DNA of 64,000 bases, taken from the NCBI GenBank assembly GCA_003568415.1, contig PWXV01000324.1, positions 1 to 64,000 of the forward strand, given 5' to 3'. The DNA is from Ignavibacteriales bacterium (GTDB lineage: Bacteria > Bacteroidota > Ignavibacteria > T3Sed10-11). Both the position numbers and the translations under genes were made by a program. Positions 1 through 64,000 of this stretch are shown here, one piece after another. Under the pieces are notes generated by a model. It was not told the DNA's origin and made no database searches. It saw nothing but the letters and a program-made list of their open reading frames with translations. The stretch's first letter is position 1; each line of letters opens with the position of its first letter.

Positions 1-6
1 GACGAG

Positions 7-109
7 GGGGAAGATACAAACAAGATATGATATGCGGATATTGAGACACGTACGGGGAAACCCCGAAACAGACTTAGGCCGAAATCTAAAGCTCGTGTGT
101 ATCTTCTCT
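7..109 (+). ncRNA. Possible structured 5' leader RNA upstream of the glutamate synthase homolog
   Basis: Nested complementary segments: GAAGATAC (10-17) with GTATCTTC (99-106), ACACG (46-50) with CGTGT (94-98), CGGGG-AAA-CCCCG (53-65), TTAG (74-77) with CTAA (86-89). No known riboswitch class recognised. Confidence 0.35.
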
Positions 110-156
110 ACTCTACTGGTTTAGTTTTTATACGAATAAAAAAAAGGAAATAGATA

Positions 157-1740
157 ATGTCATTCTCAAGAATAAACTCATCGGCAGCAACGCTCACAAA
201 AAACAGAACGGAAGAATCAATCACCCCGTCATCCGGTATGTGCGTAACATGTGTCGACGGCTGCATTGGCATGTGTGAAATAGGAAAGTCGGCATACCGC
301 GGTCACGAGGTGATATATCCGCAGCCGTTCGGTGTCATCACCACGGCAGCTGAGAAGAAGTATCCTGTCGATTATTCACATTTCAACATTATGGGGTCCG
401 TTGCCGGTGCACACGGTATCGAAGCCGACAGCGATAAAGCGATCTTCCCCGCAGCAGACCTTGAAGTAAAAATCGGACACGATAACGGTTTGAAGTTCAA
501 ACTCCCTTTGCTTATCCCCGGAATCGGATCGACCAACATTGCGAAGAATAACTGGGAGGGATTGGCTATCGGATCGGCGCTTGCCGGAACGGGATTAACT
601 ATCGGTGAAAACGTCGCAGGTATGGATTCCAAAACACAGATCGATAACGGTCAGGTAAACGATACTGTTGATTTGAAACGGCGGGTTCAATTGTTCAAAG
701 ATTACCAGCGCGACGGCTACGGTGCGATAATCGTTCAGGCGAACGTGGAAGATACCCGGCTCGGCGTGCACGAATACGTCATCGATAAGCTCGGTGTTGA
801 ATGTGTCGAGATGAAGTGGGGACAGGGTGCGAAGAACATCGGCGGTGAGGTGAAGATAAAAGATCTTGAGAAAGCGCAGATGCTGCATAAGCGCGGCTAC
901 GTCGTGCTTCCCAATCCCACCGATCCGCACGTCATCAAAGCATTTGAACGGAAGAACTTTACCGAGTTCGAACGCCACGCCCGCATCGGTATGGTGACCG
1001 AGGAATCCTTTGCGAAACGAGTCGAAGAGCTCCGCAGCGCTGGCGCGAAATATATTTTTCTGAAGACCGGCGCATTCCGTCCCGCCGATATGGCGCGTGC
1101 ACTTGCCTATGCATCCAAATACAAGATCGATGTGCTTACCGTTGACGGCGCCGGCGGCGGAACCGGTATGAGTCCGTGGCGGATGATGAACGAGTGGGGT
1201 ATACCGCCTGTCGAACTCCATTCATTGATGTACAGGTACGCCAAAATGCTTGCCGATAAGGGCAAGCACGTGCCGGCGCTGATCGTTGCCGGCGGGTTCA
1301 TACTGGAAGATCAGATCTTCAAAGGACTTGCACTCGGCGCGCCGTTTGTAAAAATGGTCGGCATGGCCCGGTCGCCTATCGCGGCGGCAATGGTCGGAAA
1401 AACACTCGGTCAGACAATCGATACCGGACAGCTTCCGGTATATGTGGAACGTTTCGGAAATTCCATCGATGAGATATTCGTAACGGCAAGCGAATTAAGA
1501 AAAGAACTGGGCGATGAGGAGTTCTCGCGTCTTCCCACCGGCGCTATCGGTCTGTATACGTATTACGAGCGACTCGCCCAGGGATTGCGTCAGCTTATGT
1601 GCGGCAGCCGTAAATTCGGTCTCGAATACATTGCACGCGACGATCTCGCGGCACTTACGAAAGAGGCGTCGGAAATTAGCAGTATCCCCTATGTGATGGA
1701 CCTTGACAGGCAGGAAGCAGAAGAGATGCTTAATTTTTAG
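157..1740 (+). CDS. FMN-binding glutamate synthase family protein (GltB central/FMN domain homolog, no glutaminase domain)
   Basis: Translation contains GAGGGTGMSPWRMMNEWGIPP and VPALIVAGGF..D..KGLALGA typical of the FMN barrel; N-terminal CVTCVDGCIGMC; A/G-rich segment AAAAAGGAAA upstream of the ATG. Confidence 0.85.
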   Translation: MSFSRINSSAATLTKNRTEESITPSSGMCVTCVDGCIGMCEIGKSAYRGHEVIYPQPFGVITTAAEKKYPVDYSHFNIMGSVAGAHGIEADSDKAIFPAADLEVKIGHDNGLKFKLPLLIPGIGSTNIAKNNWEGLAIGSALAGTGLTIGENVAGMDSKTQIDNGQVNDTVDLKRRVQLFKDYQRDGYGAIIVQANVEDTRLGVHEYVIDKLGVECVEMKWGQGAKNIGGEVKIKDLEKAQMLHKRGYVVLPNPTDPHVIKAFERKNFTEFERHARIGMVTEESFAKRVEELRSAGAKYIFLKTGAFRPADMARALAYASKYKIDVLTVDGAGGGTGMSPWRMMNEWGIPPVELHSLMYRYAKMLADKGKHVPALIVAGGFILEDQIFKGLALGAPFVKMVGMARSPIAAAMVGKTLGQTIDTGQLPVYVERFGNSIDEIFVTASELRKELGDEEFSRLPTGAIGLYTYYERLAQGLRQLMCGSRKFGLEYIARDDLAALTKEASEISSIPYVMDLDRQEAEEMLNF

Positions 1741-1807
1741 CGTGAGATGGAATATGGATCCAATCTGTGTGATGTAATACACAAGAGAAGATGCTACAGG
1801 AGGTCTG

Positions 1808-1835
1808 GTACCAGTACGATAGCGCCGTACGGTAC
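1808..1835. repeat. Stem-loop GTACC-A-GTACG / CGTAC-GGTAC (10 bp, one bulge)
   Basis: GTACCAGTACG ATAGCGC CGTACGGTAC read directly. Confidence 0.6.
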
Positions 1836-1845
1836 AGGTATTGCC

Positions 1846-1886
1846 GCCCTAATTAATCAGCGAAAATGTCGGCGATTAAAGTGGGC
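1846..1886. repeat. Imperfect stem-loop GCCC...TTAATC / GATTAA...GGGC
   Basis: 4 bp + 3x3 internal loop + 6 bp arms around AGCGAAAATGTCGGC. Confidence 0.5.
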
Positions 1887-2237
1887 TATACGGTTTATTT
1901 TAAGAGAATATAACATTGCTATATAATTTTGTATCTCGCAGATTTCTCTAATACAACTCGCAAAACCTAATCACGTCCTGAAAAATACAAAAAGTATTTA
2001 GAGCATACCTTTGCTTCTTGTCGCCCTAAATCCTCTTAAATCAACATATTAGCGAAAGTGTTACTCAACTCGATAATTTTCGCATAATATTGGATTTGGA
2101 AATGATAGATCGCCCAATATGACATCACTGGTTAAATCTGATAAAATCAAACAATTTTCAGCCGAATTCAAAACTACATCTTTATGGGGTTGCGGGATTT
2201 CTTGATTCTTCTTACTCTGTATGCACATTATTTAATA

Positions 2238-2258
2238 ACCGGTGGACGATCACCCGGT
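2238..2258. repeat. Bulged stem-loop ACCGGTG / CACCCGGT
   Basis: Direct reading of aaccggtggacgatcacccggtaacc. Confidence 0.4.
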
Positions 2259-2265
2259 AACCTCA

Positions 2266-2303
2266 GAACCGGATATATTTCCACAAAATAGTGGAATCCG
2301 TTC
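2266..2303. repeat. Stem-loop TTCCAC-AAAATA-GTGGAA flanked by GAACCGGAT / TCCGTTC
   Basis: Direct reading; 6 bp perfect inner stem plus a bulged outer stem. Confidence 0.5.
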
Positions 2304-2980
2304 TAATCGGGGCGATTCAGGGAAATTATACCGTATGGGGGGCTTGAAGCAGTATACCGTAACAAACAGGTAAATATTGCATGAATTTTGAATCATTTGA
2401 AGTCTCTAAAATAGGTGTCATTTTTACTTATCCTCTATTGATTATAATGAATTCTTTTAATATCATCCAAGCTCAATTCATAAGTAAATACATGAAAGCT
2501 GAAAAGTCCGATATAAAATATTTTCGGGGTAGTTATCATAATCGTGTTATTCACGATTCCCATCTTCATTACTACGACTTACATTATATTCTGATCAAGA
2601 ATACGAAAAGATCTGTATCAGGTAGCGGTTGTGTGTACAATTCATATACTATGCACAGAGACCGTCCATTTTAATTTTCAGTTGTATTAATATATATATG
2701 CTATAAAATATTTTCATACATGACGTGAAATATTCAACTTTTGCGTATTTACTATAGTACGGTATCATTCACGTTCGCTCAATGTACTGTAGTGTTGTAA
2801 GTAGTAGTGCACCGATTTCAAAAATAAGTAATTTCTTAGGGATATAAAACTTATCATTGTCGTGATAACGCCGGTATGGTGTACCTTTTGAATTTATCGG
2901 TTGACTTTGATCAGTATACCCAGAATTGTGCGAATAATTCACACAGTTTATACAATTTCACAATAGGTAAGGAGGGATTT

Positions 2981-3487
2981 ATGATGAAGCCGATGAAAAA
3001 ATCACGGGTGATGTTCGTATTGTTTATCGCGCTTTTGTTCGGATTGAGCGCTAACATTTCATTCGCTCAGTTACATACATCGACGATGCAGGAGCTTGTC
3101 TCCGAATCTGAAATGGTGCTGGTGGGTCAGGTGGCCTCTATCAATTCACAGTGGGGTGAGAATCGTTCATACATTTTTTCAGATGTTACCATCAGGATCG
3201 AGGATTTTGTAAAGGGAGAAAGTTCAGAGCGGGAAGTTACGGTTCGACAGCTTGGCGGTGAAATCGGTGAAGTCGGTGAACTCTACAGTCATACAGCACG
3301 GTTTTTACCTGAGGAAGAAGTACTCGTTTTCCTCCAAAGAGATCAACGCGGGACATTACAGGTAACGCATGGAGAGCATGGAAAATTTAAAATCACCAGA
3401 GATAGCGAAACGGGGAGACGAATGATCGATGGACGGGTGCCGCTTGAAAATGTTACGCGCGATCTCCGGATGATTCAAAGGGAGTAG
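2981..3487 (+). CDS. Secreted protein of unknown function, partner of the downstream metalloprotease
   Basis: In-frame ATG at 2981 preceded by AAGGAGGG, followed by signal peptide KKSRVMFVLFIALLFGLSANISFAQ; upstream part of the 2876 ORF not used. Confidence 0.7.
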   Translation: MMKPMKKSRVMFVLFIALLFGLSANISFAQLHTSTMQELVSESEMVLVGQVASINSQWGENRSYIFSDVTIRIEDFVKGESSEREVTVRQLGGEIGEVGELYSHTARFLPEEEVLVFLQRDQRGTLQVTHGEHGKFKITRDSETGRRMIDGRVPLENVTRDLRMIQRE

Positions 3488-3561
3488 ACCGGAGCATGGT
3501 AATACATCATAACTGAATTAAGAGTGTTTTTTAAATATACAATTACAGGGAGGAATCAGCC

Positions 3562-6189
3562 ATGCTTGGCAGAATAATTATAAGCTGTATCGTATCGCTC
3601 ATGCTTATGAGCGGTGCATATACTCAGGATGAATTACCGGATACACGACATTTCGGCGACGGTTTTGTCGTCAACCAAACATTATCCGGTTTGCCGCTCC
3701 ACTGGGAGAACGGTGTGATGGAATATCATATCAGCGAATCCGTTCCAAACCGTTTTCAGGATCCGGTACAGGCAGGGTTCGATGCCTGGAATCTACGTCC
3801 GGAAATTTCCGATTTAATTCATTCGGAATTTATAGATTTAACTCCCTCGACTCAGTGGGGAGGACCGGTCGATGGAATTAACAATGTTGTTTATATCGAT
3901 CGTAACTGGACTGAAACAACCGGAGCCGGTGAAGAAACAGTAGCGCTCACCCGCATCAGGTACAATGCATTTACGGGACGAATAACCGATGCCGATATCG
4001 CTCTCAATGCAGATCACCATCGCTTTTCACACAATGCACATCACAGCAGACACGATGTACACAATATCATATCACACGAGGTAGGACATGTATGGGGATT
4101 GAGTGATCTCTTTCCGCCGGGTCATCCGGGGCACCATGGAGATATGGGGGATGATGATGAAAATCAACTCGAGACCATGTATGGTGTCTTTCCATTGGGA
4201 GAAACTACCAAACAAGTAATCCACCATGGTGATATTGACGGTATAAAATATATTTATGAAGAGCTCCCCGTTCTTAACGTCGATATTGTTCTGGCTTTTG
4301 ATGGTTCGGATAATTATATGAATGCGTTTGAGCCGTCAAAGAACAGCTCACTCGGTCTTGTAGATAAAATGGATGACGGTGATGGATTAGGGGTAGTACG
4401 TTTTACGAAAGTAAACGGTGAAGAAGATATTGAAGATTTAACGGTTACGAAACTCAACACAAAAAGAAATGAGTTGAAGGAATTGATAGGTGGATTATCC
4501 GGTGTTGAGGGTGGAAGAGTAGCATTAGGTTCAGGACTTCTTGCTGCACAGGATTTATTCGACCCCGGCAGCCAAAATTTCAGGGCGATAATCCTTTTTA
4601 GCAGAGGCGAAGAACAAGAACCTCCCTGGGCTATCGATGAACTGGAAAATCTTACTGTTCCCGTTTATACAATCGGATTTGAAGGCAGTAGCGGTAATAC
4701 AATATTAAGTACCATTTCAGATGCAACGGGGGGTGAATTTTTAAGCGTACCGGATGAAACGTATATATCGGATGCAGTAAATCAAATATGGACTCATATA
4801 TCGAGTCAAATGATAATATTTGCCGGAAGTACGATGATAAGTGATGTGAACTGGGATTGGGAAGAAGAATATTTTGTCGATTCCGACTTGGAAAGGGAAC
4901 GCATTGAAACAGGCGGATTGTGGTTCGGCAGCAGTGTCGATTTGTGCCTGATCGATCCTGACGGGATAGAGATATGTTTTAATCCCGTTACGGATGAGGT
5001 TGAATGTTATGATCCTCAGGAAAATAAGATCGATTGCCCGGCAGGTGTTCAGTTTTTCCCGGGTAATACATACGGATTTTATCGTATCGATAACCCGAAG
5101 GGCGGTTCCTGGAAGTCGATAATAAAAAATGTCTCGGACGCGGGACCACAGCCATTTTTCGGATTTGTGAGAGGTAAGCCGAATGAATTCATCATGTCGG
5201 CCGAGCTGGATAAGAAGTGGTATATTATCAATGAGGATGATATTAGTATTTCGGTAAGTTTGATTAGAGGAGGGCGTCAGCGGCAACCATGGGAGCACGG
5301 CAGCTTCGGTGAGGGAGTAACCGGTGCGACTGTGGAAGCGGAGGTTATTTTACCCGACGGTACACTCCGTGAAAATAACATTGTTTTTTCTGATCTGGGA
5401 GACGGTAATTATGTGGCAACGTTCAATAAAAATGATATTGAATTGCCAGGCAATTATAAGTTCACGGTAAAAGCAAGCAAAGAAGGTGAATTCACACGTC
5501 AGAGTGTGCTGTCTGCTTATGTTGCAACTTCTGAGGACGAGTTTGCTATAATGACTTCGATATCGATAGTAAATCACATGATCAATTACATTGCCGGTTT
5601 GCCGGTCACGGCATTCAGACCGGCGAGTGAGGGACGAAGGGGTTCTCTCATTAATAAACTGGAAGTCGTTTTGGGGCATATAGAAGCGGAAGCATACGAT
5701 AAAGCAATCGATAAATTGGCAAACGACCTGCTTCCGAAATTCGGTTATGAGCCTTCGAGTGAAGACAACATCTGGATAGATGACGAAGAAGCTCAAGATC
5801 ATCTCATCAGCCAGGCATTAAGAGTAATTGATATCCTCACAGAGATCATCGCAGACCCGGATATGGCGAAATGGATGGATCAGGATTCCATCGCTCAGGG
5901 TGACATCCCCGACCGGTTCGATATATCACAAAATTATCCGAATCCGTTTAATCCCGTGACCACAATACGATATCAATTACCCGATGATTTACACGTGACC
6001 CTCAGTGTTTATAATATGCTCGGTCAGCGTGTACGTATGCTCGTTGATGATATACAAACGGCAGGATATTATACAATTCAATGGGACGGGACGAATCAGA
6101 GCGGTATGCCGCTCAGCAGCGGAATGTACTTCTATCGTATACAGGCAGGTAGATATAGCGAAGTTCATAAGATGTTATTTATGAAATAA
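3562..6189 (+). CDS. Secreted metzincin-like zinc metalloprotease with vWA domain and Por/T9SS type A C-terminal sorting domain
   Basis: Signal peptide; HEVGHVWGLSD zinc motif; VDIVLAFDGSDNYMN...VPVYTIGF vWA-like region; C-terminal NYPNPFNPVTTIRYQLP...GMYFYRIQAGRYSEVHKMLFMK. Confidence 0.8.
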   Translation: MLGRIIISCIVSLMLMSGAYTQDELPDTRHFGDGFVVNQTLSGLPLHWENGVMEYHISESVPNRFQDPVQAGFDAWNLRPEISDLIHSEFIDLTPSTQWGGPVDGINNVVYIDRNWTETTGAGEETVALTRIRYNAFTGRITDADIALNADHHRFSHNAHHSRHDVHNIISHEVGHVWGLSDLFPPGHPGHHGDMGDDDENQLETMYGVFPLGETTKQVIHHGDIDGIKYIYEELPVLNVDIVLAFDGSDNYMNAFEPSKNSSLGLVDKMDDGDGLGVVRFTKVNGEEDIEDLTVTKLNTKRNELKELIGGLSGVEGGRVALGSGLLAAQDLFDPGSQNFRAIILFSRGEEQEPPWAIDELENLTVPVYTIGFEGSSGNTILSTISDATGGEFLSVPDETYISDAVNQIWTHISSQMIIFAGSTMISDVNWDWEEEYFVDSDLERERIETGGLWFGSSVDLCLIDPDGIEICFNPVTDEVECYDPQENKIDCPAGVQFFPGNTYGFYRIDNPKGGSWKSIIKNVSDAGPQPFFGFVRGKPNEFIMSAELDKKWYIINEDDISISVSLIRGGRQRQPWEHGSFGEGVTGATVEAEVILPDGTLRENNIVFSDLGDGNYVATFNKNDIELPGNYKFTVKASKEGEFTRQSVLSAYVATSEDEFAIMTSISIVNHMINYIAGLPVTAFRPASEGRRGSLINKLEVVLGHIEAEAYDKAIDKLANDLLPKFGYEPSSEDNIWIDDEEAQDHLISQALRVIDILTEIIADPDMAKWMDQDSIAQGDIPDRFDISQNYPNPFNPVTTIRYQLPDDLHVTLSVYNMLGQRVRMLVDDIQTAGYYTIQWDGTNQSGMPLSSGMYFYRIQAGRYSEVHKMLFMK

Positions 6190-6313
6190 CGAGTACAATA
6201 CAACCGGCCCAAGCTTGCGGGAGCGCGTTGTAAGGGGGACAGCGTGCTTTCGCATTAATACGTTCTTAAGCAGAAAACTTCTAACATATTCAAATAAAGC
6301 AACAACTATAACT

Positions 6314-9300
6314 ATGCCCCGGAAAAAGATTGCGCACTATGAGATAACGGATATACTCGGCGAAGGCGGGATGGGAGTGGTCTATAAAGCGACCGATCTC
6401 AAAGAGGACAAAACCGTTGCGCTGAAGGTTTTGTCGCGCCGATCACTTGTAGACGATGATGTCAGGCGAAGATTTATGCGCGAGGCGAATGCCGGTACGA
6501 ATCTGGATCATTCCGGCATAGTTAAAATATATGACTACGGCGAGGAAGAGGGTGAGCATTATATATCCATGGAATATGTCGAAGGACAAACCCTCCGGCA
6601 CTTTGTAAAAGATACTCCGCTTCCTCCGGAACAAGCCGTCGACATTTGTATTGCAGTTGCCGAAGCCCTTGCAGCCGCTCATAATGCCGGCGTAATACAC
6701 CGTGATATTAAGAGCGAAAATATTATGCTCACCACCACCGGTGAGATAAAAGTGATGGATTTTGGATTGGCAAAATTGCAAAATGCCAGCTTGATCACCC
6801 AGGAGGGAGGTGTGCTGGGAACGGTTGCATATATGTCACCCCAGCAAGCAGCCGGTGAAACGGTCGATCACCGTTCGGATATCTTTTCACTCGGCGTTGT
6901 ACTCTATGAACTGTTAACCGGAAGACTTCCCTTCGGCGCCGAGTATGAAATGGCAATCATGTATTCTATACTCAACGAAGATCCAATTAGCGTAAAAGAT
7001 TTAAATCCTCAATTACCTGAAGCGTTGGATCAGGTTGTTGTCAAAGCACTTCGTAAAGAACTCAATAATCGTTACCAATCGGGCGACGAATTTGCTGCCG
7101 ATCTCAAAAAAGTAAAAGATATTCTGAAATCGGGTATGGATGCCGAGGTCGCGGAAGTCGATCTTATTGCCGCGGTTGACAAAGAGAAACGCGAAATGCG
7201 CGGTTTTCTTGCAAACTTAATCGGCAGGGATGAAGAGTTTGAAACACTAAAAAAAATATTGGTTCTGACAGGTGAATCTGAAGGGCAGACAGCACTCATC
7301 GCCGGTGAAGCAGGCATCGGGAAATCGCGGCTCGTCGCCGAACTCGAGAAGTATGCACGCAACAAGAAGATTACTACATTAACCGGAAGATGTCTCTTCA
7401 AACAGGGCACCCAGCCCTATCAGCCGTTTATCGAGGCGATCGGGAATTATTTCGACATCAAGGGAATCGGTTCCGACGAGCATCTTCGCGAATTCATCGA
7501 ACAGAAGGCGCCCGATTTGTCTCATCTACTGCCGATCTATCGTATGTTTTTGAACATCAAAGATCAGAAAGAAGTCGCACTCGATAGTAAAGAACAACTT
7601 TGGGATGCAATCTACAAACTTATTGTTAAAATCTCTGCCGAGCGTCCCATAATACTGTATCTCGATGATTTACACTGGGCGGATGAAGATACTCTTAATC
7701 TGTTTTATTACACCTCGCGCAATACGACTACCGAAAAAGTAATGATTGTGGGAACGTACCGGGCGGAAGATGTTCTGGCAACGCCGGAAGGCAAAGAACA
7801 TCCCCTGCTTGAAATCCAGCGGCAGATGAATCGTGAGGGGGAGTTGACGGTGCTCGAATTAAAGCGGCTTACCTCAGATGATATCCGCGGTATAGTCGAC
7901 TCGCTTTTCCCTGATACGGATTTCGGTGAATCGTTTTATGAAATGATATTCACCGAAACGGAGGGAAATCCCTTCTTCGCAATGGAGTTGATTAAGCTGT
8001 TTAAATCTGAAGGGATTATCGAGAAAGTAAACGGCATGCACCGCTTGCGGGAAGACTACGACCGCTTCGTGATTCCGAGCAAGATACACGATATCGTCAT
8101 GATGCGAATCGGCAGGTTGAATGACGAGGAACGGGAAATGCTTGAAGTCGGTGCAGTTGAGGGGGATTCGTTCCATTCCGATACGGTCGCTGCATGTCTT
8201 GATCTTCGCCGGATTCAGGTGCTCAGGAAACTGCAGGCGCTTGAGCGCGATCATCATATCATCCATCCATACGAAAAAATGTACCGCTTTGACCACGGAA
8301 AGATCCGTGAGATTCTGTACGATTCCATTTTGCCTGAACTGCGTACCGAGTATCATTTGATGATCGGCGATTTTCTGGCAACCGAATATGAAGGTCAGGA
8401 TTATATGGCTGCAAGCATTGCCCATCATTTCCTCGAAGGAAAAGATCAGAAAAAAGCGCTCCCCTATCTCATCATTGCCGGAGAGCGTGCCCGGACATTT
8501 TTTGCGAACGAACAAGCGCTCAAGTATTATCGCAAAGCATTTGATATCATTACTGTATTTGAACAGAGTGATCGTGATAAAGAATTTGCAAAAGGAAAAG
8601 ATACCGTGCTCGAGGGTATGGGGGATGTGTTTCTTCTGACAGGAAACCACGACGATGCTCTCGAACATTATAATGCATTGCTTAATGAGCCGAAAATAGA
8701 GAAAATACGAAGAAGCGAAGTTATGAGAAAACTGGGCTTGGTATATATCAATAAGGGTGAGACAGCAAAAGCGCTCGGTTTCCTCGGCGATGCGGAGCAA
8801 GCATTTGGCGGTGCATCAGATGATGACAAAATACGTATAATGATCGGAAAGATACGATGCACACGCGCCCGTATTCGTAGAGCTCAGGGTTCGATTGAAG
8901 AAGCGATGAAAGATCTTGACGAAGGACTTCTTATGTTAGGAGATGAAGGAAATTACAGGGAGCGCGGAGAAGCATATAACAATCTTGGAAATATTTATGT
9001 CGATCAGGGAGATTTCAATCGTGCCGTAGAACAATATCAACAAAGTTTAAAACTCCGCGAGGAAGTGAGCGATCAGAAAGGGATTGCTGAAACGTATAAT
9101 AATCTTGGTAATGTCTATTATGAAAAGGGTGATTATCGAAAAGCTGCAGAGATGTTCGAAAAGGGTCTTGAAATCACGCATAAAATTGGATTCAGGGTTG
9201 GTATCGCTGGCGGTTATAATAATCTCGGCACGACGTATCATGATCTTGGAAATTATGAAGAAGCCCGGTCAATGCATGAGAAGAGTCTTGCGATCCGGGG

Positions 9301-9886
9301 AGAGATTGGCGATGTTCCCGGTATAGCAATGTCATTCCTGAATCTTGGTTTGGTTAATCAAGATCTTAATGAACTCGATACGGCACTGGTACAACTTGAG
9401 ACAAGTCTTTCGATGCAAAAAGAGATGCAGGTGCGTGTGTTGCAGGCATTGACGATTCTTTGGCAGGCCCATGTTCTATTAAAGCAGGGTAAATTTGACG
9501 AAGCCCGTCGGGCTGCCGAAGATGCCATCACTGAAGCGCGTGAAACTAATCAGAAAGGAAACGTCGGTAAAGCCAAAAGAGTGCTGGCGATGATAAATCT
9601 TGAACGTTCGGAATCCGAAGATGATGCCGGCCGGCATGAACTAATGAATGAAGCACTGCATTGCTTGAATGAAAGTCTTGAAATACTTGAAAACGTGAAG
9701 ATGGAACATGAGATCGGGAGGACATGCATTGAACTTGCACGTTTCCATTTTACCACCGGTATTACCGAGGAAGGTCGAACCTATATGGAAAGGGCTCGAA
9801 GTATCTTTAATACGTTGGGAGCATCGGGAGATTTACGCAGAGTTGAAGAAATTGAATCGAAATTATTCCATAACAAAGGACAATAG
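6314..9886 (+). CDS. Ser/Thr protein kinase fused to an AAA-type ATPase and TPR repeats
   Basis: GEGGMGVVYKATD, HRDIKSENIML, DFGLAKL kinase motifs; GEAGIGKSRLV Walker A and IILYLDDLHWADED Walker B; C-terminal TPRs (AYNNLGNIYVDQGDFNRAVEQYQQSLKL...). Start moved to MPRKKIAHYEI. Confidence 0.88.
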   Translation: MPRKKIAHYEITDILGEGGMGVVYKATDLKEDKTVALKVLSRRSLVDDDVRRRFMREANAGTNLDHSGIVKIYDYGEEEGEHYISMEYVEGQTLRHFVKDTPLPPEQAVDICIAVAEALAAAHNAGVIHRDIKSENIMLTTTGEIKVMDFGLAKLQNASLITQEGGVLGTVAYMSPQQAAGETVDHRSDIFSLGVVLYELLTGRLPFGAEYEMAIMYSILNEDPISVKDLNPQLPEALDQVVVKALRKELNNRYQSGDEFAADLKKVKDILKSGMDAEVAEVDLIAAVDKEKREMRGFLANLIGRDEEFETLKKILVLTGESEGQTALIAGEAGIGKSRLVAELEKYARNKKITTLTGRCLFKQGTQPYQPFIEAIGNYFDIKGIGSDEHLREFIEQKAPDLSHLLPIYRMFLNIKDQKEVALDSKEQLWDAIYKLIVKISAERPIILYLDDLHWADEDTLNLFYYTSRNTTTEKVMIVGTYRAEDVLATPEGKEHPLLEIQRQMNREGELTVLELKRLTSDDIRGIVDSLFPDTDFGESFYEMIFTETEGNPFFAMELIKLFKSEGIIEKVNGMHRLREDYDRFVIPSKIHDIVMMRIGRLNDEEREMLEVGAVEGDSFHSDTVAACLDLRRIQVLRKLQALERDHHIIHPYEKMYRFDHGKIREILYDSILPELRTEYHLMIGDFLATEYEGQDYMAASIAHHFLEGKDQKKALPYLIIAGERARTFFANEQALKYYRKAFDIITVFEQSDRDKEFAKGKDTVLEGMGDVFLLTGNHDDALEHYNALLNEPKIEKIRRSEVMRKLGLVYINKGETAKALGFLGDAEQAFGGASDDDKIRIMIGKIRCTRARIRRAQGSIEEAMKDLDEGLLMLGDEGNYRERGEAYNNLGNIYVDQGDFNRAVEQYQQSLKLREEVSDQKGIAETYNNLGNVYYEKGDYRKAAEMFEKGLEITHKIGFRVGIAGGYNNLGTTYHDLGNYEEARSMHEKSLAIRGEIGDVPGIAMSFLNLGLVNQDLNELDTALVQLETSLSMQKEMQVRVLQALTILWQAHVLLKQGKFDEARRAAEDAITEARETNQKGNVGKAKRVLAMINLERSESEDDAGRHELMNEALHCLNESLEILENVKMEHEIGRTCIELARFHFTTGITEEGRTYMERARSIFNTLGASGDLRRVEEIESKLFHNKGQ

Positions 9887-9888
9887 CT

Positions 9889-11637
9889 ATGACACCCGCT
9901 TCCGACATTGATACCAATCGTGATAATTGGATCGAAACACACTATCGTGGAAATTCAATGCCCGAGTTTACAGTGAAAGCTCTCATTACCGGTGGTCTGG
10001 TGGGGGCACTGCTTATGGGCTCGAATGTATATGTGGGATTAAAGACCGGATTTACCCCGGGAGGTTCGATCTTAGCCGCAATACTGAGTTTTATTATACT
10101 CCGTTCGTTAAAAACAAACTTCTCGATTCTTGAGAATAATATCGCGCAGACGGTCGCCTCTGCCGCTGCTTCTATCGGAATTATTGTAGCTATACTTCCT
10201 GCCCTCATCATGTTGGGGCATGAATTTTTAATGTATCAGATCTTCTTATGGCTATTGTCTGTATGTTTTTTGGGAGTTTTGTTTGCAGTCCCGCTCAGAA
10301 GGCAGACTATTGTTGCCGATAAGCTTCCTTTTCCGAGCGGAACCGCCTGCGCTACAACAATTACTGCAATGCACGCCGATGAAAAAGATGCCATAAAAAA
10401 GGGAAAAGTGCTCGGTCTCTCCGGCGCCTTTGCAGCGGTTATTATATGGTTAAGAGATGCAGTTCCCCAATTGATTCCTGCAAATACATTCCTACCCGGT
10501 AAAATATCGGGTATCGGTTTTAATCAGTTAATGGTTGGTATTAACTGGAGCCCGTTGTTTATTGGTGTTGGGATGTTGATCGGTCCCCGGATAGGTCTCA
10601 GTTTATTTCTTGGTGTCATTGCAGCCTGGGGAATACTCAGTCCGATACTTGTGACAAACGGAGTCATCGAGACTGCATCGTATCCTGCACTCCGGGGGTG
10701 GACAATGTGGCCCGCGATCGGTATGATGGTAGCGGCAGGAATTACAACCATCGTAATAAAATGGAGAATCATTGTCCAGACATTCCGGTCTATGCGAAGT
10801 GCATCACTTACCTCTTCCGGAGGAATTGAATTCCCATTTAGTATGTGGATGGCGGGAGTTATTCTCTTGTCGATTATTATGAGTATTCTTATGCAAAGCT
10901 TTTTTCAGATTCCTGTATGGATGACAATCATCGTCATTCCTTTGGCTTTTATACTTACCTCCGTTGCTGTTCGCACATACGGTGAAACGGATATAAACCC
11001 TGTGGCGCCGATGGGATGGACAACACAGATCACGTTCGGCGCCCTTGCACCGGGAATCACTCTTACCAATGTCATTGGAGGCGGTATAACCGGGGCGACA
11101 TCAAGTTCGGCTGGCGATATTATGGGCGATTTAAAGACCGGTCATTTGCTCGGTGCAACCCCGCGCAGACAAACCTATGCGCAATTCATCGGAGTGATTG
11201 TGGGTATATGTGTTGCACTCCCTGTATTTTCTCTTTTAACCTCTGTGTATACTGTGGGAGGAGATGAACTACCCGCGCCGGCGGGGGTATCATGGTCCGG
11301 TTTGGCAAGTGTTTTAGCAGAAGGATTCAGAGCGCTTCCTCCGTATTCAGACACAGGAGTGTATGCCGGTATTGTGCTGGGAGTACTTCTTACACTGGGA
11401 AGTAATTCAAAATTGAGAGGTATTCTCCCTTCACCTATAGGTATCGGTATCGCAATGATTCTCCCTGCAAGGTTCTCCCTTGCGATCGTTCTCGGATCAA
11501 TGGTTGCAGTAGCTATAAAAAAAGCGGCTCCCGTTTGGTGGGAAAAGTACTCCATGTCCCTTGCATCGGGACTCATTGCAGGAGAAGCGGTGTTTGCTAT
11601 TATCATTATTGTACTGCGAACCACCGGGGTGATATAA
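9889..11637 (+). CDS. OPT family oligopeptide/metal-chelate transporter
   Basis: Polytopic membrane protein with MGSNVYVGLKTGFTPGGSI and CATTITAMH motifs typical of OPT. Confidence 0.85.
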   Translation: MTPASDIDTNRDNWIETHYRGNSMPEFTVKALITGGLVGALLMGSNVYVGLKTGFTPGGSILAAILSFIILRSLKTNFSILENNIAQTVASAAASIGIIVAILPALIMLGHEFLMYQIFLWLLSVCFLGVLFAVPLRRQTIVADKLPFPSGTACATTITAMHADEKDAIKKGKVLGLSGAFAAVIIWLRDAVPQLIPANTFLPGKISGIGFNQLMVGINWSPLFIGVGMLIGPRIGLSLFLGVIAAWGILSPILVTNGVIETASYPALRGWTMWPAIGMMVAAGITTIVIKWRIIVQTFRSMRSASLTSSGGIEFPFSMWMAGVILLSIIMSILMQSFFQIPVWMTIIVIPLAFILTSVAVRTYGETDINPVAPMGWTTQITFGALAPGITLTNVIGGGITGATSSSAGDIMGDLKTGHLLGATPRRQTYAQFIGVIVGICVALPVFSLLTSVYTVGGDELPAPAGVSWSGLASVLAEGFRALPPYSDTGVYAGIVLGVLLTLGSNSKLRGILPSPIGIGIAMILPARFSLAIVLGSMVAVAIKKAAPVWWEKYSMSLASGLIAGEAVFAIIIIVLRTTGVI

Positions 11638-12124
11638 TTAATTATCACTGTAATGACATATCGAAAAATTTTATAAACTCCTGATCCCACTTTTCCGCAT
11701 GAGCGGAGACCCCGCAAACAGCACGGGGCAGGTAGGGGCGGGCGATGAGGCTCCTGGCGGACTATTGGATCCATTTCATTAGCATCCCCGACGAGCTGGA
11801 GTAGGTGTATATCGGTTTTTCAGCAAGAACTCCGCACGTAATTTTTATTTACCCCCGCCTGCTTTCTATAAAAACTCGCACCGGAAAGATGGCCAAAGCA
11901 TCATTACCTACCACTCCATCATTCCATTATTCCACCACTCCATCACCCTACAATACCATTTCATTCATTGACTTATTTTTAAAATAATTGTATGTTTGTA
12001 TAAGAATCATTTTTATCCCTGGTAGCTGTCTTCCAGCCACAATTCATTTAAAAAGTTTGATTCCCCATGTATTTTTCTCTTCTATAATATACTTGCCAAC
12101 CGCATATGAAAAAAGGAGTAACCC

Positions 12125-14383
12125 ATGAGCTCAAAGAAGGAAGCATTAGAATACCACAGTCTGGGACGCCGCGGTAAAATCGAGGTAGTTCCAACAAAAC
12201 CATGTTCAACACAACGTGATCTTTCACTTGCATATACTCCCGGTGTTGCCGAACCTTGCCGTGAAATACACAAGAACCCGGACGATGCGTTTACCTATAC
12301 GGCGCGGGGTAATCTTGTGGCGGTGATCTCGAACGGCACTGCCGTACTCGGACTCGGCAATATCGGTGCACTGGCCGGTAAACCCGTTATGGAGGGTAAG
12401 GGAGTATTGTTTAAACGGTTTGCTGACATCGATGTCTTTGATATTGAGATCGATACCGAAGATAAGGATGAAATCGTCAAAACGGTAAAACTACTCGAAC
12501 CGACCTTCGGCGGTATTAACCTTGAAGACATCAAAGCACCCGAATGTTTTTACATCGAGGAAAAGTTAAAGGAGATGATGGACATTCCGGTGTTCCATGA
12601 TGATCAACACGGTACCGCCATTATATCCGGTGCTGCACTGCTCAATGCACTTGAACTTGCGGGTAAAAAACTTAAAGATGTTAAGGTAGTATTTAACGGT
12701 GCCGGCGCATCGGGTATCGCATGTGCAAAGTTCTACGTAAGTCTTGGTGTGGATCAGAAAAATATTATTTTGTGTGACAGCAAAGGAGTTGTTTACAAAG
12801 GAAGAAAAGAAGGGATGAATCCATACAAAGAGGAGTTTGCCGTCGATACAAAATTACGTACACTTGAGGAAGTGATGAAAGGTGCCGATGTGTTTGTCGG
12901 CCTGTCACAGGGTAATGTTGTTTCGCAGGAAATGGTAAAGTCAATGGCCGATAGACCGATAGTTTTTGCAATGGCAAATCCCGACCCGGAGATTACCTAC
13001 GATGATGCCGTTGCTGCCCGTCCGGATATTATTATGGCAACCGGTCGGTCCGATTTCCCGAATCAGGTAAATAACGTGCTCGGTTTTCCGTTTATCTTCC
13101 GCGGAGCGCTCGATGTTCGTGCCCGTGCAATAAATGAAGAAATGAAACTTGCCGCCGCCTATGCCCTTGCTGATCTCGCGAAGCAGGATGTTCCCGATAC
13201 GGTGAGCAAAGCATACGGTGTCGAGCATTTTCGTTTCGGACCGGAATACATTATTCCCAAACCGGTAGATTATCGCGTGTTGCTTTATGTAGCCCCGGCT
13301 GTTGCGAAAGCCGCTGTCGATACAGGAGTTGCACGTGTTCAGATCGATATGGAGCGATACCGGGATAAACTTGAACAGAGGCTCGGTAAATCCCGACAGG
13401 TCATGCGGATGATGATCAACAAGGCGGGACTCAATCCGAAACGAATCGTATTCCCCGAAGGGATTAATGGAAAAATACTCCGTGCAAGCCACATCATTCG
13501 TGAGGAAAAAATAGGATATCCGATCCTGCTCGGCAAAGAGGAGAATGTTCGTGAAGCGGCCGCAGAATTGGATGTCGACTTGGAACAATCGGAGATTGTC
13601 CATCCGACGACATCACCGAAGTTCGATGAATATGTCGAAGAGTTATATAAACTCAGACAGCGGAAAGGTATCACCCGCGAGGAAGCACGTCAACTCATGC
13701 GTACACCGACAGTGTACGGAGCGATGATGGTGCGGATGGGCGATGCCGATGCACTCGTTTCGGGTGTTACCATGCACTATCCGGAAACCATTCGTCCGGC
13801 ATTACAGATTGTCGGGATACGTGAAAACGTTTCAAAGGTATCGGGCTTGTATATCATGGTCATAAAGAATGATGTCTATTTCTTTGCCGATGCAACCGTA
13901 AATATCGAGCCGACCGATGAGGAACTTGCCGAGATCGCGATTATGTCGGCAGCGATGGCGCGGCGTTTCGATATCGAACCGCGTGTGGCGATGCTGTCAT
14001 TCTCGAACTTCGGCAGCGCCCGGCATCATCTTGTCGATAAAGTGCAGCGGGCGACGAAGATCGTGAAGCAGCGGGCGCCGGAGTTGATCGTCGACGGAGA
14101 GATGCAGGCGGATACCGCGGTCGTGCCGGAGCTGTTAAATGAGATCTATCCGTTCAATACGTTGAACGGGAGTGCAAATGTGCTCGTGTTCCCCGACCTC
14201 GAAGCGGGCAACGTTGCCTACAAGTTGCTGCAGCGTCTCGGCGGCGCCGAAGCGATCGGTCCGATCCTGATGGGTATGAAGAAACCCGTTCACGTATTGC
14301 AGCACGGTTCGGAGGTTACTGATGTCGTCAACATGGCTGCGATTGCCGTTGTCGAAGCACAGGAACTTGCCAACGAGAAGTAA
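12125..14383 (+). CDS. maeB: NADP-dependent malic enzyme (malic enzyme + phosphotransacetylase-like domain)
   Basis: 752 aa; N-terminal malic enzyme ([32 protein letters not shown]), C-terminal PTA-like ([24 protein letters not shown]). Confidence 0.93.
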
Positions 14384-14404
14384 CGTATAAAAGAAGAATA
14401 ATAG

Positions 14405-14443
14405 AAACCGCAGACCGTCCCGTTTCCGGTCTGCGGTTTTTTT
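14405..14443 (+). terminator. Rho-independent terminator downstream of maeB
   Basis: AACCGCAGACC gtcccgtttcc GGTCTGCGGTTTTTTT. Confidence 0.93.
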
Positions 14444-14561
14444 ATGCCGGCCGAATTCAACCGCAGTTGGATTAATCTACCGACGCTGCTTTTTAGCCCA
14501 GGTAGACACCACCCTGCTTGTGTGCGTATATAGACCGGAGACAAAGGTAACACTTTTTATG

Positions 14562-14616
14562 CTCAATATTGATTTTACCCGAAACATTGAGTAAAATTAC
14601 TCAGTACATTGAGTAA
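14562..14616. promoter_or_regulatory. Operator-like cluster: TCAATATTGA palindrome and three ATTGAGTAA/TTACTCA boxes
   Basis: ATTGAGTAA at 14586-14594 and 14608-14616 (22 bp apart) with inverted TTACTCA at 14597-14603 between them. Confidence 0.55.
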
Positions 14617-14631
14617 TTTGCATAACATCCT

Positions 14632-15786
14632 ATGCCGCACCGTTCATCTCTGAAAGCCAATATAATACTCGAAGAAAAGGATGTGTTAAACATCAAAGGA
14701 CCCGCTGCATTCGAATGCAAGGGTGAAGCACATATCCTCGGTGTACCGGTGGGTGACCGGGAGTTGTCCATCAGAGGAGATATACAGATTCCGGTAGAAA
14801 CCGGCTCTCAATGTCACATCGCCGTTCACGCGGCGCAAAGTGTGCAGGTTTCGAACAGACATTCGAGCGGTACATTCATATGGCGGGATACGGTACAACA
14901 TATTCTCGATGCATCTCCCCGGTCCGTTGCGATAATCGGAAAGAACGATACCGGTAAGTCCACCTTCTCCGTGTATCTGGCCAATGAACTGATCAGTGCC
15001 GGCGGGCGTGCGGTACTGATCGATTCCGATATAGGACAGGGTGACCTTGCTGCGCCAACCTGCATCGGCGGTGTTTTACGATATAAGCCATTGCTCAGCG
15101 GACGACTGGTGAAACCGCACCGCTGGGGTTTCATTGGTAGAACATCGCCGCATGAAGTCGAAGACCTGATTATTAAAACAATATGTCAGATTGAAAAGGG
15201 ATTTTCGAAAGGTACGCGCCTCATTAACACCGATGGCTATGTCGATGTCGACGGACCCGGTTTTGAATACAAAAGAAAATTGATCGATTCGACCGGGCCG
15301 GATATCATTTGTGTACCCGGCAATACTGAGATATATAAAAATTTCTCCGAATTGTACGGTGATAGAGTGCTTTCGGTTCCGGCGCCCGATATACCGTGGC
15401 GAACGCCCGCCATGCGCCGGGAAAAACGGTTGAAGCAGTTCCGCCGCTTTTTAAGAAATGCCGGATACCGGACGATTGCTCTGGATGATATGCATTTCTG
15501 GTATAAGGGAAGGTTTTGCAGTGTTGATGAAATACCCGGTCCGTTGCTGCACCGGTTCGCCGGACTTACCGTTACGACAGATCGCGAACGGAAGATGGTA
15601 AACGATTCACCGGTTAGTATTGAACGGCGTCTGGGAGAAATAGGGATCGGGGTGATCAGATCGGTAGATGAGGAAACCCAAACGGTGTCAATTCAGAGCC
15701 GTTATACCGGCGATTTTGATACGATTCTTCTCGGTGCAATTAGATTCGATATGAGTCTTTCAAGAGCGGAGAGTATTGAGTGCTAA
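14632..15786 (+). CDS. Clp1/Grc3-like polynucleotide 5'-hydroxyl kinase (P-loop)
   Basis: IIGKNDTGKSTFSVYLANEL Walker A, AVLIDSDIGQGDLAAPTCIGG matching the Clp1 'D.DxGQG' block, N-terminal beta-type region GEAHILGVPV..RELSIRGDIQIPVE. Confidence 0.75.
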   Translation: MPHRSSLKANIILEEKDVLNIKGPAAFECKGEAHILGVPVGDRELSIRGDIQIPVETGSQCHIAVHAAQSVQVSNRHSSGTFIWRDTVQHILDASPRSVAIIGKNDTGKSTFSVYLANELISAGGRAVLIDSDIGQGDLAAPTCIGGVLRYKPLLSGRLVKPHRWGFIGRTSPHEVEDLIIKTICQIEKGFSKGTRLINTDGYVDVDGPGFEYKRKLIDSTGPDIICVPGNTEIYKNFSELYGDRVLSVPAPDIPWRTPAMRREKRLKQFRRFLRNAGYRTIALDDMHFWYKGRFCSVDEIPGPLLHRFAGLTVTTDRERKMVNDSPVSIERRLGEIGIGVIRSVDEETQTVSIQSRYTGDFDTILLGAIRFDMSLSRAESIEC

Positions 15787-15804
15787 CGCTGAACTGAGGA
15801 AAAA

Positions 15805-18800
15805 TTACACGCCGATCATCACAAATCCGCTCCAGAAAATGGGTAGTGCCGTATCATCCTGTTCAATCATACGTAATTTTGTGTTTCGCAGCGCTTCGGT
15901 GTAGGTCTCTCCTTGCAGAACGTGCCGGTAGAATTCCTCCATAAGATCGGCGGTGTGGCGGTCGGTTACTTTCCATAGAGAGACAAGCAGATTGCGGGCG
16001 CCGGCGTGGATAAATCCGCGTGTGAGTGACATGATCCCCTCGCCGCGCTGTAGTGTTCCGACTCCGCTTTCGCAACTGCTCAGTACAACGAGATCACTAT
16101 CGAGATTAAGTCCGTATATTTCTCCCGCGAAAAGAATATCACGTTCTCCCTCGATATCGGAATAATCGCCTGGTGAGAATAGCACTCCCGACAGCATCGG
16201 TTCCTCTTCGTTAAAGAAACCGTGGCTTGCAATGTGGATGTGCGTATACTCTTCGGCTGTAGCGAGAAAATTTTCCTTTGTCGCATCTGAATGATAGAAA
16301 CCGGCAGTCCGATGATCTTCCATGCCGAACAGATTGACAATTGCATGTACCTCTTCTTCACTATGCGGCAGGTCGGGAAACCATGCAAGTGAGAATTCCC
16401 GGGTAGGCTGCTCAGCACTATCCCGTGCGTATGCAAGATTCACGGGACGTGCGTTTTCATCACGGTCTGTTGTGAAGACAGGAGCGAATCCGGCAAACCG
16501 CGGTTGCGGTGTTCTGGTAATCGTATCACGCTCCTGTTCGAGTTTGTATACAGCGAGCTTCGATGAATAATTATAGGTGATAGAATATTCCTGTATCAGA
16601 TACTGAAGCGAAGAGAATGATATGTTCCGGTAATCGTCATAAACCGCTTCGCTAATAAGTGTTTCGAACGGAAGATGATGCAGTGCTCCGTCGGGAATAA
16701 TCACCAGTTTATCGCGGGATTCGATTAACGGCAATGCCGGTTCGATCAACTGTGTATATAATTCTGTGCTAACGTTTATAAAATCCTGCGGGTTAACGAG
16801 GCGGATAGACCGTCGCAGTCTGTTTGTGAAATCCTCTATTTGCTCAGACGGGGCGAGCTTAATAATTGAATACTCTTTATCGTTCATGACAAACAAAAAG
16901 CTATTTTTCCCCCCGAGATGGAATTGCAGAAGAGCGGTATTCTCATCGAGCACATTCTGCGTTTGAGAGATTGACGGTGAAGAGATATCGTGTTTAAGTG
17001 CAAAATACCGGGGATATTCCTGTTCGAGTTCGGTAATGAAACTCCGGTACTTCATCAACGAGTCGAAATAATTTTCACGAATCGTTTGATAGTTGTCCGA
17101 ATCGGATCGTGTCCGTTGATACCGCATTCGTGTCTGAATAAGCTGCCGGTGAATTTCCTGTTCTTTATCCAGTTTTTCATCGGGTATGCCGGCAAACGAA
17201 CGCGCTCGTGAGTCGATTATCGATTCCCACAGAAGCAATGCCCGGGAATGTTCGGCAAAGGTAAAGGCATCTTGCACATACTGAGGTTCGCCGCTTGCTT
17301 CGTAAAGCAGGAATAATGTGTTGACCGCTTCATCGAAAATGTCCGCGCTGAAATCGCTCAATAAAAGCTTCGACTGTTCTGCTGTATAGGTATTACGTAA
17401 TAGATCGGTGACATGCCTTGCCGTATGATATAACGGTATCGCAGCGTATAACGGTTCAAGGTTCCCGGGTGTGTCTGCATACATATTGTGATATAATTGT
17501 GCTTTCTCTGCCAACGCGTTCAGCAAACTTCTGTTTATAATAGACCGGTCATAGATAGAATGATCATGGACATCCATGCTATCGAAACCCGGCACCAGTG
17601 AAGCGATCGCCTTCCGGTAGTTAATCAATGCATTATCATAATCTTGCATCGAGCGGTACGTGTTACCGACATAAATATACGAGTCGGCGGTTTGCGTAGA
17701 ATGTTCACCGAATATCTGCAGCCGTTGCTCTATGGCATCGCCCAAAAACGCGAGTGCTTTATCATAGTGACCGGTTTTTTTATAGACGACACCGATGTTA
17801 TTCAGGCTTTGTGCAATATCCGGATGGACATTGCCGAGAATTTCCCGCCGCATTTCGAGCGATTCAGTGAGATATGCTAATGCGGAATCATAATCGCCGG
17901 CGCTCCGGTACGTTACACCGATATTGTTTAAAACCAGTGCAATGCTTATATCTTTTTCACCATATACCGATCGCCTGATATCGAGAGCTTTTTTATAATA
18001 CTTGATTGCTTCTTCTTCCATCTCCTTGCTTGAATATATTACCCCGATATTCATGTAGTTGTCGGCTGTTAGCCGGTGTTCTTCACCCTGTGTGGCCAGA
18101 CGTATTGCAAGCGCTTGATGGTAATACTCAAGCGCCGCGTCGTAATCGCCCCGTTGCCGTGCGACGATGCCCAGGTTATTGTACGATGATGCAACATCCG
18201 GATGTTCCTCTCCGAGGAGCGATATTCTCATAGCAAGACTTTTGCTATAGTTTATAACTGCCTCGTCGTAGTGGTCCATCACGCTGTAAAAAGAACCGCG
18301 TAAATTATAGCTGTCGGCAATCCGTTCATGTTTTTTACCAAATGCTGCTTCCCGGTGGGTAATAGACTTATTTATATATACCATTCCGGAATCGTAATCG
18401 CCGAGGATAAATTTGGTGAGGGCCAGAAAGTAATACGATTCTCCGATACGGGGATCATTATCGGGAAGAAATTTTACCCGCAGATTGAGTGCCTGTTTCT
18501 GGTATTTCTTTGCAGTTTGAAATTCACGTGCGCTGCGATAATGCTGGCCAACGCTAAAATACGCATCGGCCATAGAGATATGCGCAGAATCGTAGTAATC
18601 GGTATGTGTTTCAAACTTTTTGAGGAGTGAACTGCATTGTTCCAGATAATGGGCGGCACTGTCGAGTTGTTCCTCACGGGCAAATTCTTTTACCTGATCG
18701 ATCAACGTGAAAAACTTCTCATTTGGATCTCCTTTAATTGAGGAGGCAGGAGATGCGGCAATGAGAAGAAGCAGTCCACTGATAGCTATATATACAAAAC

Positions 18801-18813
18801 CACTGAACTTCAT
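15805..18813 (-). CDS. Secreted TPR-repeat CHAT domain protein (caspase-like)
   Basis: Signal peptide MKFSGFVYIAISGLLLLIAASPASS; about 8 kinesin-light-chain-type TPRs; C-terminal HIHIASHGFFNEEEPMLSG and LVVLSSCESGVGTLQRGEG...GARNLLVSLWKV (His/Cys dyad of CHAT). Confidence 0.9.
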   Translation of the reverse strand: MKFSGFVYIAISGLLLLIAASPASSIKGDPNEKFFTLIDQVKEFAREEQLDSAAHYLEQCSSLLKKFETHTDYYDSAHISMADAYFSVGQHYRSAREFQTAKKYQKQALNLRVKFLPDNDPRIGESYYFLALTKFILGDYDSGMVYINKSITHREAAFGKKHERIADSYNLRGSFYSVMDHYDEAVINYSKSLAMRISLLGEEHPDVASSYNNLGIVARQRGDYDAALEYYHQALAIRLATQGEEHRLTADNYMNIGVIYSSKEMEEEAIKYYKKALDIRRSVYGEKDISIALVLNNIGVTYRSAGDYDSALAYLTESLEMRREILGNVHPDIAQSLNNIGVVYKKTGHYDKALAFLGDAIEQRLQIFGEHSTQTADSYIYVGNTYRSMQDYDNALINYRKAIASLVPGFDSMDVHDHSIYDRSIINRSLLNALAEKAQLYHNMYADTPGNLEPLYAAIPLYHTARHVTDLLRNTYTAEQSKLLLSDFSADIFDEAVNTLFLLYEASGEPQYVQDAFTFAEHSRALLLWESIIDSRARSFAGIPDEKLDKEQEIHRQLIQTRMRYQRTRSDSDNYQTIRENYFDSLMKYRSFITELEQEYPRYFALKHDISSPSISQTQNVLDENTALLQFHLGGKNSFLFVMNDKEYSIIKLAPSEQIEDFTNRLRRSIRLVNPQDFINVSTELYTQLIEPALPLIESRDKLVIIPDGALHHLPFETLISEAVYDDYRNISFSSLQYLIQEYSITYNYSSKLAVYKLEQERDTITRTPQPRFAGFAPVFTTDRDENARPVNLAYARDSAEQPTREFSLAWFPDLPHSEEEVHAIVNLFGMEDHRTAGFYHSDATKENFLATAEEYTHIHIASHGFFNEEEPMLSGVLFSPGDYSDIEGERDILFAGEIYGLNLDSDLVVLSSCESGVGTLQRGEGIMSLTRGFIHAGARNLLVSLWKVTDRHTADLMEEFYRHVLQGETYTEALRNTKLRMIEQDDTALPIFWSGFVMIGV

Positions 18814-19132
18814 TTTTCCCTTTGAGCACTCTTAAAAAACAATTGTATACTATATTAGATAAACACTATGATAAAAGCAATTTATTTTAAAGTTTTCTAA
18901 TTTTTCGGTGTTGAACAACCTGTTGGTGTAGTGTAGATTTTCTCAACACTTGTATTGTCTTCCCATTCATATAATTTCATATTAGAAGACGGCAATTGAG
19001 TAATGGGAACGGTATTATGCAGTGAGTTGTTACATTTTACCCAGGTGCTCCACCATATTGCTGCAGTTTTTATTGATATGACCGCTTTTTATTTTTCACA
19101 TAGCAACTCATCTCAATACAAAGGAGGATAGT

Positions 19133-19366
19133 ATGGCACAGTGTGAAGTTTGTGGAAATGATTATGATAAGGCTTTCGAGGTAATACAAAACGGTGAAAA
19201 GCACACGTTTGACAGCTTTGAATGTGCGATCCATGCTCTTGCACCAACATGCGATAAATGCGGATGTCGGGTTATCGGGCATGGCGTAGAATCGAACGGT
19301 AGTATCTTCTGTTGTGCCCACTGTGCATCAAAAGCAGGTGTCACCGAAGCAAAAGACCGGGTTTAG
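19133..19366 (+). CDS. Small Cys-rich putative zinc-binding protein
   Basis: 77 aa with CEVC, CDKCGC, CCAHC clusters; AAAGGAGGA RBS before ATG. Confidence 0.75.
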   Translation: MAQCEVCGNDYDKAFEVIQNGEKHTFDSFECAIHALAPTCDKCGCRVIGHGVESNGSIFCCAHCASKAGVTEAKDRV

Positions 19367-19404
19367 TAGGCGGTGCACAACAGGAGAACCTTTAAAAAAT
19401 TACC

Positions 19405-19428
19405 ACAATTGCAATTTTATGCAATTGT
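19405..19428. repeat. Perfect inverted repeat ACAATTGCA-ATTTTA-TGCAATTGT
   Basis: 9 bp arms read directly, no following T tract. Confidence 0.6.
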
Positions 19429-19480
19429 TGAATGAACACCCCTAACGGCGGCTTACAAGAAGAGAAAACTACATTACCAT

Positions 19481-19570
19481 AACGCAGAGGTCGCTGAGTG
19501 CGCAGAGGATTGCAGAGAAAGTTTTAATAATATTTCATTTCTTTCTCTACGTTCTTTTCGGCCTCTGCAC
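19481..19570. repeat. GCAGAGG-type inverted repeat element
   Basis: aacGCAGAGGtcgctgagtgcGCAGAGGattgcAGAGAAAG ... CTTTCTCTacgttcttttcggCCTCTGC. Confidence 0.5.
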
Positions 19571-19728
19571 TGTTATTGACAAATTAGCGATTGCTATCCC
19601 CTATTATTTCATTTTTTCCGACTCAATTTCGTTTTTAAAATACACAGGACGCTGAATCCTCTTTGCGTCAATCATACGAAATATTTATCTTGATACTTTA
19701 TCACACCACGCAAGGGAACCTGAACTGT

Positions 19729-20799
19729 ATGCATGAAAAGCTTACTATTGATAAATCCAACTTCATCGGGTTTTTGGAAGAATTACATAGCTCATCCGAT
19801 TTATCCTCAATTCGCTCAAAACTCAGTGAGCTTGTAGCTATTATTGATGATGCATACGGAAACAGTAAGGGAATAGTTACCACTGACAATAATGGAGACA
19901 CAATTGAGCTTTCAAGATCTTATCTTATTAATGAACTAACACAGATCAAAAAAACACACACGCTCGAGCGGACGAAGTATTACCTGCAAAGATTGATCAA
20001 AGGGGTTACGGAAATAAAGACAACCGGTATCAACGATATCAATCTCAACAGGTGGAAGGAATACGATGAGATACTCACCGATAGTTTGTGGGTACTGCCG
20101 AAACGGGATTCATACGGGGCGCATTCTTCCTGGTACTGGGGAAATTTTATACCACAAATACCGCATCAAATGATGCTGCGATATACCAAAGCGGGTGAAC
20201 TTGTAGTTGATCCATTTGTCGGAAGCGGCACGACCTTACTTGAGTGTCAGCGTTTGGGAAGGCACGGCATCGGCTTAGAACTGAATGAGGATATAGCCGG
20301 ACGTACAAGAGAAATAGTGAAGGATGACGGTAAGGTTACCACCATCATTGAGACCGGCAACAGCGCTGAGATTGATTTTCAAAAGCTTCTCTCAGATAAC
20401 GGTTTCGCATCCGCTCAATTGTTACTGGTACATCCACCGTATCATGACATAATACCGTTTAGCGATAATCCGAAAGATCTGTCGGCACAGAAATCTGTGG
20501 ATGCTTTTCTACATCTCTTCGGGAATGTGTTAGACAATATATATCCAATCCTCGATAAAGGCAGGTTTATGGCGGTTGTTATCGGTGACAAATACGAAAA
20601 AGGGGAATGGATACCGCTCGGCTTTTATATAATGCAGGAAGTACTGAAGCGAAAATTCAAGTTGAAGAGTACCATTGTAAAAAACTTTGAGGATACTACC
20701 GCCAAAAGAAATCAGAAGGAACTCTGGCGCTACCGTGCCATGGCCGGAGGTTTCTATATTTTCAAACACGAATATATTTTTGTGTTTCAGAAAAAATAA
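19729..20799 (+). CDS. DNA methyltransferase (N4/N6 amino type) of a type II-like R-M system
   Basis: VVDPFVGSGTTLLECQRLGRHGIGLELN (motif I region) and LLVHPPYHDII (motif IV variant). Confidence 0.82.
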   Translation: MHEKLTIDKSNFIGFLEELHSSSDLSSIRSKLSELVAIIDDAYGNSKGIVTTDNNGDTIELSRSYLINELTQIKKTHTLERTKYYLQRLIKGVTEIKTTGINDINLNRWKEYDEILTDSLWVLPKRDSYGAHSSWYWGNFIPQIPHQMMLRYTKAGELVVDPFVGSGTTLLECQRLGRHGIGLELNEDIAGRTREIVKDDGKVTTIIETGNSAEIDFQKLLSDNGFASAQLLLVHPPYHDIIPFSDNPKDLSAQKSVDAFLHLFGNVLDNIYPILDKGRFMAVVIGDKYEKGEWIPLGFYIMQEVLKRKFKLKSTIVKNFEDTTAKRNQKELWRYRAMAGGFYIFKHEYIFVFQKK

Positions 20800-20803
20800 A
20801 ATA

Positions 20804-21451
20804 ATGGATCTTGATAGAATCGAGCGGGAATTAAAAAAACGTCTTGCCTATCCGTATGCATGGGGCAGAAAGCAAAACGATCACTTCGATAAAAGAACAC
20901 AGTTTATATACGATACGCATACATTTGAAACATTGTTTGCAAGAATAAAGAAAACATTCCGTGATGATCCTCGCTGCGATGCATTAACAATGTATGCAAT
21001 GAATCGCTGGTATAACTACTGGTCTGCACGTGCGGTTGAAGAAATATTCTGTCGTATGCCGGGTGTTGAACCTGAACGGGATGTACGAAACCGGCTTGCC
21101 GATTTTTCTGTACACGGTATCCGCTTTGATCATAAAACGACAGTTTTTCCGAAAAGTTATAACGGAACGATTGAACAAGCCCGGACACATCCGGAAGAGT
21201 TGATAAGGTGGTTGTATTCTAATCAGTCACAGGGAAGCCGTAACCATGCCAGGAACAGATTATTCATTGTACTCTATTCATATGATAATGAACACTGGAA
21301 ATTGAAAGCCGAGATCGCATGGTTGCGGAATATAATCGAGTCGTATGTTATACAGTTTGACCGGGCAAAGTTATTGACTTTTAATTTTGAGGATGGCATT
21401 CCGACGCTTGCCGATGTTATCTGGGGAATAAAAAAGTCCAAAACGGCGTGA
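20804..21451 (+). CDS. Putative type II restriction endonuclease, PD-(D/E)xK-like
   Basis: Starts 4 bp after the methylase stop; LADFSVHGIRFDHKTTVFP resembles a D...(D)xK nuclease core. Confidence 0.6.
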   Translation: MDLDRIERELKKRLAYPYAWGRKQNDHFDKRTQFIYDTHTFETLFARIKKTFRDDPRCDALTMYAMNRWYNYWSARAVEEIFCRMPGVEPERDVRNRLADFSVHGIRFDHKTTVFPKSYNGTIEQARTHPEELIRWLYSNQSQGSRNHARNRLFIVLYSYDNEHWKLKAEIAWLRNIIESYVIQFDRAKLLTFNFEDGIPTLADVIWGIKKSKTA

Positions 21452-21475
21452 AACAGACAATATTTTTTTTGTAAC

Positions 21476-21505
21476 TTGTATTTTTAAAAAACATATATAT
21501 CTTTA
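21476..21505 (+). promoter_or_regulatory. Candidate Bacteroidota-type promoter TTG-N19-TATCTTTA
   Basis: TTG at 21476-21478, 19-nt spacer, TATCTTTA at 21498-21505 (cf. TAnnTTTG). Confidence 0.3.
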
Positions 21506-21582
21506 TATGATGACCTATGCGGGGATGCGAAAGTGCGAATTTCTAATTCAAGAGAGGTGTTTTGGGTCTTAACTAATCATAT

Positions 21583-21612
21583 ATTGTTGATTCCTGCCGT
21601 TTGATCAACAAT
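21583..21612. promoter_or_regulatory. Perfect inverted repeat ATTGTTGAT / ATCAACAAT in the subtilase leader
   Basis: 9 bp arms, 12-nt loop, ends 35 nt before the start codon. Confidence 0.55.
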
Positions 21613-21647
21613 AAAAAAGCCATTCACCAAAATATTCGGGAGGAAAT

Positions 21648-23414
21648 ATGAAGTATTGGCAACTTTCTTTTTCGGTGGTTGTAGTTTCTATTCTCTTATT
21701 ACTATCCGGTTGTGTTGATCAGGAAGAAGTCCTCGCTCCGAAATCCGGCGAAACAGGGCATCTCGCCAAAACCGTAACGGGCGACCGGTACCTTGTCGGA
21801 TTTACAAATTCACCCGATGCCGGTATTGTAGAAGGTGTGGGCGGACAGGTAACGAGAACGTTTACCATTGTACCTGCAGTTGCGGCGCAGATGAGTCCGC
21901 AAGCGGCAGATGCTTTATTAAAAAACCCCAACATCGCATACGTAGAACCTGACTACGAAATGTTTGCACACAGTCAGACCGTGCCGTGGGGAATTGACCG
22001 GGTCTTTGGAGATGAAAGCTATTCATTTTCGACGTGGGATATCTCCACCGGTAACGACATTGGTGTCGCTATACTCGATACCGGTATAGATGAGGACCAC
22101 GAAGACCTCAAGGTAGCAGGCGGAGAAACTACCGTGGATGATACACACTGGGGAAGCGACGGAAGCGGACACGGGACGCACGTAGCCGGTACTGTTGCAG
22201 CACTGGATAATAATCTCGGTGTGGTTGGTGTGGCACCGGATGTTTCTCTCTATGCGGTAAAGGTCCTATCCGACGGTGGCAGCGGAACGGTCGCTTCAGT
22301 TGTGGCCGGTATCGAATGGGCAGTAGATCAGGGTATACCGGTTCTTAATATGAGTCTCGGCGGCAGCAGCGATTCGCAGACCTTACGCGATGCGTGTGAC
22401 GCTGCTTATGCCGCGGGTCATCTGCTCGTCGCTTCTGCCGGTAACAGTGGTAATCCCGGCGGCCGCGGAGATAACGTCGGTTATCCTGCACGGTACGAAT
22501 CGGTTATTGCCGTTGGATCATCGACTCAAAATGACACTCGTTCCAGCTTTTCAAGTACCGGTCCGGATGTAGAACTCATTGCACCGGGTTCGAGCATTTT
22601 AAGCACACTACCGGGTGATGAATACGGTACTTATAGCGGTACATCAATGGCATCACCGCACGTTGCCGGTGTTGCTGCACTTGCTTGGGCTTCGAATACC
22701 GGTTTAACACATTCAGAAGTGAGACAAATACTTCGTGATACCGCTGAAGATCTCGGACTTTCGTCAAATCACCAGGGGTATGGCCTTGCCCGTGCAGATC
22801 TCGCCGTTGCAGCGGTATCCGGTGCGGAACCTGCCCCTGACGATCCTACAGGAATCCTTGCGGGAACAGTATCAGATGCAGAAACTGGTTCGGGAATTCA
22901 GGGAGCTTCGGTAACTGTAGACGGAACTGATTTCTCCGCAACAACCGGTAGTGATGGATCATATAGTATTGAGAATATACCTGAAGGATCATACGACGTC
23001 ACCGCATCAGCAGATGATTATGTAGCTGAGACAAAACCTGCAACGATCTCCGGCGATGAAACGACGACTCTCGATTTTGCACTTGCACAGGAAGAAGATG
23101 ATGATCCGGACGATCCGGTAAACGGAGAACTGTCAATAGATGTATTTGACCTCACCGATTCAAGCAATCCCGCCTGGGCACGGGTTACTGTGAACTGGGC
23201 GGTGTCGGGAGAAAATCTCTCCAGCGTGCAGTCTGAACTCATACTTGATGGTAACGTGATCGACTCTCAAACGTCGTCTGTCAGCGGTTCAGGGGCTTCG
23301 GGTGAACATTCACTCCGCAACCGCAATGGGCACGGCAATACGTATCAGGTGAAGTTGACGGTAACGGACACCGGCGGCAATAGCGTGTCGGAAACAAAAG
23401 AGATCGATCTCTGA
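21648..23414 (+). CDS. S8 subtilisin-like serine protease, lipoprotein, with I9-like propeptide and CarboxypepD_reg-like domain
   Basis: LLLLSGC lipobox; AILDTGID, GHGTHVAGT, GTSMASPHVAG catalytic motifs; GTVSDAETGSGIQGASVTVDG. Confidence 0.92.
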   Translation: MKYWQLSFSVVVVSILLLLSGCVDQEEVLAPKSGETGHLAKTVTGDRYLVGFTNSPDAGIVEGVGGQVTRTFTIVPAVAAQMSPQAADALLKNPNIAYVEPDYEMFAHSQTVPWGIDRVFGDESYSFSTWDISTGNDIGVAILDTGIDEDHEDLKVAGGETTVDDTHWGSDGSGHGTHVAGTVAALDNNLGVVGVAPDVSLYAVKVLSDGGSGTVASVVAGIEWAVDQGIPVLNMSLGGSSDSQTLRDACDAAYAAGHLLVASAGNSGNPGGRGDNVGYPARYESVIAVGSSTQNDTRSSFSSTGPDVELIAPGSSILSTLPGDEYGTYSGTSMASPHVAGVAALAWASNTGLTHSEVRQILRDTAEDLGLSSNHQGYGLARADLAVAAVSGAEPAPDDPTGILAGTVSDAETGSGIQGASVTVDGTDFSATTGSDGSYSIENIPEGSYDVTASADDYVAETKPATISGDETTTLDFALAQEEDDDPDDPVNGELSIDVFDLTDSSNPAWARVTVNWAVSGENLSSVQSELILDGNVIDSQTSSVSGSGASGEHSLRNRNGHGNTYQVKLTVTDTGGNSVSETKEIDL

Positions 23415-23442
23415 GTTCAACAGGTAACATTACAGAAGTTAT

Positions 23443-23476
23443 AAAAAGGGCGGGATGAAAATCCTGCCCTTTTTTA
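23443..23476 (+). terminator. Rho-independent terminator after the subtilase
   Basis: AAAAAGGGCGGGAT gaaa ATCCTGCCCTTTTTT. Confidence 0.9.
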
Positions 23477-23600
23477 CATGATTCCGTGCAATACTCTCCT
23501 CTGCTTCCTTATGCATAACATAATTGTGTATTTCTGTTGCTTGTTTACCCTGATTCTTTTACCTTACATTAAACACGTACCTATACTTTAGTTCTCACAT

Positions 23601-25751
23601 ATGCCCGATACTATCGACCAAAATACTTTTATCCCATCGGAGTTTGGCGATGAAATGATCGACTTTGCCATCGATTATTCGTTCCGTGCCCGTTTTATAA
23701 GCGGCTTATTTTTGCCGCTTTTTTTTATTGTGCTCGATTATTTTCTAGTCCTGGGACTCCCGATTTGGGTACTTGTAGCGGTGGGGATTTTTGAGGCATT
23801 CATCAATCAACCCCATAAATTCCTGCTTCAGAAGATAAAAAATAAATCCGACGTACTGCTTACAAACATTATACTCGATATTTTCGCTATAGGTCTGGTG
23901 GTATTTTACTCGGGTGGTATTACGGTACCATTTATCGGTTTTGTATTTTTAATCGTTATTGTTTTTAACGGTATTCTTGCCGGCATTACCTGGGCATTGA
24001 TGTTTTCACTGCTCAGCAGTCTTTTTGTTTTTATTCTTGCGATCCTTGAAATAAATGCAGATGTCATACCGCACACAGAGTTACGTATGGAAGCTTCGGA
24101 TCTTCAGATCTGGCTTATCAGCATAGGGTATACTATATTTTTTGTGTTGTTTGCAATTCTTGTCCATCTCCCTTCAAAAAAGTTTAAGGATGAGATCTTC
24201 CATCGTTATGAAGCACATAAAACTATTGCAGAATCGGAGCGCAAATACCGGGAGTTATTTGAGGAGTCAAAAGATACGGTGTATATGAGCGATCCGGAAG
24301 GTCGTTTTATCGATATAAATCCGGCAGGATTAGAGTTGTTCGGTTTCAAAGATAAACAAGAGGCGCTCAATAGTAATATTCAGACTGAAACGTATGCCGA
24401 TCCTGCAGTGCGTGACCGGTGGATGCAGCTAATGGAAGAGAAGGGGTACGTCAAGGATTTCGAAGCAGTATTCAGACGACAGGATGGTGAAGAACGAATT
24501 GCCCTCGAAACAGCAACTGCAGTGCGGGATATAGATGGGAAGATCGTTGTTTACCGGGGAATTATCCGTGATATAACCGAACAAAAACGTCTCGAAGAAC
24601 ATCTCCTGCAATCTCATAAACTTGAGAGTCTCGGGTACCTCGCGGGCGGAATTGCACACGATTTCAACAACATTCTGACAATAATCCAGGGCAGTTTATC
24701 GGTTTTAAAAACAAAACTGCAGGATTCTCCGCTGCAATCTTATATTGAATTGGGTGAAAGCGGTGTCGAGCGTGGCACCGACATTGCCCGCCAGTTACTT
24801 AAATTTGCACGTGTTGAGGATATTCGCTTACATCCATTGTCGGTAGACGAGGTAGTACAGGAACTTATAAAAGTGCTGAAACATACCTTCGAAAAAACTG
24901 TTGAGATTAATTATACTATTGCTGCCAACCTTTCCCAGATACAGGGAGATCGCGGACAGTTATATCAAATGTTGCTGAACTTATCCATTAACGCACGGGA
25001 TGCGATACTGGAACGAAAAGATACCAGGGGTAAAGGAACAATCGATATAACTGTCGATGAAATTAACGCGCAATCTATTCGAGCGCATGTTTCTAACGCT
25101 GAACAACGTAACCATGTACGGATAACTATTAGCGATACGGGTACTGGTATCGACTCAGAGATACATCAACGGGTATTTGATCCCTTCTTTACAACCAAGC
25201 CGGTGGGGAAAGGAACGGGACTTGGTTTGTCGGTTGTGTATGGTGTGGTAAAAAGTCATAACGGCCATATCAATTTTGTTTCGGAGAAAAACAAGGGTAC
25301 AACGTTTGAGATATATTTTCCGGTTATCAAGAAAGATGAAGGTGAGATGGCTGAGGAACCAAAGATCGTTGATGTCACCGGCACTGAAACGATATTTGTT
25401 GTCGAGGATGAAGATGTTTTACGAAATATACTCACCAAAGAATTGCAGGATCGTGGTTATACAGTCATAACGGCCGGCGATGGAAATGAAGCTGTTGAGC
25501 GATATAAATCAAACCATACACATATCGAGTGTATTGTTCTGGATATTGGTTTACCAAGTGTTTCGGGTAATGAAGTATTTCAGAAGATCAAAAATATAAA
25601 CAACGCCGTACCGGTCATCATTGTCAGTGGTTATTTAAGTGCGGGACAACGGGATGAACTTATGTATATGGGAGCCCAAACAATTATACAAAAACCTTAT
25701 AAAGTTCCCGAACTGGTACAAATCATACGTCAACAACTTGATAAAGAATAG
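23601..25751 (+). CDS. PAS-domain hybrid sensor histidine kinase with C-terminal receiver domain
   Basis: N-terminal TM segments; PAS; GGIAHDFNNILTIIQGSL; ISDTGTGID..I.QRVFDPFFTTK; receiver ..VLDIGLPSVSG..VIIVSGY. Confidence 0.9.
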   Translation: MPDTIDQNTFIPSEFGDEMIDFAIDYSFRARFISGLFLPLFFIVLDYFLVLGLPIWVLVAVGIFEAFINQPHKFLLQKIKNKSDVLLTNIILDIFAIGLVVFYSGGITVPFIGFVFLIVIVFNGILAGITWALMFSLLSSLFVFILAILEINADVIPHTELRMEASDLQIWLISIGYTIFFVLFAILVHLPSKKFKDEIFHRYEAHKTIAESERKYRELFEESKDTVYMSDPEGRFIDINPAGLELFGFKDKQEALNSNIQTETYADPAVRDRWMQLMEEKGYVKDFEAVFRRQDGEERIALETATAVRDIDGKIVVYRGIIRDITEQKRLEEHLLQSHKLESLGYLAGGIAHDFNNILTIIQGSLSVLKTKLQDSPLQSYIELGESGVERGTDIARQLLKFARVEDIRLHPLSVDEVVQELIKVLKHTFEKTVEINYTIAANLSQIQGDRGQLYQMLLNLSINARDAILERKDTRGKGTIDITVDEINAQSIRAHVSNAEQRNHVRITISDTGTGIDSEIHQRVFDPFFTTKPVGKGTGLGLSVVYGVVKSHNGHINFVSEKNKGTTFEIYFPVIKKDEGEMAEEPKIVDVTGTETIFVVEDEDVLRNILTKELQDRGYTVITAGDGNEAVERYKSNHTHIECIVLDIGLPSVSGNEVFQKIKNINNAVPVIIVSGYLSAGQRDELMYMGAQTIIQKPYKVPELVQIIRQQLDKE

Positions 25752-25757
25752 AAGTAC

Positions 25758-26216
25758 ATGCACTATATACTCAGCAGGCAACAATGGATTCCTGCATCAC
25801 TTGAACACGTATTCGCTTTCTTTGAAAAACCGGAAAACCTTGCACGGATCACACCGCGCTGGCTTAAATTTCAAATTACAACACCGTCACCGATTCATAT
25901 GGCGCAAGGAACCGAAATAGAGTATACCATTGCATGGCTCGGGTTTCCTGTGCGGTGGCATACGCAGATAACAAAATACGATCCGCCGAGTTGTTTTATC
26001 GATGAGCAGATCAAGGGACCGTACAGAACCTGGATACATGTGCATATGTTTGAAGAGAAAGATGACGGTGTGTTAATGACCGATCGTGTAACCTACAAAC
26101 TGCCGTTCGGACCCTTAGGTCGATTGATGCACATGTCGCTGATAGGGAAACAACTTGATGAAATATTTAATTACCGGCGGAATGTGATCGACAAAATATT
26201 TAATGAACAAAAATAG
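25758..26216 (+). CDS. SRPBCC family protein (ligand-binding/cyclase-like)
   Basis: HVFAFFEKPENLARITPRWLKFQI..., MTDRVTYKLPFGPLGRL. Confidence 0.75.
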   Translation: MHYILSRQQWIPASLEHVFAFFEKPENLARITPRWLKFQITTPSPIHMAQGTEIEYTIAWLGFPVRWHTQITKYDPPSCFIDEQIKGPYRTWIHVHMFEEKDDGVLMTDRVTYKLPFGPLGRLMHMSLIGKQLDEIFNYRRNVIDKIFNEQK

Positions 26217-26227
26217 GAGGGATTACT

Positions 26228-27181
26228 ATGAAAATACTGGTGACCGGTGCTGCTGGATTCGTCGGGAATAACACCGTGCGTCGTCTTGTACAAAGAGGCA
26301 AACCCGTGCGGGCAATGGTGAGAAACGTCGAGAAGGCAAAGAAACGTTTAGAAGATATTGTAGATGAAATTGAGCTCGTCGAGGGTGATGTGACCGACCG
26401 GATAAGTTTAAAACCGTTGATGAAGGATGTAGCAGCAGTGATACATCTTGTAGCGATCGCATTGGAAAAAGGAGGACGAACATATGAGGAGGTCAATTAC
26501 CAGGGCACCGTAAACGTTGTGGATGCGGCTCGGGAGGCAGGCGTTGACCGGTTCATTTATATGAGTCAGAACGGGGCGGATAGTGCAATGCCGTATCGTT
26601 TCCTTAAAAGCAAGGGGAATGCACAGGACTATGTTGCCGGAAATATGCAGAATTGGACGGCCCTTCGACCATCGGCAATATTCGGCCCGCAGGATGAATT
26701 CTTTAATTCAATCGCCCGTCTCGTAAAATTAACGCCGGTAATTTATCCTCTTATCGGTGGCGGAAAAGCAGAATTCCAGCCCGTTTCGGTCAATGACGTT
26801 GCAGAAGCTATTGTACGTTCGTTGGATGATGAAACGACAATCGGGAAAGCGCTTGATCTCGGGGGGCCGGAAATATTAAACCTCGGAGAGATTGAACGTC
26901 GGGTCATAAAGGCTCTCGATTCGCACAGGATCTTGTTTCCGGCACCGACATGGTTGTTACGCGGGCCAGTTATTTTTATGGAGAAAACACTTCCCGGTTC
27001 GCCGGTATCTACCAGCTTACTTGACCTGCTGGCTGTCCCCAATATTGTTAAAGATAATGCACTTGTCAACCAGTTTGGGATGCAACCGATTCCCTTCGAT
27101 GGTGAGCATATCTCCTATCTCAAGAACAATACAGTTGGTGTTGCGGTGAGAACGATCTTTAAAGGAGATATTGTGAACTGA
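26228..27181 (+). CDS. NAD(P)-binding atypical SDR (NDUFA9-like)
   Basis: ILVTGAAGFVGNNTVRRLVQRGKPVRAMVRN; LRPSAIFGPQD. Confidence 0.8.
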   Translation: MKILVTGAAGFVGNNTVRRLVQRGKPVRAMVRNVEKAKKRLEDIVDEIELVEGDVTDRISLKPLMKDVAAVIHLVAIALEKGGRTYEEVNYQGTVNVVDAAREAGVDRFIYMSQNGADSAMPYRFLKSKGNAQDYVAGNMQNWTALRPSAIFGPQDEFFNSIARLVKLTPVIYPLIGGGKAEFQPVSVNDVAEAIVRSLDDETTIGKALDLGGPEILNLGEIERRVIKALDSHRILFPAPTWLLRGPVIFMEKTLPGSPVSTSLLDLLAVPNIVKDNALVNQFGMQPIPFDGEHISYLKNNTVGVAVRTIFKGDIVN

Positions 27182-27209
27182 TAAAGTTTACGATTCGAAA
27201 TATTTAAAA

Positions 27210-28043
27210 ATGAAGATACTTAATTACACTTTATCTATAATCGGTATACTACTCATCGTATCAATACTACTACTCGTTATGATATCAGCACTTGAAAAGC
27301 AAATGATCTATTATCCTGCAAAATATCCGGAGGGGTTCTGGGAGCCGGAACGTTTTGGTGTCGCTGCCAAAGATTGTTGGTTCACGGCTGATGACGACGT
27401 AAAACTGCATGGCTGGTATGCGGAAGGAGCCGGATCCGATCTCAATATTACATTACTCTGGTATCACGGAAATGCCGGCAACATCACCCACCGGCTTGAA
27501 AATATGCGTGACCTTCTCGATCTCGGCGTCAATGTATTTATAATAGATTACCGCGGGTATGGAAAAAGTGAAGGAGAGCCGGATGAAGCCGGAATCTATA
27601 AAGACGGCGTTGCAGCATACGATTACCTGATCAATGAAAAACAACATACCGGAGATACTGTCGTGCTCTTTGGCAGAAGTCTCGGCGCTGCTGTTGCCGT
27701 TGAAGTGGCAACACAGCGGGAGATTCGGGGAATGATCCTCGAATCCGCATTTACCGATGCAAAGGCAATGGCGAGGGTGCTTATGCCCTTCCTTCCCGTC
27801 GGCGCAATGATATCATCAAAGTTTGATTCAATAGGAAAGATAAAAAATATACATATCCCCGTACTGTTCACACACGGCAACCGTGATACCATAGTTCCGT
27901 ACGAGCTTGGCAGAAAATTATATGAGGCAGCCAACCATCCTAAAGAGTTTTATACAATCGAGGGTGCCGATCACAACGATACGTATATTGTGGGCGGCGC
28001 TGCCTATTATCAAAAGATTAAGGAATTTCTGGAGGGATTATAA
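27210..28043 (+). CDS. Alpha/beta hydrolase (ABHD13/17-like)
   Basis: YHGNAGNITHRL, DYRGYGKSEGEP, FGRSLGAAVAVE, THGNRDTIVP. Confidence 0.85.
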   Translation: MKILNYTLSIIGILLIVSILLLVMISALEKQMIYYPAKYPEGFWEPERFGVAAKDCWFTADDDVKLHGWYAEGAGSDLNITLLWYHGNAGNITHRLENMRDLLDLGVNVFIIDYRGYGKSEGEPDEAGIYKDGVAAYDYLINEKQHTGDTVVLFGRSLGAAVAVEVATQREIRGMILESAFTDAKAMARVLMPFLPVGAMISSKFDSIGKIKNIHIPVLFTHGNRDTIVPYELGRKLYEAANHPKEFYTIEGADHNDTYIVGGAAYYQKIKEFLEGL

Positions 28044-28045
28044 GT

Positions 28046-28519
28046 ATGGAAAGAGATCAAAAGGTACGGGCATATCTGAAAGATGTGCTTTCCTGGCAGG
28101 AGGCGCATCTCAACTTCGAGAGTGCGGTTGATAATCTTCCAAAAGCATTCCGCGGAATGAAGCCGGACGGGTTTCCCTATTCAATTTGGCAGCTTGTCGA
28201 GCATATCCGCACAGCGCAATGGGATATACTCGATTTTACCCGGAATCCGGATTATCAAGAACACACCTGGCCCGATGATTACTGGCCCGAACAGGAATCA
28301 CCGGACAATGACGAACAATGGGAAAAATCGTTGCTCGCTATACGACAGGACAGGGAAGCGTTCAGAGAACTCCTTGACGATCCCGGTTTTGATTTATTAA
28401 AACAATTTGAACACGGCACCGGACAGACATTATTCCGCCAGGCACTTTTGATCGCAGATCATACTGCATACCATACCGGACAGATCATACTTATCCGGAA
28501 AATATTACAGGAGTCATGA
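28046..28519 (+). CDS. DinB family protein
   Basis: PYSIWQLVEHIRTAQWDIL and ADHTAYHTGQIILIRK. Confidence 0.75.
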   Translation: MERDQKVRAYLKDVLSWQEAHLNFESAVDNLPKAFRGMKPDGFPYSIWQLVEHIRTAQWDILDFTRNPDYQEHTWPDDYWPEQESPDNDEQWEKSLLAIRQDREAFRELLDDPGFDLLKQFEHGTGQTLFRQALLIADHTAYHTGQIILIRKILQES

Positions 28520-29211
28520 AATCCGAACGGGTGTCCGGCATATTGAACGTAATCAAATCACACGCTAAACCGGGTAACCGTGAAGGAATGGCACGGTTCG
28601 GCATTAACGTCGAGAATGCATATGGTGTATCGATTTATGAACTTCGAAAGATTGCAAAAGATATCGGTCTCGACCACGATCTCGCACGTGCCTTGTGGGA
28701 TACCGGTAATCACGAAGCCCGAATTCTTGCAGGTATGATTGATGACCCTGCCCTGGTTACCGAAGAGCAAATGGAAAGATGGGTGCAGGATTTCAACTCG
28801 TGGGATCTGTGCGATCAGGTTTGCTCCAATTTGTTCGATCGAACAAAGTATGCGTATAAAAAAGCGTTTGCATGGACGAACAGGGAAGAAGAATTCGTGA
28901 AGCGTGCCGGTTTTGTTCTTATGGCAGCGTTATCGGTCCACGATAAGAATGCTTCCGATTCGCGATTTGAAAAATTTCTCCCGATCATAAAAAAACATGC
29001 AATCGATGAGCGTAACTTTGTGAGGAAAGCAGTGAACTGGGTGTTGCGCCAGATTGGTAAGCGAAATGTGGTATTGCATCGAAAAGCTATCGACACTGCA
29101 CTTGATATTGAACAATATAATTCGAAAACTGCCCGGTGGATAGCAAAGGATGCGTTGCGTGAGTTGCGAAGTGAAAAGGTGAAGAAGAAATTGAAAATGT
29201 TAAAGTCATAA
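28516..29211 (+). CDS. DNA alkylation repair protein (AlkD-like HEAT repeat)
   Basis: LRKIAKDIGLDHDLARALWDTGNHEARILAGMIDDP; WDLCDQVCSNLF; RNFVRKAVNWVLRQIGKRN; 4-bp overlap with the DinB gene. Confidence 0.85.
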   Translation: MKSERVSGILNVIKSHAKPGNREGMARFGINVENAYGVSIYELRKIAKDIGLDHDLARALWDTGNHEARILAGMIDDPALVTEEQMERWVQDFNSWDLCDQVCSNLFDRTKYAYKKAFAWTNREEEFVKRAGFVLMAALSVHDKNASDSRFEKFLPIIKKHAIDERNFVRKAVNWVLRQIGKRNVVLHRKAIDTALDIEQYNSKTARWIAKDALRELRSEKVKKKLKMLKS

Positions 29212-29255
29212 AATAAAGAACGACAACGCTATCGAGGCAAAACGATTTACAGGTT

Positions 29256-29729
29256 TTACCCCGAACCGATTTGCTTTTCATCGTTAACCGTTTTTATATC
29301 CGTTAAATTATTCTGAACGATCAGGTAATCCTCTACAATGTTTCCTCCGATGAGATGTTCCTGAATAATGCGTTCGAGCACCGGCGGATCGCAGCTATGG
29401 TACCATACACCTTCGGGGTAGACTACCGCGATGGGACCTGATTCGCAGATGCGTAAACAGTTAGCTTTTGTACGGAATATACTTTTGTTACCATTGAGTT
29501 CAAGTTCTTTTAAACGTTTTTTTAAGTACTCCCACGCCACCAGTGACCTGCCCCGGTCACAGCATTTCGGTTTAGTCTGATCGCAGCATAGGAATATATG
29601 CCGTTTAATATGAGGAATCCCGAGATCTTTTGCTTTCCGATAGGTTGTTTTAATTGTTTTTGTTCCTTTCCCTGGTATCGATACGTAAGTAATATTGTTA
29701 TGAACAGAAAAGTAGAAGGTTTTGTTCAT
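29256..29729 (-). CDS. (2Fe-2S) thioredoxin-like ferredoxin domain protein
   Basis: [14 protein letters not shown]..., [24 protein letters not shown]; start set at MNKTFYFSV because upstream in-frame residues are encoded by palindromic repeats. Confidence 0.75.
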
Positions 29730-29742
29730 TGAACCATGGTAG

Positions 29743-29906
29743 GGTGGACACCACCTGTGTGCTGGCTTTGTGTGAAGGGGGTGGCGTCCACCTTGTGTGC
29801 GGGAATAATTCGTAGTAGCTTTTTTAAAATCCACACTACTGCAAATCCTTCGCGCAGGTGGAGGCCATCTTCCTGCGCGCATCTCCCGGCGCAGATGGTC
29901 TCCACC
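29743..29906. repeat. Cluster of palindromic GGTGGA-type elements
   Basis: GGTGGACACCACC (29743-29755) and GGTGGCGTCCACC (29780-29792); CGCGCAGG..CCTGCGCG (29851-29879); GCGCAGGTGGAGGCCATCT with GCGCAGATGGTCTCCACC inverted (29852-29906). Confidence 0.65.
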
Positions 29907-29939
29907 CGGCATCGTGCTGTTTAATTTGAATTTACTACC

Positions 29940-30806
29940 TCAACCATCTCTATCATCTAAATAAGAATATACCGTTTCAAGTCGGTCCACCTCATCCAGA
30001 GAAGTATTATCACACCGCCTGATAATCCAGGGTGAGATGAGTTTAACACCGGATTTCCTACGGTTTGCCCGTTCAACCGATTCAAATGCTATTTCATATA
30101 CTAAACCTGGGTTAATACTCACGACCGGACCGAATTGTTCGCGGGTGTTTTTTGACACATAATCCCGTATCCGGAGGTGCTCATCAGAAACGATGCCCGA
30201 CTTTGCTTTAACAATCGGAACAAGCAATTCATCTTTCCAAACGGCAAATGTGTATTCATTGCGGGATACATAAAGCAAGACTGCTTTTATTGTGGCGTGC
30301 CGGCGGGTCGCCGTGAATTTTGTATGGAATGATTCATTGAGCTCCGTTTCACTGACCGGAGACCTGTATGTACCGGTAATAATTCTGTTAAACACATATA
30401 GCTCTTTAGGGGATAACACTCTCCATAGTGAATGGATGTAATCTCTTGTATGTTTATAGGATGAATGATTAAGATCGTGAAGACGATCCATAATTTCGTG
30501 CAATGGCAGTGTTGAAGCACTCGTATTTGATTTTACCAGTAGCGTAGTTGCGTCGGTAAGGTTGCCTGTGTGCTGAATACATTCTTCAATAAGCCATAGC
30601 GGGAGTTCTGTAAAATCCGATACACATATACGAAGTTCATCATACTTGATATATCTGCGTTTACCGGTATTCCGTAACAATGATTCTGCCCAATGCCGGT
30701 CAGCATCAATTTGAATATCTTGCATATACCGGTACAGCCGGTGAACCCGTTGTTTCCGCGACGGTATCGTAAGCAGATCAAAATGAAGTTGTGCAAACGA
30801 ATTCAT
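29940..30806 (-). CDS. ATP-dependent DNA ligase-like protein lacking the adenylation domain (N-terminal DNA-binding domain + C-terminal OB domain only)
   Basis: N-terminal FAQLHFDLLTIPSRKQRVHRLYRYM...LPLWLIEECIQHTGNLTDATTLLV...VFNRIITGTYRSPVS; C-terminal YTFAVWKDELLVPIVKAKSGIVSDEHLRIRDYVSKNTREQFGPVVSINPGLVYEIAFESVERANRRKSGVKLISPWIIRR. No KxDGxR motif in the ORF. Confidence 0.7.
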   Translation of the reverse strand: MNSFAQLHFDLLTIPSRKQRVHRLYRYMQDIQIDADRHWAESLLRNTGKRRYIKYDELRICVSDFTELPLWLIEECIQHTGNLTDATTLLVKSNTSASTLPLHEIMDRLHDLNHSSYKHTRDYIHSLWRVLSPKELYVFNRIITGTYRSPVSETELNESFHTKFTATRRHATIKAVLLYVSRNEYTFAVWKDELLVPIVKAKSGIVSDEHLRIRDYVSKNTREQFGPVVSINPGLVYEIAFESVERANRRKSGVKLISPWIIRRCDNTSLDEVDRLETVYSYLDDRDG

Positions 30807-30839
30807 AAAAATATATAAATTAAAAATAACCCGAAGTTA

Positions 30840-32318
30840 TCACCCGAACACAACCTTTCCAACCTCACACTCACCGCACCGTTCTTCCCGGCAATAGAAT
30901 TTATACAATTGTATCTTTCCTTGATACATTGGTGCAGTTGTTTTTTCCGGTTTACCGTTCAGCAATTCCTTGTCGATCTTGCGTGTTATATTGTTATCCG
31001 CCGGTGCAGATAGTGTGGAAAATAATTCTTCAGTCGCACCTCGTAGATCTATGTCTTTATACGTCCGTGCATATAAAAACAGAAATGGTAGTATAACATT
31101 TATCGTAATCTCGTCGATACGGCTCCTGCCGATCAGTTGTGTTAGCTTGCGCGAAGCTTTTTTACCGAACGTATAATGATTCTTCCAGTATCCATCGGCA
31201 GGTATTGTAAAATAGTTTCTGATCTCTTTGATTTTATTCCGTGGTACAGCATCCGGTTGTTTTACAGTACCGAGAAGAAATTCAAGCACAGGATTATCGA
31301 TCATTCGTTCCACTATGCGGGCAAGCGCGGCTATGCGCAGCGTCGGGAAGTTTTGCGGACGCAGCCGGAAGAACTGCCATTCGGTTGCATCCATCGGCGA
31401 ATGTTTGATTTTTGTTTTTTCGTTTCCAACTGTATGGCGTAATTCCTTTTGATAGGTATCGTCGGTTGTATTGTCAAGAAGGCCTGCCATTTCGAAAAGG
31501 AGCCCTTCACGTGCATCCCCGGGTAGTTCGCGTAGACGCGGGAAGGTCACAAGGGACGAAAGCCGTCTGAACGGAAGCTGATTTTTGGAATATCCGAGCG
31601 CTTCGGCTATCGATTCGTATAATAACTGCTCCCACGCATCTTTCTTTCGTAGATCATTAACCGATGGAGGGCGCGCCGGAGGTGGTATCTCATCGATGTT
31701 TCCCTGAAACGGTATCTCGCCGTACCGCGCGGCGGGTTCACGCAGATCGTAATTGTCGGGTGATGCAAGTTCGTGCAGACGGTTATGCATTGTCCGTACC
31801 TTCAGTTCAATTCGCCGCATACCAAGTGTAGTAATCCAGTTCAGTTTGAGGTTATTATCGACACCATCATTCTTTCCATAACAGGCTATATGATCCAACC
31901 GGCGTGAGCGCTCGCCCGATATAGACTTTTGCCAGACCGCGCGAACCGGTTCAATGAGAAACTGGTCGAGAATTAATGTCGGCACTTTGCGTCCGCTTTC
32001 TGTAGTTGTTCTCTCAAAGTCGCTGCCGGATTTCATTACAACGTGTAATATGACTTTATTATATCGCGGGTCGTGCTGGTGAAGGTGAGTTGACCAGTCT
32101 TCGAGCGTGCGGTGTATCTCGATGTCGCCGGCGTAGAGTGTGTCACCGATTTGTATTTTTGCGTTGAGGAAATCCGGTCCGGTGTCGGTGTTCGGTGTGC
32201 CCGGATCGATTATGGTTACGGAAAGTCCCTCGTGTGATTCGAGGGAAGCGGTACGGAAAAGCTGCTGCGACCATACTTCATGCAGGAACTTTTCCGGCAG
32301 CAACGTTGTGCGTGGCAT
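30840..32318 (-). CDS. DUF2851 family protein
   Basis: LPEKFLHEVWSQQLF...LSVTIIDPGTPNTDTGPDFLNAKIQIGDTLYAGDIEIHRTLEDWSTHLHQHDPRYNKVILHVV. Confidence 0.85.
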   Translation of the reverse strand: MPRTTLLPEKFLHEVWSQQLFRTASLESHEGLSVTIIDPGTPNTDTGPDFLNAKIQIGDTLYAGDIEIHRTLEDWSTHLHQHDPRYNKVILHVVMKSGSDFERTTTESGRKVPTLILDQFLIEPVRAVWQKSISGERSRRLDHIACYGKNDGVDNNLKLNWITTLGMRRIELKVRTMHNRLHELASPDNYDLREPAARYGEIPFQGNIDEIPPPARPPSVNDLRKKDAWEQLLYESIAEALGYSKNQLPFRRLSSLVTFPRLRELPGDAREGLLFEMAGLLDNTTDDTYQKELRHTVGNEKTKIKHSPMDATEWQFFRLRPQNFPTLRIAALARIVERMIDNPVLEFLLGTVKQPDAVPRNKIKEIRNYFTIPADGYWKNHYTFGKKASRKLTQLIGRSRIDEITINVILPFLFLYARTYKDIDLRGATEELFSTLSAPADNNITRKIDKELLNGKPEKTTAPMYQGKIQLYKFYCREERCGECEVGKVVFG

Positions 32319-32344
32319 GATGTTCCTCCCGGTTTGTTCATAGA

Positions 32345-33142
32345 TTATGTGATCTCATTCCGGTATGTATTGATCATTGCATGCACTTCCACTGCGGTAT
32401 CTCGTACATTATTCGCGTAAATGATCGATCGTCCGACGTTTATCAGTAGCAGATCCTTATTCTTCGTACAACCGTGTTCAACTGAATTTTTCAAGTCACC
32501 GCCCTGTGCACCGATACCGGGTAATAGTATCGGCATATCGGGGGCAAGTTTTCTAATGCCGGCAAGCTCGCGTGCTTGTGTTGCTCCGACCACGAGCCCG
32601 ATATTTTTACTGGTGTTCCATTTCTTCGCCCGTTGAACTACCCTTTCATAGAGATAACGGTCACCGACTTTCAATTTTTGAAAATCCTTTGCACCCGGAT
32701 TAGAGGTCAGAGCAAGAATGAAAGCACCTTTCTCCGGATACTGAATAAAAGGCTCCACCGAATCGGTTCCCATATACGGATTGACCGTCACGGCATCGAA
32801 TTCAAATCCATCGAATAGTGTCTCCGCGTACCGTTCTGCTGAATTACCGATATCGTTGCGTTTACCGTCACCGATAGTGATAATTCCATCCGGTACCAGC
32901 TCAAGTGAATCCTCAAGCGCTTCAATACCCGATATTCCCTGTGCTTCGTAAAAAGCAAGATTAAATTTATAGGCACATACCATGTCCGATGTCGATTCGA
33001 TAATGTGTTTATTAAATTCTACAATCGGGTCGCCTGTTTTTTGCAGGTGTGAAGGAATTTTATCGAGCACCGGATCAAGTCCGATACATAACAGACTATT
33101 ACAGGTCTGTTGTATTTGCCGCAGCCGTTCGGTAAAGGTCAT
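32345..33142 (-). CDS. pyrF: Orotidine 5'-phosphate decarboxylase (type 2)
   Basis: LCIGLDPVLDKIP, IGDGKRNDIGNSAERYAE, AVTVNPYMGTDSVEPF, PGIGAQGGD. Confidence 0.92.
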   Translation of the reverse strand: MTFTERLRQIQQTCNSLLCIGLDPVLDKIPSHLQKTGDPIVEFNKHIIESTSDMVCAYKFNLAFYEAQGISGIEALEDSLELVPDGIITIGDGKRNDIGNSAERYAETLFDGFEFDAVTVNPYMGTDSVEPFIQYPEKGAFILALTSNPGAKDFQKLKVGDRYLYERVVQRAKKWNTSKNIGLVVGATQARELAGIRKLAPDMPILLPGIGAQGGDLKNSVEHGCTKNKDLLLINVGRSIIYANNVRDTAVEVHAMINTYRNEIT

Positions 33143-33675
33143 TTGAAGTTCTTCCACATCATTGATTCCATCGGTTTTTCGTTGCGTTGCGTATATTTGG
33201 CTGAAGTCTTTTTGTTGTATGGTGTAAGCACATCTCCGGATGTTTCAAAATATATTAATTGTCCGATCGGCATGCCATAGTATACGCGTACCGGCTGCTT
33301 AACCGAAATCTCCAGTGTCCAGTAATTACAAAATCCGACATCGCCCTTACCGGCGGTCGCGTGAATATCGATACCGAGCCGTCCAATACTGCTTTTGCCT
33401 TCGAGGAACGGAACGTGTTTATGCGTTTCGGTGTACTCAAGTGTTACACCAAGGTATAATCGTGAAGGAAACAATATCATCCCCTCATCGGGTATTTCAA
33501 TATAGGTAACCTTATTGTGTTCTCTACTGTCCAATAAATCGTCTTTATAGATTGCAAGGTGTTTTCCGAGGTGTACGTCGTAGCTGTTCGAACCGAGGTG
33601 CTTCCGGTCGAACGGTTCAATTACTATTCTACCGCTCTCGATCTCGTCGAGTATCTGTTTGTCTGTGAGGATCAT
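33139..33675 (-). CDS. dcd: dCTP deaminase
   Basis: GSNSYDVHLGKHLAIY, FLEGKSSIGRLGIDIHATAGKGDVGF; stop overlaps the pyrF start (ATGA). Confidence 0.92.
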   Translation of the reverse strand: MILTDKQILDEIESGRIVIEPFDRKHLGSNSYDVHLGKHLAIYKDDLLDSREHNKVTYIEIPDEGMILFPSRLYLGVTLEYTETHKHVPFLEGKSSIGRLGIDIHATAGKGDVGFCNYWTLEISVKQPVRVYYGMPIGQLIYFETSGDVLTPYNKKTSAKYTQRNEKPMESMMWKNFK

Positions 33676-33939
33676 TTGTAAGATAGATAATCTGAGTGGT
33701 TATGTGTGCTTATTTATCCAGTAAAAATACGAAAAATCCGATGAACTGCAAAACCAAACGGCTACCCCATTCCGGATGTGATAAATGTTGAAGGAGAAAG
33801 AGCGGGAGGGCAAAAATTAATATATCTCCCGATTTGTCTGACTATGAAAGTCATTGATTTTAGAATGAAAATGCAGAATATTTTGCTTTTTTAGTGCCTT
33901 CTCCGTACTATTGGTTAGGTTCACTAAATTATAAAATCT

Positions 33940-34797
33940 ATGGAAACAATCCTCGTAACGGGCGGCAGCGGATTGCTTGGCCGGTATGTTGTCAGGGCAC
34001 TGCGGGATAAATATAGGGTTATTGTTCTTGATAAAATACCCCCTGAAGATTCTGTTGAATATCATGAGGGTAACGTCCTCGATCTGCCATTTTTAATAGA
34101 GAAGACACAAGGAATCGATGCTATCGTGCACCTTGCTGCAATCCCGCATCCGCTCGATCACCCGGCAGAGGAGGTGATTAATCTCAATGTAATGGGGACG
34201 TTCAATATGCTTGAGGCCGCCGCCCGGAATAATGTCCGGAAGTTCGTATTTGCCTCCAGCGAATCAACACTTGGCTTCGCATTTGCCGAACGTAAAAACC
34301 ATCCTGATTATGTTCCGGTCGATGAAGATCATCCGCTTCGTCCGCAGGATCCGTATGGTATGAGCAAGGTGTTGTGCGAAGAAATGTGCAAAACATATAC
34401 AAGACGTTACGCAATGCAAACCCTTTGTTTTCGTATGCCGTGGATATGGGTACCCGAACCCGAAGAGCAAAAATTGTATCGTACGTTAATCGATGAGTAT
34501 CCGAATTGGTATAAAAATTTGTGGGCATTTATACATGGCATGGATGCGGCAGATGCGTTCGCACTTGCACTCGAGCGTGAGTATCGTGAGGAACAACGAT
34601 CATGGTTTATTACCGCCGACGATAACTGGACCGGTGTTGCATCGATAAAACTCGTAAGGAAATTTTTCCCTGAAACTATCATCTATAAAAACCGGCTGCC
34701 GGATACAAAGAGTCTGATCGCAAATTACAAGGCAAAAACGGAACTCGGATTCAGACCCCGGCGAACCGTTAATGATGTTTTTAATGAGATCGCATAG
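33940..34797 (+). CDS. NAD-dependent epimerase/dehydratase family protein
   Basis: ILVTGGSGLLGRYVVRAL; VHLAAIPHPLDHPAEEVINLNVMGTFNMLEAA; YGMSKVLCE. Confidence 0.87.
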   Translation: METILVTGGSGLLGRYVVRALRDKYRVIVLDKIPPEDSVEYHEGNVLDLPFLIEKTQGIDAIVHLAAIPHPLDHPAEEVINLNVMGTFNMLEAAARNNVRKFVFASSESTLGFAFAERKNHPDYVPVDEDHPLRPQDPYGMSKVLCEEMCKTYTRRYAMQTLCFRMPWIWVPEPEEQKLYRTLIDEYPNWYKNLWAFIHGMDAADAFALALEREYREEQRSWFITADDNWTGVASIKLVRKFFPETIIYKNRLPDTKSLIANYKAKTELGFRPRRTVNDVFNEIA

Positions 34798-34799
34798 CA

Positions 34800-35756
34800 A
34801 TGAAACGAACGATACTGCTTGATGTCGATACCGGTGTCGATGATTCAATAGCGATCTTGTTTGCATTACGCCTGCCGCAGCTCGAGGTAAAAGCCATAAC
34901 TACCGTTAGCGGTAATGTGCACGTTGATGAGGTAACTGAAAATACTAAAGTTGTGTTAGGGTTGATCGAGCACAAAGGAATACGGCTCGGTAAAGGAGCC
35001 TCAGCGTCGTTGCGTCGTACCCGTTTCCACGCACCCGAAGTTCATGGTGATGAAGGATTGGGAAATGTCCGGGGAAAATACATACGGTATCGTACCCGTA
35101 TACAAACCGAGCGTGCGGTTCCGTTACTAATCGATATAATAAAAAAAAGTAAAACGCCTGTGTCGATTGTCGCTACCGGTCCGTTGACCAATATTGCCCG
35201 GGCTATTAAAAAAGACAACCGTACTATGCAACGCGTTAAAGAAATCATCAGCATGGGAGGATCGTTCGGGCATCGGGGAAATACCGGCCCGCTCGCTGAA
35301 TTCAATTACTATGTAGATCCGGACGCTGTTAATGTTGTCGCACAAGCAGGAATACCGCTGACGATCGTACCGTTAAATGTAACCGAGACCGTACCCCTGA
35401 GCCGGAAAGATGTGATTGCATGGAGCCGAAAAGCAAATTCAGGTGTCTCGCGTTTTATCGCAGATGTTACAGAATTTTATATGGATTTCCACAGCAGGGT
35501 GGAAGGTTTTAGAGGCGGCTTTATGCATGATCCTCTTACAATAGCAATTGCTGCTGTTCCCTCAATAGTGAAAAAACGTTACAAAAAACCTATATTAATA
35601 GAGACCCAGGGACTTTACACGTCAGGAACAACACTTACCCGGGATGCGATAGGTAATGAAAAAAATGCACCCGTTGTTTCCGTGATTGCCGAGATCGACC
35701 ATCGACGGTTTTGGAACCTGTTTCGAAAAGCTCTATTCGCTACCGATAAACACTGA
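34800..35756 (+). CDS. Nucleoside hydrolase
   Basis: ILLDVDTGVDDSIAILFALRLPQLEVKAITTVSGNV; VATGPLTNIARAI; AEFNYYVDPDAVNVV. Confidence 0.92.
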   Translation: MKRTILLDVDTGVDDSIAILFALRLPQLEVKAITTVSGNVHVDEVTENTKVVLGLIEHKGIRLGKGASASLRRTRFHAPEVHGDEGLGNVRGKYIRYRTRIQTERAVPLLIDIIKKSKTPVSIVATGPLTNIARAIKKDNRTMQRVKEIISMGGSFGHRGNTGPLAEFNYYVDPDAVNVVAQAGIPLTIVPLNVTETVPLSRKDVIAWSRKANSGVSRFIADVTEFYMDFHSRVEGFRGGFMHDPLTIAIAAVPSIVKKRYKKPILIETQGLYTSGTTLTRDAIGNEKNAPVVSVIAEIDHRRFWNLFRKALFATDKH

Positions 35757-35757
35757 G

Positions 35758-37689
35758 ATGAAATTTTCAATTGTATTTACTCTCATCTTATTTTGTGTGC
35801 CGCAATCCGAAGCACAGGTACCGGAAATAATAGCATTTCCACGGGAAGCGCTTGTCGTTACCGATACGCTTGCAGCGCCTCACAGCACTTCACTTTCTTT
35901 TGAGCGTCTGCTTTCAAGTTTCCAGTGGAATCTCAATCATCAAACCAACTATATTCACGACCGATGGTTTCTCATGATTGATGAAAATTTCAGATCGGGA
36001 TTGATCCGAACCGACCGGCAATTTATCAAGGATCAACAGGAACTCAGGATACTCGGGGGCAGACGTCTTAATGACCGTATGGATGTCAGGGTCTCTGGCT
36101 CGTCACTTTTTCTTTCGGATGATCAGATAACCGGCCTGAACGATGCCGGTATCTCTGATATGTATGCCGGTATGGGATATACGCTGTTTGATAATCTTAC
36201 CGTCGTTCCGTATGTCGGGTATACAATAGACCGGCAGGCCGAAAAAACCGATTATGGATGGTCATATCTTGCCCGTTTACGTGGTGAAAATATAGAATAT
36301 GCCGAGACATTCCTGAATATTGACAGTCAGTTTTCATTGCAACAAGTCGATCCGAGGACTACCGCGAGTCACTTTATCCATGTAGATCTTGAACGTGAAT
36401 TCGATCGGCAGACATTTCTTACTGTTCAGTCATACTATACTTATTCACGCCGCGAGTTTTACTTCTCGGCAGATGATGTCACCCGGGATATATTTAATGT
36501 GGCTATGAATATCGATCAGCGGTTCGATCAACGAGTCGGAACCGCAGGAGAGATACAGTATTCGTTGCGTGAAAATATTACCGGTATGGTGAGAACATCG
36601 ATTGATTGGCGCACTGTAACACGTGATTATTTCTATCAACCGACAACACCGGTTACCAGTTATCTGTTCGGTACATCGGTTGATGAATTTTCATTGAATG
36701 CCCGGATTGGGTTACGATATTCTTTCGGAGACCGGTTTAGCGGTTCAAGTCATCTTACCTATAGTGAGCGTTCGGAAGAGCACCGGCTTAGCTCCGTCGA
36801 TGAAACCATACCCTCATCGTTTGTTGATGAGCGGGCAGAAAGCGAGTTTCGAAAAAATAACATTTCTCAGAGAACAACGCTTGCCACACAGGGATCTGTT
36901 CGTTTGGCGCAGGGGCACCGTTTTAACTTTGCCGGTTCGACATCGATACTGCGCTACGATACACCCAGCCCGCTTAGTTTTGATGATCGGGATGAACTTC
37001 GTATATTGCTGTCTACCGGTACCAGTCATACAATAAACAGATATCTTACACTTACTGTGTCGGCAGATCTTATGCTTGCACATGTCGTTTATTTACGGGC
37101 GCAACGAAGCGCCAATAATAACTGGAACAGGGTGTTACGCCTTACTCCTGCCCTCACCTATGAGCCGTTTGATTGGTTGAGAACTACAAATGCCTTTGAG
37201 GTGATGGCGAACTATACCGTATATGATTTTGAAGATATGCTCACGAATCTTCGCAGTCTTTCATACCGACAGATGGGATGGATAGATTCAACACGTGTAC
37301 AATTAACCGAAAATACCCGGTTTGATTTTTTCTCACATTATCGTAGATATGAACGGGGTGAAATCAGGTGGGATGCCTTTACAGAGCGCCCATTGCACTC
37401 TTTTGAGGAAGTAACACTGATTGCATCGGTACGATATGATGTCCGGCCGGGATCAATTGCCTTTGCCGGAGGGATTCGGTATTTTAACCGTAACCGATAT
37501 CGATATATTCAACGTGAACGTGAGTTTGAGACGCAGTTGCGTAACGTCGGTCCGACATGTTATATCTTCTGGGATATAGATCGGCGATTGCGTTTAACAA
37601 TCCAGGGATGGTATGAACTGCAGTTTCGTGACAGAGAACATAGTGGGTCAATACCGAATATGACAGTCGATATCGGTGCTCGATTTTAA
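35758..37689 (+). CDS. Putative outer-membrane beta-barrel protein, function unknown
   Basis: Signal peptide MKFSIVFTLILFCVPQSEAQ; alternating amphipathic strands; C-terminal aromatic (VDIGARF). Confidence 0.6.
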   Translation: MKFSIVFTLILFCVPQSEAQVPEIIAFPREALVVTDTLAAPHSTSLSFERLLSSFQWNLNHQTNYIHDRWFLMIDENFRSGLIRTDRQFIKDQQELRILGGRRLNDRMDVRVSGSSLFLSDDQITGLNDAGISDMYAGMGYTLFDNLTVVPYVGYTIDRQAEKTDYGWSYLARLRGENIEYAETFLNIDSQFSLQQVDPRTTASHFIHVDLEREFDRQTFLTVQSYYTYSRREFYFSADDVTRDIFNVAMNIDQRFDQRVGTAGEIQYSLRENITGMVRTSIDWRTVTRDYFYQPTTPVTSYLFGTSVDEFSLNARIGLRYSFGDRFSGSSHLTYSERSEEHRLSSVDETIPSSFVDERAESEFRKNNISQRTTLATQGSVRLAQGHRFNFAGSTSILRYDTPSPLSFDDRDELRILLSTGTSHTINRYLTLTVSADLMLAHVVYLRAQRSANNNWNRVLRLTPALTYEPFDWLRTTNAFEVMANYTVYDFEDMLTNLRSLSYRQMGWIDSTRVQLTENTRFDFFSHYRRYERGEIRWDAFTERPLHSFEEVTLIASVRYDVRPGSIAFAGGIRYFNRNRYRYIQREREFETQLRNVGPTCYIFWDIDRRLRLTIQGWYELQFRDREHSGSIPNMTVDIGARF

Positions 37690-37719
37690 TTAACTTTTTA
37701 TAAATGCGGGAGCACAACA

Positions 37720-38172
37720 TTGTCGGAACAAAAAGAGAAATATCAGTTAACACTGAAGAGTTCACCGGAAAACGTCGGGGAGGTCGAGCCGTTTTTAGAA
37801 GATGTGAATAACAAAATTAAACTTGGTGAGGTTGAGTTTCATAAGTTATTGGTCGCAACTACCGAAGCAGTCAATAACGCAATTATGCATGGTAATAAGT
37901 CGAATGTGCAGAAAAATGTTACCGTTATTGTTGTGATAAGAAAACACTATATAGTGGTTCGGGTAAGAGATGAAGGAGAGGGCTTCGACCCGAATATAAT
38001 CCCGAATCCGCTGGATGAGGAAAATTTATTGAAAGAAAGCGGGAGAGGCCTGTTTTTAATGCAAACCCTCATGGATGAGGTTGAAGTCCGTGCAAATGAA
38101 CACGATACGGGATGTGAAGTTCGGATGTCGTTATATACCGGACCAAAATCAGGATTGAAAGACGATGAGTAA
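37720..38172 (+). CDS. RsbW-like ATP-binding anti-sigma/serine kinase family protein
   Basis: LLVATTEAVNNAIMHGNKSN, VRVRDEGEGFDPNIIPNP, GRGLFLMQTLMDEVE; TTG start. Confidence 0.87.
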   Translation: MSEQKEKYQLTLKSSPENVGEVEPFLEDVNNKIKLGEVEFHKLLVATTEAVNNAIMHGNKSNVQKNVTVIVVIRKHYIVVRVRDEGEGFDPNIIPNPLDEENLLKESGRGLFLMQTLMDEVEVRANEHDTGCEVRMSLYTGPKSGLKDDE

Positions 38173-38173
38173 C

Positions 38174-38205
38174 ATCCGGGATACCCTGGAACGGGTACCC
38201 CGGAT
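38174..38205. terminator. Bidirectional hairpin between convergent rsbW-like gene and mdh
   Basis: ATCCGGGATACCC tggaac GGGTACCCCGGAT (13-bp arms, one mismatch). Confidence 0.6.
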
Positions 38206-38220
38206 ATCTACTTGTTTTAA

Positions 38221-39177
<957 letters not shown>

Positions 39178-39266
39178 TTATTTAGACGCATCTAACATTG
39201 TGTAATCTATGGCAGGAGCATCCGCTCTCGATGCGGATATGAGGTAAAGATTAAGATAAATATAAA

Positions 39267-39293
39267 AAAGCCGAAGTTTGTTATGCTTCGGCT
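39267..39293 (-). terminator. Rho-independent terminator overlapping the rpmA stop codon
   Basis: Minus strand: AGCCGAAGcataacaaaCTTCGGCTTTTTT. Confidence 0.85.
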
Positions 39294-39538
39294 ATAATGT
39301 TAACTCTTTTTCTGTTTTTTCCGAATCGCTGAAATTTCACAGTGCCATCCTTCAGTGCAAAGAGCGTATCGTCGCTTCCTTTGCCGACATTAATGCCGGG
39401 ATGAATTTTTGTGCCGCGCTGGCGCATAATAATGCTGCCTGCGGTTACTGTTTGCCCGCCGAAGGCTTTCACGCCCAGACGTTTGGCAACACTATCGCGA
39501 CCGTTTTTTGTACTTCCAAGACCTTTTTTATGTGCCAT
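39281..39538 (-). CDS. rpmA: 50S ribosomal protein L27
   Basis: [48 protein letters not shown]. Confidence 0.97.
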
Positions 39539-39561
39539 AATCTTACCTCGTAAAAAAATAC

Positions 39562-39870
39562 TTATGAAATCTTTTCAATGTGCAGTGTTGTGTAATGCTG
39601 GCGGTGACCGCGTTTTACTTTGTAGTCCTTGCGTCGTTTTTTCTTAAACACAATTACTTTTTCACCACGGCCATGCTCAAGCACTTTTGCTTCTACACGA
39701 TGCCCGTCTAACGATGGAGTTCCGATATTCGTTTTTTTATCGTCTGAAATAAGTAAAACCTTATCAAAGCTTACTTTGTCGCCGATTTTGTTCGGTAACC
39801 TATCGACGGTAACCGTATCTTTCGGGGATAATGTATATTGTTTTCCCTGAATTTCAACCACTGCAAACAT
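39562..39870 (-). CDS. rplU: 50S ribosomal protein L21
   Basis: [25 protein letters not shown]...[27 protein letters not shown]. Confidence 0.97.
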
Positions 39871-40057
39871 AAGTCTTGTTTCCTTACAAATACTTACTTA
39901 ATGTGCTAATATTTAAGACAACCAATTTACAAAAAATATTTTTCAATGTCAATTCAAAAAAATTATCCGAAAAAAGGCAACTTTTATTGACAATAGTGCT
40001 AATTATCTGTAAATTTCTGGTACTTTTGCGCATATTTGTAAGTAACTATTTAACCGA

Positions 40058-40699
40058 TTGGCCAAAGTGCTTAATGTAGCGGTGTTTGCGTCCGGCCGGG
40101 GGTCGAATTTCCGGGCAATCTTAGACAATATTGACCGGGGCGAGATAAAAGCACGCATATCAATAATTATAAGTAACAGGAGTGATGCCGGCATATTTAA
40201 CATCGCTCAGGATAGAAATATTCCGTACCGGCATATAAACCCATCGGATTATACCACTGAAAAAGATTACTGTAGTGAAGTTCTCTCGCTTCTCGATGAG
40301 TGTAGTGTCGGTTTGATTGTTCTTGCCGGATATTTGAAGAAAATTCCATCGGAGATTATCACACAATATCGCAATAGAATAATGAATATACATCCGGCAT
40401 TGTTGCCTGCATTCGGGGGCCAGGGGATGTATGGGATGAAAGTTCACCAAGCGGTTGTAGAGTACGGGGCCAAGGTAACCGGTGTGACGGTTCACTTTGT
40501 TGATGAGGAATACGATCACGGTCCCATCATACTCCAGGAGCCAATCGGTGTTGATGATGATGATACTCCGGAATTACTTGCGGAAAAGGTACTTTCGGTT
40601 GAACACAGAGTATACTCCCGCGCAATTAAATTATTTGCAGAAGATCGATTATCTATTGATGGCAGACGTGTATACGTAAAAAACAATAAAGGAAAATAA
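40058..40699 (+). CDS. purN: Phosphoribosylglycinamide formyltransferase
   Basis: VAVFASGRGSNFRAIL, VLAGYLKKIPSEI, NIHPALLPAFGGQGMYG, TGVTVHFVDEEYDHGPII; TTG start. Confidence 0.94.
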   Translation: MAKVLNVAVFASGRGSNFRAILDNIDRGEIKARISIIISNRSDAGIFNIAQDRNIPYRHINPSDYTTEKDYCSEVLSLLDECSVGLIVLAGYLKKIPSEIITQYRNRIMNIHPALLPAFGGQGMYGMKVHQAVVEYGAKVTGVTVHFVDEEYDHGPIILQEPIGVDDDDTPELLAEKVLSVEHRVYSRAIKLFAEDRLSIDGRRVYVKNNKGK

Positions 40700-40701
40700 C
40701 G

Positions 40702-42243
40702 TTGATAACTATCAGACGGGCACTGATAAGTGTTTCGTATAAAAAGGGAATTGTTGAATTTGCGGAGGCATTACATAAACGGGGTATCGAGATAATTTCA
40801 ACAGGAGGTACAGCGAAAACGCTCACTGAAAAAGGTATTCCCGTTACCTCGATATCGGATGTAACAGGTTTTCCGGAAATACTGGATGGCCGGGTGAAGA
40901 CGTTACATCCCTCCGTGCATGGTGCTTTGCTTGCACGGTCAGATATTGAATCCGACACCGAAACACTCGCTTTGCATAAAATCGAGCCGATAGAACTCGT
41001 CGTTGTAAATCTCTATCCGTTTGAAGAAACGGTGAGTAACGGAACCGTTTCGGTAGATACAGCAATAGAACAGATTGATATTGGCGGTCCAACAATGATA
41101 CGTGCTGCTGCGAAGAATTTTAAACATCGCGCAGTGATTGTTAATCCGAATCACTATGATGAAATTCTCCGGGAAATTGAAACCCATAACGGGGCTTTGC
41201 CTGAGGAGAGTACTTTCCGGCTTGCTCAGGAAGCATTTCAATATACTGCACACTACGATTCGGTTATTGCACGGTATCTGAATTCGCTCACGGATGAATC
41301 TAGTGGACTTCCGGATATATTATCGTTATCACTAACTAAAGAAATGACGTTGCGGTATGGTGAGAACCCCCATCAGCAGGCAGCACTATACGGGCGCTTC
41401 TCGCGATATTTTCAACAATTACACGGTAAAGAATTATCGTATAACAATATTCTTGATCTTACTGCTGCATGTCAACTGGTCAGCGAATTTGATCGCCCTA
41501 CGGTTGCCATTATCAAACATAACAATCCGTGCGGTGTAGCAAGCGGTGATCGCCTGGCGACAGCATATCAGCGGGCATTTGATGCAGACAGAACATCTGC
41601 ATTCGGGGGCGTAATAGCGGTGAATCGTCCCCTCGATATGGCTACGGCCGAAGCGATCAATAAGATATTTACCGAAGTAATTATTGCACCCTCATATGAA
41701 AATGACGTACTTACTTTTTTACAGAAGAAAAAAGATAGACGTATTGTTCGCCAGGCAGTCGATTTACGATATATACAGGAGATGGATATGCGAAGTGTGT
41801 ATGGGGGTATATTGGTACAGGATCGGGATAGTAAACGAATAACGAAAAACCAATTTCAGGTAGTGACAAAACGCAAACCCGATGATCGGGAATTAGAATC
41901 ATTGCTGTTCGCCTGGCGGGTAGCAAAACATGTTAAATCGAATACAATAGTTTTTGCCCGTGACGATCAGTCCCTGGGAATCGGGGCGGGCCAGATGTCG
42001 CGTGTAGATTCTTCAAAAATTGCTGTAAAAAAAGCAAATGACGCCGGTTTTAATCTCAAAAACAGCGTGGCGGCAAGCGATGGATTTTTCCCTTTCGCCG
42101 ATGGAGTCATCGAGCTTGCACGTGCCGGGGCAACCGCCGTAATTCAACCGGGAGGATCGATTCGGGATCAGGAAGTTATTGATGCAGCCGATAATTATAA
42201 TTTGACTATGGTATTTACCGGTATTCGCCATTTTCGGCATTAA
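40702..42243 (+). CDS. purH: Bifunctional AICAR transformylase/IMP cyclohydrolase
   Basis: RALISVSYKKGIVEFAEALHKRGIEIISTGGTAKTL; LRYGENPHQQAALYG; KHNNPCGVA; TTG start. Confidence 0.95.
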   Translation: MITIRRALISVSYKKGIVEFAEALHKRGIEIISTGGTAKTLTEKGIPVTSISDVTGFPEILDGRVKTLHPSVHGALLARSDIESDTETLALHKIEPIELVVVNLYPFEETVSNGTVSVDTAIEQIDIGGPTMIRAAAKNFKHRAVIVNPNHYDEILREIETHNGALPEESTFRLAQEAFQYTAHYDSVIARYLNSLTDESSGLPDILSLSLTKEMTLRYGENPHQQAALYGRFSRYFQQLHGKELSYNNILDLTAACQLVSEFDRPTVAIIKHNNPCGVASGDRLATAYQRAFDADRTSAFGGVIAVNRPLDMATAEAINKIFTEVIIAPSYENDVLTFLQKKKDRRIVRQAVDLRYIQEMDMRSVYGGILVQDRDSKRITKNQFQVVTKRKPDDRELESLLFAWRVAKHVKSNTIVFARDDQSLGIGAGQMSRVDSSKIAVKKANDAGFNLKNSVAASDGFFPFADGVIELARAGATAVIQPGGSIRDQEVIDAADNYNLTMVFTGIRHFRH

Positions 42244-42305
42244 TTTTGTTTATGGCATTAAATTTGCTACATTAATATATATTCAATAAAAAGGATTTTA
42301 TAAGT

Positions 42306-43331
42306 ATGGGATTATTTTCAATGTTTTCCGCCGATCTCGCGGTCGATCTGGGAACGGCAAATACACTCATTTATATGCGTGGTAAAGGTGTTGTATTAAA
42401 CGAACCTTCAATTGTTGCCTTTGACCGAAACACAAAGAAAATCGTGTCCATAGGAAATGAAGCTCGGGATATGGTTGGGAAAACACATAGTGATATTCGT
42501 ACTATTAGACCGTTACGGGACGGTGTTATTGCGGATTTTGAGATAGCCGAAGGAATGCTGCGTGCGTTTATTAAAAGAATTAACGCCAACTGGTTTCCAA
42601 GCAGGCGGATTGTAATATGTGTTCCGAGCGGTATTACTGAAGTAGAGAAACGAGCTGTTCGTGATTCTGCAGAACATGCCGGTGCACGGGAAGTTCATCT
42701 CATTGCCGAGCCAATGGCCGCTGCTATCGGCGTGGGACTTGATGTGGAAGCACCTGTCGGGAATATGATTATTGACATCGGCGGCGGCACTACAGAAATT
42801 GCCGTTATAACACTTTCGGGTATTGCAAATGAAGAATCAATACGGATTGCCGGCGATGAAATGAATAGTGCAATCATTCAGTACCTGAAGAAAAATCATA
42901 ATGTTCTTATCGGGGAACGAACTGCCGAAGAAGCCAAATGTAAACTCGGTTCTGCGATGCCGTTAAAGGAGGAGATTACATTACCCATCAAAGGACGTGA
43001 TCTTGTTAACGGTATACCGAAAACGCTCGAGGTTAGTTCCGTTGAAATACGTGAGGCATTATCAGAATCGATAACGACGATCGTTAATGCAATTAAATTA
43101 ACGCTTGAGAAAACCGAACCCGAATTATCAGGTGATATTCTCGATCGCGGCATTATGTTGACCGGCGGAGGCGCATTATTGAAAGGCCTCGATGAACGTA
43201 TCCGGCTTGAATCAAGCATCCCTGTTCACGTTGTGGATGATCCGTTGACAGCGGTCGCACTCGGAACGGGGAAAGTGCTTGAAGATCTTCCAAGATATAT
43301 GAAAGTCTTACTCAAAGCCCGGAATTATTAG
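42306..43331 (+). CDS. mreB: Rod shape-determining protein MreB
   Basis: DLAVDLGTANTLIYMRGKGVVLNEPSIVA; IIDIGGGTTEIAVI. Confidence 0.97.
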   Translation: MGLFSMFSADLAVDLGTANTLIYMRGKGVVLNEPSIVAFDRNTKKIVSIGNEARDMVGKTHSDIRTIRPLRDGVIADFEIAEGMLRAFIKRINANWFPSRRIVICVPSGITEVEKRAVRDSAEHAGAREVHLIAEPMAAAIGVGLDVEAPVGNMIIDIGGGTTEIAVITLSGIANEESIRIAGDEMNSAIIQYLKKNHNVLIGERTAEEAKCKLGSAMPLKEEITLPIKGRDLVNGIPKTLEVSSVEIREALSESITTIVNAIKLTLEKTEPELSGDILDRGIMLTGGGALLKGLDERIRLESSIPVHVVDDPLTAVALGTGKVLEDLPRYMKVLLKARNY

Positions 43332-43373
43332 ATGGTTTGAGAAGATACAAGCTATTTTGTATTATACAATGGT

Positions 43374-44204
43374 ATGCAACGACTAATTTATTTCATGCAA
43401 GTATATCGGGAATATGTCATTCTTGCTGCGTTGATTGCAATTTCAGTGGCATTATTCCCCCTCAATGATAATCCTCAGATCAAGCAGCTTCGGGCGTATA
43501 CTATAGCAGGACTCGGATTTTTGCATGAACCTGTATCTGTAGTGACCGAGACGGTTACACTGCGAGCAGAGAATCAGCGGCTGCGACGCTCAAATATTCA
43601 GCTTGCCGATGAGGTGTATCAATTACGCGAAGCACGACTCGAGAACATCCGGCTAAGAAGAAAACTGGAATTCAAGGAACGCTCATCATATGATCTTGTC
43701 GCTGCACGTGTTGTCGGGCAATCTATCGACGCTGTTCGCAATACAATTACGCTTAACGTAGGTAAAAATAACGGTGTCCGTGAACAAATGCCCATCGTTT
43801 CTGAATCAGGATTAGTAGGAAGAGTTGTGCTGACATCGGATAATTATTCGATCGGACAGGTTTTATTAAATATGGACTTCCGGACCAGTGCAAAGGTAGA
43901 GCGGTCAAGGATAGACGGGATAGTGCAATGGGACGGCTCGACACATTTACGTTTAAGCAACGTTGCAAAAACACTTGATGTAAACGAAGGCGACGTAATT
44001 GTTACATCCGAGTATAGTAATATTTTTCCGCCGGGAATATTTATTGGCATTGTTTCCCGTGTGCAAAATATACCGGGTAGTATCACAAAAGATATACGGG
44101 TACAACCGGGGGTTGATTTCTCACGGCTTGAAGAGGTGTTCGTCATGCTGTACAAAGCCGATGAAGAAAAGATAACCCTTGAAGAATATTTTGACCGGAG
44201 ATAA
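43374..44204 (+). CDS. mreC: Rod shape-determining protein MreC
   Basis: VVGQSIDAVRNTITLNVGKNNGVREQMPIVSESGLVGRVV; position after mreB. Confidence 0.93.
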   Translation: MQRLIYFMQVYREYVILAALIAISVALFPLNDNPQIKQLRAYTIAGLGFLHEPVSVVTETVTLRAENQRLRRSNIQLADEVYQLREARLENIRLRRKLEFKERSSYDLVAARVVGQSIDAVRNTITLNVGKNNGVREQMPIVSESGLVGRVVLTSDNYSIGQVLLNMDFRTSAKVERSRIDGIVQWDGSTHLRLSNVAKTLDVNEGDVIVTSEYSNIFPPGIFIGIVSRVQNIPGSITKDIRVQPGVDFSRLEEVFVMLYKADEEKITLEEYFDRR

Positions 44205-44213
44205 CGGTCTCTT

Positions 44214-44708
44214 ATGATTAAATATGCTCGCTATGTCCTTGTTGTGGTCGCTCTGCTGGTTTTTCAGGCATCGGTTATACCTTTTATATCGCTGGTAGGT
44301 GTAACGCCTGATCTGCTGCTGATATATGTAGTAGTATTGTCATTGCGTGAAGGCCAGATACCCGGCACAGTTGGTGGTTTCCTTATCGGCTTGGCAAGTG
44401 ATTTCGTGACCGGTGATTTTTTAGGCCTGGGTGCTTTAACCAAAACTATAGCGGGATTTGTAGCGGGTTTTTTCTTTAATGAAACGAGTCCTTTACAGCC
44501 ATTAAGTACATATACCTTTTTGGTGGTTGTGGGTGTTGCGGCGATTGCGCATAATATGATCCATTTCGGATTTTTATTGCAGGGTATGCCGGTAGGAGTC
44601 TCTGAAATTGTATTTAAGTTTATTATCGGAACAACAGTGTATACGGTGGTGGTAGCTTTAATTCCGTATTTTCTTTTTTCAGCACGGTCGAAGTCAATTC
44701 ATACATAA
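44214..44708 (+). CDS. mreD: Rod shape-determining protein MreD
   Basis: Small polytopic membrane protein between mreC and mrdA; TPDLLLIYVVVLSLREGQIPGTVGGFLIGLASD. Confidence 0.9.
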   Translation: MIKYARYVLVVVALLVFQASVIPFISLVGVTPDLLLIYVVVLSLREGQIPGTVGGFLIGLASDFVTGDFLGLGALTKTIAGFVAGFFFNETSPLQPLSTYTFLVVVGVAAIAHNMIHFGFLLQGMPVGVSEIVFKFIIGTTVYTVVVALIPYFLFSARSKSIHT

Positions 44709-44720
44709 CACGAAGTGGTT

Positions 44721-46553
44721 ATGAGTAACGGACATTTTGGTTCAGAATCACGTAAAAGAATATTTATAACGGTTATTGTCGTTGTCTTGCTGGTTTTGAT
44801 CGGACGGTTGTATCAATTGCAGCTCGTCTATCAGGATGAGTGGGGTAAGAAGTCTCGCGAGAACAGTGTACGCACCGTTTTACAGGAGCCGGTGCGCGGA
44901 TTAATGTATGATCGTCGCGGACGACTCATTGTAGATAATCGTCCGTCGTATGCTGTTACGCTAACACCAAATGAGTTCCGGTCGGATATGATAGCCGAGC
45001 TTGCCTTCATACTCGATCTTGATGAAGAGGTTCTCTCCAATCGAATTCAACGTGCCCGCCGATGGTCAAGATTTGTGCCGAGTAAAATTAAACGGGACGT
45101 CGATTATGATGTGATCGTCCACCTTGAAGAATTTCGTGAACGGTATCCAGGAGTGGATTATGTGGTCGAGGCGAAACGTCATTACAATTCACGAGCACGT
45201 ATGTCGCATATACTCGGATACACAAAAGAGATTTCCGATCGGCAGCTTGCACGGCAACCCGATATCTACCGTCCCGGCGATGTGATCGGCTCATCGGGTA
45301 TCGAAGCCGCTTATGAAAATGTACTTCGTGGTGAACGGGGATATAATTATATTGTTGTTAATGCCCGTGGTCAGTTTGTTGCAGATTATTCGGATGGACA
45401 GAAAAACGTGCCCTCCCGTGAAGGTTCCGATTTATTCTTAACCATCGATGCTGAACTGCAGGCATATGCCGAAGAACTTCTGGAGGATCGGTCGGGATCA
45501 ATTGTAGCCATTGATCCGGAAACAGGCGGTATTCTGGCACTGGTGAGTAAACCTGATTATGATCTTTCATATTTCAGCGGGGTGACCCCGCCGGATGTAT
45601 GGCAACAATTAAATGCCGATACAACTCAACCATTATTTAACAGGGCAGCATCCTCCATATATCCACCGGGATCAACGTACAAATTAGTGCTTGCTGCAGC
45701 GGCGCTTGAAGATGGTATTATTAATGAACGATGGACCGCAAGCTGTCCCGGTTGGTACCGTTTCGGTAACAGGGTATTCAGATGTCATCGAGCCGAAGGC
45801 CACGGAAGTGTAAATGTTGTTGAAGCTATCCAGAAATCGTGTAACGTTTTCTTTTATCAATTAATGTTGAAGGTTGGTTTCGATCGCTGGTCAAATTACG
45901 GCAGGCTTTTTGGGTTCGGTCAGAGAACAGGCGTCGGTAGTTTTGAAGAAACCGGCGGTATTTTACCAACAACTGATTATTACAACCGGATTTACGGTGT
46001 CGGACAATGGACGCGGGGTAACCTCATCAGTCTGGCAATCGGGCAGGGAGAGCTAAGCGTAACACCGATGCAGATGGCAGTCTATGCAATGCTGCTTGCG
46101 AATGAAGGCAACTACCACCAGCCACATATGGTAAGTCACATCTATGATTTCAAATCCAGGAATATTTTTGAGCTTCCGTATGAAACCAACCAGGTTCAAT
46201 TATCAAAATCTACCTGGGATATTTTACGCCGGAGTATGAATCTGGTAGTTGATTATGACGGCGGTACGGGGCGCGGCGCTCAGGTTCGTGGAGTGTCTTC
46301 GGCCGGAAAGACCGGAACATCACAAAATCCCCACGGTGAAAATCACGCCTGGTATATTGGATTTGCGCCGTATGATAATCCGAAGATTGCCGTGGCCGTA
46401 GTCATTGAAAATATCGGAGGCGGTGGTAGATACGCTGCTCCGGTTGCCGGTCGTTTGATTGAACGGTACTTGCAGGGTACGATCGTTCGCGATCGACCGC
46501 ACCGCACCGTCCCGGTCATAGATGATTCACAAACAGAGGGAGATGAGGAGTGA
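44721..46553 (+). CDS. mrdA: Penicillin-binding protein 2
   Basis: EPVRGLMYDRRGRLIVDNRPSYAVTLTP; SSIYPPGSTYKL; AGKTGTSQNPHGENHAWYIGFAP. Confidence 0.95.
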   Translation: MSNGHFGSESRKRIFITVIVVVLLVLIGRLYQLQLVYQDEWGKKSRENSVRTVLQEPVRGLMYDRRGRLIVDNRPSYAVTLTPNEFRSDMIAELAFILDLDEEVLSNRIQRARRWSRFVPSKIKRDVDYDVIVHLEEFRERYPGVDYVVEAKRHYNSRARMSHILGYTKEISDRQLARQPDIYRPGDVIGSSGIEAAYENVLRGERGYNYIVVNARGQFVADYSDGQKNVPSREGSDLFLTIDAELQAYAEELLEDRSGSIVAIDPETGGILALVSKPDYDLSYFSGVTPPDVWQQLNADTTQPLFNRAASSIYPPGSTYKLVLAAAALEDGIINERWTASCPGWYRFGNRVFRCHRAEGHGSVNVVEAIQKSCNVFFYQLMLKVGFDRWSNYGRLFGFGQRTGVGSFEETGGILPTTDYYNRIYGVGQWTRGNLISLAIGQGELSVTPMQMAVYAMLLANEGNYHQPHMVSHIYDFKSRNIFELPYETNQVQLSKSTWDILRRSMNLVVDYDGGTGRGAQVRGVSSAGKTGTSQNPHGENHAWYIGFAPYDNPKIAVAVVIENIGGGGRYAAPVAGRLIERYLQGTIVRDRPHRTVPVIDDSQTEGDEE

Positions 46554-47794
46554 TGGGATTGACTCGAGACAACATAAAAGTGACAAACGGCTCTTCTGTT
46601 GACGGTATTCTTATTTTCTGTACCTTGCTCCTTACCGCAATCGGACTTGCATCAATATACAGTGCAACATATGATGCCGGCTCATCAATATATTTTCAAC
46701 GACAGTTAATCTGGGCTATACTTGGTACAGCAGGTATGATTACGATGCTGTTTGTATCCCCCCGTACCGTCGAAACGATTGCAGTGATTGCTCACATAAT
46801 TATGCTCTGTATTCTTGCTATGGTGCCGTTTATCGGGAAAACCGTTGCAGGGACTACTGCATGGATCGACCTTGGACCGTTTAATTTTCAACCATCGGAA
46901 GTTGCAAAAATAACAACAATACTTGTTCTTGCGCTTTACTTATCAAAAAACAATACAACTGTGAAGTCGTTCAAAACACTCGCAACTGCCGGCCTTATTG
47001 TCGCAATTCCAATGGGACTCGTTTTATTACAGGCAGATGTAGGAACATCGTTAATATTCTTCCTGATGTATATACCGGTTGTTTATTGGGCAGGTGCATC
47101 ACCGTTTGTAGTGCTTGTTCTGACTGCTCCGTTCATTATCGGCCTTGCTGCACTTATCGGCGCAACAGCTTTGCTTGTTGCCCTTGGCCTGTTACTAATT
47201 GCCCTTTTTCTGTTGCGTGAAAATGGTTTCTTATCGGCTATAGTTTTTGGATTAAATTCAGCGATTGCAGTTTCAATTCAGTTTTTCTATGAACGACTCG
47301 CACCGCACCAGCAAAGCCGCATTGCAAACTTCATAGAACCGGGCAGTGATCCGCTTGGAGTGGGTTATAATGTAATTCAATCAAAAGTGGCTATTGGGTC
47401 GGGGGGATTGGCCGGGAAGGGCTTTTTAAATGGTACACAAACTCAATTGAATTTTATTCCTGCCCAATGGACGGATTTTATATTTTGTGTGCCGGGTGAA
47501 GAGTTTGGCTTTATTGGAGCATCGTTGGTTTTAATACTACTCGGCATTGTTTTTATCCGCGGGGTAAGAATTGCTTCTATCGTTAAAAGTAAATTTGCAA
47601 GTCTTGTTGCAGTAGGCTTTATCGGCATTCTCTTTTTTCATACCGTTATTAATATTGGAATGACCATCGGTTTGACTCCGGTCATCGGCATTCCTCTTCC
47701 GTTTCTGAGCTACGGTGGATCGGCGCTTTTTTCAAAGTTGATCATGATCGGTTTGCTCAGTTCGTTTTACGCTAACCGCAAAGAATACACATAA
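46550..47794 (+). CDS. rodA: Rod shape-determining protein RodA
   Basis: SEDS protein: LGPFNFQPSEVAKI, LLQADVGTSLIFF, GIPLPFLSYGGSAL. Confidence 0.94.
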   Translation: MMGLTRDNIKVTNGSSVDGILIFCTLLLTAIGLASIYSATYDAGSSIYFQRQLIWAILGTAGMITMLFVSPRTVETIAVIAHIIMLCILAMVPFIGKTVAGTTAWIDLGPFNFQPSEVAKITTILVLALYLSKNNTTVKSFKTLATAGLIVAIPMGLVLLQADVGTSLIFFLMYIPVVYWAGASPFVVLVLTAPFIIGLAALIGATALLVALGLLLIALFLLRENGFLSAIVFGLNSAIAVSIQFFYERLAPHQQSRIANFIEPGSDPLGVGYNVIQSKVAIGSGGLAGKGFLNGTQTQLNFIPAQWTDFIFCVPGEEFGFIGASLVLILLGIVFIRGVRIASIVKSKFASLVAVGFIGILFFHTVINIGMTIGLTPVIGIPLPFLSYGGSALFSKLIMIGLLSSFYANRKEYT

Positions 47795-47811
47795 TTTATA
47801 GGAATACTACT

Positions 47812-50292
47812 ATGGCGAAACGAGCGCAACGGTCCCGTCCTGCTAAAAAATCAAATCAAAAATCTCATCCGTTACGGTTACCACCCCATGAACTACGTTG
47901 GCGCTGGTCAGATAAGGATATTTCAGTTACCTCGACTGACGATGCAAAATCTTCAACCGATATTATCGGACAGGAACGGGCACTGAAATCTCTTCGTATC
48001 GGTCTTGAAATGAAACATTTTGGCTATAATGTTTTTGTTACCGGATTAACCGGTACCGGCCGTACCACGACCATTAAACGTATGTTGAAAGAGTTTGAAA
48101 ATAACAATCAGCATCTTGAAGATATCTGTTATGTGTATAACTTTCACGATGCCGACCGACCGCTGATGATTCGTTTGCCGGCAGGACAGGGGAAATCTTT
48201 TGAAAAGGATATGAACGACTTCGTAGCAGATTTACAGAAGACGATCCCCACAGTTCTGGAAGGAAAACGGTTTCAGGAAAAACGGAAGGAGACAATCGAA
48301 CACTTTCAAGGCCGCCAGAGAACAATTTTACGGGACTTTGAGAAAAAAGTAAGAGACCGCGGATTTGAGATGATACAGGTTCAGGTGGGGGCTATGGTCA
48401 GACCCGAGATAGCACCGGTAATCGAAGAAAAACCCATCGCAATGGATCAACTCGACGGACTTGTGAAGGAAGGGAAAATAAGTCAGGACGATCTTAAGAA
48501 ATATCAGGAACAGTATTCTAATCTTGTTGCGCAGATGGAAACTGTTTTCAGGGAAATGAAAAACATTGAACGGAAAGCCCGGGAAGCGCTCGATAAACTC
48601 GACGAGCAATTTATTCTGCCGATTGTAAAGGATGCCGTCTCCGAAATTGCCACAAAATATAAGAATGAAAAGATATCACGTTATCTCGATGATGTTTGTA
48701 AGAGTGTGATGGAAAATCTTGATCGTTTTCGGAAAGACGAACAACAATCACAACAGATGCCCTTCCAGATACAACAACAGGATGATACGTTTACTGAGTA
48801 TAAAGTGAACGTGGTTGTCGATAACTCCGAACAGGAAAATATTCCTATGATCGTTGAAACAAATCCAAAATACCGGAGCCTGTTTGGAACGATCGATCGT
48901 TCGTTTGATCCACGAGGAATGTGGAAAACCGATTTCACTCAGATTAAGGCAGGTTCTTTGTTGAAGGCAAATGGGGGGTATCTCGTACTCAATGCTCTGG
49001 ATACGCTGATCGAACCCGGTGTCTGGCAGGATTTGAAAAGAACTCTGCGTACGAATCTTGTCGACGTTCAGTCGTATGAACCGTGGTTCTTTACATCGAG
49101 CGGTTTAAAGCCCGAACCAATAGAAATTGATGTTAAAGTAATAATGATCGGCGATGCGTTTCTTTATCATTTATTGTATGATAGAGATGAGGATTTTAAA
49201 AAGATATTTAAAATACGTGCCGACTTCGATGTTGAAATGGAGCGGACTGAAGAACATATCGGTAATTACAGCGCTTTTATAAAAATGCTATGTGAAGATG
49301 AGAAAATTCTAAAATTCGAGCAGGATGCTATCGGTGAAGTGGTTGAATTCGGTGTCCGGACTGCCGGGCGCAAGAAAAAACTATCGACTCGTTTTAATGT
49401 TATAGCAGATATTATCCGTGAAGCGAATTACTGGGCAAAAAAAGAGAATGCTTCATCCGTTAACGGTACACACGTTGAGCGTGCAATTGAAGAGCGTATT
49501 GATCGGGTTCGTCTTGTTGAATCCAAGATTCAGGAACTGATTGAAGAAGGCACGTTGATGATAGAAACCGATGGTGAAGTGATCGGTCAGGTTAACGGGC
49601 TTGCTGTATACGATCTCGGTGAACATGCGTTCGGTAAACCAACAAGAATAACGGCAAAAACTTCAATCGGAAAAGGTAATATTCTAAATATCGAACGTGA
49701 AGCGGATCTCAGCGGACGGGTCCACCGTAAAGGGGTTGCGATCCTAACCGGTTACCTCCACTGGATGTTCTCACAGGACAAACCGCTTGCCTTCAATGCC
49801 AGCATTTGTTTTGAGCAGTCATACTCCGGTGTAGATGGCGACAGTGCATCATCAACTGAAATCTATGCTATCCTGTCGAGTCTTGCTGAACTCCCGATCA
49901 AACAAAATATTGCTGTAACGGGCTCGGTTAATCAAAAAGGTGAGATTCAACCGATTGGTGGTGTGAATATGAAAATTGAAGGATTTTTCGATGTTTGTAA
50001 AATGCGCGGTTTAACGGGCGATCAGGGAGTGATTATCCCGCATCAGAATGTACAGAATCTTATGTTAAGAAAAGATGTGATCGAAGCGGTTGAGAAAAGG
50101 AAGTTTCACATCTTCGCCATCAAAACCGTCGAAGAAGGAATTGAACTACTCACCGGGGTAAAAGCCGGTAAACGTACGCGTACCGGAAAATTTGAGGCCA
50201 GAAGTATTTTCGGCCGTGTTGATCATAAGTTACAGGAATATGCAAAACGAGTACGTGGTGCGATGAGACGTGTTGACCGGGAGAGTAATTAA
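47812..50292 (+). CDS. Lon-like (S16) ATP-dependent protease with AAA domain
   Basis: GQERALKSLRIGLEMKHFGYNVFVTGLTGTGRTTTIK; catalytic GVDGDSASSTEIYAILSSLAELPIKQNIAVTGSVNQKGEIQPIGGVNMKIEGF. Confidence 0.9.
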   Translation: MAKRAQRSRPAKKSNQKSHPLRLPPHELRWRWSDKDISVTSTDDAKSSTDIIGQERALKSLRIGLEMKHFGYNVFVTGLTGTGRTTTIKRMLKEFENNNQHLEDICYVYNFHDADRPLMIRLPAGQGKSFEKDMNDFVADLQKTIPTVLEGKRFQEKRKETIEHFQGRQRTILRDFEKKVRDRGFEMIQVQVGAMVRPEIAPVIEEKPIAMDQLDGLVKEGKISQDDLKKYQEQYSNLVAQMETVFREMKNIERKAREALDKLDEQFILPIVKDAVSEIATKYKNEKISRYLDDVCKSVMENLDRFRKDEQQSQQMPFQIQQQDDTFTEYKVNVVVDNSEQENIPMIVETNPKYRSLFGTIDRSFDPRGMWKTDFTQIKAGSLLKANGGYLVLNALDTLIEPGVWQDLKRTLRTNLVDVQSYEPWFFTSSGLKPEPIEIDVKVIMIGDAFLYHLLYDRDEDFKKIFKIRADFDVEMERTEEHIGNYSAFIKMLCEDEKILKFEQDAIGEVVEFGVRTAGRKKKLSTRFNVIADIIREANYWAKKENASSVNGTHVERAIEERIDRVRLVESKIQELIEEGTLMIETDGEVIGQVNGLAVYDLGEHAFGKPTRITAKTSIGKGNILNIEREADLSGRVHRKGVAILTGYLHWMFSQDKPLAFNASICFEQSYSGVDGDSASSTEIYAILSSLAELPIKQNIAVTGSVNQKGEIQPIGGVNMKIEGFFDVCKMRGLTGDQGVIIPHQNVQNLMLRKDVIEAVEKRKFHIFAIKTVEEGIELLTGVKAGKRTRTGKFEARSIFGRVDHKLQEYAKRVRGAMRRVDRESN

Positions 50293-50312
50293 TTTGTATT
50301 GAGAAAATGACA

Positions 50313-51974
50313 CTACATCGGTTCTGCACCTAATTCCCGCCGCATTGTCTCAATAACGGGATGCTCTTTATTTTTTTCACCGTTTGTACTTTTGTTATCC
50401 CGTCTTATCTTATCTTTCTCTATCTGGAATGAGGTCGGTATCCCGAAAACCCGCTCGGATATTTTACTTAAATAATCCTTATTTCGCCGGAGTGTGTTGA
50501 GTTGAAAATCATTTTCGCAGGATAGTTGTAAACATCCGTTATCTACATCGACAAGTGCCGATTGGCTGAGAATAGAACCCAGGTTAATTCGGGATGTCTT
50601 AACAGCAGTAACGAATTCATTCCAGCGCGCAAATGCCTCCTCAGCGGATATTGATTTAGGTGTGTCAGATGGTTGCACAGGTTTCTGGGGAGGCTGTTCC
50701 CGAACTACGTTCGTAACGGGTGAGGGAGGCGATTGTTTGCTAACCGGCGATGTATTTGTCGTACCATTAGTGGTAGTGGTTTGCCAGCCTGCATGAGCAC
50801 TTCCCCGAATTGGGATGCCGCCATCATCAGTCACGTTGTTTTTTTTTAATTCATCCAGACGGTTAATCAACGTTTGCATATCCGCGGTTTTTTCCATTTT
50901 AATCAATTCGATAATACCGCTTTCCAGCCGGATTCGCGGCTGTGAACTATACCGAAGATCCTTGTGCAATTCGATAATTGCCCGGAGATACCGTATGAGA
51001 TCGACATCGTTGAAGTGCCTGGCTTCTTCCTGATACCGTTTACGGTATTCGGCAGATGTTTCTATCAAATCTGATGAATTTGTTGTAGTAATGGTGAGCA
51101 GATTCCGGACATGTTCTGCAAGACCGGCCAGGAATTCACGCATATCGTATCCATTATCCACAATACGGGCGATAAGCTGGAGCCCGCGTTTTGTATCACG
51201 GTTACGGAGTATATCGGTTACATCGAAATACAGATCCTGATCAACTATATTCAGCGTTTCAAGTACCAGCGCTGCAGTAACATTGGTGCCTGAAAATGCG
51301 ACAACCTGATCGAAGATGCTTTGTGCATCCCGCATAGATCCGTCGCCCTTCTTTGCAATGTATAGCAACGCATCGTCTTCGATGGTAATGTTTTCTTCTT
51401 TCGCAATTAACCGAAGACGCTCTATAATATCATTAATTGCGATGCGCCTGAAATCGAATCGTTGACAGCGTGAAAGGATTGTGGGTGGTACTTTGTGTAC
51501 TTCGGTTGTCGCAAAAACAAACAGAACATGTGACGGCGGTTCCTCGAGAGTTTTTAAAAGTGCATTGAATGCCTCTTTGGTAAGCATATGCACTTCGTCG
51601 ATGATGTACACTTTATATTTTGATTTTGCCGGTGCATAGCGTACCGCTTCACGCAGATTTCGTATTTCCTCAACGCCGCGGTTTGAAGCACCGTCTATCT
51701 CAAAGACATCGACATTCCTTCCGCTGCTGATTTCCTGGCACGATTCGCATTCGTTGCATGGAGTACCATCCACCGGTTTGGCACAATTTAATACGCGGGC
51801 GAGTATCCGGGCAACGGTAGTCTTACCGACACCGCGCGGGCCGCTGAAGATGTAGGCATGGCCGAGCCGGTTCTGCTGGATGGCATTCTTTAATGTTAAA
51901 CTAACATGTTGTTGTCCGACAACGTCTTCGAATGTTGTCGGCCGCCATTTTCGAGCTGTTACGATGTAGGTCAT
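50313..51974 (-). CDS. dnaX: DNA polymerase III subunit gamma/tau
   Basis: RPTTFEDVVGQQHVSLTLKNAI, FSGPRGVGKTTVARILAR, zinc-binding CNECESCQEI, VYIIDEVHMLTKEAFNALLKTLEEPP. Confidence 0.96.
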   Translation of the reverse strand: MTYIVTARKWRPTTFEDVVGQQHVSLTLKNAIQQNRLGHAYIFSGPRGVGKTTVARILARVLNCAKPVDGTPCNECESCQEISSGRNVDVFEIDGASNRGVEEIRNLREAVRYAPAKSKYKVYIIDEVHMLTKEAFNALLKTLEEPPSHVLFVFATTEVHKVPPTILSRCQRFDFRRIAINDIIERLRLIAKEENITIEDDALLYIAKKGDGSMRDAQSIFDQVVAFSGTNVTAALVLETLNIVDQDLYFDVTDILRNRDTKRGLQLIARIVDNGYDMREFLAGLAEHVRNLLTITTTNSSDLIETSAEYRKRYQEEARHFNDVDLIRYLRAIIELHKDLRYSSQPRIRLESGIIELIKMEKTADMQTLINRLDELKKNNVTDDGGIPIRGSAHAGWQTTTTNGTTNTSPVSKQSPPSPVTNVVREQPPQKPVQPSDTPKSISAEEAFARWNEFVTAVKTSRINLGSILSQSALVDVDNGCLQLSCENDFQLNTLRRNKDYLSKISERVFGIPTSFQIEKDKIRRDNKSTNGEKNKEHPVIETMRRELGAEPM

Positions 51975-52001
51975 AGATAAAGATTTACTGAGTATTCAAT
52001 G

Positions 52002-52910
52002 TTACCGTGTCACGAGTATCGGGCAAGGTGCACTCTTGATCACCCTGTCGGTCGTGCTGCCGATGAGATAATCGGCGATTTCGTCGTGGCCGCGTGTTGA
52101 CATTACAATGAGATCATGTTTTTGCGATTGTGCTTGTTTTACTATTTGTGTGTGAGAGCTGCCCTCGGTAATGCTTGTTGCAACTTCGATTCCCGAAAGA
52201 TCGAATGATTGTAAGAAAGCTTCGAGCCGCGCCTGTATACGCGGCTTGATGTCGGGATCGAGCTGGAATATTGATTCTACCCCGGCGGCATAATATGCAG
52301 GATGAAACCGTACTTCAAGCGAATGCATCAGGTTAATTTTCGCATTGTATTCCTTTGCCAGTACTACTGCGTACTCCATTGCCTGCCGTGAGCTTTCTGA
52401 AAAATCTGTCGGCACCAGTATATTGTTAAATAAAAGCTCTTGTAAATCCGCATGCTTCGGTTTTTTTGTCACAAGCACGGGACAAGACGCGGTTTGAATG
52501 ACTTTTTCGGTAACGCTACCCAATAATACGTGTGCCACTCCTGACCGGCCATGCGTTGCCATCACAATCAGGTTAACGATATTATTCTTTGCATACCCGG
52601 TGATAACTTCGTGTGGTGAGATACCGCGTTCCATCACTTTTTCAATTGAAAGCTTCTTCGATGTTTCGTTTGCGTTTTCGATGATCTCATCACAATAATT
52701 GTTGGCTGATTCCTCGATGCTTTCATACAAGTCATCGGCCGATGAAAATGATTTTTGTGAACCGTACGGATCATATTCAAACATTGTAATTGCATGCAGT
52801 AATGTGATCTTCGATCCGAATTTACCGGCAATTTTATATGCATAGGGGAGTGCTTCTCTGGATGTATCGGAGAAGTCTATCGGTACCAGTATATGATCGA
52901 GAGGTATCAT
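52002..52910 (-). CDS. Tandem universal stress protein (two UspA domains)
   Basis: HILVPIDFSDTSREALPYA...VMATHGRSGVAHVLLGSVTEKVI and NILVPTDFSESSRQAMEYA...VMSTRGHDEIADYLIGSTTDRVI. Confidence 0.92.
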   Translation of the reverse strand: MIPLDHILVPIDFSDTSREALPYAYKIAGKFGSKITLLHAITMFEYDPYGSQKSFSSADDLYESIEESANNYCDEIIENANETSKKLSIEKVMERGISPHEVITGYAKNNIVNLIVMATHGRSGVAHVLLGSVTEKVIQTASCPVLVTKKPKHADLQELLFNNILVPTDFSESSRQAMEYAVVLAKEYNAKINLMHSLEVRFHPAYYAAGVESIFQLDPDIKPRIQARLEAFLQSFDLSGIEVATSITEGSSHTQIVKQAQSQKHDLIVMSTRGHDEIADYLIGSTTDRVIKSAPCPILVTR

Positions 52911-55336
52911 CGCTTCTTCTTTTTTGTTTTTGATGTATTTCGTTTTCTGGTCTTACCATTAGTAAACGTATGGTCGAGTGCCTCCAGTATAGTATTGACC
53001 GGAATAATTTGCAAGCCCGTTTTCACCCGTTCGGGTATTTCAACTAAATATTTTTCATTTTCTTTCGGAATAAGCACTTTTTTTATACGGTGACGTTTTG
53101 CAGCGAGAAGCTTTTCGGTTAAGCCGCCAACTGCAAGTACCTTGCCGCGTAATGTTATTTCGCCGGTCATCGCCACCTCGGGGTCGGTGCGGCGATTTGC
53201 AAGCGCTGAAATGACAGCCATTGTCATGGTTAGTCCAGCCGAGGGGCCGTCTTTCGGGATGGCACCCTCCGGGAGATGAATATGTATTTCTTTACCCTTG
53301 TAAAATTCAGGATGAATACCCAATGCTTCGGCATTTGACCGAATATAACTCAACGCTGCATGTGCCGATTCTTTCATCACATCGCCGAGTTTGCCGGTGA
53401 GATTTAAACGCTCTTTACCGTCCATAATAATTGCTTCGACATTCAACAGTTCGCCGCCTACACTTGTCCATGCAAGACCGGTCGCGATACCAATGCGGCG
53501 GGTTTCATCTTTTGGCCGTTGAACGTAGCGTGGCACGCCGAGATACGCCTCAACTTTTTTAGGATCGATGGATATCCTGGTAATTTTCCGTCGACCGTTA
53601 GATTGTCGTTTTGTAACAATATCTTTTGCGCTCTTGCGTACTAAGGATGCAATTTCCCGTTCGAGATTACGAACACCGGCCTCTTTGGTATACTCTTCAA
53701 TAACCTTGGAAATACTTTTATTATGTATTTTAATCTGCGATGTCTTCAGCCCGTGCATGCTAATTTGTTTGGGGATGATATGCCTTCGTGCAATTTCGAT
53801 TTTTTCGTGAGCAAGATATCCCGGTAGATCGATGATCTCCATTCTGTCCTGAAGCGGCAACGGTATCGCGTGCCGGTTGTTGGCAGTCGTTATGAAGAGT
53901 ACATTTGATAGATCGTAATCCACCTCAATGTAATGATCTGAAAACGTATGGTTCTGTTCGGGGTCAAGCACTTCGAGCAATGCCGATGCAGGATCACCAT
54001 GAAAATCGAATGTGAGTTTATCAACTTCGTCCAGAAGCATAACGGGATTGATAACACCGGCCCGTTTCATCGACTGGATGATCTTACCTGGCATCGAGCC
54101 GATATATGTTCTGCGATGACCGCGAATCTCAGCTTCATCGCGTATACCGCCGAGCGAGAATCGGACAAATTTACGGTTCAGAGCGCGGGCGATTGAACGA
54201 CCGAGCGATGTTTTGCCAACACCGGGTGGCCCAACAAAACAAAGAATCTGTCCGCGAATCTGTTTGACAAGATTAAGAACTGCAATATGCTCAATGATAC
54301 GGTCCTTCGGTTTATCAAGTCCGTAATGGTCTTCATCGAGAATTTTTTTAACGTGTTCGATATCTAGGTGATCTTCGGTACGTTCTTTCCATGGTATCGA
54401 AACCATCCAATCCAGATAATTGCGGCTCACGGTATATTCGGGCGACATCGTCGGTATCTTCTTCAGTTTATTCAGTTCTTCCTCTGCCTTTGCACGTGCT
54501 TCTTCCGGAAGTCCTGCTGCTTCTATCTCTTCACGAAGTTTTGCCAGTTCGGGTGTTGCTTCGTCATCGCCCAGTTCATTCTGGAGAATTTTTATCTGTT
54601 CCTGTATAAAGTATTTTCGTTGTGATTTTTGAATGTTGTCATGAACCTTGGTATCGATTTCCTGTTCGAGTTTCAGAATATCGATCTCACCGCTGAGAAT
54701 TCGTGAAAGTTCATAAAGTTGTTCCTGCAGTGAAGTTATTTTTAATAATCGCTGTTTAACTTCTACCGATTGTACTAAATTGGCTGCTATATAGTATAAT
54801 TTTTGGACCGGATCTTTAATGTTCTCGTACACAACCAGGACTTCGGATGGGATGTTCCGGCTTGATTTTACATAGTCGACAAACAGATTAGACAAATGAC
54901 GCATATGTGCATCGAGTTCGGTCGTCTCTTTAAAATCGGGCTGGATGATTTTTACTTCGGCTTCCATAAATTCTTCGTCCTGCCGAAGTTTTTTTGCGTG
55001 TGCCTGGATTGTTCCATCGACAAGGATCTTGATTAAACCATTCGGCAATTTAAGAATTTGTACAATGCGTGCAATGGTACCTTCGTGATATATGTCTTCA
55101 ATGCCGGGTTCCTCGACGGTTGGATCCTTCTGCGATGTGATAAAAATAAATTTTTCCTGCTCGAGGGCTTTGTATGCCGCTTTTAATGATGATTCACGTC
55201 CGACGAGCACGGGAAAAATCATATACGGAAATAAAACAACATCCCTGAGCGGTAATACCGGTAAATCGGTCGGGATTGACTCGGGTGATTTTATAATATC
55301 TTCTTGTTCCTGCTCTTTGGTCAAATTAAAATTCAT
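52907..55336 (-). CDS. lon: ATP-dependent protease La
   Basis: LPVLPLRDVVLFPYMIFPVLVGRE; CFVGPPGVGKTSLGRSIA; HLPEGAIPKDGPSAGLTM. Confidence 0.97.
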   Translation of the reverse strand: MNFNLTKEQEQEDIIKSPESIPTDLPVLPLRDVVLFPYMIFPVLVGRESSLKAAYKALEQEKFIFITSQKDPTVEEPGIEDIYHEGTIARIVQILKLPNGLIKILVDGTIQAHAKKLRQDEEFMEAEVKIIQPDFKETTELDAHMRHLSNLFVDYVKSSRNIPSEVLVVYENIKDPVQKLYYIAANLVQSVEVKQRLLKITSLQEQLYELSRILSGEIDILKLEQEIDTKVHDNIQKSQRKYFIQEQIKILQNELGDDEATPELAKLREEIEAAGLPEEARAKAEEELNKLKKIPTMSPEYTVSRNYLDWMVSIPWKERTEDHLDIEHVKKILDEDHYGLDKPKDRIIEHIAVLNLVKQIRGQILCFVGPPGVGKTSLGRSIARALNRKFVRFSLGGIRDEAEIRGHRRTYIGSMPGKIIQSMKRAGVINPVMLLDEVDKLTFDFHGDPASALLEVLDPEQNHTFSDHYIEVDYDLSNVLFITTANNRHAIPLPLQDRMEIIDLPGYLAHEKIEIARRHIIPKQISMHGLKTSQIKIHNKSISKVIEEYTKEAGVRNLEREIASLVRKSAKDIVTKRQSNGRRKITRISIDPKKVEAYLGVPRYVQRPKDETRRIGIATGLAWTSVGGELLNVEAIIMDGKERLNLTGKLGDVMKESAHAALSYIRSNAEALGIHPEFYKGKEIHIHLPEGAIPKDGPSAGLTMTMAVISALANRRTDPEVAMTGEITLRGKVLAVGGLTEKLLAAKRHRIKKVLIPKENEKYLVEIPERVKTGLQIIPVNTILEALDHTFTNGKTRKRNTSKTKKKKR

Positions 55337-55491
55337 ATACTTTCTGGAGAAAATGAGGAAAATTATCCGTAAATAGTAAATATACTAAGATTCGAATGGT
55401 ATAGCAAATCAAATGTTTTTTTGTAATTTTACCTAAAATTTTTATTATATAACTTGTTTTTAAAAATTAATATTAAAATATTATGTAGTTT

Positions 55492-56187
55492 ATGCGCTAT
55501 GCAATCATATCAGACATAAACGGTAATTTAGAGGCACTGACAACCGCTCTCAATTATATCGAAGAACTCGAAATTGATCATATTGTCTGTCTTGGTGATA
55601 TTGTCGGCTACGGTCCGAATCCCAATGAATGTGTGGATTTGGTAAGGACGAAATGCCTGTTTACGGTAAAAGGCAATCACGATGCCGCAGCAGTAGATCT
55701 CATGGAAACTATACATATGAATAAGTTAGCCCGGGAAGCAGCGATATGGACCCATGAACGTCTTACTCCGCAGGCAAAACAATATATATTGCAATTATCG
55801 CTTAAGGTAACTATTGAAAATGCTACATTGGTGCATGCCTCACCTCACATCCCTGAAAACTGGGATTATATCTTCACCGGATTCGATGCAGAGCATGTGT
55901 TTTCTCACTTTGAAACGCCGTTTTGTTTTATAGGTCACTCACACCGGCCCGGTGAATTTACCAATAATTCGACCAAGTCTGCAAACAAGAAAAAACGTAT
56001 CATTAATGTCGGCAGTATAGGTCAGCCGCGTGACAGAAATCCGAAACTTAGTTTCGGTATATACGATACCGAATCTCTCTCGTATGAGAACATTCGTTTA
56101 TCGTATGATGTCGAAATAACTGCCAATAAAATACATATGGCAGGATTACCAAACGAATTAGCTGAGAGATTATATTACGGATTATAA
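55492..56187 (+). CDS. Metallophosphoesterase (YfcE/MJ0936-like)
   Basis: MRYAIISDINGNLEAL, CLGDIVGYGPNPNECVDLV, VKGNHD, FIGHSHRPG. Confidence 0.88.
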   Translation: MRYAIISDINGNLEALTTALNYIEELEIDHIVCLGDIVGYGPNPNECVDLVRTKCLFTVKGNHDAAAVDLMETIHMNKLAREAAIWTHERLTPQAKQYILQLSLKVTIENATLVHASPHIPENWDYIFTGFDAEHVFSHFETPFCFIGHSHRPGEFTNNSTKSANKKKRIINVGSIGQPRDRNPKLSFGIYDTESLSYENIRLSYDVEITANKIHMAGLPNELAERLYYGL

Positions 56188-56191
56188 GCGA

Positions 56192-57256
56192 TCACTTTTT
56201 AAAATGCTCATATCCGCCTGAGAGGATATTTCTAATTGTCCCGTCAGTTTGTTGTAATGATACCGTTTCTTTATCTTCGTTAATTTCACCGATAACGGTA
56301 ACGCCGGGTATGGTGTCCGATATTTCCTGTTCATATTCGGAGTCGATGGTAAATAGTAGCTCGAATTCTTCACCTCCGAAAAGAGCATAATCCAAAGCGT
56401 TTTCATTAAACTCTTCAGCGATACTTCCAACTAACGGGTCCAATGGGATAGCGTTTTCATACAACAGTGCTCCGACCCCGCTCTGCTTACAAACATGCCG
56501 CACGTCCGATACTAATCCATCACTGATATCGATCATCGCATGCACCCATTCCTTTTGTGATGTAATGGTGGAGATGTCGAAACGTGCCTTCGGTGCTAGA
56601 TGTTTTGATACGGCAAAACTGTATTTCTGTAATTGCGATTGGAATCCTTCTGGTGCTTGTGTTTCGATGAATCGTTGTTTTTCCCGCAATAAGATTTTTA
56701 ATCCTGCATGAGACAGACCGAGGTTACCGGTTACACATATTTTATCACCCGGTTTCGCGCCATTGCGTCTTTTAATAAACTGTACAGGTGCTTCACCGGT
56801 AATTGTTGCCGAAAGAACAGTGTTTCCTAATGACGTACTTGTATCACCGCCGATGATGGCACATGTATATGTTTGTGCCGCCTGGAGAATACCATCATAT
56901 AATTCATCGACCATTTCGACAGAAATTTTAGCGGGTAATGCAATCGATATTATCGCGTGGGTCGGCACTCCTCCCATCGCTGCAATGTCACTGAGGTTTA
57001 CGACCATCAATTTCCATCCGAGATGTTTCATTGAGGTGTATGTGAGATCAAAGTGAACACCTTCAATGAGCAAGTCGGAAGCGGTGAGTTGCATCATACC
57101 GGTTGATGGTTCGGTTATGGATGCATCGTCATCAATGCCGAGTATGATCTGTTTTGCAATTTTATCTGATAAACGTGCTTCGTTACATTTTTTTTTGATA
57201 CGTTCGATGAGGCCGAACTCACCGATTTCTGCAATAGGAGTATGCTTTTTTGTCAT
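56192..57256 (-). CDS. thiL: Thiamine-monophosphate kinase
   Basis: IAEIGEFGLIERI, GIDDDASITEPSTGMMQLTASDLLIEGVHFDLTYTSMKHLGWKLMVVNLSDIAAMGGVPTHAIISIALP; start moved to MTKKHTPIAE. Confidence 0.93.
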   Translation of the reverse strand: MTKKHTPIAEIGEFGLIERIKKKCNEARLSDKIAKQIILGIDDDASITEPSTGMMQLTASDLLIEGVHFDLTYTSMKHLGWKLMVVNLSDIAAMGGVPTHAIISIALPAKISVEMVDELYDGILQAAQTYTCAIIGGDTSTSLGNTVLSATITGEAPVQFIKRRNGAKPGDKICVTGNLGLSHAGLKILLREKQRFIETQAPEGFQSQLQKYSFAVSKHLAPKARFDISTITSQKEWVHAMIDISDGLVSDVRHVCKQSGVGALLYENAIPLDPLVGSIAEEFNENALDYALFGGEEFELLFTIDSEYEQEISDTIPGVTVIGEINEDKETVSLQQTDGTIRNILSGGYEHFKK

Positions 57257-57321
57257 GTAATTATCGAACTTATGGGAGGTTTGATGAAAGGATACAACCC
57301 GGTGACAGCGCGTCCGGGTTG

Positions 57322-57891
57322 TCATAAATACTTTTTAATTTTTTCCATAAATTGTTCTTTGGTACGTATGCCGACTATTGTTTCTTGAAGGTTTCCCTCT
57401 TTGTCTAGTATGAGAGTTGTCGGTATGGCACGAATGTTGCCGAATTGTCGTGTCAGTCGTCCGTCATCGAGTATTGTTATATAATTAATATTTTCGTCTT
57501 CAATGAAGATATCGACTTTATTAATGTCGGATACATCGTCGACCGAGATTCCGAGTACGGCAAATGTGTTATCATCTAACTCGTTATTGATCTCAATGAG
57601 ATACGGGATCTCTCTCCGGCAAGGAACACACCAGGTTGCCCAAAAATTGATAAGAACAACTTTGTCGCGGTAATCGCTGAGTGAAGCAGTTTCACCGTCT
57701 GCATTTTTCCACGAAAAGTTGATATTTGTTTCACCCGATTCACCAACTTCTGTTACGACTGCAACATTTCCAAGCGGCTCGATCGAGTCATTGACGGCAG
57801 GAGCTTGTTGAGAGTAATAAAAAAATACTATTCCGAGTACAGCGATAGTTATACCGAGGCGCATAATTTTAGTTTTTGTAATCTTGTGCAT
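57322..57891 (-). CDS. TlpA/ResA family thiol-disulfide oxidoreductase
   Basis: VVLINFWATWCVPCRREIPYLIEI; N-terminal TM/signal anchor. Confidence 0.9.
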   Translation of the reverse strand: MHKITKTKIMRLGITIAVLGIVFFYYSQQAPAVNDSIEPLGNVAVVTEVGESGETNINFSWKNADGETASLSDYRDKVVLINFWATWCVPCRREIPYLIEINNELDDNTFAVLGISVDDVSDINKVDIFIEDENINYITILDDGRLTRQFGNIRAIPTTLILDKEGNLQETIVGIRTKEQFMEKIKKYL

Positions 57892-57903
57892 TGGATAAAC
57901 TTT

Positions 57904-58740
57904 CTATTCCTGAGTGTCTTCAGCAAACATCTGTCTAAGTTGATCTTTTTCCATTGATGAGACAGCAGTACAGACGGTTTCGTCATTGTATAACCACATA
58001 ACAACACTGTATTCGTCGTGTGTCCCGTTGACATACCAGCCGGTTTGATTCAGTGAGGTGACAGCACCGTTGGATAGTGAAATCTTGTCACCTTCCAGCA
58101 CGGCGTTCCAGTTTGTTTGGTAGACATAAACAATTCCTCCCGGAAGTTTATATACCAGGTGAGCAAGGGATAACCCATCATAATCTGATAGTACACCACC
58201 AACCCACTCGCAATCTTTCACCGGTTTTAAAGCGACCGGAAATTCGACACGCTCCTGGAAGTAATCGCGCAACTCATCAACATTCTGACCGATTTGCTGT
58301 GGCTGGATGGTTCCTGCCAAAAACAAGCCGTAATTCTCGATTGATTTATCCATCATATCTGCAGCTTGTACGGTATTTTGAATGTCGGGCGAGTTAAGGA
58401 AGTATAGAACAAAGGCTATGCCAAAGACCAACATTGCAATGACAGCGGCACGTGCAAGCGGATATTGTGCAAACACTCCTCTTGTACGTTGTTCTTGGGC
58501 GACGTGTTTATCAATATCCTGTTTTATTCGCGATGCAATCTCGTGTGGAGTAGTTTGGCGCGAAATTTTGGTCTTGACAAAATCTTTGGTGAGAACGTCC
58601 AGCTCGTAGTCATTCCGACAGGAATGACATTTACTGATATGGGATTGAAAGAATTCTTTATCTGCTTCTTTGAGACGGTTATCTACCGCATCGGTGATAA
58701 ATTGCTGAATTTTTTTACATTCGTTCATAGCTACATCCAA
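57904..58740 (-). CDS. Anti-sigma factor with zinc-finger (zf-HC2-like) and TM segment
   Basis: ADKEFFQSHISKCHSCRNDYELD; single TM AAVIAMLVFGIAFVLYFL; directly downstream of ECF sigma. MNECKK (58728) is an alternative start. Confidence 0.8.
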   Translation of the reverse strand: MDVAMNECKKIQQFITDAVDNRLKEADKEFFQSHISKCHSCRNDYELDVLTKDFVKTKISRQTTPHEIASRIKQDIDKHVAQEQRTRGVFAQYPLARAAVIAMLVFGIAFVLYFLNSPDIQNTVQAADMMDKSIENYGLFLAGTIQPQQIGQNVDELRDYFQERVEFPVALKPVKDCEWVGGVLSDYDGLSLAHLVYKLPGGIVYVYQTNWNAVLEGDKISLSNGAVTSLNQTGWYVNGTHDEYSVVMWLYNDETVCTAVSSMEKDQLRQMFAEDTQE

Positions 58741-58743
58741 ATT

Positions 58744-59337
58744 TTACTTATCTTTGACCTCGTATCCTCTCTCGTGGGCGTATTTAAATAGTTTATCACG
58801 CAGCAGTTTTCTGCCTCGATGTAATCGTGAACGAATTGTACCGATCGGACAATCTACAAATTCGGCTGCTTCTTCATAGGTAAAGCCTTCTATATCACAA
58901 AGAATAACAACTGTCCTGAATTCCTCCGGAATATCAGTTATTGCCGTTGCAACCTGATCGTCAAGAAGTTGTCCGAATAATCGTTCTGAAAGATCATTTG
59001 CATCGGTCGATTGTTCACGAATTGTATTGTAAAACTCCTTTATTTCATCATAATCAACATGCTCAGGAGTTTTCACCGCTTTACGATATCTATTGATATA
59101 CGAGTTACGCATTATTCGAAACAGCCATGCACGACAATTGGTTCCCTTTTCGAACTTATCCCAGAACCGGTATGCTTTGAGATATGTTTCCTGCAGCAGG
59201 TCGTTTGCGTCTTCCGGATTACCCGTCAGGCGAAGAGCATAGTTGTACAGGATATCCATATGCGGAACCGCCTCACGCTGGAATTCCTCGTGTTTTTGCT
59301 GTGTATTGTTGTTATTTTTCGGAAGTGCAAATAGCAT
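58744..59337 (-). CDS. ECF-type RNA polymerase sigma factor
   Basis: YNYALRLTGNPEDANDLLQETYLKAYRFWDKFEKGTNCRAWLFRIMRNSYINRYRK; DIEGFTYEEAAEFVDCPIGTIRSRLHRGRKLL. Confidence 0.93.
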   Translation of the reverse strand: MLFALPKNNNNTQQKHEEFQREAVPHMDILYNYALRLTGNPEDANDLLQETYLKAYRFWDKFEKGTNCRAWLFRIMRNSYINRYRKAVKTPEHVDYDEIKEFYNTIREQSTDANDLSERLFGQLLDDQVATAITDIPEEFRTVVILCDIEGFTYEEAAEFVDCPIGTIRSRLHRGRKLLRDKLFKYAHERGYEVKDK

Positions 59338-59485
59338 GTAATTGATATTTTGTGGACGGGATACCGGATTAAATTCTGGAATCGGAACAGTATCTGCCGA
59401 CTAAGTATAATATTCTATTTCAGTTATCTATAATACGAAAATTAATTTTTTGTAGCAAGCCTCTGCAGATTGTAAGATTTACAAC

Positions 59486-60736
59486 TTAAATCTGTAAATT
59501 GAATATATCCTGCGGTTCGACGGTGGGGATTCCATCGGTGATGGTTATCTGTTTACCGGATGCCGGTTCCACTATTTCACAGTGTCCATTCTCATCAGTC
59601 TCGGGTAGCCCCGATGTTGATGATGCATCGACTATGAAGTTTATCCGGATTTTTGATTTATCAAATATATATGAGGCAGCAAACGGACTGCAATCGCCTA
59701 ACTCGGTCAATGCGAGTTTAAATCTTACCGTCGTTGTAGATTTGTCAGGGTGGTGTACAAGATGAAAGGCCGCATCCTGTACTCCGGCATTCTCTCCATT
59801 AATTGAAATTGCAGCGTTCTTAAAGATATATTCAGCAAAATATCGACGGTTAAGCGGGATTGTATGATACGAAGCATCGGTCGGTAATTCCTGCCGTGCG
59901 AGGTGATAGAGGGAACCGATAATTGCAATTGCATTTGCCTTCCGGATGATCTCCTTATACCGGTCGCGTGGTATATACCCTGATTCAATTAATACACCGC
60001 GTGTTCCCCAGGTATGCAATGCGTCTCCGAACGCGCGGGGTTCGTAAGCGTCATCATATTTTCCGACCTGATCGGGAAGTGTCATCTGAACATAGTCACC
60101 GACGCACGATGCCAGCCGCATTGCATCACGACGTACTTCTGTAATTGACTGATCCCAATCGCTGGCCGCTGCAAGTAAAGAGATACCGGCAGCTTTGCCG
60201 ATACCGCCGGCAGTGTATCGTGGTTCCTGATCATGAAGAGAATATGCCCACTGCGTGTTATATGTATCACGGACCGATTTAAGGATGCGGGCTTCGGGAG
60301 TTCGGAGAGCAAGCGCGTCCCGGTTCATATCGATACTGAGTGCCGTCCGCCTGGTAAACCGTTCTGCACCGTCGGGATTGAGCATAGGTATAACATAGAG
60401 TGTAATAGTATTGATAATGCTTTGTATTATTTCAGTTTTCTTCTGATTCTGCATTATAGAAAAAATATCAAGTAATGCCCGGGTCGCAGTTGGTTCGTCG
60501 CCATGCATTTGCGACCACATAAGTACGGGAATGTTCCCGTTGCCGAGCTTTAAGTATCGTATCGGTCTCTTCTCGGTTGATTCTCCGGCTACTTCCTGAG
60601 TAAACAAGTCGGTTTGCAATTCATCGAGTTTCGGGTAAAGATACTTTTGGGTTATCCAGTACGGGACGTTTTCAATTCGGTGCTCTGCATACCATTGCTC
60701 GATCGTATTGAAAATCTGGGTTGTGTCCATAGGCAT
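59486..60736 (-). CDS. M14 family zinc carboxypeptidase
   Basis: VLMWSQMHGDEPTATRALLDI; VIPMLNPDGAERFTRR; SIDMNRD; SLHDQEP. Confidence 0.85.
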   Translation of the reverse strand: MPMDTTQIFNTIEQWYAEHRIENVPYWITQKYLYPKLDELQTDLFTQEVAGESTEKRPIRYLKLGNGNIPVLMWSQMHGDEPTATRALLDIFSIMQNQKKTEIIQSIINTITLYVIPMLNPDGAERFTRRTALSIDMNRDALALRTPEARILKSVRDTYNTQWAYSLHDQEPRYTAGGIGKAAGISLLAAASDWDQSITEVRRDAMRLASCVGDYVQMTLPDQVGKYDDAYEPRAFGDALHTWGTRGVLIESGYIPRDRYKEIIRKANAIAIIGSLYHLARQELPTDASYHTIPLNRRYFAEYIFKNAAISINGENAGVQDAAFHLVHHPDKSTTTVRFKLALTELGDCSPFAASYIFDKSKIRINFIVDASSTSGLPETDENGHCEIVEPASGKQITITDGIPTVEPQDIFNLQI

Positions 60737-60804
60737 TGGTTCTCCGGAATTGCATTTATTTTTTTAACAGGGAACAATATATATAAAATAATGTTGTCTA
60801 ACAA

Positions 60805-63800
60805 TTATTTTGTATCATGTTTCTCCCCGCTAACCCGGTCTATTATTTCAATCGCAAGATCAAGCGGCGATCGCTTGCCGGCAAGTCCGTCGAGATGCAC
60901 GATCAATTTTAATGATGTATCTATCTCATGCACACGTGCACGCACATTTTTTAATGTCGGTACCTTTGCGATGATTCCTTTGAATAATTCACCGTCATAA
61001 TACTCTTTCATATCCACGTGCGGGAATTCATACATTATTCGCTTTGTTCCGGCATCTACTTTGACAAATCCAAGTTTGGTTGCTCGTATACGTAAGCGGA
61101 TGACGTTCAGCAATGCCTCCGCTTCGGGGGGTAGTTTACCGAACCTGTCTTTCAATTCATCACGCATCTCATCCACTTCTTTTTCATCGGTGAGTGCATA
61201 TAATCGGCGGTATAATTCAAGACGCTCGGCATCAAATGATACATAGGTGTCGGGTAAATATGCATCGACGCTGACATTGACCGTGGCCAGTTCTTTTGGT
61301 AGCGTTTTCTTGCGCTGCTCTTCGGGAAAGAGGTCTCGGAACTCCTCTTCCTTTAATTCTTTTACCGTGTCATCAACCAGTTTCTGATACATATCGAATC
61401 CGACTTCTTCTATGAATCCGCTTTGTTCGGCGCCGAGCATATTACCCGCACCGCGTATTTCAAGATCTCGCATACTTAAATTGAAACCGGAGCCGAGCTC
61501 GGTGAACTCCTCAATTGCCTGTAGTCGTCGCAGTGCCTGCCTGCTCATTGTTGACATCGGCGGTGTGAGGAAATATGCATATGCCTGGGTATTTGATCTG
61601 CCCACGCGGCCGCGTAATTGATACAATTCAGCAAGACCGAACCGGTCAGCTCTTGTTACAACAATTGTGTTTACATTCGGCATATCGATGCCGGATTCGA
61701 TAATCTTTGTGCTGATGAGGACGTTAAATTTTTGTTCCAGAAAATCTACCATTGTTTTTTCAAGATCGTGCGGCCGCATCTGTCCGTGTGCAACCCGCAC
61801 GCGTGCTTCGGGTATAAGTTCGCGCACCCTGTTGGCAACCTCTTCAATATCGGCAACACGGTCATGGACGACATACACCTGCCCCCCCCGTTCAAGCTCG
61901 GGAATGATCGCTTCTCGTATTGCTTTCTTTGAATATGGGGCGATCTCGGTTATAATCGGAAGACGGTTTTTGGGTGCGGTGTTTATGATTGAAAGATCGC
62001 GTGCGCCCAATAGTGAAAAATGCAAAGTACGGGGGATCGGTGTTGCCGTAAGAGTAAGTGTATCGACATTTGCACGCATATTGCGTATCCGTTCTTTCGC
62101 CGTTACACCGAACCGGTGCTCTTCATCCACCACAAGTAAGCCGAGATTCTTAAATGCTACATCTTTTGAAATAAGCCGGTGTGTACCGATCACTATATCG
62201 GTTTGACCGGTTTTGAGCCGTTCAACTATTTTTTTCTGCTGTCCCGATGTTCTGAATCGTGAGAGGACATCGATTTTGATAGAATACCGGTCCAGCCGTT
62301 CGCGGATAGTCTGATAATGCTGCTCGGCAAGAATCGTTGTCGGCACGAGCACGGCCACTTGTTTACCGTCCATTACTGCTTTAAATGCAGCACGCACCGC
62401 TACTTCGGTTTTCCCAAATCCGACATCTCCGCAGATGAGACGGTCCATGGGAACGGGTACTTCCATATCAGCTTTGACAGCCCGGGTTGCTTCTGACTGA
62501 TCCGGTGTATCGTCATACATAAACGATGCTTCAAGTTCCTTTTGCCAATGAGTATCTTCAGAGAAGGCAACTCCGCGGCTTGCTTTTCGTTTTGCATATA
62601 ATAAAATAAGCTCGCGTGCGATATCTTTGACACGACGTTTGGTACGCGCTTTTGCTTTTTCCCACTCACCGCTTCCGAGCCGGTTAATCATCGGGATGTG
62701 TCCTTCTTTCGAAGAATATTTCTGAATGCGGTGGATTGTATTCAGGTTAACATATAACATATCTTTATCTGCATACATAATGCGGATAACTTCCTGATGC
62801 GTATTGCCGACTTTCAGTTTCTGAAGTCCGTCAAACTTTCCTATACCGTGATCGATATGTACAACATAATCGCCGCGTTTGAGCGACTGCATTTCATGCA
62901 GTGAAAAACCTTTGAAGCGTTTTCGTTTTTTTATCTTTCGCCGTTTCAGCCGACCGAAAATTTCATGTTCGGTATAGCAGAGAAGTTTTGATTCGGCAAG
63001 CACAAACCCGCGTTGTAACGTTTCGCTGACATAATTAATAGAAAGTTTACCGGATGTATCGGTACTACCGTCTTCGGTAGAATCCTCCGCTTCATCGATT
63101 AATTCCCTTATTCGCTCGGTCTCTTCCGGACCGTCTGCAGTTATGTATAGCTCGTATCCTTCGTTATATTTTCCGGTCAAATCACGGTAAAGTTGATGGA
63201 TGCTTCCCTGGAATGAAGGTTGTGATCGGGCGTCCATATTTAACAGGTTTTCACCGCTCTGCGACCGCAGAGAAACATGGTTTATTTGACGGAAACGTAT
63301 GCATTTATCCGCAATACTATCAGTATCGACTTCACTTTGTGACTTTTGTAATTGGGCAAGGATGGTCGAACGGTCATTCCATACGATTATGGCGGAATCA
63401 TTGAGGTAATCGAAAATTTCGTGCTCGTTCTCCCGTTCGCCGTTAACGAGATTAGGTGTAATGCGGACTTCCTCAAGCTCACGGATCGAGCGTTGTGACA
63501 TCACTTCAAACTCCCGGATGGATTCAACCGTATCTCCCAGGAAGTCGAGACGCACAGGATTATGGCCGGTAAACGGAAACACGTCAACAATGCCGCCCCG
63601 TATCGAGTAATCGCCGTATGCCTCGACAAACGGTTTCTTTTCAAAGCCCAGTTCATTCAGCACTCCGGTAAGAGTTTCAAAATCGTAATCCTGATTAACG
63701 GCAACGGAGAACACATCTTTTTTTACGCTGGCCGGCTGCGGCAAAGGGGTGGCAATCGAGGCGGCACTTGCCAAAACAATGCAAGCATCTTTTCGTGCAA

Positions 63801-64000
63801 GGGCATCGAGGGTTTCAATCTGACCGATGTGCTCTTCGGCATCGAGATTCTGATCCGAAAGGTGTCTTCCTTTCTCGAACCGGTAGACATGTTCGGGGGA
63901 GACGAGAGTCGTCAGGTCATCGTACAGCTCTGCTGCTTCATCGGTGGTTTCTGCAATAACGAGAAAATGTGCGGGCTGAGTGTTATAAAGCATAGATATT
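60805..64000 (-). CDS. mfd: Transcription-repair coupling factor (N-terminus truncated by window edge)
   Basis: FSLHEMQSLKRGDYVVHIDHGIGKFDGLQKL; DRLICGDVGFGKTEVAVRAAFKAVMDGKQVAVLVPTTILAEQHY; LTATPIPRTLHFSLLGARDLSIINTAP. First Met near the edge is probably internal. Confidence 0.95.
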   Translation of the reverse strand, partial: ISMLYNTQPAHFLVIAETTDEAAELYDDLTTLVSPEHVYRFEKGRHLSDQNLDAEEHIGQIETLDALARKDACIVLASAASIATPLPQPASVKKDVFSVAVNQDYDFETLTGVLNELGFEKKPFVEAYGDYSIRGGIVDVFPFTGHNPVRLDFLGDTVESIREFEVMSQRSIRELEEVRITPNLVNGERENEHEIFDYLNDSAIIVWNDRSTILAQLQKSQSEVDTDSIADKCIRFRQINHVSLRSQSGENLLNMDARSQPSFQGSIHQLYRDLTGKYNEGYELYITADGPEETERIRELIDEAEDSTEDGSTDTSGKLSINYVSETLQRGFVLAESKLLCYTEHEIFGRLKRRKIKKRKRFKGFSLHEMQSLKRGDYVVHIDHGIGKFDGLQKLKVGNTHQEVIRIMYADKDMLYVNLNTIHRIQKYSSKEGHIPMINRLGSGEWEKAKARTKRRVKDIARELILLYAKRKASRGVAFSEDTHWQKELEASFMYDDTPDQSEATRAVKADMEVPVPMDRLICGDVGFGKTEVAVRAAFKAVMDGKQVAVLVPTTILAEQHYQTIRERLDRYSIKIDVLSRFRTSGQQKKIVERLKTGQTDIVIGTHRLISKDVAFKNLGLLVVDEEHRFGVTAKERIRNMRANVDTLTLTATPIPRTLHFSLLGARDLSIINTAPKNRLPIITEIAPYSKKAIREAIIPELERGGQVYVVHDRVADIEEVANRVRELIPEARVRVAHGQMRPHDLEKTMVDFLEQKFNVLISTKIIESGIDMPNVNTIVVTRADRFGLAELYQLRGRVGRSNTQAYAYFLTPPMSTMSRQALRRLQAIEEFTELGSGFNLSMRDLEIRGAGNMLGAEQSGFIEEVGFDMYQKLVDDTVKELKEEEFRDLFPEEQRKKTLPKELATVNVSVDAYLPDTYVSFDAERLELYRRLYALTDEKEVDEMRDELKDRFGKLPPEAEALLNVIRLRIRATKLGFVKVDAGTKRIMYEFPHVDMKEYYDGELFKGIIAKVPTLKNVRARVHEIDTSLKLIVHLDGLAGKRSPLDLAIEIIDRVSGEKHDTK

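Follow-up and report, generated by a model that had tools for sequence, protein, structure and literature searches.

A ligase-derived protein without its adenylation domain, a candidate DNA-binding partner of a repair-cluster exonuclease in Ignavibacteria

RESULTS

The shell gene and its neighbours

The window analyzed here is the whole stretch of 64 000 nt at positions 1–64 000 of contig PWXV01000324.1 (C91:1-64000 in our numbering), from an Ignavibacteriales bacterium (assembly GCA_003568415.1; genome G000). On its minus strand we saw an intact gene for a protein made of the two outer domains of a LigB-type DNA ligase, which we call a ‘shell’. The features of the locus are as follows:

29940..30806 (−): LigB-type ligase shell without nucleotidyltransferase (NTase) domain, 288 aa; ATG start, TGA stop
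30339..30806 (−): N-terminal helical DNA-binding domain (DBD), residues 1–156; PF04675; TIGR04120 positions 2–157; AlphaFold2 helices between residues 4 and 161
30579..30596 (−): WLIEEC, residues 71–76; DBD helix motif kept in shells and, in altered form, in most exonuclease fusions
30297..30338 (−): junction without adenylation domain, residues ∼157–170; hhalign gap; pLDDT < 50 at 159–169
29952..30296 (−): C-terminal OB-fold domain, residues 171–285; TIGR04120 positions 422–522; AlphaFold2 strands between 171 and 264
30048..30062 (−): RRKSG, residues 249–253, in the OB domain
30006..30020 (−): former motif VI, now RRCDN, residues 263–267; replaces R-x-DK, needed for ligase step 1
30840..32318 (−): DUF2851 gene, upstream neighbour of the shell; same order in G002, G004 and G005

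An earlier reading of this DNA, made from the letters alone (the sequence-only reading), had named dcd, pyrF and DUF2851 as neighbours, and domain search in the window confirmed them. The dcd-pyrF-DUF2851 string ahead of the shell spans 30840-33675; the order pyrF-DUF2851-shell was also present in locus L015. The DUF2851 gene lies upstream of the shell in 4/4 genomes of the genus that have a shell, and a ferredoxin-like gene lies downstream in three of them (G000, G002, G004). DUF2851, a domain to which no function has been assigned, is a conserved neighbour only; we found no evidence linking it to the role of the shell. By eye, GC-rich intergenic repeats of the GGTGG...CCACC type were seen between the shell and the ferredoxin-like gene (window 29735-29920).

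A ligase with a single large gap

Residues 50–160 of the shell matched PF04675 (DNA_ligase_A_N, Pfam; E 2.7e-6), and the NCBIfam models NF006701 (E 1.7e-48) and TIGR04120 (E 7.5e-39) each matched the protein in two separate pieces. In the genome-wide search, the pieces covered positions 2–157 and 422–522 of the 526 positions of TIGR04120; ∼265 positions, motifs I–IV among them, are missing from the shell, and its score of 134 bits is below the curated cut-off of 400 bits. With regard to membership in the LigB-type ligases, the DBD (PF04675) and the OB domain are present; the PF01068 adenylation domain with catalytic KxDG is absent from the protein. Comparison of a profile of nine shells with a profile of six intact ligases (hhalign) gave probability 100 and E 3e-52 over 288 columns with a single large gap; the gap of ∼245 residues is the adenylation domain, and the rest aligns end to end. 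The deletion junction falls at residues ∼155–170, where the end of the DBD (ITGTYRSPVSE) leads through a linker of ∼15 residues to the strand that comes after motif V (IKAVLLYV) and on to the OB domain. The sequence-only reading had described a ligase shell with the catalytic block absent and the frame intact; the two-piece matches and the gap bear this out.

Search of PDB sequences (phmmer, hmmsearch) returned mainly archaeal ATP ligases (E 1e-13 with the profile). AlphaFold2 run with three sequences reached a pLDDT of 46; addition of one full-length homologue (L016) raised it to 70, and this four-row model (pLDDT 70.4, pTM 0.48) has an all-alpha N-terminal half with ten helices and an OB-like beta domain as the C-terminal half, the placement of the two domains relative to each other being unreliable. 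Comparison with ligase structures had been proposed by the sequence-only reading; a Foldseek search with the model returned ATP-dependent DNA ligases, or complexes containing one, as all of the best 50 PDB matches (best E 4.4e-9); many alignments span the whole ligase, others ∼140 columns.

Motif V (WWKWK) is gone from the shell, and the motif VI residues R257, R265 and D267 (numbering of the window protein) are lost. Unchanged in shells are G226-P227, R249, K251 and G253 of the OB domain as well as W71 and L72 of the DBD; R249 and K251 are invariant across the intact ligases, shells and fusions examined, and so is G253 except in one Lys-less ligase (G055). The shell is a ligase-derived protein from which the catalytic domain has been cleanly deleted. 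Since it has no NTase domain, KxDG, motif V or motif VI and does not reach the curated score, the annotation ‘ligase’ would be wrong for it; we class it as a pseudoenzyme derived from a ligase.

What was removed corresponds cleanly to one domain, and one could suppose that the shell is one half of a split ligase whose adenylation module is encoded elsewhere. A check for a full-length ATP-dependent ligase had been proposed from the sequence alone; six-frame search of the six whole genus genomes found no PF01068 ligase catalytic domain in any of them, which largely refutes this idea. As the motif V and motif VI residues for adenylation are gone too, we regard a split ligase as very improbable.

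What the genus kept of the repair cluster

The LigB-type ‘cisplatin damage response’ ligase (TIGR04120, NF006701) belongs to the Lhr-Core/MPE/Exo/Lig cluster according to Ejaz and Shuman (2018), as cited in PMC10140301 and PMC8301817. In the source genome, the exonuclease of this cluster (TIGR04122, 426.6 bits against a cut-off of 325) is encoded at C91:70597-71553, on the same contig as the shell, ∼40 kb from it and 6.6 kb beyond the window end. TIGR04122 also scored well over cut-off in G004 and G005, whereas G003 has a fragment of it at a contig end; in G002, a genome 81% complete with a shell, no exonuclease was detected. The HxHxDH metal-binding motif is intact in the genus exonuclease. 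Neither the Lhr-core helicase (TIGR04121) nor the cluster phosphoesterase (TIGR04123) scored over cut-off in any of the six genus genomes. Thus, of the four-gene cluster the genus kept the exonuclease and the outer domains of the ligase; NAD-dependent LigA is present in 6/6 genomes. The sequence-only reading had placed the shell away from the usual ligase-associated partners; the helicase is indeed missing from the genome, and the reading needs correction for the exonuclease, which the genome does encode, just past the window.

Conservation and selection

The search for orthologues with the same deletion, again proposed earlier, yielded intact shells in three of the five other genus genomes, with identity over full length of 61% (G002), 54% (G004) and 52% (G005), all with DUF2851 upstream; the two genus genomes without a shell are 68% and 85% complete. 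Two of the orthologues come from genomes publicly named MAG ‘Ignavibacteriales bacterium CSSed10_136R1’ and ‘Bacteroidetes bacterium CSSed165cm_521R1’. As every genus genome is a fragmented assembly and two or more are MAGs, an assembly or sequencing artefact could come to mind; with the same junction and length in assemblies of four species, and other shells in further genera, assembly artefact was ruled out, and we assign such an origin next to no probability.

Between genus orthologues the pN/pS of the shell is 0.34–0.41; its dN/dS, where dS is unsaturated, is ∼0.13–0.15, in comparison with ∼0.065 for the exonuclease. The shell is under purifying selection that is weaker than that on the exonuclease; it also evolves faster, given 52–61% identity within the genus versus 80–82% for the exonuclease. 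An intact gene in four species at such identity and pN/pS is not a product of misassembly, nor is it a newly formed pseudogene. The earlier judgement that this was ‘not simple decay’ is supported by four intact orthologues sharing an upstream neighbour, by their pN/pS and by the selective retention of residues.

Survey of the class and phylum

We searched 394 genomes of the class and read each ligase-family locus individually. The ligase family was present in 30 genomes, which were divided into four groups: (i) those with the catalytic Lys (11); (ii) those with a full-length ligase without it (5); (iii) those with shells (10); (iv) those with an exonuclease fused to a mini-shell (4). In group (i), three of the 11 ligases (G019, G046, G174) have eroded motifs IV and V (loci L073:9255-10877, L074:9846-11417 and L075:7169-8740), possibly an early stage of inactivation. 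In group (ii), the Lys is replaced by T (G063), L (G055), N (G390), F (G184) or S (G178); the Lys-replaced loci are L061:9121-10659(−), L066:8192-9829(+), L071:8118-9743(+), L072:8517-10031(−) and L076:9287-10963(−). Group (iii) comprises the four genus members (G000, G002, G004, G005) and six from outside the genus (G254, G289, G295, G298, G347, G293), the gene of G293 being split over two contig ends that overlap by a few residues.

The fusions of group (iv) (G047, G137, G191, G248) come from one genus, in which they turn the association with the exonuclease into a physical one. Each is a single ORF that runs from the TIGR04122 exonuclease into a shortened DBD helix and an OB domain; the same protein scores over cut-off with TIGR04122 and matches the OB region of NF006701. 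The ORFs are L067:8712-10325(−), L068:648-2441(−), L069:7829-9649(+) and L070:7352-8953(−); three of these genomes (G137, G191, G248) still have helicase and phosphoesterase. We observed further trimming of the DBD in G289 and in the fusions, which could be progressive erosion.

In the phylum search, 124 of 398 genomes matched the ligase family; among the matches listed, the open frames have 495–660 aa, one has 985, the window's own excepted, and outside the class the listed matches are full-length. We inspected 27 of these loci (two being class members): the motif I Lys is present in 27/27, and motif I is canonical in 26, the motifs of G406 being degraded. Degradation is also apparent in the ligases of two congeners, G402 and G398, and all three genomes have the exonuclease elsewhere. 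These solitary full-length ligases outside the class, from three species of one genus, with motif I and later motifs degraded, are at L116:8790-10376(−), L117:8228-9805(−) and L118:7492-8958(+). Viral contigs searched with the intact-ligase alignment gave no homologues. In the open-access literature that we searched, outside which most subscription papers fall, we came across no account of a DBD-OB remnant of a ligase without the NTase domain, of bacterial ligase pseudoenzymes or of exonuclease-minishell fusions.

Association with the exonuclease

The ligase family (30 genomes) and high-scoring TIGR04122 (33 genomes) occur together in 28 of the 394 class genomes (hypergeometric P = 2e-35, uncorrected for kinship); the two ligase-positive genomes without high-scoring TIGR04122 have a completeness of 81% and 75%. 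Outside the genus, the shell lies directly downstream of the exonuclease gene in five of six cases (G293, G298, G347, G289, G295), with a 4-bp stop-start overlap of the ATGA type in the first four; in the sixth, G254, the shell precedes intact helicase and phosphoesterase genes and the exonuclease is 10 kb off. The exonuclease keeps its HxHxDH in nearly all cases, fusions included. As relatives of the window's gene are co-encoded with the exonuclease or fused to it, these arrangements point to a more specific role than the competitor, clamp or scaffold named in the sequence-only reading.

Four genomes of one other family (G023, G058, G066, G079) have the exonuclease without an adjacent shell, so it can in some cases do without one. 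These partnerless exonuclease loci are L110:7142-8173(+), L111:6466-7488(−), L112:5199-6164(−) and L113:2-841(−).

Repeated loss of the catalytic domain

In a tree built on the DBD and OB columns, the shell of G293 and the ligase of its congener G390, which is full-length but lacks the Lys, are sisters (support 99/98). The G293 shell falls outside a 14-member clade (97/94) in which the shells of the genus group with the other five, with the fusions and with the ligase of G055, full-length but dead. A single clade of all NTase-less proteins was rejected (AU P = 0.007); hence the NTase domain was lost at least twice. The position of G055 inside the 14-member clade, where branches are long, hints at further losses.

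Helicase and phosphoesterase accompany 11/11 Lys-bearing ligases of the class, and both are missing in 14/19 Lys-less cases; this association, striking in counts (Fisher P = 9e-5), comes down to 1–2 phylogenetically independent pairs and is not significant once phylogeny is respected. The pattern may mean that loss of helicase and phosphoesterase accompanied release from ligation. Ligase chemistry can also go while the helicase stays, as seen in G178, G254, G137, G191 and G248.

One could argue from the same counts that the ligase became dispensable once helicase and phosphoesterase were lost, and that shells are stages of slow decay on the way to full loss. The faster evolution of the shell, the extra trimming in G289 and the fusions, and the four genomes with the exonuclease alone agree with such a course. 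Slow decay would sit badly, however, with intact frames in four diverged congeners at the observed pN/pS, with a stop-start overlap that recurs, with particular residues being selectively retained and with the existence of fusions; moreover, a shell or fusion is found beside intact helicase and phosphoesterase in G254, G137, G191 and G248. We consider decay quite unlikely.

DISCUSSION

ATP-dependent ligases clamp DNA with the DBD and OB domains and carry out the chemistry with the NTase domain; for the shell, such clamping would be inherited by homology only. We propose, with a probability of about 0.6, that the shell is a selected non-catalytic DNA-binding partner of the SNM1/Artemis-like MBL exonuclease of the LigB-Exo-Lhr-MPE cluster. 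The helical DBD and the OB domain would form an open clamp recognizing nicked or broken duplex DNA; the clamp would position or regulate the MBL-fold exonuclease of the same ancestral repair cluster, and sealing would be left to the housekeeping NAD-dependent LigA. DNA binding, a part in repair and, in the genus, contact with an exonuclease encoded 40 kb away are presumed properties of the shell. Co-encoding and fusion, taken with the precedents of LigIV-Artemis, catalytically dead LigIV and Exo-LigB fusions, make a DNA-recognition subunit for the exonuclease the likeliest function. The findings suggest that the remnant ‘ligase’ guides a nuclease on DNA rather than sealing breaks.

The four genomes that have the exonuclease with no shell beside it, the faster evolution of the shell and the extra DBD trimming in some relatives count against a partnership, and so does the separation of the two genes in this genus. 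This separation would fit a free-standing nick- or end-binding protein (a protector, a competitor or a recruiter for LigA or other enzymes) that acts independently of the exonuclease: the genus gene sits in a DUF2851-shell-ferredoxin-like neighbourhood in three genomes, DBD and OB are the DNA-facing ligase domains, and in G002, a genome only 81% complete, the shell comes without a detected exonuclease. The coincidence of ligase family and exonuclease across the class, and the shells of relatives co-encoded or fused with the exonuclease, speak against independence, and we think this explanation unlikely.

If the partnership is real, it may be part of a wider trend. It is about an even bet that in this Bacteroidota class the LigB-type ligase repeatedly turned into a subunit that targets DNA for the SNM1-like exonuclease without catalysis of its own, through Lys loss or excision of the adenylation domain, with the exonuclease-minishell fusions as the end point. 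A main role of the ‘ligase’ in this poorly understood cluster may then be to hold and present DNA to the exonuclease, not to seal it. No role has yet been assigned to the LigB/Exo/Lhr-core/MPE cluster (PMC10140301). Repeated natural loss of ligase chemistry, with the DNA-facing domains kept beside the exonuclease or fused to it, suggests which part of the ‘ligase’ is required by selection in such lineages; the shell/exonuclease pairs and the fusions, with two proteins or one, are compact enough to put this to the test.

In comparison with the LigB-type ligase itself, the shell is homologous along its whole length in the DBD and OB domain, and its genome still has the exonuclease of the cluster; it differs in having no adenylation domain, KxDG, motif V or motif VI, and helicase and phosphoesterase were not found in the genus. 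Exonuclease-LigB fusions are known from Opitutus terrae and from Antarctic Dry Valley metagenomes; their ligase half shows activity when excised (PMC10140301). There, as here, the cluster metallonuclease is N-terminal to the DBD and OB domains of the ligase; the adenylation domain is still present in the known fusions, whereas the partner here, fused or adjacent, lacks any catalytic domain.

In human LigIV, the N-terminal helical DBD is the part that binds Artemis, a nuclease of the SNM1 family (PMC4037875), and human LigIV without catalytic activity still promotes end joining carried out by another ligase (PMC9638927). Both features of LigIV, a ligase DBD that engages an SNM1-type MBL nuclease and support of repair without catalysis, resemble what we propose for the shell. 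LigIV differs in that it keeps its NTase and BRCT domains, its inactivity was engineered rather than evolved, and its partners are others. By this analogy, the shell seems to be a naturally evolved counterpart, in bacteria, of the non-catalytic role shown for human ligase IV, itself a binder of an SNM1-family nuclease.
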